Of a stretch of 40,393 bases of DNA, positions 1-40,393 are shown in pieces. The stretch comes from Microbacteriaceae bacterium 3FA27C10 (lineage in GTDB: Bacteria; Actinomycetota; Actinomycetes; Actinomycetales; Microbacteriaceae), in contig SCNI01000033.1 in the NCBI GenBank assembly GCA_005502775.1, positions 1 to 40,393 of the forward strand, given 5' to 3'. The notes under the pieces are model-generated. The model had not been told where the DNA came from. It saw nothing but the letters and a program-made list of their open reading frames with translations, and did not search any database. The translations under genes were made by a program, and so were the position numbers. How positions within the stretch are numbered: the stretch's first letter is position 1; each line of letters opens with the position of its first letter.

Positions 1-12
1 ATCGGAGACGCC

Positions 13-849
13 ATGCCCACCCTCGACTACCCGGCCCAGACCGTTCTCATCACGGGGGCCTCGTCGGGCATCGGCGCCTCCTTCGCCCGGGCCCTCGCCG
101 CGCGCGGGTGCGACCTCGTGCTCGTCGCCCGCCGCCGCGAGCGCCTCGATGCCCTCGCGGCCGAACTCGAAGCCGCGCACGGCATCCGGGCCACGGCGCT
201 GGTGCAGGACCTCGGATCGCCATCCGCCGCCGCGGAGCTGCACTCCGCCGTCACGACGGCCGGACTCCGCATCACGGGGCTCGTCAACAACGCCGGATTC
301 GGCACCTTCGGGCCATTCGTCGGCGAGGACCCCGCGCGCCTCGCGCAGGAGGTCGCGGTCGACGTCAGCGCGCCCGTGCTGCTGAGCGCCGCCTTCCTGC
401 CCGACATGGTGGCCGCCGGGCACGGCTTCGTCATCAACGTCGCCAGCATGGCGGCCTACACGCCCACCCCGCGCATGGCCGTCTACGGGGCGGCGAAGGC
501 CTTCGTCCTCAGCGTCACCGAGTCGTTGTGGGCCGAGCTGCGCGCATCCGGAGTCACCGTCTTCGCCCTCTCTCCCGGCGCGACGAGCACCGAGTTCAAC
601 GCCGTCGTCGGCACCGACGACGCCACCGCCGGAGCCCGGATGCGCACGGCCGACGACGTGGTGGCCACCGCTCTCGCCCACCTCGACCGCCGCGATCCCG
701 GCCCGAGCGTGATCGACGGCGCCGCCAACCGCGCCGGTGCGTTCGGCATGCGGCTGATCAGCCGGCGCGCGACCGCCACCCTGATGCACCGACTGACCGA
801 CCCGGCCCGGCTCGCGCGCCGGAGGACGGGCCCGGAGAATCCGGTCTAG
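13..849 (+). CDS. SDR-family short-chain dehydrogenase/reductase
   Basis: The product has 278 residues and is a classical Rossmann-fold NAD(P)-dependent oxidoreductase, probably cytoplasmic. The N-terminal cofactor motif TGASSGIG lies near residue 15, and the NNAG motif that stabilises the central sheet is near residue 95. The catalytic triad is visible as Ser145 (NVASMAA), Tyr158 and Lys162 (VYGAAK). An Arg-rich stretch after the first beta strand (VARRRERL) favours NADP(H) over NAD(H), which is inference. GGAG at 4-7 lies five bases before the ATG. The gene converges on the amidase gene with only 15 bases between stops, and no terminator hairpin is obvious there. The substrate cannot be read from sequence. 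Overall it resembles the DltE/YqjQ-like SDRs often annotated simply as oxidoreductases. Family assignment is firm; function is open. Confidence 0.93.
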   Translation: MPTLDYPAQTVLITGASSGIGASFARALAARGCDLVLVARRRERLDALAAELEAAHGIRATALVQDLGSPSAAAELHSAVTTAGLRITGLVNNAGFGTFGPFVGEDPARLAQEVAVDVSAPVLLSAAFLPDMVAAGHGFVINVASMAAYTPTPRMAVYGAAKAFVLSVTESLWAELRASGVTVFALSPGATSTEFNAVVGTDDATAGARMRTADDVVATALAHLDRRDPGPSVIDGAANRAGAFGMRLISRRATATLMHRLTDPARLARRRTGPENPV

Positions 850-864
850 CCGGGCGGCGGGTGC

Positions 865-2880
865 CTACGCGACGCGGGGCGGCAGGGGCACGAGCTGCAT
901 CGACGCTGCGGAGCCGCCGGCCGAGATCACGATCATCATCTCGTCGGTGAGGCGCTTTCGGGCGAGCGAGACGGCGCCGCGGTAGACGCCGGGCTCGCCG
1001 GGAACGGGGCGCACGATGTGGCCGTCGGCCCAGACCTGGGCGAAACGCGCCTCGGACGCGGACGCTCCGCCCGCAGCACCGGCGGTCAGCCGCACCTCCA
1101 CCTCCCAGGAGCGGCCGCGAGCCTCGATCGAGACGGTCGCCTCGGGGGCGGCGAGCGCATCCGGAGCGTCGTCGCGCGCATCCGCAGCCCCGGTGCGCGC
1201 GTCGATCTGGTTGCTCGGCAGCGTCGGCGCGAGGAAGGCGGGCTGCCGCCGCTCCGTGGCCCGCTCGTAGGCCGAGGCCGAGTCGAGCAGGGCGTCGTCG
1301 CCGTAGGCCGGCCCCGCGAAGGTGAGGCCGACGGGCATCTGGATGTCGGCCATGAAGCCCATCGGCACCGTGACGGTGGGGATGCCGAGGTGCCGGATGA
1401 CGCGGTTGCCGTTGGAGTAGACCACGCCGTTGCGCGACGCCGCCTCGAGGCTCTCGGGCCGCGTGAACAGGTCGACCCGCCCCACGTCGCCGGCGGCGGG
1501 GAACACCACGAGATCGAGGCCCTCGGCCCTCAGCCAGGCCTCGAAGTCCTCCTGGCGCGCCCGCTCGAGACCGGTCAGCAGCTGGGCGAGACCGGGCAGC
1601 TCGTCGTACGAGGCCGGCAGTCCCTGCTTCACGAGCTCGGCGAGGCGCTGCCAGTCGAAGCCGCCGCGGGCGCGGGTGATCCAGACCGGCACGGGAGCGT
1701 CGTCGACAGGGAACACGGTGTCGCCGTCGACGTCGGCCCAGCTGTGGAGCTGGGGGTCGCCGTTGTCGCGCAGGAAGGCGTCGAGCGCCATCGCCGTGAT
1801 CGGTCCGCCCTCGAGCGCCCGCCAGTTCGCCGGCACGAGGCCGCGGGAGACGAGCCCCTGGGCCGACGGCCGGTCTTCTTCGTAGTTCGAGACCACCGGG
1901 ATGTCGACCTCGACCACCTCGGCGCCGAGTGCCCGCAGGTCGTCGGCCGCGCGGTCCCACAGGGCCCGCACGCTCGGGCGGATGACGGGCGGGTCGATCG
2001 GCTCCGCGTCCTCGCCGATGTAGAGGCGCGGCACCCCGATGCGCAGGCCGTCGAGCCGCGCCGGGCGGGGCCGGGAGACCGGATGCGGGAGCACCTCCTC
2101 GGGGGCCGGCAGCTCGACCGCGCTCTGCTGGCGCCAGAAGTCGCCCGAGCGGTCGGGGTCGGCGACCGCGAGCACGTCGAGCAGCAGCAGGAGGTCGGAC
2201 ACCGTGCGCGTGTGCGGCACGACGACGTCGCAGCTCGGTCGCAGCGGCCAGTTGCCGCGGATCGACAGCACACCCCGCGACGGCGTGTAGGCCACCAGGC
2301 TGTTGTTCGAGGCCGGCGCCCGCCCCGACGACACGGTCTCCTCGGCCATGCCGAAGGCGCAGAAGCTGGCCGCCGTGGCGGTGCCGGAGCCGTTCGACGA
2401 GCCCGAGCCGTACGCCGCCGTGAGGTACTGCGGGTGGTAGGGGCTGCGCGCGAAGTCGTAGACGCCGGGCTGCATCCCGCCCGCCGCCATCGGCGGCATG
2501 TTCGTCTTGCCGAGCAGCACCGCGCCGGCCGCCCGCAGCTGGGCGACGGATGCCGCATCCTCGGTGGCCACGAGCTCCGCGAGCGCCGGGCTGCCCGAGG
2601 CCACGGTGAGGCCCTTGACCTTGTAGCTGTCCTTGACGGTGAACGGGATGCCCTCCAATGGGCCGGCCTCGCCGGCGCGACGGCGCGCATCCGAGGCCGC
2701 GGCCTGCTCGAGGCAGCTGGGGTCGAGCACCGCGATGGCGTGGAGGCACAGGCCGGTGCGGTCGTAGTAGGCGATGCGGTTGAGGTAGGCGCAGACGAGC
2801 TCGACGCTCGTCACCTCGCCCGCATCGAGGGCTTGGAGCAGCTCGGCGATGCTCAGTTCCACGACATCGATGCGGTTCAT
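865..2880 (-). CDS. Amidase-signature family hydrolase with C-terminal extension
   Basis: The product has 671 residues and belongs to the amidase-signature family, which hydrolyses amide bonds with a Ser-cisSer-Lys triad. Lys83 (FTVKDSYKVKG), the cis-Ser at about 161 (GSGSSNGSG) and the nucleophile at about Ser185 (TVSSGR) keep the spacing seen in fatty acid amide hydrolase. The glycine-rich loop before the nucleophile is unusual: it reads EETVSSGR rather than TDxGGSIR. The last 90 or so residues, rich in beta-strand-like sequence (VSIEARGRSWEVEV), extend beyond a normal amidase and may be a small beta-sandwich domain. The ATG at 2880 was chosen because GGAAGGGG lies just upstream; a longer open frame upstream has no better start. 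No signal peptide is seen. The gene is divergent from the 3022 membrane-protein gene. Substrate unknown. Confidence 0.9.
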   Translation of the reverse strand: MNRIDVVELSIAELLQALDAGEVTSVELVCAYLNRIAYYDRTGLCLHAIAVLDPSCLEQAAASDARRRAGEAGPLEGIPFTVKDSYKVKGLTVASGSPALAELVATEDAASVAQLRAAGAVLLGKTNMPPMAAGGMQPGVYDFARSPYHPQYLTAAYGSGSSNGSGTATAASFCAFGMAEETVSSGRAPASNNSLVAYTPSRGVLSIRGNWPLRPSCDVVVPHTRTVSDLLLLLDVLAVADPDRSGDFWRQQSAVELPAPEEVLPHPVSRPRPARLDGLRIGVPRLYIGEDAEPIDPPVIRPSVRALWDRAADDLRALGAEVVEVDIPVVSNYEEDRPSAQGLVSRGLVPANWRALEGGPITAMALDAFLRDNGDPQLHSWADVDGDTVFPVDDAPVPVWITRARGGFDWQRLAELVKQGLPASYDELPGLAQLLTGLERARQEDFEAWLRAEGLDLVVFPAAGDVGRVDLFTRPESLEAASRNGVVYSNGNRVIRHLGIPTVTVPMGFMADIQMPVGLTFAGPAYGDDALLDSASAYERATERRQPAFLAPTLPSNQIDARTGAADARDDAPDALAAPEATVSIEARGRSWEVEVRLTAGAAGGASASEARFAQVWADGHIVRPVPGEPGVYRGAVSLARKRLTDEMMIVISAGGSAASMQLVPLPPRVA

Positions 2881-3009
2881 CGAGTCCCCTTCCGTCGCTC
2901 CCATCTTCGCCGATCCCGCGGCGGATGCGGGGCCGGGCCACGCGGGTCGGGCGCGGGCGTCCTCCCGCGGCGGTGCGGGTCGACCGCCCGGTCGCGCCCT
3001 CGCCGGCGT

Positions 3010-3015
3010 TAGGCT
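3010..3015 (+). promoter_or_regulatory. -10 hexamer of a probable leaderless promoter
   Basis: TAGGCT fits the actinobacterial TANNNT -10 pattern and ends six bases before the ATG at 3022, so transcription would begin at or next to the start codon. No Shine-Dalgarno sequence precedes the ATG. The same hexamer-six bases-start geometry occurs at 14054-14059 and 19009-19014. Confidence 0.6.
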
Positions 3016-3021
3016 CGGCGC

Positions 3022-3447
3022 ATGAGTGATGCGACCGTCCGCCGCCGCCCCGGGATCGTGACCTTCGTCGTCGTGCTCGTCTACATCGTCGGCATCGCCG
3101 ACATCGCGATCGGCATCCTGACGATCTTCCTCCGCTACCTGCCCGAGACGACGAGCGCGGGCATCACGCTGCCGGTCACCCTGCTCGGGGCCGGGATGAT
3201 CCTGTTCGGCCTGCTCCAGGTGGCGCTCGCCTCGGGCGTGGCCCGCGGCAGCCGGGCCTCCCGGCTCGGCACCACGATCGTGCTGCTCGCCGGGCTCGCG
3301 CTCGACCTGGCCGACCTCGCGATCGGCGGCGACGGCGACTGGTCGGGAGTCGTCACCCAGCTCATCGCGTGCGTGCTCGTGATCGTTCCGCTCTGGGTCG
3401 GCCCGGGCCGACGGTACTTCGCCCGGACGGCGCCTACTTCGCGCTGA
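3022..3447 (+). CDS. Small four-helix integral membrane protein, function unknown
   Basis: The product has 141 residues with four clear hydrophobic segments, at roughly 14-37, 48-70, 83-100 and 112-130, separated by short charged loops, and a basic C-terminal tail (GRRYFARTAPTSR). No catalytic motif is visible. It resembles the small uncharacterised integral membrane proteins common in actinobacteria, and I cannot name its role. The start is fixed by the TAGGCT -10 element six bases upstream, suggesting a leaderless mRNA. Its 3' end overlaps the 3' end of the convergent P-type ATPase gene by 14 bases, so no terminator separates them. Confidence 0.8.
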   Translation: MSDATVRRRPGIVTFVVVLVYIVGIADIAIGILTIFLRYLPETTSAGITLPVTLLGAGMILFGLLQVALASGVARGSRASRLGTTIVLLAGLALDLADLAIGGDGDWSGVVTQLIACVLVIVPLWVGPGRRYFARTAPTSR

Positions 3448-5872
3448 GCGCTTCCGCCGCCCGCTGCCGGCGGGCCTCACGGGCGTCCAGCGCCCGCTCG
3501 ACGTCACGCACGGCGATGCGGCGATGGGCGAAGCGCACGATCTCGATCAGCGCGATCGAGAGCACGGAGGTCGCGAGCACCAGCAGCGCCGTCGGCAGCG
3601 TCGGGTCGACGAGTTGCAGGAAGTCGCGCACGATCGGCACGGTGTAGACGAGCACCAGCCCGATCATCATCGCGCCGATCACCGCCCCTTTGAACCGGGT
3701 GACCGGGCGTGACAGCACCACCAGGATCCACAGGCCGATGACGGTGAGGATGAGCGTCGAGCCCGTGCGGATCTCGGCCTCCGGAATGGCCATGTTCGCC
3801 GCCAGGCGCGCGTAGGCCGCGAGGCCGACCGTCACCACGACGCCGGCGGGCACAGCGAAGGAGAGCGAACGCCGGAGGAACCCGGGAACGTACCGCTGCG
3901 CGTTCGGGAGGAGCGCGAGGAAGAACGCGGGGATGCCGATGGTGAGCCCGTCGGTCACCGAGAGCTGCCGCGGCAGGAACGGGAACGGCAGCAACAGGAT
4001 GCCGAAGGCGATCGCGAGGAAGGTGGCGTAGGCGGTCTTCGTGAGGAACAGCATCGACACCCGCTCGATGTTGGCGATCACCTGGCGCCCCTCGGCCACC
4101 ACGCTCGGCAAGTGGGAGAACTTGCCGTCGAGCAGCACGAGCCGGGCCACCGCCTTGGTGGCGGCGGCCCCCGAGTTCATCGCCACCCCGATGTCGGCCT
4201 CCTTGATGGCCAGGGCGTCGTTCACCCCGTCGCCCGTCATCGCGACCGTGTGCCCCGCGGTCTTCAGCGCCACGACGATGCGCTTCTTCTGATCGGGCGT
4301 CACGCGGCCGAACACGATGTTCTCGTCGAGAACGCGGATGAGCTCGTCCTGATCCTCGGGCAGCTCGCGGGCGTCGAAGCCGTGCGGCGCGTCCAGGCCC
4401 ACGCCGCGCGCGATGGCGGCGACCGTCTGCGGGTTGTCGCCCGAGATGATGCGCACGCCCACGCCCTGCGCGGCGAAGTAGGCGAGGGTCTCGGCGGCGT
4501 CGGGGCGGATGTTCTCGCGGAAGGTCAGCAGCACCACCGGCACGGCGTCGGCCGGCACCGTCTCGCCGTGCGTGGGGGTGCCGTGGGCGAGCACGAGCGT
4601 GCGGCTGCCGGTGGCGGCGAGCTCGGTCGCCTCGGCGGCGAGTCCCCCGAGCACGGCGTCTCCGGCGGCGCGGGCCGGGAACACCATCTCCGGCCCGCCC
4701 AGCACCCACATGCCGTCGTCGAAGGTGACGGCGCTCCACTTGCGGGCCGACGAGAACGCGACGCGGTCGACGGGCGCGCCCGCGGGCTGCTCGGTGAACC
4801 GCGCGACGAGGCTGCGCGCGGTGGCGTTGGCGTCGTTCTGCACGCCGTACCAGGCGAGCACCTTCTCCCAGCCGGGGCGCTCGGTGAGCGGATGCGCGGC
4901 GTCGAACACGATGTCGCCCTGCGTCAGCGTTCCGGTCTTGTCGAGGCAGATCAGGTCGACCCGGGCGAGGCCCTCGACCGCCGGCAGCTCCTGCACGAGC
5001 ACCTGCTGGCGGGCGAGCTTCACGGCGCCCACCGCGAAGGTGATGCTCGTCATGAGCACGAGGCCGAGCGGCACCATGGCGACCACCGAGGCGATGGTCG
5101 CGACCGCGGCGTCCCGCCACGCCCCGCTCTGCAAGGCCTCCACCCAGCCACCTTGGGCGAACATCTGCGCGTTCAGCACGAGCAGCGCCACCGGGCCGAT
5201 GAACCAGGTCACCCACTTCAGCACCCGGTTGATCGAGGAGCGGAGTTCGGAGGCGACCAGCGAGAAGCGCTTCGCCTCGGCCGCGAGGCTGTTGGCGAAG
5301 GAGTCGGCCCCCACCCGGTCGATCACGGCCGAGCCTTCCCCGCCCACCACGATCGAGCCGGAGAGCACCCGGTCGCCGGGGGTCTTCTCGACCGGATCGG
5401 ATTCCCCCGTGAGCATGGACTCGTCGAGCTGCAGCCCGGTGCCGTCGAGGGTCACCGCGTCGGCGGCCACCTGGTCGCCCGCCCGGAGCACGAGGGTGTC
5501 GCCGAGCACGACCTCGCCCACCGCCACCTCGGCCTCCGCGCCGTCGCGGAGCACGCGGGCGCTCGGCGCATTGAGCAGCGCGAGCTTGTCGAGCGCGAGT
5601 TTCGCGCGGTATTCCTGCACGGTGCCGATGACGGCGTTGGCGATCGCGGAGAAGCCGAAGAGCGCATCCTGCCAGCGGCCGATCGCGAGCAGCACGAGGA
5701 AGCAGGCGAGGATGATCGCGTTGAACAGCGTGAGCACGTTCGCCCGCACGATGCTCCACACGCTGCGGCTCGAGTCCTGTACGAAGGCATTGGTGCGGCC
5801 GGATGCGGTGAGCTCGGCCACTTCGGCGGCGGTCAGCCCACCCGGCCGGTGATCGGGGATCGTCTCGGTCAT
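3434..5872 (-). CDS. CtpE-like P-type cation-transporting ATPase with PLGL in M4
   Basis: The product has 812 residues and is a membrane P-type ATPase closely resembling mycobacterial CtpE, a proposed calcium pump. Visible parts are the actuator-domain TGES motif, the phosphorylation motif DKTGTLT (Asp311), the P-domain TGDGVND hinge, and about ten membrane segments including a C-terminal block of six. The matching CtpE-like stretches RSSINRVL and VQELPAVEGLARVD support the subfamily. Leu269 occupies the position where CtpE and calcium pumps have the M4 glutamate (PEGL); it lies 42 residues before the phosphorylated Asp, exactly the spacing of Glu309 to Asp351 in SERCA. The ion may therefore differ or be bound differently. 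ATG 5872 was chosen because AGGA precedes it by seven bases. The gene is divergent from the GH43 gene. Confidence 0.92.
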   Translation of the reverse strand: MTETIPDHRPGGLTAAEVAELTASGRTNAFVQDSSRSVWSIVRANVLTLFNAIILACFLVLLAIGRWQDALFGFSAIANAVIGTVQEYRAKLALDKLALLNAPSARVLRDGAEAEVAVGEVVLGDTLVLRAGDQVAADAVTLDGTGLQLDESMLTGESDPVEKTPGDRVLSGSIVVGGEGSAVIDRVGADSFANSLAAEAKRFSLVASELRSSINRVLKWVTWFIGPVALLVLNAQMFAQGGWVEALQSGAWRDAAVATIASVVAMVPLGLVLMTSITFAVGAVKLARQQVLVQELPAVEGLARVDLICLDKTGTLTQGDIVFDAAHPLTERPGWEKVLAWYGVQNDANATARSLVARFTEQPAGAPVDRVAFSSARKWSAVTFDDGMWVLGGPEMVFPARAAGDAVLGGLAAEATELAATGSRTLVLAHGTPTHGETVPADAVPVVLLTFRENIRPDAAETLAYFAAQGVGVRIISGDNPQTVAAIARGVGLDAPHGFDARELPEDQDELIRVLDENIVFGRVTPDQKKRIVVALKTAGHTVAMTGDGVNDALAIKEADIGVAMNSGAAATKAVARLVLLDGKFSHLPSVVAEGRQVIANIERVSMLFLTKTAYATFLAIAFGILLLPFPFLPRQLSVTDGLTIGIPAFFLALLPNAQRYVPGFLRRSLSFAVPAGVVVTVGLAAYARLAANMAIPEAEIRTGSTLILTVIGLWILVVLSRPVTRFKGAVIGAMMIGLVLVYTVPIVRDFLQLVDPTLPTALLVLATSVLSIALIEIVRFAHRRIAVRDVERALDAREARRQRAAEALSAK

Positions 5873-5905
5873 GGGTCCATCCTGCCGTGCGGGGCAGCAC
5901 ACCCG

Positions 5906-5935
5906 TTGAGCATCCGGCGCCCTCTGGACTAATGT
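5906..5935 (+). promoter_or_regulatory. Candidate promoter for the GH43 surface glycosidase gene
   Basis: A -35-like TTGAGC at 5906-5911 and a -10-like TAATGT at 5930-5935 are separated by 18 bases, about 75 bases before the chosen ATG at 6010. The -10 element runs into the first operator-like palindrome, which is the expected arrangement for a repressed carbohydrate gene. Confidence 0.5.
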
Positions 5936-5964
5936 TTACGTGAACAGTGATGTTTGCGTAATCA
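5933..5964 (+). promoter_or_regulatory. Two tandem LacI-like operator copies
   Basis: TGTTTACGTGAACA at 5933-5946 is a near-perfect 14-bp palindrome (six of seven pairs) with the central CG typical of LacI-family operators. A second, weaker copy, TGTTTGCGTAATCA, lies at 5951-5964, exactly 18 bases on, and shares 11 of 14 positions. Both lie over or just after the -10 region and before the GH43 start. No LacI-family gene is present in the window, so the regulator must be elsewhere. Confidence 0.5.
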
Positions 5965-6009
5965 TCCTTGTTCTCGCCCCATCCCTCGAGTCCAAGGACG
6001 GATTCCTGC

Positions 6010-9000
6010 ATGACACCGATGTCACCGCGCCCGGCGCGCACCCGCCGAGCAGCCACTCTGACAGGGGCACTCGCCCTCGTCGCCACCCTCGTCATCCCGC
6101 TCTCCGTCGCCGGGGCCGCTTCCGCGAGCACGCTGCCCGCGTCGGCAGCGGCTGCGGGCGCCCTCGCCGCAGCGGACTCCCCCACGGCCCTCGCGGCACC
6201 GGTCTACGCCGCCGTCGTGCCGGGAGGCACGCCGAACCTCCCCACCCAGGTGCAGGTCACCACCACCGCCGGCCCGGCGCGCGCCGCCGCCGTCACCTGG
6301 GATCTCAGCGACCTCAGCTTCGACCAGCACTACCGCTCGTTCACCGTGCCGGGCTCGGTCGAAGGCACCCTCGCCGTGAGCGCCCAGGTGGAGGTCGTGC
6401 CGCAGAGCCTGCTCTACTTCATCGACAGCTCCGGAACCACCGGATCGTTCACCTCCCCCGCCTTCGAAGGCGCCAAGAGCCTCATCCCGGGACTCCTCAA
6501 TCAGGTGGCCGACAAGCCGGTCTCCTCCGGCAGCTGGGGATACGACGCCAGCCAGCTCGGCGCCCACTCCTCCTCGAACGCCGCCGACAAGGACGAGACC
6601 GGGTGGTACGCCCTCGGCAGCGGCGGCAGCTCGAAGAAGGTGGTCTACGACCTCCCTCTCCCGGCCGCCGGCACCTACACGCTCACCGCGGGGTTCCGCG
6701 AATGGTGGTCGGGCCCGCGCCAGATGAAGGTGCAGGTCGTCCCGGCATCCGGATGCGGTGACACGACCGTCATCACCCCGAACGTCACCGTGAGCTCGGC
6801 CACCGCCTCCAAGAGCAAGATGGTGTCGGGCACCTTCGCCACCACCGCCGCGTGCACGGTTCAGCTTCAGGTGAGCCTGGCGGCCGGTAGCGAGGCACCG
6901 GTGATCGGCTGGCTGGCCGTCGCATCCGGAGCCGTCGCGGTCGACACCACGCCGCTCGTCGTCGCCGCCCCCGCGGTGTCGCCGGCCGCCGGCTCCTACA
7001 AGACCGCGCAGAGCGTGACGCTGAGCACCACCACCTCGGGCGCATCGATCTACTACACCACCGACGGTTCGACGCCCTCGAAGAGCAACGGCACCAAGTA
7101 CGACGCCCCCTTCTCCGTGGCCGAAAGCACCACCGTGAAGGCGGTGGCCCTGAAGAACGGCACGGCGAGCCCGGCGACCTCGGCCGTCTACGCGATCGAG
7201 CCCGTGCCGGCCGACGGCTACAGCTCGGTGCCGGTGGGCCAGACCTGGTACGACAGCACCGGTGAGTCGATCCAGGCGCACGGCGGCGGCTTCCTGCAGA
7301 AGGACGGCTGGTACTACTGGGTGGGCGAGAACAAGAGCCACGACAGCGCGAGCTTCCTGGCCGTGAGCCTCTACAAGTCGCAGGACCTGAAGAACTGGAC
7401 CTTCGTCAACGACATCCTCACCACCGCGAGCGCCCCCGAGCTCGCGAACGTGAAACTCGAGCGGCCCAAGCTGCTCTACAACGCGGCGACCGACACCTTC
7501 GTGCTCTGGGGCCACTGGGAGACCGCGGACGGCTACGCCGCCTCGCACCTCGTGGTGGCCACCAGCAAGACCGTGGGTGGCGACTACCGCTACCAGCGCG
7601 ACTTCCGCCCCGGCGCAGGCTCGGTCACGACGAATGCGAGCGACCCCACGTACACGAACCCCGACCAGCTCTGGGGCTACGGATCGCGCGACTTCACGGT
7701 GTTCAAAGACCCCGACAGCGCCGACGCCTACCTGGTGTCGACGCAGGACGACCAGAACATGCGGGTCTACAAGCTGAGCGCCGACTACACCGACGTCGAC
7801 TGGGCGGACTCCTACCCGCTGTTCGTCGGGCAGCGTCGCGAGGCGCCCGCCGTGGTGAAGGTGGGCGACTACTACTTCGTCGTCACCTCGGGCCAGTCGG
7901 GCTGGTACGCGAACCAGGCGATGTACTCCTACACGAAGGACATCGCCGACCCGAACGGCTGGTCGGCGCTCAAGCCGCTCGGCAACAACACCACCTTCTC
8001 GAGCCAGCCGACGAACATCATGACGGTGCAGGGTGCCGACGGTCACCGCGAGTACATCTACATGGGTGACCGCTGGAACCCGAACAAGCTCGGCTCGTCG
8101 AGCTACGTGTGGTTGCCGCTCTCGATCGGCACGTCCGGCGCCGGCGCCGGCTCCGCCGACCCGACCGCGATGAGCCTGGACTACCACCCGCAGTGGTCGT
8201 TCGACGCCGCCACGGGCGCTGTCGCGCTGCCCTTCGAAGAGCTCGTCTCCGAGGGCAAACCGGTGACGGCGAGCGCCGCGGCCTCCTCGGGTGCCGCAGC
8301 GAGTGCGGCGAACGACGGCATCGACTACAACCTCGCCACGAGTGGGGACAACACGAACTACTACCAGCCCTCGGCGGTGCCGTTCGCCTGGTCCGTCGAC
8401 CTCGGCGAGCAGCGCGACCTCAGTCGCATCGACCTGAGCTTCCGCAGCTACAACGGTTCGGAGACCTACAGCACCTTCACGGTGTCGGGCAGCGTCGACG
8501 GCACCACGTGGACGCGGCTGGTCAGCCGGCTCGCGAACACCACCGTGGGCTTCACGAGCGACGGGCTCACGGGGTCGTACCGCTACGTGAAGGTCGACGT
8601 CGGCCGTGTGGTCAACGACCACAACGGCAGCGATGCCGCCTGGGCGGCGGGCATCGTGGAGGCGCAGGTCTACGCGGTGTCGCCCGACACCGCGGCACCC
8701 GTCGTCTCGGTGACCCTGCCTTCGGCTTCGGCGTCGGGCTGGTTCACCACGGCCCCCTCGGCCGCGGTGACGGCGACGGATGCGCAGAGCGCGGTCGCCT
8801 CGGTGGAGTACCGCGTCGACGGCGGGGCCTGGGCGCCCTACACGGCGCCGGTGGCTCTGGCCGACGGCACCACCTCGTTCGAGGCCCGGGCGACGGATGC
8901 GGCCGGCAACACCTCGGAGCCGGTGGCGGCCGCGGTGAAGATCGACAGCATCGCGCCGGTGGTCTCGGCCACGGCATCCGGTGACCGGGTGCTGACGGTG

Positions 9001-9711
9001 GCCGCGACGGACGCCGGTTCGGGCGTCGCCGCGGTCGAGTACTCGCTCGACGGCGGGGCGTGGACGGCCTATCCCGGTGGCGCTGGGGTGCCGCTCGGCG
9101 ACGCGGCGGTCTCGGTGCGCGTGCGGGCCAGCGACCTCGCCGGCAACGTGAGCGCGGAGTCGAGCGTGGAGGTCGGCGCCGCGCCGACGACGCCGGGTGG
9201 AGGTGGCTCCACTCCTGGCGGCGGGTCCACGCCCGGCGGCGGCTCGACGCCCGGCGACGGTGGCGGCACCGGCACCCTCGCCGGCACGCTCTCGGCCACC
9301 TCGGTGGCCGCCGGCTCGCCCGTCACGATCGATGCCGGCGGCTTCCGCCCGGGAGAGACCGTCGACGTCGTGCTCCACTCCGCCCCGGTCGGCCTCGGCA
9401 GCGTGGTGGCGGATGCGCAGGGCCGCGTGAACACGACCGTCACCATCCCGGTCGACACGGCCGTCGGCGCTCACGCGCTCGTGCTCACCGGTCGCGACTC
9501 GGGCCTCTCGCTGAGCCTCGCGCTGACGGTCAGCGGCGCGGCGGCGACCGACCCCGCTGCCGTGGGCTCGAACCTCGCCGTCACCGGCGCGGGACTGGCG
9601 GGGGCGCAGCTCGCGCTGGCCCTGTTCGCGGTCGCGCTCGGCGCCGGAGTCGTCCTGCTCCGCCGCCGGCGCGCTGCAACGCTCGCCGCCGGAACGACGC
9701 CGGAGTCGTAG
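6010..9711 (+). CDS. Secreted, wall-anchored modular GH43-like glycosidase
   Basis: The product has 1233 residues. In order: a signal peptide to about residue 39 (cleavage after GAASA); Ig-like and carbohydrate-binding-like beta domains; a chitobiase C-terminal-like domain at about 317-398 (YYTTDGSTPS); a GH43-type beta-propeller at about 408-714; an F5/8 type C (CBM32-like) domain at about 750-891; two OmpL47-like Ig repeats at about 896-1057 (VEYRVDGG, VEYSLDGG); a Gly/Ser/Thr/Pro linker; a pre-anchor Ig-like domain at about 1091-1175; the sorting motif LAVTG at 1189-1193; a membrane helix; and an Arg-rich tail. The propeller has IQAHGGG near its start, SRDFTVFKD and REAP (probable acid Glu), resembling beta-galactan or galactofuranoside-active GH43 subfamilies. 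The ATG at 6010 was chosen because it leads into the signal peptide, with AAGGA 11 bases upstream. The substrate is probably galactose- or arabinose-containing plant polysaccharide (inference). Confidence 0.88.
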   Translation: MTPMSPRPARTRRAATLTGALALVATLVIPLSVAGAASASTLPASAAAAGALAAADSPTALAAPVYAAVVPGGTPNLPTQVQVTTTAGPARAAAVTWDLSDLSFDQHYRSFTVPGSVEGTLAVSAQVEVVPQSLLYFIDSSGTTGSFTSPAFEGAKSLIPGLLNQVADKPVSSGSWGYDASQLGAHSSSNAADKDETGWYALGSGGSSKKVVYDLPLPAAGTYTLTAGFREWWSGPRQMKVQVVPASGCGDTTVITPNVTVSSATASKSKMVSGTFATTAACTVQLQVSLAAGSEAPVIGWLAVASGAVAVDTTPLVVAAPAVSPAAGSYKTAQSVTLSTTTSGASIYYTTDGSTPSKSNGTKYDAPFSVAESTTVKAVALKNGTASPATSAVYAIEPVPADGYSSVPVGQTWYDSTGESIQAHGGGFLQKDGWYYWVGENKSHDSASFLAVSLYKSQDLKNWTFVNDILTTASAPELANVKLERPKLLYNAATDTFVLWGHWETADGYAASHLVVATSKTVGGDYRYQRDFRPGAGSVTTNASDPTYTNPDQLWGYGSRDFTVFKDPDSADAYLVSTQDDQNMRVYKLSADYTDVDWADSYPLFVGQRREAPAVVKVGDYYFVVTSGQSGWYANQAMYSYTKDIADPNGWSALKPLGNNTTFSSQPTNIMTVQGADGHREYIYMGDRWNPNKLGSSSYVWLPLSIGTSGAGAGSADPTAMSLDYHPQWSFDAATGAVALPFEELVSEGKPVTASAAASSGAAASAANDGIDYNLATSGDNTNYYQPSAVPFAWSVDLGEQRDLSRIDLSFRSYNGSETYSTFTVSGSVDGTTWTRLVSRLANTTVGFTSDGLTGSYRYVKVDVGRVVNDHNGSDAAWAAGIVEAQVYAVSPDTAAPVVSVTLPSASASGWFTTAPSAAVTATDAQSAVASVEYRVDGGAWAPYTAPVALADGTTSFEARATDAAGNTSEPVAAAVKIDSIAPVVSATASGDRVLTVAATDAGSGVAAVEYSLDGGAWTAYPGGAGVPLGDAAVSVRVRASDLAGNVSAESSVEVGAAPTTPGGGGSTPGGGSTPGGGSTPGDGGGTGTLAGTLSATSVAAGSPVTIDAGGFRPGETVDVVLHSAPVGLGSVVADAQGRVNTTVTIPVDTAVGAHALVLTGRDSGLSLSLALTVSGAAATDPAAVGSNLAVTGAGLAGAQLALALFAVALGAGVVLLRRRRAATLAAGTTPES

Positions 9712-9752
9712 CGCCTCCCCTCGGCCGCCGGCACGCTCTCGGCGCTGCTGGC

Positions 9753-9828
9753 GGTTGGCGGATGCAGAAAGAGCGAGGACCGACGCCCCATACGGGGTCG
9801 GTCCTCGCTCTTTCTGCATCCGCCAACC
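9753..9828. terminator. Very long perfect inverted repeat, probable bidirectional terminator
   Basis: Bases 9753-9784 and 9797-9828 are exact reverse complements (32 bp) around a 12-base centre, and inside the loop three more G-C pairs can form around ATAC. The element sits between the convergent GH43 gene and the MFS remnant, so it could stop transcription from both sides, although no long T tract follows. A stem of 32 perfect pairs is far longer than a usual intrinsic terminator and could also be a small palindromic repeat element. Confidence 0.7.
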
Positions 9829-9837
9829 AATGGCGGC

Positions 9838-10458
9838 TCAGGTGCGCTTCGCGCGCTCCCGCGTGGTGCGCTCGCCCTCGACCTTCAGCTTGCCGGAGTC
9901 GACCGCCGACAGCGGGTTCGTGATGGCCTCGAGCGGTTTGCGCTCGGCGTTCACCCCGAAGACGAAGGCCACGACGCCGCCCGCCACCATGAGCAGCCCG
10001 GCGCCGATGTACCCGATCGTGATCGGGCCGCGGTCCTGGCCCTCGCCGATCAGCGTCGCGAACAGCAGGGGCGCGACCGAGCCCACGATCTGCCCGATCG
10101 AGAAGAAGTAGGAGATGACCTGCGAGCGCATCTCGAGCGGGAACAGCTCGCTCACCGTGAGGTAGGCGCTCGACGCCCCCGCGCTCGCGAAGAAGAACGC
10201 GACGCACCAGAAGATCGTCTGGGTGGTGGCAGTCAGCACGTCGGCCTGGAAGAGGAATCCGGAGACGGTGAGGATGATGCCCGAGAGTCCGTAGGTGGCG
10301 AGGATCATCTTGCGCCGGCCGATGGTGTCGAACAGGTGCCCGAGCACGAGCGGCCCGAGCAGGTTGCCGATGGCGAAGGGGAAGAAGAAGTACTGCACGG
10401 CGTCGTTCGCGATGCCGTAGAAGTTCTGCGCCAGCGCGTAGGTGAAGAAGATGGCGTT
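9838..10458 (-). pseudogene. C-terminal half of an MFS transporter, 5' end missing
   Basis: About 206 codons read as the second six-helix half of a major facilitator superfamily transporter. The cytoplasmic signature GHLFDTIGRRKM is present near the start of the half, followed by SELFPLEMRS and a charged C-terminal tail. The frame continues upstream of the GTG at 10398 through good membrane-protein sequence (FFTYALAQNFYGIAND) and then stops at an in-frame TGA just beyond 10458, where the sequence changes character. The N-terminal half found in an intact transporter (usually 420-480 residues) is absent from the window. This is a truncated remnant, probably created by insertion or deletion at 10458/10459. 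The remaining product would be unlikely to transport. Original substrate unknown; it resembles sugar or organic-acid porters. Confidence 0.8.
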
Positions 10459-10720
10459 ATGTCAGGACATCGCCATTGGAACGCGAGGACCGGCGTCCAG
10501 AAGTGGAACATACAGCAGGCTCCGACTGCTGGCGCCGCCAACCTGAGCGGGACTGCCATGACAAAGCGCAACGCCATTCAGGAAGCGGGCGACTGCTACT
10601 GCAAGAGCCAATCTTCGCGATCATTGCGGATGCGGCCATGTCCGCAGGGTACCGCCACCACCAGACCGCCGAACCCTATCCGAGGTGGGTTCGAAACAGC
10701 GGGTTCGTGGCCCCGGATCC
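10459..10720. mobile_element. Non-coding junction segment, possible insertion-sequence remnant
   Basis: This stretch directly abuts the broken MFS frame and shows no convincing gene on either strand. With the missing upstream MFS coding sequence it forms a gap of over 300 bases without an intact gene. It begins with ATGTC-AG-GACAT, a short palindrome, and carries the spaced similar words CATTGGAACG and AGTGGAACAT, the kind of subterminal repeat seen at ends of some insertion sequences (IS21/IS481-like). It is visibly less GC-rich than its surroundings. No transposase fragment or matching second end was found, so the call is tentative. Confidence 0.3.
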
Positions 10721-11408
10721 CTACTCATACGTCGTGAGGGCAAGGTCGAGGAAGGGCAGGCTGTCACGAGGAAGGACGGTCGTGCACACGACATGCTCGT
10801 CGACCCGGAATCCGACGGCGTAGACGAACGGGTCGGTGTCGATCTGTATGGCGGGGCGATCGTGCCCATCGACGTTCACGGTGGTCTCGGCCATCGAGGC
10901 GGCCGAGACCTTCCATTCGGCGCTCGTGCTGGGGCCGGCCGGGAGACCGAGTTCCGCTCGGAAACTGTTCCGCAGAACATGATGTGTATGGTCGATGAGC
11001 TGCTGCGGCAACGAGGCCGACTGCGGGTCCGGCGATGCGTGCCATGCCGTTCGAACGGCATCCCAGAGCATCTGGATACCGGAAGGTCTGGGCGTGTTCG
11101 ATCAGCCACGCCGGTCGCCCCCACGGGGGCTCCTCCTCGATCGCGCGACGCATCCGGTCGTCCAGTTCTACCTCGTTGCGGGGGTCGGAGCGATCTTCGG
11201 GATACCTCCAGAGCGTGTAGGTGAAAAGAACGGCCAGTTCCTCCCGGCCCGCTGCCCCGCGGCTCTCCATGAAGCCGGCGATCGGGGCGCGGGACAGTGA
11301 CGGCTGCGGTTTGAGCTGAAAAATCGGGAATGACACGCTCCGTACGCGCGCTTCGGATTCGACGCTCGGGTCAGGGGCATCCGTCGGTACTACTCCGCCG
11401 TATTCCAC
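10721..11408 (-). pseudogene. Frameshifted gene of unknown function
   Basis: Two adjacent frames on the same strand read as one protein of about 226 residues. The first part begins at a GTG at 11408 and gives plausible protein (PIFQLKPQPSLSRAPIAGF, LFTYTLWRYPEDRSDPRNEV) until about 11080, after which that frame becomes Arg-rich noise. The second part is coherent from about 11075 to the TAG at 10721 (MLWDAVRTAWHASPD, TDPFVYAVGFRVDEHVVC). A single-base change in the stretch coding for TFRYP would join them. The second frame has a TGA just upstream of the switch, so the break lies roughly within 11060-11103. I recognise no family. Base composition is lower in GC than neighbouring genes, suggesting acquired DNA. 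It could be genuine decay or a sequencing error; re-initiation at the ATG at 11071 is also possible. Confidence 0.55.
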
Positions 11409-11522
11409 TCATCCAGTCTGCCCTCCAGCCCGGTTGATTGCTAGGCGCCGTCGCTCAGGCGTCGCCGTCACGACATCGGGACAGGTGTTGAATATCGCGG
11501 CCGGGTGGCCGATGCTTGAGGC

Positions 11523-11873
11523 ATGTATGTGATCGTTTCCGTGGTGACTCTGGCCGTCGTCGTCATTGCGCTGGTGGACATCATCACTCGACCGGAGGGC
11601 GACACGAAGCACCTGCCGAAGATCGTGTGGGTGCTGCTCGTGGTCTTTCTGCCGTTGATCGGCAGCATCCTGTGGTTCGCCATCGGCAGGGAGTACACCA
11701 CCCGCCGGCACGACCCGATGAGCTTCGGCGATCCCCGACGCTGGGCCGGTCCTCAACCCGCCTCGCCGCGCGCCGACACCTCCTCGCGGTCGACCGAGCA
11801 GCAGCTTGCCGACCTGGATGCTGAGATCGAGTACTACAAGCAGCGCGGATCATCCGAGCCGAACGAGTCCTGA
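11523..11873 (+). CDS. PLDc_N-domain small membrane protein
   Basis: The product has 116 residues. The first 60 form two membrane helices flanking a short loop with the pattern typical of the phospholipase D-nuclease N-terminal domain (DIITRP, LPKIVWVLLVVFLPLIGSILWFAIGR), which also begins cardiolipin synthases. Here no phospholipase D catalytic domain follows, only a short cytoplasmic tail that ends in an acidic, possibly coiled segment (STEQQLADLDAEIEYYKQ). Such stand-alone PLDc_N proteins are common in actinobacteria and their role is unknown. No clear ribosome-binding site precedes the ATG. GATGCT ends six bases upstream, the same spacing as the leaderless genes in this window, but its first base is off consensus. 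Confidence 0.85.
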   Translation: MYVIVSVVTLAVVVIALVDIITRPEGDTKHLPKIVWVLLVVFLPLIGSILWFAIGREYTTRRHDPMSFGDPRRWAGPQPASPRADTSSRSTEQQLADLDAEIEYYKQRGSSEPNES

Positions 11874-11928
11874 ACGGCGAGTTGTCCTCACCGGGGGCCG
11901 GCGCGCGGAGCTCCTTCCGGGGGCGGCC

Positions 11929-12801
11929 CTAGCGCGCGTTGTGCGAGGGCAGCGGCACGACGCCGAAGGCGCGAGCCAGCTTGTCGATCTTCTCGGCTCG
12001 GCCGAGGCGCGGCAGGTCGCTGCCGTCGCGGATGACCCGGCCCCGCGCCTCGAAGTCGTCGAGGAAGTCGCGCGCCCACGTGACATCCGACTGGGTGGGG
12101 CTGATGACCTCGTTGATGACCGGCAGCTGCTCGACGTCGAGGCAGAGCTTGCCGGTGAGGCCGAGCGCCACCGCCACGGCCGACTGCTCGCGGAGCACCG
12201 GATGGCTCGACGACACGGTGGGGCCGTCGATGGGGCCCGGGAGGTTGCCGACACGGCTCGCCACCACCAGGCGCGAGCGCGGGTAGGCCATCGCGATGTC
12301 CTCGGCGCTCGTGCCGGTGTCGCGGCGGTAGTCGCCGCTGCCGAACGCCAGGCGGAACGCCCCGCGCGCGCGGGCGATCGACACGCACTCCTCGATGCCG
12401 AGGGCCGACTCGATCAGCACCAGCACGGGGGTGGTGCCGCCGAGACGGTCGAAGGTCTCGGTGACGTGGGCGGCATCCTCGGTCTTCGCGAGCATCACGC
12501 CGCGAAGGCCCGGCAGGCCCTTGAGCCGGTCGACGTCGTCGCTCCAGAAGTCGCTCGCGCGGTCGTTGATGCGCACCCAGCCGCTCCCGCCGTTCGAGAG
12601 CCATGAGACCACGCCCTCGCGGGCGGTCGACTTCAGCGCGGGGTCGATGGCGTCTTCGAGGTCGAGCACGATCTGGTCGGCTCGGGAGCGCTGCGCCTGA
12701 TCGAACTCCTCGGTGCGGTTCGCCGAGACGAGGAGCCAGGATCGAGCGATCTCGGGTGGCACGCCATCAGAAACTGGTGCACTGGAGTGCGGTGCGTTCA
12801 C
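11929..12801 (-). CDS. CitE-like CoA ester lyase (HpcH/HpaI aldolase family)
   Basis: The product has 290 residues and is a TIM-barrel protein of the HpcH/HpaI aldolase and citrate lyase beta-subunit family. Motifs include LDLEDAI near the N terminus, VLVLIESALGI with a metal-ligand Glu, and FGSGDYRRDTG with an Asp expected to complete the magnesium site. Family members cleave or form C-C bonds of acyl-CoA substrates such as malyl-CoA or citramalyl-CoA. No citrate lyase alpha or gamma subunit is nearby, so a free-standing CoA ester lyase is more likely than citrate lyase. The GTG at 12801 gives the usual length; an extended frame upstream to 12921 reads Arg-rich, non-protein-like sequence. 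It follows the antiporter gene by about 80 bases on the same strand. Exact substrate unknown. Confidence 0.85.
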   Translation of the reverse strand: MNAPHSSAPVSDGVPPEIARSWLLVSANRTEEFDQAQRSRADQIVLDLEDAIDPALKSTAREGVVSWLSNGGSGWVRINDRASDFWSDDVDRLKGLPGLRGVMLAKTEDAAHVTETFDRLGGTTPVLVLIESALGIEECVSIARARGAFRLAFGSGDYRRDTGTSAEDIAMAYPRSRLVVASRVGNLPGPIDGPTVSSSHPVLREQSAVAVALGLTGKLCLDVEQLPVINEVISPTQSDVTWARDFLDDFEARGRVIRDGSDLPRLGRAEKIDKLARAFGVVPLPSHNAR

Positions 12802-12883
12802 GGTGTTCTCTCTCGCCTTCGATCGATCACTGTCTCGACGACGATATCGCGATTCGCTGAGCTGCCCGCGCGCCCGCACTCGC

Positions 12884-14047
12884 TCAGCGGGTCGCACGCC
12901 CCCCGACCCCGGCACTCGCACGCCTCCCGATCGCGCCGGTCGCCCAGGCCGCCAGCGCGATCGTGATCGCGGCCCCGACGATCAGCGCCCCATCTTCTCC
13001 AGGAGCCAGGATGCCCGTCTGCAGGCCCAGCGTGACCGCGGCCACAGGAACCCCCAGCTGTCCTGCGGCGGCGAACGACTGCACCACGGGCAGCCCGGTC
13101 AGGCGCGCGGCGAGATGGGCCAGCGCGGCCCCGAGCCCCAGAGCGACCCCGAGCAGGATCATCTGCGGATGCGCCAGAACCGTGCGGAAATCCAGCGACG
13201 CCCCGAGCCAGACGAAGAACAAGGGCCCGAAGAATCCCTCCGTGAGGCCGAACAGCTGACGCGCCAGCCGCCGGGGCTCGCCCACCGACGCCAGCACCAG
13301 GCCGAGCGCGAAGCCGGCGAGCATGATCGAGAGGCTCGCGAACTGCGCGACGGCCGCGAACGCGAACAGCACGAGCAGGCTGACGCGCAATTCGAGGGCG
13401 AAGCGACGGCGCTCCGAGTACGCGTGGAAGCGCGCCCGCGCATCCGTTCTCGTGCCGATCCGCCGCAGCACGAGCGCCAGCGCCACCGCGAGCACGGCGA
13501 TCACCACCGCACCCACGGCCGGCCACAGCGCTTGGGCGGGCGCGATGACGAGCGGCAGCGCCACGATGGAGGCGACATCCGCGATCGCGATCTGCGCGAC
13601 CAGGCGGATGACGGCTCCGGATGCGTGCCCGATCCCCACGGACTGCAGCATGGGCAGCACGAGCGCCGCCGACGAGGAGGCGATCACCACCGCGTAGAGC
13701 AGCGCGTGCCCCGTTCCGAACGACACGGCGATCACTGTGCCGATGACGGCGGCGGCCACCCCGACCACCGCGGCACCGAACGCGCCCTGCACGAGCGCCG
13801 CCCGCACCGCCTTGTCGCGAACGGGCACGTGCGAGCCGGCGATGACCATCGTCAAGCCGAAGCCGATGGTGGCGAGGAGCTGGAAGTCGTCGGCCGTCGG
13901 GTCGACGAGACGGAGGCCCGTCGTGCCGATCAGCACGCCGCCCAGCAGCTCGCCGACCACGACGGGCACACGCCAGGACGCCGGGGCGGCGAGGAGCGGC
14001 CCGAGCAATCCGATCAGCACGACCAAGGTCAGCAGCGCAAAGCTCAC
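12884..14047 (-). CDS. Kef-type cation:proton antiporter (CPA2 membrane domain)
   Basis: The product has about 387 residues and consists almost wholly of membrane helices, around twelve. It matches the sodium/hydrogen exchanger domain of the CPA2 family: PVVVGELLGGVLIG near the N terminus, a central SSSAALVLPML and AQIAIADVASIVALPLV block with the ion-binding Asp, then FFGPLFFVWLGASLDF near the C terminus. It has no TrkA-N nucleotide-binding domain, unlike full-length KefB/KefC, so regulation by NAD(H) or glutathione adducts is not expected. The GTG at 14047 was preferred over the GTG at 14053 because TAGGGT ends six bases before it, the leaderless geometry seen elsewhere here. Likely role is Na+ or K+ efflux in exchange for protons; ion selectivity cannot be read. 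Confidence 0.88.
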   Translation of the reverse strand: MSFALLTLVVLIGLLGPLLAAPASWRVPVVVGELLGGVLIGTTGLRLVDPTADDFQLLATIGFGLTMVIAGSHVPVRDKAVRAALVQGAFGAAVVGVAAAVIGTVIAVSFGTGHALLYAVVIASSSAALVLPMLQSVGIGHASGAVIRLVAQIAIADVASIVALPLVIAPAQALWPAVGAVVIAVLAVALALVLRRIGTRTDARARFHAYSERRRFALELRVSLLVLFAFAAVAQFASLSIMLAGFALGLVLASVGEPRRLARQLFGLTEGFFGPLFFVWLGASLDFRTVLAHPQMILLGVALGLGAALAHLAARLTGLPVVQSFAAAGQLGVPVAAVTLGLQTGILAPGEDGALIVGAAITIALAAWATGAIGRRASAGVGGRATR

Positions 14048-14053
14048 GGCCAC

Positions 14054-14059
14054 ACCCTA
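14054..14059 (-). promoter_or_regulatory. -10 hexamer of a probable leaderless promoter for the antiporter
   Basis: Read on the minus strand, TAGGGT is followed by six bases and then GTG at 14047. The alternative start at 14053 would lie directly against the hexamer, which argues for the downstream GTG. Confidence 0.5.
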
Positions 14060-14088
14060 GACGCTCCGGCCGGGCGAGGCCGTGCGCC

Positions 14089-15657
14089 TCACGAGAAGGT
14101 GAGCACCGCGTCTCCCCACGCGGCGCGGAGCTCGCCGTCGAGATCGGGCACGAGCGAGTCGTGCCGGTCGATGACGAGGGTGCTCCGAGCCCCCGCGGGC
14201 TGGAACGTCTCCCACTCCACGTCGCCCGCCGCGCCCTGCGGAGACCCGGTGGTCGCGAAGGCCCGCCAGCGCGCCTGCAAGCGCTCCGACACTGCTCGGC
14301 CGGTCTTGCGGCCGCCGAGCTTGAAGGTGATGTCCTTCGGGTCGGTGTCGAGGTTGCCCCACACGTAGGGCAGCTCGGTCGCGTGCGTCGCCCCGACGCC
14401 GACGAGCCGGAGCATCGGCGTCGCCTGGTCGAAGCGGTACAGCCAGACCGGAGCCACCCTGGCGTGGCCTTCGGCAGACCAGAGTGTCGGCATCCGGAAT
14501 CCCACGTCGCGGGCGACGCCGAGCCCGATGGCGTGGGTGCGGAGCCCCGTGTAGGCCGAAAGGATCTCATCGCGCGTGGGCATCTCGAGCTCGGGGTTCT
14601 CCCGGGCGATCTCGGTGAGCATCTCGGTGATGCTCTGCTCATCGATCGGCATCAGCGGCGACTTCATGAACTTGAACAGCGCCGCTTCGTCCTTGTTGGT
14701 GCCGATCACGAGCGGCACGGGCAGGCCACGGCCCTCGCTCAGCACGGCGATCGGATGCTCCGGCACCAGCTCCCCGTCGACCACCGGCGCGAAGGCCAGC
14801 GTTCCGGGCTCCTCGGAGGGGACGGCTGCGTAGACGGCCATGCCGGCCGCCACGATGTCGACCGCGGGGAGGTCACGCAGGCGCGCGAGGTCGCCGGCGG
14901 CCACGCCGAGCTGGTCGAGCATCCGCTGGGCGACCTTCGCCGAGCGCACCGAGTCGTAGACGGAGGACACGGGCGAGCTCTCGGCGATCGCCTGGTGGAA
15001 GAGGCCCTCCGCACTCGGCACGGTCAGGAGCGTGGTGACGAGACCGCCGCCCGCGGACTCCCCGAACACGGTCACCCGCTCCGGGTCGCCGCCGAATGCG
15101 GCGATGTTCTGCTGCACCCATTCCAGGGCGAGGAGCACGTCGCGGAGCGCGAGGTTCGAGTCGAACGGCTGCTCCTCGGTCGCCACCGAGCTGAGGTCGA
15201 GGAAGCCGAGGGCGCCGATGCGGTAGTTGACGCTGACGATGACGACCTCGCCCGTCGACACGAACGCGGTGCCGTCGAAGAGCGGCTGGCGCGACGAGCC
15301 GAAGGTGTAGGCGCCGCCGTGGATCCAGACCATCACGGGCAGCGGCCGGGTGCTCGCCGCCGAACGCCAGATGTTGAGGCTCAGGCAGTCCTCGTCCTTC
15401 ACCACGTCGGGCCCGAGCGGGATGGCGGGGTTGCTGATCTGCGGCGCGGCGGGCCCGTATTCGGTCGCCGCCACGACGCCCGTCCACGACTCGACGGGAA
15501 CCGGCGCCCGCCAGCGGAGGGGGCCGACCGGCGCCTCGGCGTAGCGCAGGCCCTTCCAGAACAGGGCGCCGTCGCTCTCGCCGCCCTGGACGAGACCGGC
15601 GGAGGTGCGGACCACGAGGCGGTCCTCGGGGGTGGCGGGGGTTGCGGGTTCGGTCAT
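14089..15657 (-). CDS. Type-B carboxylesterase/lipase family hydrolase
   Basis: The product has 522 residues, the usual size for the type-B carboxylesterase family of alpha/beta hydrolases. Features in order: GLRYAEAPVGPLRW near the N terminus, EDCLSLNIW, the oxyanion-hole motif WIHGGAYTFG, the nucleophile elbow FGESAGGG with Ser201, and ATHATELPYVWG holding the probable catalytic His. NKDEAALF carries the likely acidic member. No signal peptide is seen, so it is probably cytoplasmic. AAGGAG lies seven bases before the ATG at 15657. It follows the GAP-family membrane protein gene by 26 bases and probably shares its transcript. It hydrolyses an ester of a short acyl or aromatic acid; the natural substrate is unknown. 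Confidence 0.93.
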   Translation of the reverse strand: MTEPATPATPEDRLVVRTSAGLVQGGESDGALFWKGLRYAEAPVGPLRWRAPVPVESWTGVVAATEYGPAAPQISNPAIPLGPDVVKDEDCLSLNIWRSAASTRPLPVMVWIHGGAYTFGSSRQPLFDGTAFVSTGEVVIVSVNYRIGALGFLDLSSVATEEQPFDSNLALRDVLLALEWVQQNIAAFGGDPERVTVFGESAGGGLVTTLLTVPSAEGLFHQAIAESSPVSSVYDSVRSAKVAQRMLDQLGVAAGDLARLRDLPAVDIVAAGMAVYAAVPSEEPGTLAFAPVVDGELVPEHPIAVLSEGRGLPVPLVIGTNKDEAALFKFMKSPLMPIDEQSITEMLTEIARENPELEMPTRDEILSAYTGLRTHAIGLGVARDVGFRMPTLWSAEGHARVAPVWLYRFDQATPMLRLVGVGATHATELPYVWGNLDTDPKDITFKLGGRKTGRAVSERLQARWRAFATTGSPQGAAGDVEWETFQPAGARSTLVIDRHDSLVPDLDGELRAAWGDAVLTFS

Positions 15658-15683
15658 GGCGGTGCTCCTTCGATTCGGGGTCG

Positions 15684-16358
15684 CTACTTGGCGAGCGCAG
15701 CGACGACGTGCGAGAGCTGCACCGCCGCGAGGATGGCGAACAGCACGGTCATGATGATCGCGTTGTGGGCGATGAGCTCCGCCTTCAGAGCGGTCAGCGC
15801 GCGGGTGACGGCGTGCGAGCCGGTGGCGGCGAGGAGAGTCGGGAGCAGGATGCCGAGCGACGCGGCGAGCGCGAACAGGGCCGCGAAGCCGACGGCGGCG
15901 GGAAGCGCGAGGTCGGAGGCGCCGATCAGCGCACCGGCCTTCAGCTCCAGCGGGATGTTCTTGGCGTTCGTGACGGCCATGACCACGCCGAGCCCGAACG
16001 CCTTCGCCGCGCTGAGGCTGTCGACGGCCGCCAGCCAGCTCGGCATCGTGGCCTCCGCGCCGCCCTTCGGCCGCGTCACCCAGCTGACCACGGCCAGCAC
16101 CAGGAAGCCGAGCGTGAGCAGGATGCCGAGCACCAGCACGATCACTTCGTCGCCGCCCGAACTGCCGGAGCCCGCGCCCTTCGTGGTGAGCGCGGCGACG
16201 ACGGTGAAGGCGAAGCAGACGAGGAGGAAGGCTCCGACGTAGGCGAAGCCGTTCGCCTTCGCCCGCGGGGAGAGCAGGATGGCGATGATCGCCGCGATCG
16301 GAAGCGGGCTGATCATGATTCCGGCGGCAATGGGGATCAGCTGTTCGAGATGCTCCAT
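15684..16358 (-). CDS. GAP-family (Sap-like) integral membrane protein
   Basis: The product has 224 residues with six hydrophobic segments and a pattern matching the GAP family, named after the mycobacterial proteins implicated in glycopeptidolipid and sulfolipid-1 export. Typical features are the N-terminal LIPIAAGIMISPLPIAAIIAIL helix, a conserved TNAKNIPLELKAGALI segment between helices, and a Gly/Ser-rich loop after helix 2 (KGAGSGSSGGDE). It is placed in the cytoplasmic membrane and may help move a lipid or small molecule, which is inference from the family. GGAAGG precedes the ATG at 16358 by eight bases. The carboxylesterase gene follows after 26 bases, so an ester-containing lipid or metabolite could be a shared substrate. 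Confidence 0.85.
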   Translation of the reverse strand: MEHLEQLIPIAAGIMISPLPIAAIIAILLSPRAKANGFAYVGAFLLVCFAFTVVAALTTKGAGSGSSGGDEVIVLVLGILLTLGFLVLAVVSWVTRPKGGAEATMPSWLAAVDSLSAAKAFGLGVVMAVTNAKNIPLELKAGALIGASDLALPAAVGFAALFALAASLGILLPTLLAATGSHAVTRALTALKAELIAHNAIIMTVLFAILAAVQLSHVVAALAK

Positions 16359-16468
16359 GGAGCGAACCTTCCGTCGGGAGAGGCGACCGCGTCCGCGTGC
16401 GCCGACGCGACGCTACGGGCCTGCCCGGGAGGCGCATCCGGGATGTTCGGGTATCACGACACCGCCAC

Positions 16469-18364
16469 TCAGGCAAGCTCGACCCGCAGTCGCACCGCCG
16501 AGCCCGCCTGCGTCAGCGTGAGCTGCCGGGCACGCCCGCCGAGCTGCGCCAGGCCGTACCCGTCGTGGCCGGCACGGGTGACGATCCGCCCCTCGGACAC
16601 CACGTCGACCACGACACCCGGGCCCGGGGAGGCCGCGGCGAGCGTGATCCGCGCACGGGGTTCGGAGCCGTGCCGGATCGTGTTGGTGAGGCCCTCCGCG
16701 ATGGTGTCGACGGCGAGCTCGAGCCGCGCGGCATCCGCGTCGAGCCTGGTCCAGGCCGCCGCGTCCGCGCTCAGCGAGATCTCGAGGCCGAACCGCCACG
16801 CCCCGACGATCCGCTCGACGGTCTGCTGCGCGCCGGCCCCGGTCGCCTCCGCACGCGGAAGGGCGAGAGCCGCTTCGATCCGTTCGAGCACCGCCATCCA
16901 CTGCGCCTCGGTGACCACCGGGCTGCCGCGCAGCTCGCGCGCCGCCGCCACGCATTCGGCCTGAACCTCGCTGTGCAGCAGATGGGCCACCCGGCGGCGG
17001 GCGATCGTCGCGCTGTTGTGGCTCGAGGCGGCCAGAACGGCAGCCTCGTCGACCGCGGCGGCCAGCTCCGCCTCGACGACGACGAGCCGCCGGAAGCCCG
17101 CGTCGACGCCGGCCACCAGCACGGCGAAGACCGGGTACACCACGACGCTCAGCAGCATCGCGGCGAGCACGGCGGATGCTGCGACGGGCACTCCCCACAA
17201 GGCCGGCGAAAGCGCCGCGACGGCCCCGATCACCGCCCCGACGACGGCGTACTGCAAGGCGAGGCCGGCCACCGGGGCGAGGGCGGCGGCCGGACGGGCT
17301 GCCGCCGAGGCCGCCGCCGGAGCCGCCGCGCCGGGTGCAGTCCGGGAGGCCGTCGCACGGGATGCCGCCCGGGCGACCCGACCAGCGACCAGCCGGTTGC
17401 CGCACGCTCCCACCGCCACGACGGCGAGCACGGCCGTCGCAGCGGCGGCCGCCGAGGCGTGCGCCACGAGGTACGGCACCCAGAGCAGGGCGTAGGCCAC
17501 CACGGTGATCCACACCGGAGCGCCCCGGTCGATGGGCGCGGGAAACGGATGCACGGGCGCGAGCGCGAGCGGCGTCGAGGTCTGAGCGCGCGGCGGGGTG
17601 CGCGACTCCCGAGACGCGAGGAGCCGTCCGTCGCCGCCGGCGGCGGGGTATCGGGCGCCGGCAGCGGTGGCGGGGTGGTGGTCGCCGGCCGCGGGGTGGT
17701 CGTCGAACAGCCGATGGCTGAGCGGGCGCACGACCTCCTCGGCGAAGCGCTGCAGGAGCAGTCCGGCCCGCTCCGGCTCGAGCGGGCCCGCAGCGGCCCT
17801 CGGCAGCGCGGCGAGGAGCGTGCCGCGGGCGTTCTCCAAGACGTGCCCCGACAGCACGGCCACGTCGTCGACATCGTGAGCCCGCTGCACCTCCAGGGCG
17901 TCGAGCACGAGACGAAGGCGGCCCGTGACATCGCGGTGCGTGCGCACGGCGATGGTCATCATCGCCACGAGCGAGAGCGCGGCGGTGTCCACGATCAGGT
18001 TGGTGGCCACACGCGCCGCGAGCGGACCGGTGAACAGCACGAGCCCGAGCGCCTGCGCCGACGCCGAGAGCAGGAACGGCCGGCCGACGGCGATGGCCGC
18101 GAGCGCGATCACCACGACCACCCGGCGCGAGCCTGCCGATGCCACGCCCCGCTCGGCCGCGGCGGCGAGCACCCCGAAAGCCCCCAGCACGAGGTGCACC
18201 GCGAGGGCGATCCCGAAGCCGGCGAGCCGTTCCTGCCCCGAGCGGGCCTCGTCGTAGCCGCCCAGCAGCGTGACCGCGAACGGCAGGGTGAGCAGCCACG
18301 ACCACCGGGTGAAGAAGTGCCCGCTCCCCGCGGCGCGCGCCCAGCGCCCGGCGAGCGGCCTCAT
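16469..18364 (-). CDS. Membrane sensor histidine kinase-like protein (partner of LuxR-type regulator)
   Basis: The product has 631 residues. An N-terminal block of about four membrane helices (residues 20-135) is followed by a cytoplasmic stretch with a low-complexity Ala/His/Asp-rich region, a second helical block (about 285-430), a short coiled segment, and a C-terminal GHKL ATPase domain. The segment ARRRVAHLLHSEVQ, with His464, aligns with the dimerisation helix of HisKA_3-type kinases, although the residues after His (SE rather than DG) differ. The ATP-lid N box is EGLTNTIRHG and the G box GYGLAQLGGRA. Its ATG overlaps the response-regulator stop codon (ATGA), so the two are translationally coupled. 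It probably phosphorylates that regulator. The signal is unknown. Confidence 0.85.
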   Translation of the reverse strand: MRPLAGRWARAAGSGHFFTRWSWLLTLPFAVTLLGGYDEARSGQERLAGFGIALAVHLVLGAFGVLAAAAERGVASAGSRRVVVVIALAAIAVGRPFLLSASAQALGLVLFTGPLAARVATNLIVDTAALSLVAMMTIAVRTHRDVTGRLRLVLDALEVQRAHDVDDVAVLSGHVLENARGTLLAALPRAAAGPLEPERAGLLLQRFAEEVVRPLSHRLFDDHPAAGDHHPATAAGARYPAAGGDGRLLASRESRTPPRAQTSTPLALAPVHPFPAPIDRGAPVWITVVAYALLWVPYLVAHASAAAAATAVLAVVAVGACGNRLVAGRVARAASRATASRTAPGAAAPAAASAAARPAAALAPVAGLALQYAVVGAVIGAVAALSPALWGVPVAASAVLAAMLLSVVVYPVFAVLVAGVDAGFRRLVVVEAELAAAVDEAAVLAASSHNSATIARRRVAHLLHSEVQAECVAAARELRGSPVVTEAQWMAVLERIEAALALPRAEATGAGAQQTVERIVGAWRFGLEISLSADAAAWTRLDADAARLELAVDTIAEGLTNTIRHGSEPRARITLAAASPGPGVVVDVVSEGRIVTRAGHDGYGLAQLGGRARQLTLTQAGSAVRLRVELA

Positions 18365-19002
18365 CGGCGCACGGGGTGCCCGAACGCGCGGGTGTAGAGG
18401 TTCACCGCGACCACCCGCGGGTTCAGCTCGGGCCGGTGGCTCAGGCCCAGTCGCTCGAAGGTGCGCACGAGCATCCGCTCCACCGCCCGCAGCGTGCGGC
18501 CCGTGCGGCGGGCGATCTCCTCGTTCGAACAGCCCTCGGCGAGCGCCGCGAGCACCTCGAGCTGACCGCGGCTGAGTGAGGCGAGCGCGCCCAGCGGTTC
18601 ACCGACCGCCCCTGCCGGGTCGGCCCGGGTGGCGGCATCCACCCGCTCGACCAGGTGCTGCGGGGAGTCCAGCGCGTCCTTCGACACGAACTGCGCTCCC
18701 GGAACGGCCGCCCGCCGGGGCGCAGAGGCGGCGCGCGGGAAGTTGGTGAGGAACATCACCCCCAGGTGCGGCAGACGCGAGCGCAGGATGACCGCCAGCT
18801 CGATGCCGTCGGGGCGCGTGCCGAGGTCGATGTCGGCCACCAGCACATCGGGGTCGAAGCCGTCGGCCGCCTCGAGGGCGGAGTGCGCATCCGCGTGCTC
18901 GGAGACGTCGAACCCGGAGCGGCGGAGGGTGTCGGCGACGAGCATGCGCACGAGCGGCTGATCCTCCACGAGGATCACGCGCCGGGTCCACTCATCAGCC
19001 AC
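18361..19002 (-). CDS. LuxR/NarL-type response regulator
   Basis: The product has 213 residues. An N-terminal receiver domain has the acidic pocket (LVEDQ), the probable phosphoacceptor Asp57 (ADIDLG), a Thr in the FLTNFP strand and the conserved Lys (VSKDAL). A C-terminal LuxR-type helix-turn-helix follows (LSRGQLEVLAALAEGCSNEEIARRTGRTLRAVERML), so it is a DNA-binding two-component regulator. Its GTG start at 19002 lies six bases after TATCCT, suggesting a leaderless transcript. The downstream histidine-kinase gene overlaps its stop by four bases. It is an independent unit from the ROK gene that ends 33 bases upstream. Target genes are not evident. Confidence 0.92.
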   Translation of the reverse strand: MADEWTRRVILVEDQPLVRMLVADTLRRSGFDVSEHADAHSALEAADGFDPDVLVADIDLGTRPDGIELAVILRSRLPHLGVMFLTNFPRAASAPRRAAVPGAQFVSKDALDSPQHLVERVDAATRADPAGAVGEPLGALASLSRGQLEVLAALAEGCSNEEIARRTGRTLRAVERMLVRTFERLGLSHRPELNPRVVAVNLYTRAFGHPVRR

Positions 19003-19008
19003 CTGCTC

Positions 19009-19014
19009 AGGATA
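19009..19014 (-). promoter_or_regulatory. -10 hexamer of a probable leaderless promoter for the response regulator
   Basis: On the minus strand TATCCT is followed by six bases (GAGCAG) and the GTG at 19002. It fits TANNNT and repeats the spacing seen at 3010-3015 and 14054-14059. Confidence 0.5.
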
Positions 19015-19035
19015 GGGCCCGCGGAGGGGCGGCCC

Positions 19036-20235
19036 TCAGGGCGCGGGCCGGTAGTGCTGCGTCACGATGCCACGCAGCGCCGCGGCCGCCGCTCCACGGG
19101 CCCAGTCCTCGAAGGCGTGCGGTCTCAACAGGATGCGGCAGTTCGCCGCCGCCCCGAACGCGTGCGCCTCGAAGGCCGCCCGCACCCGCTCGTCGTACAG
19201 GTCGTAGTCGGAGACCGCCTCGCCCGTGATGAGCACGATCTCGGGACCGGTGAGGTTCGCCACCGTCGCGATGGCGGTGCCGATCACGGTGCCGGCCCGG
19301 TCGAACACCTCGATGGCGGCCGGATCTCCGTCGTGCGCCCGCCGGACGGCCTCGGCGATGGAACCCACCGGGCTCCCGCTCGCCTCGGCGACCGCCCGCA
19401 CGATGGCGCCGGTCGATGCCACCGCCTCGACGCACCCGCGACGGCCGCAGGCGCAGACGAAGCGCTCCGAGGTCAGGGGAAGGTGCCCGATCTCCCCGGC
19501 GACGCCGAACGCTCCCTCCACCACCTCGCCGTTCACGTGCAGGCCGCAGCCGATCCCGCTGCCGATGGTGACGATGGCGAACGAGCTGGTGCCGATGCCC
19601 ACGCCGAACCAGTGCTCGGCGATGGTGAGGGCACGCACGTCGTTCTCGATCAGCACCCGGATGCCGAGTCGCTGCTCCAGCGCAGTGCCGAGGTCCTCCC
19701 CCGACCAGCCGAGCAGCGCCGACTCGCGCACGATGCCGCCCCGGGTGTCGACATCGCCCGACACCGAGACGCCCACGCCGGCGAGCCGGTCCCGGCGGTC
19801 GCCGAGCAGCTCGCACAGGCGCTCGGCGATCTCTGCGACGCCGTCGACGACGGCATCGAACGCCGGCGCGGTCGGCTGATGGGTCGAGACCAGCAGCTGC
19901 GCAGAGAGATCGGTGGCCACCCCGATGATCTCGGTGGGGTTCACCTTGATGCCGAGCACGACGAGCGCCGCCGGGTCGACCGTGATCGGGTTCGCCGGCC
20001 TGCCGCGCGGCCCGCCGCGCAGGGTGTGACCGTGATCGACCACGAGACCGGCCGCGATCATGGGGGCGACCGACTTCGTCACGGCCGCCTGCGAGAGCCC
20101 GGTCGCCCGTGCGACGTCGGTGCGCGAGAGCGGGCCGTGGGTCAGGATGCCGGTGAAGATGTCGACCGCCGCCGGCGAGGCCGCGTGCAGCACCCGCAGG
20201 ACATCGCCGGCCCGGCTTCCGATCTGCACGCTCAT
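19036..20235 (-). CDS. ROK-family transcriptional regulator, left-arm copy
   Basis: The product has 399 residues. An N-terminal winged helix-turn-helix (LTHGPLSRTDVARATGLSQAAVTKSVAPMI, about residues 30-65) is followed by a sugar-kinase-like ROK domain. The zinc motif CACGRRGCVEA is intact. The DIGGTK phosphate-binding motif of true ROK kinases is replaced by LGIKVNPTE, so it is probably a repressor or sensor rather than a kinase. The ATG at 20235 was preferred over the ATG at 20262 because GGAAGGA precedes it. It lies 55 bases after the GH36 gene on the same strand and is very similar throughout to the ROK gene at 29358. It probably senses a sugar from the GH36/GH95/GH27 locus (inference). 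Confidence 0.93.
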   Translation of the reverse strand: MSVQIGSRAGDVLRVLHAASPAAVDIFTGILTHGPLSRTDVARATGLSQAAVTKSVAPMIAAGLVVDHGHTLRGGPRGRPANPITVDPAALVVLGIKVNPTEIIGVATDLSAQLLVSTHQPTAPAFDAVVDGVAEIAERLCELLGDRRDRLAGVGVSVSGDVDTRGGIVRESALLGWSGEDLGTALEQRLGIRVLIENDVRALTIAEHWFGVGIGTSSFAIVTIGSGIGCGLHVNGEVVEGAFGVAGEIGHLPLTSERFVCACGRRGCVEAVASTGAIVRAVAEASGSPVGSIAEAVRRAHDGDPAAIEVFDRAGTVIGTAIATVANLTGPEIVLITGEAVSDYDLYDERVRAAFEAHAFGAAANCRILLRPHAFEDWARGAAAAALRGIVTQHYRPAP

Positions 20236-20290
20236 CGTGATCCTTCCGGTCGTGGTGACCATTCTGCCGCGCCGCGCGGGTGCCCGGGCG

Positions 20291-22489
20291 TCAGTCGCGC
20301 ACCTGCTCGCCGCGGAGGCGCGTGAGATCGAGCACCAGTGCCTGAGCGGGATTCAGCGTGGGCATCGGCACGCCGGCCTCGGCGAGCACCGCACCCGGCA
20401 GCTCGATGCCCCCCGCGCGGGCGGCGTCGAACCAGGCCGGACCCTCACCCTGGTGCAGCGACGGCGCTCCGATCTCGTCACGGATGCGCACCCGATAGCT
20501 CGCCGAGGAATCGAGCCCGGGCAGGCGCACCCGGCCCGACTGGCCGGCCGGAGAGGTGCCGAGCCGCGCCCAGACGAAGAGCGCACGCGAACCGTCGGCG
20601 GCCACGCTGCCGTGCAGCAGCGTCTCCTCGTCGGGCAGCTCGGCATGCACGCGCCGCCCCGCGGCCACGAGGTCGCGCGTCTCCCGGTAGAGAGCACTCC
20701 ATCGACCGAGAACCGCGAGTTCCTGCTCGGTGCATCGGGTGAGGTCCCATTCGATGCCGGCCGACGCGAAGAGAGCCGTCGCGAGACGGAACGACAGGTC
20801 GGCCGAGCGGTGCGTGGTGTGCGAGCGCTCGGCGCCCACGTGCGAGCCGAGCAGTTCGGGCGGCAGCAGCAGTTCCGACCAGCGCTGGATGCGCTGCCGC
20901 TCGACCGGGTCGTTGCAGTCCGAGGTCCACACGCGGTCGGTGCGCGCCACGACGCCGAGGTCGACCCGGCCGCCGCCCGAGGCGCACGACTCGATCTCGA
21001 GGGAGGGGAAACGATCCCGCAGTGCGTCCAGCAGGCCGTAGAGCGCGGTCGTCTGGGCGTGCACCCCCGGCGCCTCACCGCCGGTGCGCCGCACGGCCTC
21101 CACGAGGTCCCGGTTGTGGTCCCACTTCACGAAGTCGATGGCGTAGCGCTCCACCAAGGCCGACATGGCTTCGAGCAGGTAGGCGAGCGCATCCGGATGC
21201 GCGATGTCGAGCACGTATTGGTGCCGGCTGGCCGAGCCCAGCCCGGCGGCCGGGCCGAGGATCCACTCGGGGTGCCGGCGGGCGACGGCGGAGTCGAGGT
21301 TCACCATCTCGGGTTCGAACCAGAGACCGAACTGCATGCCGCGCTCGCGCACCCGGTCGACGAACGGGCCGAGCCCCTCGGGCCACACGGCCTCGTCGAC
21401 CTGCCAGTCCCCGAGGCCCGCCTTGTCGTCGCGACGGCCGGCGAACCAGCCGTCGTCGAGCACGATGCGCTCCACGCCGATGCCCGCGGCGCGGTCGACC
21501 AGCTCGAGCAGGCGCGGCAGCTCGTGGTCGAAGTACACGGCCTCCCAGGTGTTCAGCACCAGGGGCTGGGCACCCACCCGGCGCCGATCGGCGCGCACCA
21601 GCGTGTGGAAGCGGTCGGCGACCGCGTCGAGGCCGCCGTCCGACCAGGCGAACAGCACGCGGGGCGACTCATAGCTCTCGCCGGCAGCGAGCCTGATCTC
21701 GCCCGGCCGCACCAGTTCCCCGCCGCCGAGCACGGCCGAGGCGGCTCCGGCGCCTTCGGGCAGCCGCTCCACGAACCAGCGCTGATCGCCGCTCCAGGCG
21801 ATGTGCATGGCCCACACCTCACCGTGACGGGCGCCGAACCCGGGCGTTCCGACCGCCATCAGATACGGCGAATCGACACCCGGCTTGCCGCGGCGCACGT
21901 CGCGGGCGTGCATTCCGTCGCGCACGGAGGTGCGCTGAGGCTCCCGCTCGCGGCTCCACTTTCCGGTGAAGTCGAGGATCTCGGTGGCGATGGCCGGCAC
22001 GGGCAGCTGGGCGTACAAGCCCGCGAGGTCGTAGGGTGCCCCGGCCGAGGCGGTCGAGCGCAGCGAGGTGCTGAGAGCCACGATGCCGCTCGGCTCGAGA
22101 ACGATGCGCTGCACGATCTCCAGCTCGCTCACTGGGTCGTCGAAGCGCAGCTCGACCTCCCCGCCATCGGGTGAGCCGGGGCGCACGACGACCTCGGTGA
22201 GCGCGGGCCGTGGAGTGGTGGCCGATCCGGCGCGGTGCCCGCTCAGGCCCGGCACGCCCATCCAGTCGTGGCGCTCGCCCGGCAGCAGCGAGAAGCGGCG
22301 GGCGGCATCCGGAGCGTTGTGCAGGCGGGCGGTCGACGCGGTCAGTCGCAACGCCTCGAGCGCCTCCTGCGACAGGGCGCCGAGATCGCGGCCCCAGTGC
22401 AGGATCGAGGGCGCCTCGGAGTCGGTGTCGACGACGAGCGACACCCCCGCGGCGCGCAGGTGGGACATGCGGTGGGGTGCAGAGCTCAT
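20291..22489 (-). CDS. GH36 alpha-galactosidase
   Basis: The product has 732 residues, the normal length for bacterial GH36 alpha-galactosidases, which release terminal alpha-galactose with retention. An N-terminal beta-supersandwich (about 1-300) precedes the TIM barrel (LDDGWFAGRRDDKAGLGDW, FGLWFEPEMVN). The nucleophile Asp457 is in KWDHNRD, the acid/base Asp524 in SDCNDPVERQ, and the galactose-binding CASGGGR motif lies between them. A short C-terminal beta domain follows. No signal peptide is present, so it acts on imported oligosaccharides. The ATG at 22489 was chosen for the GGAG nine bases upstream; an earlier ATG gives only a short N-terminal extension. It is divergent from the ABC permease operon with overlapping promoters and is followed by a ROK gene. 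Confidence 0.95.
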   Translation of the reverse strand: MSSAPHRMSHLRAAGVSLVVDTDSEAPSILHWGRDLGALSQEALEALRLTASTARLHNAPDAARRFSLLPGERHDWMGVPGLSGHRAGSATTPRPALTEVVVRPGSPDGGEVELRFDDPVSELEIVQRIVLEPSGIVALSTSLRSTASAGAPYDLAGLYAQLPVPAIATEILDFTGKWSREREPQRTSVRDGMHARDVRRGKPGVDSPYLMAVGTPGFGARHGEVWAMHIAWSGDQRWFVERLPEGAGAASAVLGGGELVRPGEIRLAAGESYESPRVLFAWSDGGLDAVADRFHTLVRADRRRVGAQPLVLNTWEAVYFDHELPRLLELVDRAAGIGVERIVLDDGWFAGRRDDKAGLGDWQVDEAVWPEGLGPFVDRVRERGMQFGLWFEPEMVNLDSAVARRHPEWILGPAAGLGSASRHQYVLDIAHPDALAYLLEAMSALVERYAIDFVKWDHNRDLVEAVRRTGGEAPGVHAQTTALYGLLDALRDRFPSLEIESCASGGGRVDLGVVARTDRVWTSDCNDPVERQRIQRWSELLLPPELLGSHVGAERSHTTHRSADLSFRLATALFASAGIEWDLTRCTEQELAVLGRWSALYRETRDLVAAGRRVHAELPDEETLLHGSVAADGSRALFVWARLGTSPAGQSGRVRLPGLDSSASYRVRIRDEIGAPSLHQGEGPAWFDAARAGGIELPGAVLAEAGVPMPTLNPAQALVLDLTRLRGEQVRD

Positions 22490-22506
22490 CCGGTTCTTCT
22501 CCATCG

Positions 22507-22531
22507 AATTATTTGACACCATCAATTATTG
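22507..22531. promoter_or_regulatory. Candidate ROK operator between the divergent arms
   Basis: An AT-rich site in otherwise GC-rich DNA: AATTATTTGAC, five variable bases, then CAA and a second AATTATT in the same orientation. It carries the same TTG-N7-CAA core as the palindrome at 33226-33256 and matches that site at 17 of 25 positions, including the first 11. It covers the -35 element of the rightward promoter and the -10 of the leftward one, so one bound repressor could close both. That a ROK protein binds here is inference. Confidence 0.5.
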
Positions 22532-22542
22532 CTACTTATGCT
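22513..22542 (+). promoter_or_regulatory. Promoter of the sugar-import operon
   Basis: A consensus -35 TTGACA (22513-22518) and -10 TATGCT (22537-22542) are separated by 18 bases, placing the transcript start about 36 bases before the permease ATG at 22585. The -35 lies inside the AT-rich operator candidate. Confidence 0.65.
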
Positions 22543-22552
22543 GACTGCGCAA
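22525..22552 (-). promoter_or_regulatory. Promoter of the GH36-ROK operon
   Basis: Read leftward, TTGCGC (22552-22547) and AATAAT (22530-22525; five of six bases match TATAAT) are separated by 16 bases. It overlaps the rightward promoter face to face, so the two RNA polymerases would compete, and both share the operator candidate. Confidence 0.45.
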
Positions 22553-22584
22553 CTCGTGCAAGACCAACAAGATGGGCGAGATCA

Positions 22585-23538
22585 ATGGCGATTACAGCAT
22601 CACGCGGTGCCCGGACCGCGCTGCGGACCCGCGTGAAGTCCCGGGGTGCGATCAATTCGCACTCCCCGGCCCACCGGGGCGACGGCAGACTGGCCTGGGT
22701 TCTGATCGCCCCGGCACTGCTGGGTTTCCTGGTGTTCTTCCTCTACCCGACGATTCGCGGAATCTACCTGAGCTTCACCGATTTCAAGGTGCTGACCCCG
22801 CCCACCTGGGTGGGCCTCGACAACTTCGTGCGCCTGCTCGGCGACCAGGTGTTCTGGTCGTCCCTCGGGGTCACGGTGTATTTCGTGGTGCTGTCGGTCG
22901 CGTTCGGCATGACCTTCGCCCTGATCACGGCGGTGGTGCTGCACCGGCTCACCTCGAACACCGTGGTGCGCGGCATCATCATCCTGCCCTTCCTCATCTC
23001 GGGCGTGGTCGCCGCCACCACCTGGTCGTGGATGCTCGACTCGCAGCTCGGCGTCGTCAACATGCTGATCGAGCAGCTCACCGGCGAACCCATCCAGTTC
23101 CTCAGCTCACGAGCCTGGGCCATCCCGTCGATCGCCATGATCAGCGTCTGGAAGTCGATGGGCTACAACGCCATCATCGTCTTCGCCGGGCTGCAGACCA
23201 TCCCGCCGTCGATCTACGAGGCCGGCCGGATCGACGGTGCGAACGAGCTGCAGATGTTCCGCCGCCTCACGCTCCCGCTCCTGCGCCCGATCCTCGCGAT
23301 GGTGCTCGTACTGACGGTGATCAACTCGTTCCAGGTGTTCGACATCGTGGCCGTGACGACCAAGGGCGGCCCGGCGAACGCCTCGAACGTGCTGCAGATG
23401 TACATCTACGACAAGGCGTTCGGGCAGTTCGACTTCGGCTACGGGGCCACGATGTCGCTCGCGCTCTTCGCGATGCTCATCATCATCACCTTCCTGCAGA
23501 TGCGGCTCCTGCGGGCCAGTCAATCCGACACGAACTGA
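22585..23538 (+). CDS. Sugar ABC transporter permease (MalF/UgpA type)
   Basis: The product has 317 residues, a six-helix inner-membrane permease of the carbohydrate-uptake-1 (CUT1) type. A basic cytoplasmic N terminus precedes the first helix (VLIAPALLGFLVFFLYPTIRGI). The EAA motif that docks the ATPase is present (EAGRIDGANELQMFRRLTLP). The ATG at 22585 was chosen with GGGCGAG just upstream; the ATG at 22572 is out of frame. It pairs with the next permease and with the lipoprotein at 28015. No ATPase gene is present, so a shared MsiK-like ATPase encoded elsewhere is expected, as is usual for actinobacterial CUT1 systems. Confidence 0.93.
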   Translation: MAITASRGARTALRTRVKSRGAINSHSPAHRGDGRLAWVLIAPALLGFLVFFLYPTIRGIYLSFTDFKVLTPPTWVGLDNFVRLLGDQVFWSSLGVTVYFVVLSVAFGMTFALITAVVLHRLTSNTVVRGIIILPFLISGVVAATTWSWMLDSQLGVVNMLIEQLTGEPIQFLSSRAWAIPSIAMISVWKSMGYNAIIVFAGLQTIPPSIYEAGRIDGANELQMFRRLTLPLLRPILAMVLVLTVINSFQVFDIVAVTTKGGPANASNVLQMYIYDKAFGQFDFGYGATMSLALFAMLIIITFLQMRLLRASQSDTN

Positions 23539-23593
23539 CCCGTCGCCTCGCGCGCCGCCACCCGACCCGACACCACCTGACGAGGAGTCGACA

Positions 23594-24535
23594 ATGACCT
23601 CAACCACCCTCGGCCGCCCGGCCGCCGCGCCCCCGAAAGCACCCCGGGGCCGCAGCCTCTCCCGCTTCAGCCCCGGCCGCGCCGTGGCCTGGCTGTACAT
23701 CGCGGTCGTGATCGTGGTGACGGTGTTCCCGTTCTACTGGATGCTGCGCACGGCCTTCTCGAACAACTACTCGCTCATCCGCGACCCCGGCTCGCTGCTG
23801 CCGGTCGACTTCACCTGGGGCGCGTTCGCCCGGGTGCTCGGCATCGCCAGCCCGGAGCAGTCGCTCTCCGAGGGGGGCTCGGGAGCCTCGATCGAGATCC
23901 TGCACTTCCTGCTCAACTCGATCATCTACGCGACGGTGCAGACGGTCGCCATCGTCTTCTTCTCCACCATCGCCGCCTACGCCTTCGCGCGGCTGCGCTG
24001 GAAGGGCCGGGAGCTGATGTTCTCGATCTTCCTCGCCGCGCTGATGGTGCCGGGCATCCTGACCCTGCTGCCGAACTTCGTGCTGGTGAAGGACCTCGGC
24101 CTGCTCAACTCCTTCGCCGGCATGATCCTGCCGACGGCCCTGTTCTCGGCCTTCAACATCTTCTTCTTGCGGCAGTTCATGCTGGGGCTCAGCGAGGAGA
24201 TCGAGGAGGCGGCCCTGATCGACGGCGCGGGCCGGCTGCGCGTTCTCTTCCAGATCACCCTGCCGATGACCTCGGGGCCCATCATCACGCTGTCGATCCT
24301 CGGCTTCATCACCGCGTGGAACGACTACTTCTGGCCTCTGCTGGTCACCAGCGACGACTCGGTGCGGCCGCTCACCCTCGCACTGGCGGTGTTCAAGCAG
24401 TCGTCACCGCAGGCCTCCCCCGACTGGGCGGGTCTGATGGCCGCGACCCTGGTGGCGGCGCTGCCGATGCTCGTGCTGTTCATGGTGTTCGGAAAGCGCA
24501 TCGTCAACTCCATCGGTTTCACGGGGCTGAAGTGA
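23594..24535 (+). CDS. Sugar ABC transporter permease (MalG/UgpE type)
   Basis: The product has 313 residues and is the second six-helix permease of the CUT1 importer. The first helix is WLYIAVVIVVTVFPFYWML, and the EAA loop reads EEAALIDGAGRLRVLFQITL, ending in the family's typical C terminus (NSIGFTGLK). GAGGAG precedes the ATG by about eight bases, 55 bases after the first permease. Its last four bases overlap the GTG start of the GH95 gene (GTGA), showing translational coupling of import and intracellular hydrolysis. Confidence 0.94.
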   Translation: MTSTTLGRPAAAPPKAPRGRSLSRFSPGRAVAWLYIAVVIVVTVFPFYWMLRTAFSNNYSLIRDPGSLLPVDFTWGAFARVLGIASPEQSLSEGGSGASIEILHFLLNSIIYATVQTVAIVFFSTIAAYAFARLRWKGRELMFSIFLAALMVPGILTLLPNFVLVKDLGLLNSFAGMILPTALFSAFNIFFLRQFMLGLSEEIEEAALIDGAGRLRVLFQITLPMTSGPIITLSILGFITAWNDYFWPLLVTSDDSVRPLTLALAVFKQSSPQASPDWAGLMAATLVAALPMLVLFMVFGKRIVNSIGFTGLK

Positions 24536-27024
24536 CGGGCGACCTGGAGCTGCGCGCCGCAGCACGACCCGAGGCGATGCGCCTGGGCTGGCAGGCGCCG
24601 GCCGAGGAGTGGGTGTCCGGAGCGCCGATCGGCAACGGCCGCACCGGGGCGATGGTCATCGGCGGGGCGCAGACACTGCGCCTTCAGCTCAACGACTCCT
24701 CGGTCTGGTCGGGAACACCGACGGCGGCGGGCCGCGCGCTCGACGAGCTCGTCGCCCACGGGGCCGGCCCGGAACGGCTGGCGTCCGTCCGCGCGGCCAT
24801 CGACGGCGGCGACTACCGGCGGGCCGAAGATCTCCTCTACGCCTTCGAGGGCCCGTGGAGTCAGGAGTTCCTGCCGCTCGGCGACCTCCTGGTCACCGCA
24901 TCCGCGGCCGGGGGCGTCACCGGCGGCGCGGCCGCGCACGCACGCGAGCTCGATCTCGACGACGCGGTGGTGCGCGAGACGGCCGGTGGGCCCGGCTCCC
25001 GGATGGCGCGCACGGTGTGGGCGTCGGCCCCTGCCGGCTGCGTGATCGTGCACCTCGACTCCGAGACCTCCGTCGATCTCGACCTCGCGCTCAGCACCCC
25101 GCTGCGCCTCGAACGCGCTGGGGCGAGCTCCGGCGACGACGGCCGCCGCGCTTCCCTCGCCCTCGGCATCTCCGTGCCGACCGACGGGGCACCGCTGCAC
25201 GAGGAGCAGGTCGCCGAGCCGCTCGTCTACGGCGGAGCGGATGCCGGCGACTACGACCCGTATGCCGCCCTCGCCGCGGCGGTGCGCACCGACGGCCGGG
25301 TGTCGGCCGACGCCTCGGGCATTCGCATCACGGGGGCGCGGCGGGTGCTGATCGCCGTGGCGACCGACAGCACCGGCCGGCGCTGGTGGCAGGGCGCCGA
25401 CCCGCAGGCGCTCACGCCGGCCGCTCGGACCGAGCTGCTCGAGGACACCCGCCGCCGGGCCGAGAGCGCGGCCGACACCTCGGCGCAACGACTGTTCGAC
25501 GACCACCTCGACGATGTGCGGCCGCTGCTCACGGCCTCCACGTTGCGGCTCGGCAACCGCCGTCCTGGTCTGCACGACGTGGCCACCGAGGTGCTCCGCG
25601 GCGGCGACGACGCCCTCACCGCAACCGTGCTGCACCAGTTCGGCCGCCACCTGCTCGTCGCGGCCTCGCGTGCGGGCTCGCCGCCCGCGAACCTGCAGGG
25701 CATCTGGAACGACCAGCTGCGGCCGCCGTGGTCGTCGAACTACACGATCAACATCAACACCGAGATGAACTACTGGGCTGCCGAGGCGACCGGGCTCGCC
25801 GAGTGTCACGTGCCGCTTCTCGACCTGGTGCAGAAGCTGTCGGTCTCGGGCGCCGAGACCGCGCGACGGCTCTACGGCGCCCGAGGCTGGGTTGCCCACC
25901 ACAACACCGACATGTGGGGATACTCGCTGCCGGTGGGCGCCGGCCACGGCAATCCGTCCTGGGCCATCTGGATGATGGGCGGCCTCTGGCTCACCGACCA
26001 CGTCTGGCAGCACTGGGCCTACACGCTCGACGAGCCGTACCTGCGAGAGCGGGCCTGGCCGATCCTCGTCGGCGCCGCCGAGTTCGCGCTCGACTGGCTC
26101 GTCGACGACGACGCCGGCGGCCTGCGCACGATTCCCTCGACCTCGCCCGAGAACCTCTTCCGCGGACCCGACGGCCACGCCGAGTCGCTGGCCCAGTCGG
26201 CCACGATGGACACCGCGCTCATCCGCTCGCTCTTCCTGCGTGTGCAGCAGGCCGCGGGGGTGCTCGGCGTCGGACACCCCGTGCTCGGCGAGATCGAGGC
26301 GGCCCTGCCGCGGCTCGTGGCTTTCGGCGCCACCGCCGACGGCCGCCTGCGCGAGTGGGGCGACGACCTCGTGGAGGTCGACCCCGACCATCGCCACATG
26401 TCGCAGATGATCGCGGTCTACCCGCTCGGCCTCGTCGACCCCGTCGACACCCCGGGCCTCGCCCGGGCGGCGGCGGCGACGCTGGATCGCCGCGGCCCGG
26501 GGGCGATGGGCTGGTCGTGGGCGTGGAAGATCGCGCTTCGGGCGCGCCTGGGCCACGGCGAGACGGCCCGTGAGCTCCTGAGGGAGGCGAGTGCCCCGTT
26601 CGAGCGCGACCACCGCCGCCTCGCACCGGTCGACGGCTCGGAATGGGGCGGACTTCTGCCCAACCTGTTCTCGACGCATCCGCCCTTCCAGATCGACGGC
26701 AACTACGGCTTCACCGCGGCGCTGCGAGAGATGGTGCTGGGAACCCGGGAGGGCGAGCTGCGCCTGCTGCCCGCCCTTCCCTCCGCCTGGGCCGAGGGCG
26801 AACTGCTCGGCGCCCGGGTGCCGGGAGCGCTCGAGATCGACCTGAGCTGGGCTCGTGGCCGGCCCACCGGGCTGGTGGTGCGCCGTCGGGCCGAGGCGTC
26901 GCCGCGCGCGATCGTGGCCGAGCTGCGCGGCGCACGGATGCCCGTGACCCTCCTCGACGACGAAACCCGTCTCGGTCCCGACGAGCTCGCCCCTCTGCTG
27001 CGCAGCCTGCAGGGGGTGCGCTGA
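24532..27024 (+). CDS. GH95 alpha-L-fucosidase (or alpha-L-galactosidase)
   Basis: The product has 830 residues, consistent with GH95 inverting enzymes that cleave terminal alpha-1,2-fucose. The N-terminal beta domain (about 15-260; PIGNGRTGAMV, LNDSSVWSG) is followed by an alpha/alpha barrel. Active-site residues can be placed by comparison with the bifidobacterial enzyme AfcA: Asn407 and Asn409 in NINTEMNYW, acid Glu540 in STSPEN, and Asp722 in QIDGNYGF. NLQGIWNDQLRPPW is also characteristic. No signal peptide is visible, so it acts in the cytoplasm. The GTG at 24532 overlaps the permease stop; an ATG at 24577 is possible but would shorten the first beta strand. The esterase start overlaps its stop by one base. 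Related members act on alpha-L-galactosides, so the terminal sugar is not certain. Confidence 0.93.
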   Translation: MTGDLELRAAARPEAMRLGWQAPAEEWVSGAPIGNGRTGAMVIGGAQTLRLQLNDSSVWSGTPTAAGRALDELVAHGAGPERLASVRAAIDGGDYRRAEDLLYAFEGPWSQEFLPLGDLLVTASAAGGVTGGAAAHARELDLDDAVVRETAGGPGSRMARTVWASAPAGCVIVHLDSETSVDLDLALSTPLRLERAGASSGDDGRRASLALGISVPTDGAPLHEEQVAEPLVYGGADAGDYDPYAALAAAVRTDGRVSADASGIRITGARRVLIAVATDSTGRRWWQGADPQALTPAARTELLEDTRRRAESAADTSAQRLFDDHLDDVRPLLTASTLRLGNRRPGLHDVATEVLRGGDDALTATVLHQFGRHLLVAASRAGSPPANLQGIWNDQLRPPWSSNYTININTEMNYWAAEATGLAECHVPLLDLVQKLSVSGAETARRLYGARGWVAHHNTDMWGYSLPVGAGHGNPSWAIWMMGGLWLTDHVWQHWAYTLDEPYLRERAWPILVGAAEFALDWLVDDDAGGLRTIPSTSPENLFRGPDGHAESLAQSATMDTALIRSLFLRVQQAAGVLGVGHPVLGEIEAALPRLVAFGATADGRLREWGDDLVEVDPDHRHMSQMIAVYPLGLVDPVDTPGLARAAAATLDRRGPGAMGWSWAWKIALRARLGHGETARELLREASAPFERDHRRLAPVDGSEWGGLLPNLFSTHPPFQIDGNYGFTAALREMVLGTREGELRLLPALPSAWAEGELLGARVPGALEIDLSWARGRPTGLVVRRRAEASPRAIVAELRGARMPVTLLDDETRLGPDELAPLLRSLQGVR

Positions 27025-27980
27025 TGTTCACCGACGCCCCTCTCGGCGTGCTCGAGGAGTACCGCAGCAGCCAGACCGTGCCCGAGGACTTCGACGTCTT
27101 CTGGGCCGACACCATCGCCGCCGCCCGTTCGATGCCGGGCGACGTCATCCGGCGGGCGGCCGACACCGGCCTCGTGGGCGTCGAGGTGTTCGATCTCTCC
27201 TTTCCCGGTTTCGGCGGCCAGCCCATCCGGGCCTGGCTCCGGCTGCCCGCCCGCCGCGAAGCGCCGCTCCCTGCGGTGGTGCACTTCACCGGCTACGGCG
27301 CCGGTCGCGGAGCGGCCATCGACGACCTGCTGTTCGCGACGGCGGGCTACGCCCACCTCGTGATGGACACCCGCGGCCAGGGCGACGGCGGCACCATCGA
27401 TCCCGGGTTCGAGCCGCTCGCGCCCTCCGGATTCCTGACCCGCGGCATCCTCGACCGTCACTCGTACTACTACCGGCGCGTGTTCACCGACGCGGTGCGC
27501 GCCGTCGACGCGATACGCGGCCTCGACGAGGTCGACGCCGATCGGGTGGCCGTGGCCGGCAACAGTCAGGGAGCCGGGATCGCGATCGCTGCCGGAGTGC
27601 TCGCCGGAGGCATCCGTGCGGTGCTGGCCCAGGCACCTTTCCTCAGCGACCTCCCGCGCGCGGTCGGCGCGACCGACCGCCACCCCTACCGCGAGATCGC
27701 CGATCTGCTCGGCCGCTCACGGGGGCTCGAGGCCGCCGTGCACGAGACCCTCGCCTATTTCGACGCCGTGAACCTCGCAACCCGGGCCCGCGTGCCCGCC
27801 TGGTTCTCGGCCGGGCTGATGGACGACATCACCCCGCCCTCGACCGTGTTCGCCGCCCACAACGCGTGGGCCCACGAACGCCACATCGTCACCTGGCCGT
27901 TCAACGGCCATGACGCAGGCGGGTCGCACGATCTCGCGGGAGCGCTCCGAGTGCTCGCCGCGACCGTCGGCCGAGCCTGA
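27024..27980 (+). CDS. AXE1-type acetyl (xylan/oligosaccharide) esterase
   Basis: The product has 318 residues and belongs to the AXE1/cephalosporin-C deacetylase group of alpha/beta hydrolases, which deacetylate sugars and oligosaccharides. Features are PAVVHFTGYGAGRG (oxyanion region), MDTRGQGDG, the nucleophile Ser181 in GNSQGAG (the family usually has GGSQGG), an Asp in SAGLMDDITPPST, and a probable catalytic His in the FNGHDAGGS region. No signal peptide is present. Its ATG overlaps the GH95 stop (TGATG), so it is translated with the fucosidase. In this locus it probably removes acetyl groups from imported oligosaccharides so the glycosidases can act (inference). Confidence 0.88.
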   Translation: MFTDAPLGVLEEYRSSQTVPEDFDVFWADTIAAARSMPGDVIRRAADTGLVGVEVFDLSFPGFGGQPIRAWLRLPARREAPLPAVVHFTGYGAGRGAAIDDLLFATAGYAHLVMDTRGQGDGGTIDPGFEPLAPSGFLTRGILDRHSYYYRRVFTDAVRAVDAIRGLDEVDADRVAVAGNSQGAGIAIAAGVLAGGIRAVLAQAPFLSDLPRAVGATDRHPYREIADLLGRSRGLEAAVHETLAYFDAVNLATRARVPAWFSAGLMDDITPPSTVFAAHNAWAHERHIVTWPFNGHDAGGSHDLAGALRVLAATVGRA

Positions 27981-28014
27981 CCCCTGCCCTGCACATCATG
28001 ATCGAAGAGGAACC

Positions 28015-29361
28015 ATGAGAACACGAAGACTGATCCCCGCCCTGGCCGTCCTGGCCCTCGCCGCACCCCTCGCCGCCTGCTCCGCCGGCGGCGGTGGAGG
28101 CGATTCCGCGTCCAGCACCATCAACTGGTGGACGTGGGACGAGAAGCAGGCCGTCTCCTACAAGGCCTGCCTTCCCGGCTTCGAGAAGGAGAACCCCGGC
28201 GTCACCGTGAACATCTCGCAGTTCGGGGTGGACGACTACTTCACGAAGCTCACCGCGGGCTTCGTGGCCGGCAACGCCCCCGACGCGTTCCAGAACAGCG
28301 TGCAGTTCTTCGACGCCTACGCCAAGCAGGGGCAACTCGAGCCGCTCGACGACTACATCGCCAAGAGCGACTACGACCTCGGCGTGTTCAACGTGGGTGT
28401 GAAGAACTGGCAGTACACCGACGGCAAGCAGTACGCGCTGCCGCTGGACTGGGCCACCAGCGCCATCTACTTCAACGAGGACAAGGTGAAGGAGGCCGGC
28501 TACACCGCCGACGACATCGCCTCGATGACCTGGAACCCCGACGACGGCGGAACCTTCGACAAGATCGCCACCCACCTCACGGTCGACGAGAACGGCGTGC
28601 GCGGAGACGAGCCCGGCTTCGACAAGACGAAGGTGGCCACCTACGGCGTGGGCAACCTCGGCACCGAGGACTACATCGGGCAGACCTCGTGGAACCCGTT
28701 CATCTCCAGCACCGGCTGGCGCATCGGCGAGCCCGCGGCCTGGGCCACCCAGTTCCGCTACGACGACCCGGAGTTCGTCAAGACCATGGACTGGGTGCGC
28801 GGACTCTCCGACCGCGGCATCGCACCGAAGCTCGGGGAGTTCACGATCGGTGACACCGAGCAGCTCGGCTCGGGGAAGGTGGCCATGTCGTCGGGCGGTT
28901 CGTGGTCGGCCACGACCTTCGCGCAGCTCCCCGGGCTGAAGGTCGGCATCGCGCCGACGGTGCTCGGTCCCGACGGCACCACCCGCGCCTCGATGAGCAA
29001 CTCCAACGGCAACCAGATCTGGGCCGGCGGAAAGAACAAGGACAACGCCTGGAAGTGGATCTCCTACATGGGCTCCGAGGACTGCCAGACGAAGGCGGCT
29101 CTGCAGAGCGGATCGTTCTTCCCCTCGATCCCCGGCGCCATGGACGCGGTCGCCGCAGATCAGCTCTCCAAGGGCGTCGACCTCAGTGTGTTCGTCGACG
29201 CGGCGAAGAACGGCTGGATCTACCCGGCCTACCCCTCGGCCAACGGCTCGGAGATGGGGACCACCATCCAGCCGCTGTTCGAGGCGTACTTCACGCACGA
29301 GCGCGACGACGACGTGTTCACGGAGATGGCAGAGACCTCGAAGCAGATCCTCGCCGGGTGA
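28015..29361 (+). CDS. Lipoprotein sugar-binding protein of the ABC importer
   Basis: The product has 448 residues, with a lipoprotein signal peptide ending in the lipobox LAAC (Cys near residue 22) and a Gly/Ser-rich tether. The mature part is a family-1 extracellular solute-binding protein: INWWTWDE at the N terminus, DYFTKLTAGFVAGNAPDAF, and ALPLDWATSAIYFNEDKVKEAG. It would be anchored outside the membrane and hand oligosaccharide to the two permeases encoded upstream. AGAGGA precedes the ATG. Its position after the enzymes, rather than before the permeases, is unusual for a CUT1 operon. The last four bases overlap the GTG start of the ROK gene. Confidence 0.95.
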   Translation: MRTRRLIPALAVLALAAPLAACSAGGGGGDSASSTINWWTWDEKQAVSYKACLPGFEKENPGVTVNISQFGVDDYFTKLTAGFVAGNAPDAFQNSVQFFDAYAKQGQLEPLDDYIAKSDYDLGVFNVGVKNWQYTDGKQYALPLDWATSAIYFNEDKVKEAGYTADDIASMTWNPDDGGTFDKIATHLTVDENGVRGDEPGFDKTKVATYGVGNLGTEDYIGQTSWNPFISSTGWRIGEPAAWATQFRYDDPEFVKTMDWVRGLSDRGIAPKLGEFTIGDTEQLGSGKVAMSSGGSWSATTFAQLPGLKVGIAPTVLGPDGTTRASMSNSNGNQIWAGGKNKDNAWKWISYMGSEDCQTKAALQSGSFFPSIPGAMDAVAADQLSKGVDLSVFVDAAKNGWIYPAYPSANGSEMGTTIQPLFEAYFTHERDDDVFTEMAETSKQILAG

Positions 29362-30545
29362 TCGCCTCCGGCGCGGGTGAGGATGCACGGCTGCACCTGA
29401 AGACGCCGGCCTCGGTCGACATCTTCACGCGCATCCTCACCCACGGTCCGCTCGGCCGCATCGACGTCGGCCGGCAGACCGGCTTCTCCCAGGCCGCCGT
29501 GACCAAGACCGTCGCTCCGCTGGTCGCGCAGGGAATCATCGCCGTCGACCAGCAGGCACCGGCCGGTCCCTCCGCGGGCCGGCCGGTGCATCCCCTGCAC
29601 GTGGTGCCCTCGGCACGCGTCGTGCTCGGCCTCAAGGTGAACGCCGACGAGGTGATCGGTGTCGCCACCGGCATGACCGCGACCATCCTGCACTCCGTGC
29701 ACCGGCCGTTGCGCTCCACCTCTCCGGCCGAGGTGACGGAGGCGGTGGCCGTCGTCGCCGAGCAGCTGGCCGATCGGCTGGGCCCGGCCGTCGAACGCCT
29801 GATCGGGGTCGGCGTCTCGGTCTCGGGCGACGTCGATTCGTCGGCCGGCGTCGTGCGCGACTCGCCGCTGCTCGGCTGGCGCGACGTCGACCTGGCGCAT
29901 CCGCTCACCGCCCGGCTGGGGGTGCCGGTGCAGGTCGAGAACGACGTGAGGGCGCTCACCGTCGCCGAGCACTGGTTCGGGGTGGGCCGGGACTCGGCGT
30001 CGTTCGCGGTGGTCACCATCGGTTCGGGAATCGGCTGCGGCCTGTACCTGAACGGCGACGTGGTCTCCGGCGCCTACGGAGTGGCCGGCGAGCTCGGGCA
30101 CCTGCCGCTCGCCTCACCGGATGCCCTGTGCGTCTGCGGCCGGTACGGCTGCGTCGAGGCGGTGGCCTCGTCGGCGGCGGTGCTGCGCGCGGTACGCGAC
30201 AGCACGGGCGACCGCGCGCTCGGTCTGGCCGACGCCGCCGCTCTCGCCCGGGCGGGAGTCCCCGGGGCCGTCGCGGCGTTCGACCGCGCCGGCAGCGCGA
30301 TCGGTGCCGCGCTGGCCGCGGTCGCCAACCTCACCGGGCCCGACACCGTGCTCGTGGCCGGTGAGGGCATGCAGGATTTCGAGCTCTACCAGCCCTCTCT
30401 CCGCCGCGCTTTCGAAGCGCACGCCTTCGGGGCGGCAGCCGGTTGCCGGCTCATCACCCGAGCCCACACCTTCGAGGACTGGGCCCGCGGTGCGGCAGCC
30501 GCGGTCATCCGGGCAGCGGTGCGGCAGGACTTCTCACCGGCTTGA
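29358..30545 (+). CDS. ROK-family transcriptional regulator, right-arm copy
   Basis: The product has 395 residues. A winged helix-turn-helix (LTHGPLGRIDVGRQTGFSQAAVTKTVAPLV) is followed by a ROK domain with the intact zinc motif CVCGRYGCVEA. The kinase phosphate motif is replaced by LGLKVNADE, as in the copy at 19036. The two share long near-identical blocks, for example GVGVSVSGDVD, ENDVRALT, AEHWFGVG and VTIGSGIGCGL, so they are close paralogues. The GTG start overlaps the binding-protein stop (GTGA). It ends the import operon just before a strong hairpin. It probably represses the divergon and perhaps GH27 in response to a sugar ligand; the division of labour with the other copy is unknown. 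Confidence 0.93.
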   Translation: MIASGAGEDARLHLKTPASVDIFTRILTHGPLGRIDVGRQTGFSQAAVTKTVAPLVAQGIIAVDQQAPAGPSAGRPVHPLHVVPSARVVLGLKVNADEVIGVATGMTATILHSVHRPLRSTSPAEVTEAVAVVAEQLADRLGPAVERLIGVGVSVSGDVDSSAGVVRDSPLLGWRDVDLAHPLTARLGVPVQVENDVRALTVAEHWFGVGRDSASFAVVTIGSGIGCGLYLNGDVVSGAYGVAGELGHLPLASPDALCVCGRYGCVEAVASSAAVLRAVRDSTGDRALGLADAAALARAGVPGAVAAFDRAGSAIGAALAAVANLTGPDTVLVAGEGMQDFELYQPSLRRAFEAHAFGAAAGCRLITRAHTFEDWARGAAAAVIRAAVRQDFSPA

Positions 30546-30586
30546 GCACCGCCGCCCTCGGCGCAGCTCGGCCACCGCGACCACGA

Positions 30587-30622
30587 GAAGGCCGGCCGGG
30601 CTTCGCGCACCGGCCGGCCTTC
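30587..30622. terminator. GC-rich hairpin between convergent operons
   Basis: A 13-bp perfect stem (30587-30599 with 30610-30622, GAAGGCCGGCCGG and its complement) encloses a 10-base loop. It sits between the ROK stop at 30545 and the end of the convergent GH27 gene at 30645, so it can serve both transcripts. No clear T tract follows, as is common in high-GC actinobacteria. Confidence 0.7.
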
Positions 30623-30644
30623 ACGTGCCGGGCCGTCGACCCGG

Positions 30645-33161
30645 CTACTTCACCTTCTTCACCGTGTACGAGAAGGCGTCGTTGCGCATCACCTCGCCCG
30701 AGGCCTTCACCACGGTGATGGTGTGTGCGCCGTCCTTCAGCCCGGTCGCACTGAACAGCTGCTGCCCCGTGAGCCGGGCATCCGCATGCGTGTCGACCGT
30801 CTCGCGGAAGGCGCCGTCGAGATAGACGTTCACCGCACCCTGGTCGGGAGCCTTGGCGCCCACCCAGGAGACACCCGTGCCCGTGAAGGCGAAGGTGGCG
30901 AAGTCTCCGTCACTGGTGGTGGCGTGCACGTCGCCGTGCAGGTCGCCGCGGAACGCGAACTCGAGGGTGGCCGAGCCGATCGGCTGCGCGGCGAGGTAGG
31001 AGGCTTTCAGCGTCACCGTGCTGTCGGTGAGCTCGTAGTCCGTTCCCTGCACCAGCGCGCTTCCGCCGGCAGTCACGCCCACGAACTCGCTCGGGGTGCG
31101 GAGCAGACCCACCGTCACGTCGGCCGGAGCCGCCTTGTCGAAGGTCGCCGAGCCGGAGTCGAGCAGGCTCTCGACGGTCACGTTCAGCCGGTCGAGCAGC
31201 ATGTACGAACCCGACTTCTTCACCACGCGCAGCGTGTGCGACGCGTTCGCCAGGCCGGATGCGCTGTACACCGTCTGCTGCACGCCGCGCCCGGCACTCG
31301 GATCGAGGTGCGCATCCACCGTCTGCACCAGGGCGCCGTCGAGGTAGACCTCCGCTTCGCCCTGCGATTCGTGCGTCTCTGTGACCACATCGATGCCGGT
31401 GCCCTGGAAGGTGTACTGGAAGGCGTCGCCGTTCTTCTCCGTGTAGTGCACGTCGTCGTCGTAGTCGCCGAGGCCGCGGCCTGTGCTGTGGCTCCAGGTG
31501 CCGGAGTAGACGATGCCCGTGTCGTCGTCGTTCAGCACGATCGACCGGCCGTCGGTGGGAACTGCGGGCTCTCCCTCACCAGTCGCGGAGTCGATCGTCG
31601 CCACCGTGAACGGCTGGCTCGCCGGGGCGACCTGGCGGCCGTCGTTGCGCGTCCAGTCGCCGTCATAGGACACCCGCAAGGAGTCGTCGTTCACGGCCAC
31701 CTGGGCGTTCTTCTGCGGGGTCACCTTGAGCAGACGGGCACCGTGGATCGGGATGTCGGTCCCGGTGAACGAGGAGTCGAAGGTGCCGAGCTTCTTTCCC
31801 GCCCACAGGTCGCGCACCTCGGCGGCGCCGGTGAGGCCGATGTCCGCCCAGCTCGCCGTGACGTCGGCATCGGTGCGTCCCAGGTTGAACAGGGCCACCG
31901 TGTAGGTGCCGTCGGGGTTCTGTGAGTACCAGACCTGGTGGTTGGTGGCGGTCGACACGGGCTGCGCGGGCACGCCCGCCTGCTGCACCGCGATGACGTC
32001 GCGGTTGGTGAGCAGGCTGAGACCGTAGTCGTCGAGCTGCGTCATGTCGTTCCCGATGTACATCGGGGCCGCCGAGATGGCCCAGAGGGTGGTGGCGGTG
32101 CGCCGCTCGTCCTTCGTCAGGCCGTCCATCTTGCCGTTGCCCACGTTGAGGGAATCGAGGTCGTTCCAGCCGCCGGGGCCGCCGTGTCGCCACCACTCGG
32201 CCATCCGCGGGAAGAGGCGGTCGATGTTGGCCCACTGGGTGAGCGCATCGCTGCCGCAATAGCACTCGACGTCCCAGTCGACCCGCCAGCCGTCGGCCAT
32301 CTCCTTCCAGTAGTCGGCGTACTGGATGTCGAGCGCCCAGGAGAGTTCGAACCAGATGCCGCGCGCCTTCAGCGCCGTCGACCAGGCAGCCACGTTGTCG
32401 CGGGCATCCAGCGACCCGTCGCTGATGCCGGAGCCGGGCGTGACGCTGTCGAACTTCACGAAGTCCACACCCCAGGACTTCAGCTGGTCGGCGACGGAGT
32501 CGATGTACTTCTGCGCGCACGGGTTCGAGAAGTCGATGGCGTAGCCGATCTTCCAGTAGTCCGCCTGCTGCAGCGGCTGTTTCACGATGTCGTGCGTGTT
32601 GCACTCCGGGGCACCGAAGACGGGGAGGGCCGCCTCGTAGACCTCGGGGCCCATGCCCGGGATGAAGTAGAGCCCGAACTTCTGGCCGTTGCCGTGCACG
32701 TGGTCGATCACCGTCTGCAGGCCGTCGGGGTAGAGCGTGGTGCTGGGTGTCGGGCGGCCGTAGTCGTCGACGCCGCCGTTCCAGCCGGCGTCGACGTTGA
32801 TGTGGTCGTAGCCGAAGGGCTGCAGCTTCTCGTGCATCGCATCCGACTGGGCGATGATGTTGCCGGCCGTGATCCATTGGCCGTCGTTGTAGACCTGCTG
32901 GCTGAAGCTGCTCCAGCCCTGATAGGGCTTCACCGCCAGGTCGTCGGGGTCGAGCGCGGGCGCCGGGGTCGGCGCGGTCTGCGGGGGTGCAGACGTCGTC
33001 TCGACCGGGGACGGCGCGGCGGCCGTCGTCTCGACCGGGGACGGGGTGGCGGCCGGCGTCGCGGCACCGGCCGCACCGGCGGCCCCGAGGGCGAGGGCCG
33101 CGGCAGCCGCCATGGCGAGCGTCACCGCCGCCCCGCGGGTGCTCCTGAGTAGATTCGTCAT
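30645..33161 (-). CDS. Secreted modular GH27 glycosidase (alpha-galactosidase or beta-L-arabinopyranosidase type)
   Basis: The product has 838 residues. A signal peptide (about 1-34) and a Pro/Thr-rich spacer with a short DNA-level repeat precede a GH27 barrel at about 78-450. The nucleophile is probably Asp238 (DFVKFD), the acid/base an Asp in GWRVDWDVE, and GPGGWNDLDSL is typical of the family. At the substrate-binding strand the family's paired Asp (DDGW) is D124-A125 here (NVDAGW), and the first motif reads GWSSF rather than GWNSW. The C-terminal part holds two similar galactose-binding-like beta domains (VYLDGALVQTVDAH and VYLDGAFRETVDTH) flanking a CBM_X2-like module. No membrane anchor is seen. 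GAGGA precedes the ATG. It is probably part of the same regulon through the palindrome at 33226. Confidence 0.9.
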   Translation of the reverse strand: MTNLLRSTRGAAVTLAMAAAAALALGAAGAAGAATPAATPSPVETTAAAPSPVETTSAPPQTAPTPAPALDPDDLAVKPYQGWSSFSQQVYNDGQWITAGNIIAQSDAMHEKLQPFGYDHINVDAGWNGGVDDYGRPTPSTTLYPDGLQTVIDHVHGNGQKFGLYFIPGMGPEVYEAALPVFGAPECNTHDIVKQPLQQADYWKIGYAIDFSNPCAQKYIDSVADQLKSWGVDFVKFDSVTPGSGISDGSLDARDNVAAWSTALKARGIWFELSWALDIQYADYWKEMADGWRVDWDVECYCGSDALTQWANIDRLFPRMAEWWRHGGPGGWNDLDSLNVGNGKMDGLTKDERRTATTLWAISAAPMYIGNDMTQLDDYGLSLLTNRDVIAVQQAGVPAQPVSTATNHQVWYSQNPDGTYTVALFNLGRTDADVTASWADIGLTGAAEVRDLWAGKKLGTFDSSFTGTDIPIHGARLLKVTPQKNAQVAVNDDSLRVSYDGDWTRNDGRQVAPASQPFTVATIDSATGEGEPAVPTDGRSIVLNDDDTGIVYSGTWSHSTGRGLGDYDDDVHYTEKNGDAFQYTFQGTGIDVVTETHESQGEAEVYLDGALVQTVDAHLDPSAGRGVQQTVYSASGLANASHTLRVVKKSGSYMLLDRLNVTVESLLDSGSATFDKAAPADVTVGLLRTPSEFVGVTAGGSALVQGTDYELTDSTVTLKASYLAAQPIGSATLEFAFRGDLHGDVHATTSDGDFATFAFTGTGVSWVGAKAPDQGAVNVYLDGAFRETVDTHADARLTGQQLFSATGLKDGAHTITVVKASGEVMRNDAFSYTVKKVK
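32995..33054. repeat. Two tandem 30-bp repeats in the GH27 linker
   Basis: Bases 32995-33024 and 33025-33054 match at 28 of 30 positions and encode two copies of a Pro/Ser/Thr-rich decapeptide (PSPVETT core) between the signal peptide and the catalytic domain. Such linkers vary in copy number by slippage. Confidence 0.75.
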
Positions 33162-33225
33162 CGATTCCTCTCCGCAGCCGGCGCAGGGGATCCGCCCGGA
33201 CCGCGATGTCCGTGATTGGGTGACC

Positions 33226-33256
33226 CTTAATTATTTGACGATGGCAAGTAATTAAG
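33226..33256. promoter_or_regulatory. Palindromic candidate ROK operator upstream of GH27
   Basis: A 31-bp imperfect palindrome: CTTAATTA at 33226-33233 and TAATTAAG at 33249-33256 are exact reverse complements, and inside them TTG at 33235-33237 pairs with CAA at 33245-33247, so 12 of 15 pairs hold. Its left part is identical over 11 bases to the site between the GH36 and permease genes. It covers the spacer and the probable -10 of the GH27 promoter. Confidence 0.6.
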
Positions 33257-33260
33257 TCAA
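33230..33260 (-). promoter_or_regulatory. Candidate GH27 promoter
   Basis: On the minus strand TTGACT (33260-33255) and AATAAT (33235-33230) are 19 bases apart, slightly long. The same AATAAT hexamer serves as the candidate -10 of the GH36 promoter, and both are embedded in the shared AT-rich site. Confidence 0.35.
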
Positions 33261-33303
33261 GGCCCATCTCGAGCGGTCCCCCGACACGAGGCGGGGAGGC
33301 CGT

Positions 33304-33909
33304 CTAGGTCCAGAGGTAGCGGTCGGGATCGAGACCGCTGCCACCCGCCGGCGAAGCCTCGGGCTCCTCGGCACGGTGCTGCACCGGAGGGTGGTGGAGA
33401 CCGGCGCCGTGCAGCATCGTGCTCGGCCGGAGCACCCGCCGGAAGCTCCCGAGCGCCGAGGTCTTCGCGCGGGTCCAGGCTCGCCCGGACACGATCACGA
33501 CCCGGCCGTGCAGCATCGCCCAGACCGAGGAGCGACCGGTGCGCGCGTCGCTCACCGAGCACAGCTCGAGCAGATCCGCGTGCCCCAGGATCGCGATGGC
33601 ATGGCGCCGTGCGGAGACGTGATCGGGGTAGTCGCCGACCCCGATGGCCACCGTCAGCCCGTTCGGGGCCTGAAGCCCCCAGAAGACGTCCCCGGCGCTG
33701 GTGCGCCGGTCCTCCCGCAGGCCGGCGCCCCCGTCGTCGGGCGCCATCGACAGCATCGAGCGGCGGATGGAGGATCGGCCCCAGTACAGATCAGCGTCGA
33801 TCCGCCGGTCGAAGAGCACGAGTCTGCTGACGTAGGATGCGCGGACCGACTCCGCGCGCGGTTCCGGCTCGGCCCCGGGGTCGACGTTCATCGCCTCCGA
33901 CGGCGTCAT
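33304..33909 (-). CDS. Unrecognised soluble protein, last gene of the envelope-kinase operon
   Basis: The product has 201 residues with no signal peptide or membrane helix. It has an acidic N terminus, a central globular-looking part (VSRLVLFDRRIDADLYWGR, VFWGLQAPNGLTVAIGVGDYPDHV, SVWAMLHGRVVIVSGRAW) and a basic then Pro/His-rich tail ending DPDRYLWT. I recognise no family or catalytic motif. The ATG at 33909 overlaps the preceding gene's stop (ATGA). That coupling places it in the same operon as the PASTA kinase, for which it could be a substrate or partner (inference). Confidence 0.7.
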   Translation of the reverse strand: MTPSEAMNVDPGAEPEPRAESVRASYVSRLVLFDRRIDADLYWGRSSIRRSMLSMAPDDGGAGLREDRRTSAGDVFWGLQAPNGLTVAIGVGDYPDHVSARRHAIAILGHADLLELCSVSDARTGRSSVWAMLHGRVVIVSGRAWTRAKTSALGSFRRVLRPSTMLHGAGLHHPPVQHRAEEPEASPAGGSGLDPDRYLWT

Positions 33910-34484
33910 CCGAGGGCCCCGATCTCGAGTCCCGCCGGCCGGACGGCCCCGGATCCTCCCGGCGCGACGGCGTACCGGAGCGCCGCCGCGTGCTTCGCGG
34001 GAGCCCCGGAGCGGAGGGCGAGCGCCCATCGCTCGAGGGGCGTCACGATCGCCGCGAGCTCACACCCCGCATCGGGGCCGGCCGGCACCCATGGGCGGGC
34101 CGGCTGGGGCGCCGGCCGGCCGAGCGCCCACACCCAGGCATCCTGGAACGACCGCTGTTCGCTGCCCGGCTCAGACGGCACGAGCATCCACGCGGCCGAC
34201 TCCGGGAAGCGCCGTCGGTCGAGCCGCTCGAGGGTGGAGGGCAGCGGAGTGACGAGCACGACGCCGAGCCGCGATCCGTGGGCTCGGGGTCGCGTCCCGC
34301 GCCGGCCGAGCCGGGGCACGGCGTCGAAGAGCGCTCGCGCGTGCACCGAGGGAAGCGCCGCGCCGCTGTCGGCGATCAGCGCTCCGTGCGCATGGTCGAG
34401 CAGCCAGAGGGTCGCGGAGAGGTAGGGGTCGATCCCCGGTTCGGGCAGCTCCACCCGCCAGCCGGCGCTCACCCGCTCGGTCAT
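33906..34484 (-). CDS. Unrecognised soluble protein coupled to the PASTA kinase gene
   Basis: The product has 192 residues, lacking a signal peptide and membrane helices. It reads as a mixed alpha/beta protein (LWLLDHAHGALIADSGAALP, SRLGVVLVTPLPSTLERLDRR, SAAWMLVPSEPGSEQRSFQD) rich in Trp, Pro and Arg. No known domain is recognised. Its ATG overlaps the kinase stop codon (ATGA) and its own stop overlaps the next start, so expression is tied to both neighbours. It might act with the kinase or with the downstream protein. A longer open frame runs upstream in the same phase, but that part is a shadow of the kinase gene. Confidence 0.7.
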   Translation of the reverse strand: MTERVSAGWRVELPEPGIDPYLSATLWLLDHAHGALIADSGAALPSVHARALFDAVPRLGRRGTRPRAHGSRLGVVLVTPLPSTLERLDRRRFPESAAWMLVPSEPGSEQRSFQDAWVWALGRPAPQPARPWVPAGPDAGCELAAIVTPLERWALALRSGAPAKHAAALRYAVAPGGSGAVRPAGLEIGALG

Positions 34485-36298
34485 GGTCTCGCTCCCGCCG
34501 TGGGCGGCGCCGTCGCCGAGGTCGGTGCGGGGGTCGGGGTGCTCGACGGCGGGTCGGCGAGCAGGAGGGCGACCGTGACTCCGACGCGGAGCACCGCCCC
34601 CTGCCCGGGCTGGGTGCCGAGCACGGTCGCCGACGGCGAGCTGCTTCCGACGGGATCCACCCGGAAGCCGGCCGACTCGAGGAGCGCGACCGCGGCGCCG
34701 ACGCTCGCTCCCTGCACGGCGGGGACGGAGTTGGTCCCGGATGCCACGGTCACGTCGACCACGGAGCCGACAGCCACGACCTCCCCGGGTTGCGGGCTCT
34801 GGGCCAGGAGGCGATCCGCCTCCTCGGCCGACTCGGCGCGGTTCGCCGCGCCCAGAGTCAGGCCCGCTGCACGCAGCGCCGTCTCCGCGTCGCCCAGGCT
34901 GCCGTGCAGTGTGGGCACGGCCACCGTGGCCGCCGTCGAGGCCGAGGGCGGCGCGACTCCTGCGGGACCGGTCGGCGCTCCCGGCTCGGCAGCCGGGGTC
35001 GAGGGCGGGGGCACCGCGGCCTCGGTGGGCTGGGAGGACATGGGCGTCGACGTCACCGACGCGACAGACCCCGGCTCTGCGGATGCCGAGACGACGCCCC
35101 ACACGGCGAGCCCCGCGATCGCCACGACGGTCAGCAGGGCCGCGATGCCGCTGGCGGTCGCGGTCTGCTGCAGCGACGGCTCTCGCGCCGGCGGCCGTCC
35201 CCCCTGCGCCGGGGTCGGCGTGAGGTAGTGGAGCGCGGCCGGGCGGGCCGAGGGATGGATGCGCGTCGCCACGGCCTCGCCGGGCGCCGCCTGCGGCGGC
35301 AGCGCGCCGGGCCGCGGCCGGTCGGCGACCGCCAGCGCGGCCCGGAGCGCGAGCCGGAACTCGGCGGCGTCGCGGTAGCGGTTCGACGCCTCCTTCGTCA
35401 TCGCGCGCGTCACGACCGCGTCCAGCGCCCTCGCCGACGGCGCGAGCACCGAGGGCACCGGCGGCGGAGCCGAGACGTGGGCCTCGAGCACGTTGGCCGC
35501 GCTGGTGCGCGGATACGGCGGTCGCCCGGTGAGCAGGAAGTACAGCACGGCGCCGCACTGGTACACGTCGCCGGATGCCCGCACCGGCTCTCCGAGGGCC
35601 TGCTCGGGAGACATGTAGTGGGCGTTCCCGATCACCCCTTCGACCTCTCGCGCCGAGGAACCCGCCGCCGCACCGCCGCCGGTCCCGCCCTCCTGCTCCG
35701 TGCGCAGCACGTCCCGTCCGGTCGCGGCCGTGCCGGCGAGCCCGGCGAGCCCGAAATCGACGAGCCGCACCTGATCGGCGCTCACGGGCGCCTGCGCCTC
35801 CGTTCCCCGGCGCAGCAGCACGTTCGCGGGCGAGATGTCGCGGTGCACCGTTCCGGCCGAGTGGGCGAGCTGGAGGCCGGCCAGCAGCCCGTCCAGAACG
35901 GCGGCGGCCTGCCCCACCGGGAGCGGTCCCGCGTCGGCCACGAGTTCGGCCAGACTCGGTCCGTCCACCAGCTCGAGGGCGATCCACGCCATCGTGACGC
36001 CCCCGGCCTCGTGCAGACCGTAGCCGTGCACCGCGGCGATGTTCGGATGCCGCAGTCCCGCGAACTGGCGGGCCTCCCGCAGGAAGGCCTGGCGGGAGGC
36101 CTCGTCGGCGCACAGATGCGGATGCAGGATCTTGACGGCGACCCGCGTGCCCTCCGAGGCGCCCTCCGCGCCCGGCCCGAGGTCGTCTGCGGCGAACACC
36201 GAGGCCGATCCGCCCACGCCGAGGAGCTCGCCGAGCCGATAGCGGTCGCCGAGGAGGGTGCCACGCCGGTGGCCGGCGCTCTGCTGGTCGTCGCGCAT
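34481..36298 (-). CDS. Membrane Ser/Thr protein kinase with two PASTA domains
   Basis: The product has 605 residues. An N-terminal kinase domain (about 19-290) has the Gly-rich loop LGVGGSASVF, the ATP-binding Lys56 (VAVKIL), the catalytic Asp154, the metal-binding motif DFG (VDFGLAG) and the activation segment ending in SPEQ. The catalytic loop is HRDISPAN rather than HRDxKPxN, with Ser156 replacing the usual Lys. A Gly/Ala-rich insertion lies in the activation region. A single membrane helix (about 375-398) is followed by a Pro/Ser/Thr-rich spacer and two extracellular PASTA domains, which bind peptidoglycan fragments in related PknB/StkP kinases. There is also a proline-rich tail. It lies six bases after the PstB-like gene and overlaps the next gene by ATGA. 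Confidence 0.93.
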   Translation of the reverse strand: MRDDQQSAGHRRGTLLGDRYRLGELLGVGGSASVFAADDLGPGAEGASEGTRVAVKILHPHLCADEASRQAFLREARQFAGLRHPNIAAVHGYGLHEAGGVTMAWIALELVDGPSLAELVADAGPLPVGQAAAVLDGLLAGLQLAHSAGTVHRDISPANVLLRRGTEAQAPVSADQVRLVDFGLAGLAGTAATGRDVLRTEQEGGTGGGAAAGSSAREVEGVIGNAHYMSPEQALGEPVRASGDVYQCGAVLYFLLTGRPPYPRTSAANVLEAHVSAPPPVPSVLAPSARALDAVVTRAMTKEASNRYRDAAEFRLALRAALAVADRPRPGALPPQAAPGEAVATRIHPSARPAALHYLTPTPAQGGRPPAREPSLQQTATASGIAALLTVVAIAGLAVWGVVSASAEPGSVASVTSTPMSSQPTEAAVPPPSTPAAEPGAPTGPAGVAPPSASTAATVAVPTLHGSLGDAETALRAAGLTLGAANRAESAEEADRLLAQSPQPGEVVAVGSVVDVTVASGTNSVPAVQGASVGAAVALLESAGFRVDPVGSSSPSATVLGTQPGQGAVLRVGVTVALLLADPPSSTPTPAPTSATAPPTAGARP

Positions 36299-36304
36299 CA
36301 GCGC

Positions 36305-37330
36305 CTACCCGAATCGGCCGTTCACGTAGTCGTAGGTGCGCTCGTCCTGGGGTTCGGAGAACATCGCATCCGTGTCTCCGAACTCCACGATGCCGCCGGG
36401 CGTGCCCTGCGAGGCGAGGAAGAACGCGCACTGCTGCGAGACGCGCTGCGCCTGCTGCATGTTGTGGGTCACGATGACGATCGTCACCTCGTGCTGCAGC
36501 TCCCCCATGGTCTCCTCGATCACCCGGGTCGAGGTGGGGTCGAGGGCGGAGCAGGGCTCGTCCATCAGCAGGACCTTCGGTTTCACCGCGAGCGAGCGCG
36601 CGATGCAGAGGCGCTGCTGCTGACCGCCGGAGAGGCCGCCGCCGGGCTGTCGCAGGCGGTCGCGCACCTCCTTCCAGAGGCCGGCGCTCACGAGGCTCCG
36701 CTCGACGATCTCGTCCCTCTGGTCGCGCGAGGCCCGGATGCCGGTGAGCTTCAGCCCGGCTACGACGTTGTCGTAGATCGACATCGCCGGGAAGGGGTTG
36801 GGCTTCTGGAACACCATGCCGATGTGACGGCGCGCATCGGTGAGCTTGCGGGATCGGTCGTAGATGTCGGCGCCGTCGAGCATCACCTCCCCCGCGAGAG
36901 ACGCGGAGGGCACGAGTTCGTGCATACGGTTCAGGATGCGCAGGAAGGTCGACTTGCCACAGCCCGATGGCCCGATCAGCGCGGTCACCTGACCGGCCGG
37001 CATCGTGAGCGACACCCGTTCGAGCACCTTGTGGTCGCCGAACCACGCCGAGACCTCCCGGGCATCCAAGGAGGAGAGCTCGCCGTCGGAGACCGGGCGC
37101 GCGGCGGCGTAGGCCGCGGAGATCTCGTCATCGGCGTCGCGGAGCGTCTCGGCCGCAGGCCGCGGAGCCGGGCCGAACACGCGCGGCAGAATGTCGGTCA
37201 CCTCCTCGCTGGGCGGCGCGGCGTGCAACGGCGTGCGGATGGCGGCGAGCTCGGCGGCATCCGCCGGCGCGAGGTGCACGCCGGTGATGTCGTCGTACGA
37301 CGGCTGGGGCTGGGTGGATTCGGAGGTCAT
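36305..37330 (-). CDS. PstB-type phosphate ABC transporter ATPase with N-terminal extension
   Basis: The product has 341 residues. From about residue 84 it is a complete PstB-type ABC ATPase: Walker [10 protein letters not shown] with Lys126, the Q-loop region [11 protein letters not shown] typical of PstB, the signature [15 protein letters not shown], Walker [12 protein letters not shown] and the switch His in VTHNMQQA. Usual PstB proteins have about 255-270 residues; the first 80 or so here are an acidic, Pro/Ala-rich extension with no match I recognise. No PstS, PstC or PstA gene lies in the window; neighbours are a sortase-like gene 29 bases upstream and the PASTA kinase six bases downstream. 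The ATG at 37330 gives the extension; a shorter start near residue 80 has no good candidate. Permease partners may lie past the right edge. Confidence 0.92.
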
Positions 37331-37359
37331 GCTGTCCTTGAGGCGAGGGGCGAACGGTG

Positions 37360-38400
37360 TCAGAGGAGGTTGGGGAGGGCGTTCATCACGATGTCCGCGC
37401 AGGTGACCCCCAGCACGAGCAGCACGGGGATGCCGATCAGCCAGGTCTGCCATCGGCCCCAGGCGGTCCAGAGCCACCACAGGGTGACCCCGGCGGCGGC
37501 GAAGAACACGAGGGCGAAGAACGCGGCCGACCAGGATGCGCCGTCCTGCCCCATCGCCCGCTCAGCCGGCGGCAGTGCCTGGTAGGCCATCACCTTCGAG
37601 GGGGTCGCCTGAACGGCCGAGGTGAGCTCGGCGTCGACATGCAGGGCCCCGGAGGGGAACAGCGCGAGCCCGTCGGCGGTGATCAGCTCGAGCCGGCCGG
37701 CCTTGGCCTTGAGCGCATCCGGCAGCGGGTCGCCGGCGCGACGCAGCTGCAGCACCTGGAAGGTGCTGACACCCTGGCCCGTGGTGACGGTGATCTCGTC
37801 GCCCGGCTTGAGCTGGGCGAGCGAACCGAAGGGTCCGCCGTAGGTGGTCTGCCGGCCGAGGATGACACTGGTTCCCGCCTGCCCCGGCATCACGGAGTCG
37901 CGGCGGTGCCCGGCCCCGGAGCGCAGCACGTCGGAGGTCGTGCCCTCGCTCACCACTTCGTTGATTCCGACCGCCGGAATCTGCAGCATCGCCACCGGGG
38001 TGCCGAGCGGCACCATCTCCTGGTTCAGATCGAGCTGGCCGACGGGGGTCTCCGCCTTGGCGAGGGAGACGCGCAAGGCCTGGTAGTCGATGGTCTGAGC
38101 CCGGTGATGCTGGAAGGTCGAGAAGAGCGCGACGTGGGCCACGAAACCGAGCAGCAGCATGGAGAGCGTGAGGAGGGCGGCCCCCACCCACCAGCGGAGG
38201 TCGCGCGGAGCGAGCGGGCGGGAGGGCGCGGGCAGCTTCGTGCGATCGAAGGGGGCGCGCGGGCCGCCGGGGCGGCGGCCGGAACCGCCTGCGCGCGGGT
38301 TCGGCACCGAGCCGGGCCGGGCCTTCCGGCGTGGGCGCGTCGGCTTGGTGAGCACCTGCGTGGTCGCTGTGTCGGCCGTGGGATTCCGCTCGTCGGTCAC
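37360..38400 (-). CDS. Sortase-fold membrane protein lacking catalytic residues (pseudo-sortase)
   Basis: The product has 346 residues. A basic Pro-rich cytoplasmic tail precedes a membrane helix at about 70-95; residues 128-265 follow the sortase pattern closely ([60 protein letters not shown]). Two more helices follow at about 285-340, which ordinary class E sortases lack. The catalytic His (usually GHR) is Arg183, the catalytic Cys (usually TC) is Ala242, and the Arg before the last strand is Ala252. It is therefore predicted to be inactive as a transpeptidase but may still bind substrates. The GTG at 38400 overlaps the stop of the upstream surface-protein gene (GTGA). Confidence 0.82.
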
Positions 38401-39179
38401 GGGGCCGACGCTCCCGGAGTCGCCGCCGGCACCCGCATGACGCGCACGATCTGCCAGAACACCAGCACCGCCACGACGATCGCGAGTCCGCCGATCACCC
38501 ACCAGAGCCAGGGCGGCACGTCGAGTCCCCCGGTGGCGGCGGCGGCGTTGCTCGCGCCCACGAGAACCGTGGCGAGAGAGACCTTCTTGCACCAGCCGGT
38601 GAACTGCACGGTGTGGCTGCCCACGGCGGTGCTCTCGGCGACCGGGAACACGGCCTGCACCTGGCCGCCGGCATCGGCCGTGAAGGTGCCGATGAGCGAC
38701 GGGTCGGAGAAGAGCACGAGCTGCACCTGCTCGCCGGCCTCGAATCCGGTGGCGGTGGCGGTGACCTGCTCCCCCGCCAGGTAGAGCTGCTTGTCGGTGG
38801 TGGCCGTGCCGCCGGAGGAGGCGGGAGCCGACGGCACCGCGGGCTCGGCCGGAACGCAGGCGGGAGCATCCGGAGCGGTCCTGCCGCCGTTTCCGCGCCC
38901 GCTTCCGCCGCCGCTCGGCCGGGAGGCCGGAGCGACGGCGGCCGGAGCCGGAGCCGTGCTGGAGGAGGTCGGCGTGGGAGTGGCCGTCGGTGTGGGAGTC
39001 GGCGATGCGGTGCGGCTCGGGATGGTCACGGTCACGCCCGTGCCGCTGCCGTCCGGGCCGGTGTCGTCGGCCGCGGCGGCGGTCATGCCGAGGCCGATCG
39101 ACGCCAGGGCGAAGCCGGCACCGAAGAGAGCGCCCACGAGTCGCCGGGTACGGCGCTGCCTGAGTGTCGTCGCGGTCAT
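38397..39179 (-). CDS. Surface protein with Ig-like pre-anchor domain and C-terminal helix
   Basis: The product has 260 residues: a basic N terminus and signal peptide (cleavage near AAAADD, about residue 38), then a Thr/Pro- and Ser/Ala-rich stalk. Residues of about 130-205 form one Ig-like domain (YLAGEQVTATATGFEAGEQV, HTVQFTGWC) that resembles the pre-anchor domain of the GH43 protein at 6010. Two Cys flank this domain. A membrane helix (PPWLWWVIGGLAIVVAVLVF) and short tail follow. Before the helix the sequence is AAAATGGLD, at best a degenerate sorting signal. It would be held at the outer face of the membrane. Its ATG overlaps the DUF916 stop (ATGA) and its stop overlaps the pseudo-sortase start. 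Confidence 0.82.
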   Translation of the reverse strand: MTATTLRQRRTRRLVGALFGAGFALASIGLGMTAAAADDTGPDGSGTGVTVTIPSRTASPTPTPTATPTPTSSSTAPAPAAVAPASRPSGGGSGRGNGGRTAPDAPACVPAEPAVPSAPASSGGTATTDKQLYLAGEQVTATATGFEAGEQVQLVLFSDPSLIGTFTADAGGQVQAVFPVAESTAVGSHTVQFTGWCKKVSLATVLVGASNAAAATGGLDVPPWLWWVIGGLAIVVAVLVFWQIVRVMRVPAATPGASAP

Positions 39180-40372
39180 CGGCCCGCCCCGCTTCCGGTG
39201 AGCGTGCGGGGGCCTGCGGGTCCGTCGCGCTCGTCGTCCCCCGCAGGCTCGCCGAGCGTCTCCGCCCGGATCTGCTCGGCGTAGTCGGCCAGGTCGTCGG
39301 CGAGCCGCTGGCGCGACCGTCGCCGCCACCACAGGGCGCCCCAGACGATCGCCACGACGAGCAGCACGAGCACGAGCAGGCTCCACGGCACGGCCCAGGC
39401 GGTGGCGGATGCGGTCACCGGCGCGGCGAGGGCATCCCCCTGCGCGGCGCCGTCACCGGGCCCCGGCGTCACCGTGACCTCGGAGAAGAGCAGGAAGAGG
39501 GGCGGGACGCCGGGGAAGGCCGCGGTGACGTGCGTGGTGCCGCCGGGCACGAGGTTCGACACCGGCGGTGTCGACGCGCTGCCGAAGTCGATGCCGAAGG
39601 GTCCCGTGAGGTGCACGCTCGGCGCGGCCGAGAGCCGCACGTTGCCGGTGTTGGTGAGGTCGAAGCCCACCGTGCCCGTGCCGGTGCCCACGGGGTCGAC
39701 CGTGCCGTCGAATCCGGAGACCAGGCCGCTGATCCCCACGCTCGGTGCGAGCGCGCCGTCGACGCGCAGGTAGATGCGGGTGCCCACGCGCTGGGCGACG
39801 TTGACCGCCGAGCCGGTGGAATCGGTGGCGGTGCTCTGGAACGACGCCACGATGCCCGCGGCGTGGTCGCCCGGCGTGGCGTCGTGCGGCACGGTGAGCG
39901 TGAAGGGCAGGTCGGCACGCGTGCCCGGCTCGAGGGTGATGGAGACGCCGAGACCCGAGGTGCACTGCGCCTCGGCGGCGTCGTTCGTGTCGGGGCAGGA
40001 TGCCGGCCCGGAGTTGACACTGGTCCAGGCGCCGGCGTCGGTGGAGGCCTGGTCGGCGCCGACGAGGGTGAACGATCCGGTGGTGTAGTCGGTGGTGGCA
40101 TCCGCCCCGTAGACCCGGAAAGTGGCCGGCGCGCTCGAGTAGTTGGAGACCGAGACCCAGTCGCTGACGGTGCTGCCGGGAGCGACCGCGTAGTCGAACT
40201 CGGTGCGGCCGTCGGGCCCCTCCGGGGTGGAGGGCTGCACGCTCCAGGTCACCTCCGTGGCCGGATCGGCGTGCGCCGGCGCCGGCAGGGCGAGCGCGGC
40301 GAGAACCAGGCCGGCGGTCAGGGCGGCGAGCCCGGCCGGCCGGAGCCACGGGGTGCGGAGGGGGATGCTCAT
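39176..40372 (-). CDS. DUF916-type (WxL-interacting-like) membrane-anchored surface protein
   Basis: The product has 398 residues. A signal peptide (cleavage after PAPAHA, about residue 35) leads into a DUF916/WxLIP-like domain: VTWSVQPSTPEGPDGRTEFD, VAPGSTVSDWVSVSN, then LEPGTRADLPFTLTVP and DATPGDHAAGIVASF. A second Ig-like beta domain follows (VGFDLTNTGNVRLSAAP). A membrane helix (SLLVLVLLVVAIVWGALWW) and an acidic cytoplasmic tail of about 45 residues close the protein. In Firmicutes, related proteins bind WxL proteins and peptidoglycan; the partner here is unknown. The ATG lies only 21 bases from the window edge with a weak GAAAG before it, so an upstream gene in the same operon is likely but unseen. 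Confidence 0.85.
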   Translation of the reverse strand: MSIPLRTPWLRPAGLAALTAGLVLAALALPAPAHADPATEVTWSVQPSTPEGPDGRTEFDYAVAPGSTVSDWVSVSNYSSAPATFRVYGADATTDYTTGSFTLVGADQASTDAGAWTSVNSGPASCPDTNDAAEAQCTSGLGVSITLEPGTRADLPFTLTVPHDATPGDHAAGIVASFQSTATDSTGSAVNVAQRVGTRIYLRVDGALAPSVGISGLVSGFDGTVDPVGTGTGTVGFDLTNTGNVRLSAAPSVHLTGPFGIDFGSASTPPVSNLVPGGTTHVTAAFPGVPPLFLLFSEVTVTPGPGDGAAQGDALAAPVTASATAWAVPWSLLVLVLLVVAIVWGALWWRRRSRQRLADDLADYAEQIRAETLGEPAGDDERDGPAGPRTLTGSGAGR

Positions 40373-40393
40373 CGGTGTCTTTCGCGTCGGGAG

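Follow-up and report, generated by a model that had tools for sequence, protein, structure and literature searches.

The window, the whole 40,393-nucleotide stretch analysed here, is a complete contig (C42) of Microbacteriaceae bacterium 3FA27C10. It carries on its minus strand the gene of a pseudoenzyme, a membrane protein that has a sortase fold and is predicted to contain three membrane helices (hereafter the pseudosortase; Table 1). The likely GTG start of this gene overlaps the stop codon of the gene before it. On the other side, the pstB open reading frame opens at 37480 but contains an ATG at 37333, downstream of the end of the pseudosortase gene. Inspection by eye found the Walker A motif, the LSGGQ signature and the H-loop of the window PstB intact. 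The same protein has an N-terminal extension of ~90 residues ahead of the ATPase domain. No Pfam family over its cut-off was found for the small surface protein C05b (38397..39182). Elsewhere in the window, positions 30645-33161 encode a large secreted protein that looks, by eye, alpha-galactosidase-like with added modules.

Table 1. Coordinates of the pseudosortase gene, its parts and its neighbours in the window
Feature	Coordinates	Strand	Details
PASTA Ser/Thr kinase	34481..36298	-	directly downstream of pstB; optional neighbour, 20/92 well-flanked loci
PstB-type ATPase	36305..37333	-	TIGR00972 343.9 bits in genome search (cut-off 343.2); whole ORF 342.5, just below
Pseudosortase	37360..38400	-	346 aa, likely GTG start at 38400
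N-terminal membrane helix of pseudosortase	38059..38202	-	residues 67-114 of 346 (core 2-49); DSSP of AlphaFold model
Sortase-fold domain	37606..38025	-	residues about 126-265 (core columns 61-200)
Arg183 codon, catalytic His site	37852..37854	-	alignment of 150 homologues: Arg 146, Lys 4
Ala242 codon, catalytic Cys site	37675..37677	-	Cys in 0/149 homologues with a letter at the site
Ala252 codon, catalytic Arg site	37645..37647	-	Arg/Lys in 0/148 homologues with a letter at the site
C-terminal helix 1	37459..37542	-	residues 287-314 (core 222-249); model
C-terminal helix 2	37378..37455	-	residues 316-341 (core 251-276); model; conserved LPNL end after it
Small surface protein C05b, C-terminal TM	38397..39182	-	ORF opens 39386, likely ATG 39182
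DUF916/WxLIP-like protein, C-terminal TM	39176..40372	-	PF06030 E 7.4e-06, 26.4 bits, just under cut-off 27.3

Because the window is a whole contig, the upstream part of the operon is missing from it. Another contig of the same genome (C41) ends, in the right direction, with genes in the order pstC-pstA-PstS-giant PstS-GSDTTQ-WxL-like, and contigs C98 and C57 carry the two halves of a second extended operon. The pseudosortase of that second operon (L047:12222-13061, minus strand, contig C57) is 40% identical to the window protein and is accompanied by a separate pstB and a separate set of extended Pst genes. Exact sequence overlap was found neither between the ends of C41 and C42 nor between those of C98 and C57, so both joins rest on gene order. 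In all, the genome encodes two pseudosortases and two extended PstCA pairs, alongside a single canonical PstSCAB set; no pseudosortase was found in the 13 kb examined around the canonical set on contig C35.

Fold and active site of the pseudosortase

The Pfam Sortase profile (PF04203) matched the window protein at 56.8 bits against a cut-off of 26.6, covering only profile positions 1-83 of 125, and Pfam identified no domain other than Sortase. The NCBIfam model for class E sortases (NF033747) gave 79.5 bits, which is below its cut-off of 160 and does not place the protein in class E. In a phmmer search against the PDB, sortases top the list, with 5go6/5go5 as the best matches (8.4e-12). AlphaFold modelled the 281-aa core from alignment A2 (75 rows) with a pLDDT of 88.1 and a pTM of 0.84, and DSSP assigned to this model eight strands of at least three residues, one N-terminal helix and two C-terminal helices. 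All 50 hits listed (of 229) in a Foldseek search with the core model are sortases, including 4d70 (E 3.9e-11, TMt 0.76) and sortase E 5go5 (E 5.3e-10, TMt 0.73). The sortase fold proposed in the preliminary description is borne out by the beta-barrel in these structural comparisons, and the profile match and the barrel together place the protein in the sortase superfamily (PF04203 fold).

The same description had read Arg183, Ala242 and Ala252 in place of the catalytic His, Cys and Arg, and the 346-aa reading confirms all three. The protein lacks the residues that define a sortase enzyme, and a pseudosortase of this composition cannot, judging from its sequence, catalyse transpeptidation. Class E sortases (e.g., Streptomyces sortase E, PDB 5go5, 5cuw) cleave an LAXTG/LPXTG-type signal. 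They share with the pseudosortase both the fold and the scaffold motif GPGH...PGQ.G...G.RxxYGxPF; the pseudosortase, in contrast, is without the catalytic His, Cys and Arg, has R/K at the His site, reads HRRD where sortases mostly have an HYPG-like sequence, and is encoded within a Pst operon.

Of 199 genomes from the same bacterial family, 45 contain matches at E ≤ 2.2e-42, 50 in total (hand count from a list sorted by E-value that extends far beyond this level). Presence is patchy; among the four genomes of the window's genus in this set, its own genome included, two carry the gene. In alignment A1, which comprises 31 of the 50 matches, the cores are 280-283 aa long and 39-74% identical to the window protein across genera, and core Arg118 (equivalent to Arg183) is invariant in all 31. 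A scan of genome contigs with two DNA patterns yielded 473 candidate stretches, from which the best 80 were kept; these include loci from Cryobacterium, Compostimonas, Microbacterium, Promicromonospora, Streptomyces and Streptacidiphilus, as well as Jiangella, Phytohabitans, Nakamurella and Bifidobacteriaceae MAGs. Since one of the DNA patterns contains the His-site Arg, these 80 loci are a biased sample with respect to that site. A profile search across the class gave matches at E ≤ 1e-15 in 161 of 394 genomes. Among the matches fetched, the strong full-length ones are pseudosortases and the weak partial ones are sortases, except for a small number of incomplete pseudosortases lying at the ends of contigs.

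We aligned 168 distinct sequences to the family profile, which was built from pseudosortases themselves; 150 scored at least 122 bits (146 of them at least 200), and 18 scored at most 104. In the 150 pseudosortases, the His site is Arg in 146 and Lys in four, the Cys site is Ala in 125 (Ser 12, Gly 10, Thr 1, Val 1, gap 1), and the Arg site is mostly Val (82) or Ala (27), followed by Ile 16, Leu 11, Thr 9, Ser 2, Glu 1 and gap 2. The 77 pseudosortases that came from genome profile searches, and are free of the DNA-pattern bias, have Arg in 73 and Lys in four. No cysteine occurs between core columns 61 and 200, inserts included, in any of the 150. By comparison, all 18 class E-type sortases have the His and a Cys following it (14 by pattern, four by eye). 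Every His-bearing sequence among the 168 scored ≤104 bits on the family profile; the best such sequence found phylum-wide is L232, at 135.9. A clean bit-score gap between pseudosortases and sortases therefore held within the 168 sequences and fails across the phylum, L232 having kept the triad.

Residues around the former active site are among the most conserved in pseudosortases, and positions that are near-constant in these proteins and not in sortases include core Arg45, Arg102 and the GQG turn at 143-145. The relaxed constraint of a pseudogene is not what we found, as invariant positions and a near-constant length are maintained over genera and families. Selection for a non-enzymatic role, as suggested in the preliminary description, is strongly supported by the wide conservation of Arg/Ala/Ala-type substitutions in the alignment of homologues; close homologues retaining His-Cys-Arg, which it had named as the contrary outcome, did not appear among the sequences compared.

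The beta7-beta8 loop of the model has four residues, and the spacing from the His site to the Cys site has a median of 59 in pseudosortases (range 53-64), compared with 68 in 12 of the 14 sortases measured; on these two grounds, the canonical groove may be reduced. As proof of a lost groove, the short spacing is weakened by L232, in which the triad is intact and the spacing is 60. The two C-terminal helices had been put forward as a difference from class E sortases, which proved wrong: two homologues that keep His, Cys and Arg, L232 (= L254) and L251 (= L255), have the helices as well, and we rejected them as a family mark.

The extended Pst operon and its PstS-type proteins

Across genomes, the pseudosortase gene lies in an operon with the order pstC-pstA-PstS-giant PstS-like protein-(surface proteins)-pseudosortase-pstB. 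We ran operon profiles on 119 loci (20 from family genomes, 80 from the contig scan and 19 from class genomes) of which 113 have pstB on the same strand as the pseudosortase and 98 have the giant PstS-like gene. Loci were considered well flanked if they extended 7.5 kb or more upstream and 1.5 kb or more downstream; these number 92 and represent 87 distinct genes, five having been fetched twice. Same-strand genes in the well-flanked loci are those for the giant PstS-like protein (92), PstB (91), PstS (88) and the secreted GSDTTQ-type protein (86), followed by pstA (73) and pstC (68), before which the stretches examined often end, and then by the genes for the WxL-like protein (67), the DUF916 protein (56) and the kinase (20). 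Under strict score limits, the counts are 91 for giant PstS, 91 for pstB and 86 for PstS. The sole well-flanked locus without a same-strand pstB is L182; pst genes lie on the strand opposite to the pseudosortase in L182/G332 and L256/G598. Deep-branching loci (L164-L181) mostly read pstC-pstA-PstS-giant PstS-pseudosortase-GSDTTQ, with pstB at either end.

Co-directional pstC, pstA, pstB and PstS genes identify this arrangement as a Pst operon; in the window's genome, pstB is on the window itself, and gene order links it to the others on contig C41. The guess that the protein is a transporter-linked scaffold was thus a good one as to the transporter. Among 394 class genomes, 53 carry a pseudosortase (counted at ≥111 bits), 53 carry a giant PstS and 49 carry both (Fisher 7e-53). 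In seven of the eight mismatches the contig breaks off close to where the absent gene would lie; the remaining one is L182, where the giant-PstS match is weak (both by eye). Capture of surface proteins is a plausible role for the pseudosortase; however, the two flanking surface proteins named earlier as natural partners are not its most constant neighbours, as DUF916 genes occur in 56 and WxL-like genes in 67 of the 92 loci, compared with 92 of 92 for the giant PstS-like gene.

Compared with PstSCAB, the extended operon has a PstA over the cut-off (TIGR00974, 203.1 vs. 193.45; L036), a PstS just under it (TIGR00975, 202.3 of 205; L036) and, in the window, a PstB at its TIGR00972 cut-off. It differs in adding the giant PstS-like protein, the pseudosortase and the GSDTTQ-type protein, in having a C-terminally anchored PstS, and in the optional WxL-like and DUF916 proteins. 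Loci for WxL and DUF916 (WxLIP) surface proteins occur in Firmicutes. Two proteins of the extended operon resemble these through weak matches to PF13731 and PF06030, both below cut-off, but here they are joined to a Pst operon and are missing from part of the operons. The secreted "GSDTTQDV" proteins (L217:16103-17140 and relatives) contained no Pfam family besides Ig-like repeats in the two representatives scanned.

The giant PstS-like protein is ~850 aa long and has no Pfam family. Its AlphaFold model (L057 protein; pLDDT 83, pTM 0.84) matches E. coli PstS from pstSCAB (E 9.5e-12, TMt 0.79), which predicts a PstS fold. From homology together with this predicted fold, the operon would import phosphate.

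A C-terminal transmembrane helix is present in 84 of 91 operon PstS proteins and 91 of 97 giant PstS proteins, whereas 91 of 93 GSDTTQ-type proteins have none; the canonical PstS of the window's genome has a lipoprotein-like start and no C-terminal transmembrane helix. A loose LPxTG/LAxTG pattern occurs in nine of the 91 PstS tails and nine of the 97 giant PstS tails. We searched the first 45 of 73 non-redundant PstS tails for motifs against six shuffles and identified V-x-[AG]-x-P-V-[STE] at 15.3 bits, compared with 8.1-8.9 bits in the shuffled tails, a control that leaves the kinship among PstS tails in place. Of the 45 tails, 40 have the first V, 43 the A/G, 44 the P, 29 the second V and 31 the S/T/E; the motif starts 11-26 residues ahead of the transmembrane core in 44 tails, and one tail was misplaced. 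The motif is degenerate in several deep-branching operons, and the two operon PstS tails of the window's genome read VVVNAVPQSL and AVSSPFTL. In giant PstS tails (first 45 of 78), the best motif scored 9.46, hardly above the 7.95-8.43 of shuffled tails, and was rejected.

Possible role and origin of the pseudosortase

We propose, with a probability of about 0.6, that the pseudosortase serves an enlarged phosphate importer of the Pst type as a membrane subunit without catalytic activity and most likely docks tethered PstS proteins. The importer would consist of PstC, PstA, PstB, a PstS and the giant PstS-like protein, with the pseudosortase added. Co-occurrence and operon conservation suggest an association in which the pseudosortase helices would sit beside the PstC/PstA permease, and the extracytoplasmic sortase domain would hold the C-terminally membrane-anchored PstS proteins there, perhaps by gripping V-x-[AG]-x-P-V-[STE] on the outer side of the PstS anchor, close to it. 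The PstS motif would then occupy the place that a sorting signal has in a sortase substrate. More tentatively, a sortase and its sorting signal may have been turned from covalent anchoring into reversible docking, with the dead domain reading an uncleaved juxtamembrane motif and holding PstS at the permease; we consider this the less probable part of the proposal. Since giant PstS is the most constant partner, it may be the main contact of the pseudosortase, instead of or besides the PstS motif. Alternatively, the motif could contact PstC/PstA or the membrane. Points against the docking proposal are the groove that may be reduced (not decisive, given the spacing in L232), the degenerate PstS motif of several deep branches, the near lack of a motif in giant PstS tails and the opposite-strand pst genes of L182/G332 and L256/G598.

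Other explanations account for parts of these data. The pseudosortase might be an assembly or quality-control factor, a transient chaperone that orients or retains secreted PstS, WxL-like and DUF916 proteins during export and forms no lasting subunit. WxL-like or DUF916 surface genes precede it in 15 of 20 family loci, and its nearest relatives are secretion-linked enzymes; we nonetheless regard such a factor as rather unlikely, given that both surface genes are less constant than the giant PstS-like gene and pstB, and that in the deep branches L164-L182 the pseudosortase gene lies directly 3' of the giant PstS gene. Less probable again is a sensor or gate, in which the sortase domain would sense PstS loading and signal to or gate the importer, possibly with the adjacent kinase. 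The predicted three-helix topology, the adjoining ABC ATPase gene and the kinase gene next door in the window are consistent with it, but a kinase occurs in few of the well-flanked loci, and beyond the N-terminal helix the protein comprises only the sortase domain, the one domain that Pfam finds, and two helices.

That the protein is still an enzyme, acting through other residues such as Arg183 or the retained His165, is very improbable. The conservation around the former active site would fit, but the domain has no cysteine in 150 of 150 sequences, and the nucleophile site varies among A/S/G/T/V and the Arg site among V/A/I/L/T/S/E. The retained His is also found in 18 of 18 sortases compared and so is no new catalytic residue. 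A decayed, functionless sortase copy, which the loss of three catalytic residues might suggest, is scarcely credible: the frame is open, the 31 aligned cores hold their length and their His-site Arg at 39-74% identity to the window protein across genera, and the place in the operon is conserved. We rejected decay as refuted by this conservation.

In a tree of 88 pseudosortases and 18 sortases (97 columns, His column left out), the pseudosortases form one clade with an SH-aLRT of 99.6; a wider tree of 33 pseudosortases and 39 sortases (127 columns, no His column) also recovered one pseudosortase clade (93/87), with a bootstrap that had not settled. A phylum-wide search of 296 genomes identified pseudosortases outside the class (L226, L227, L229 and L230), whereas L228 is a gene already in the set. 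Basal to the other pseudosortases is L231 (= L253), which has Arg at the His site, Ser at the Cys site, the Arg retained and two C-terminal helices, and which lies between a PstS-like gene and pstC-pstA-pstB-pstS. No pstC, pstA or PstS genes were found in the 18-kb stretches that hold the triad-keeping L232 and L251. Because the intermediate L231 is in a Pst operon and the active-type two-helix sortases are outside Pst operons, the membrane topology probably predates the other changes; His and Cys would have been lost as the gene moved into the Pst operon, and the Arg would have gone last, an order that draws on few sequences. A divergent ABC ATPase gene adjoins these two class E-like sortase genes (L254:8874-9722 and L255:8783-9502) on the opposite strand, and one also occurs near the sortases of L238, L243, L246 and L248.

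In the titles and abstract openings covered by our literature search, we found no prior description of a pseudosortase or sortase-fold protein in a Pst operon. The component families are known; what appears to be new is the way they are combined and the conservation of a dead sortase. Pseudoenzymes often turn into receptors or scaffolds. This one is widespread in many Actinobacteria, including Streptomyces and Micromonosporaceae, and appears fixed in the operon of one of the most thoroughly studied nutrient importers. Sortase-profile matches in such genomes include many that cannot be sortases. The analysis predicts an added Pst membrane subunit together with a short PstS partner motif, and it suggests an unrecognised means of keeping binding proteins at their transporter. 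If reversible docking is true, it would represent a new way of tethering binding proteins to ABC importers and would give the sortase fold a new role.
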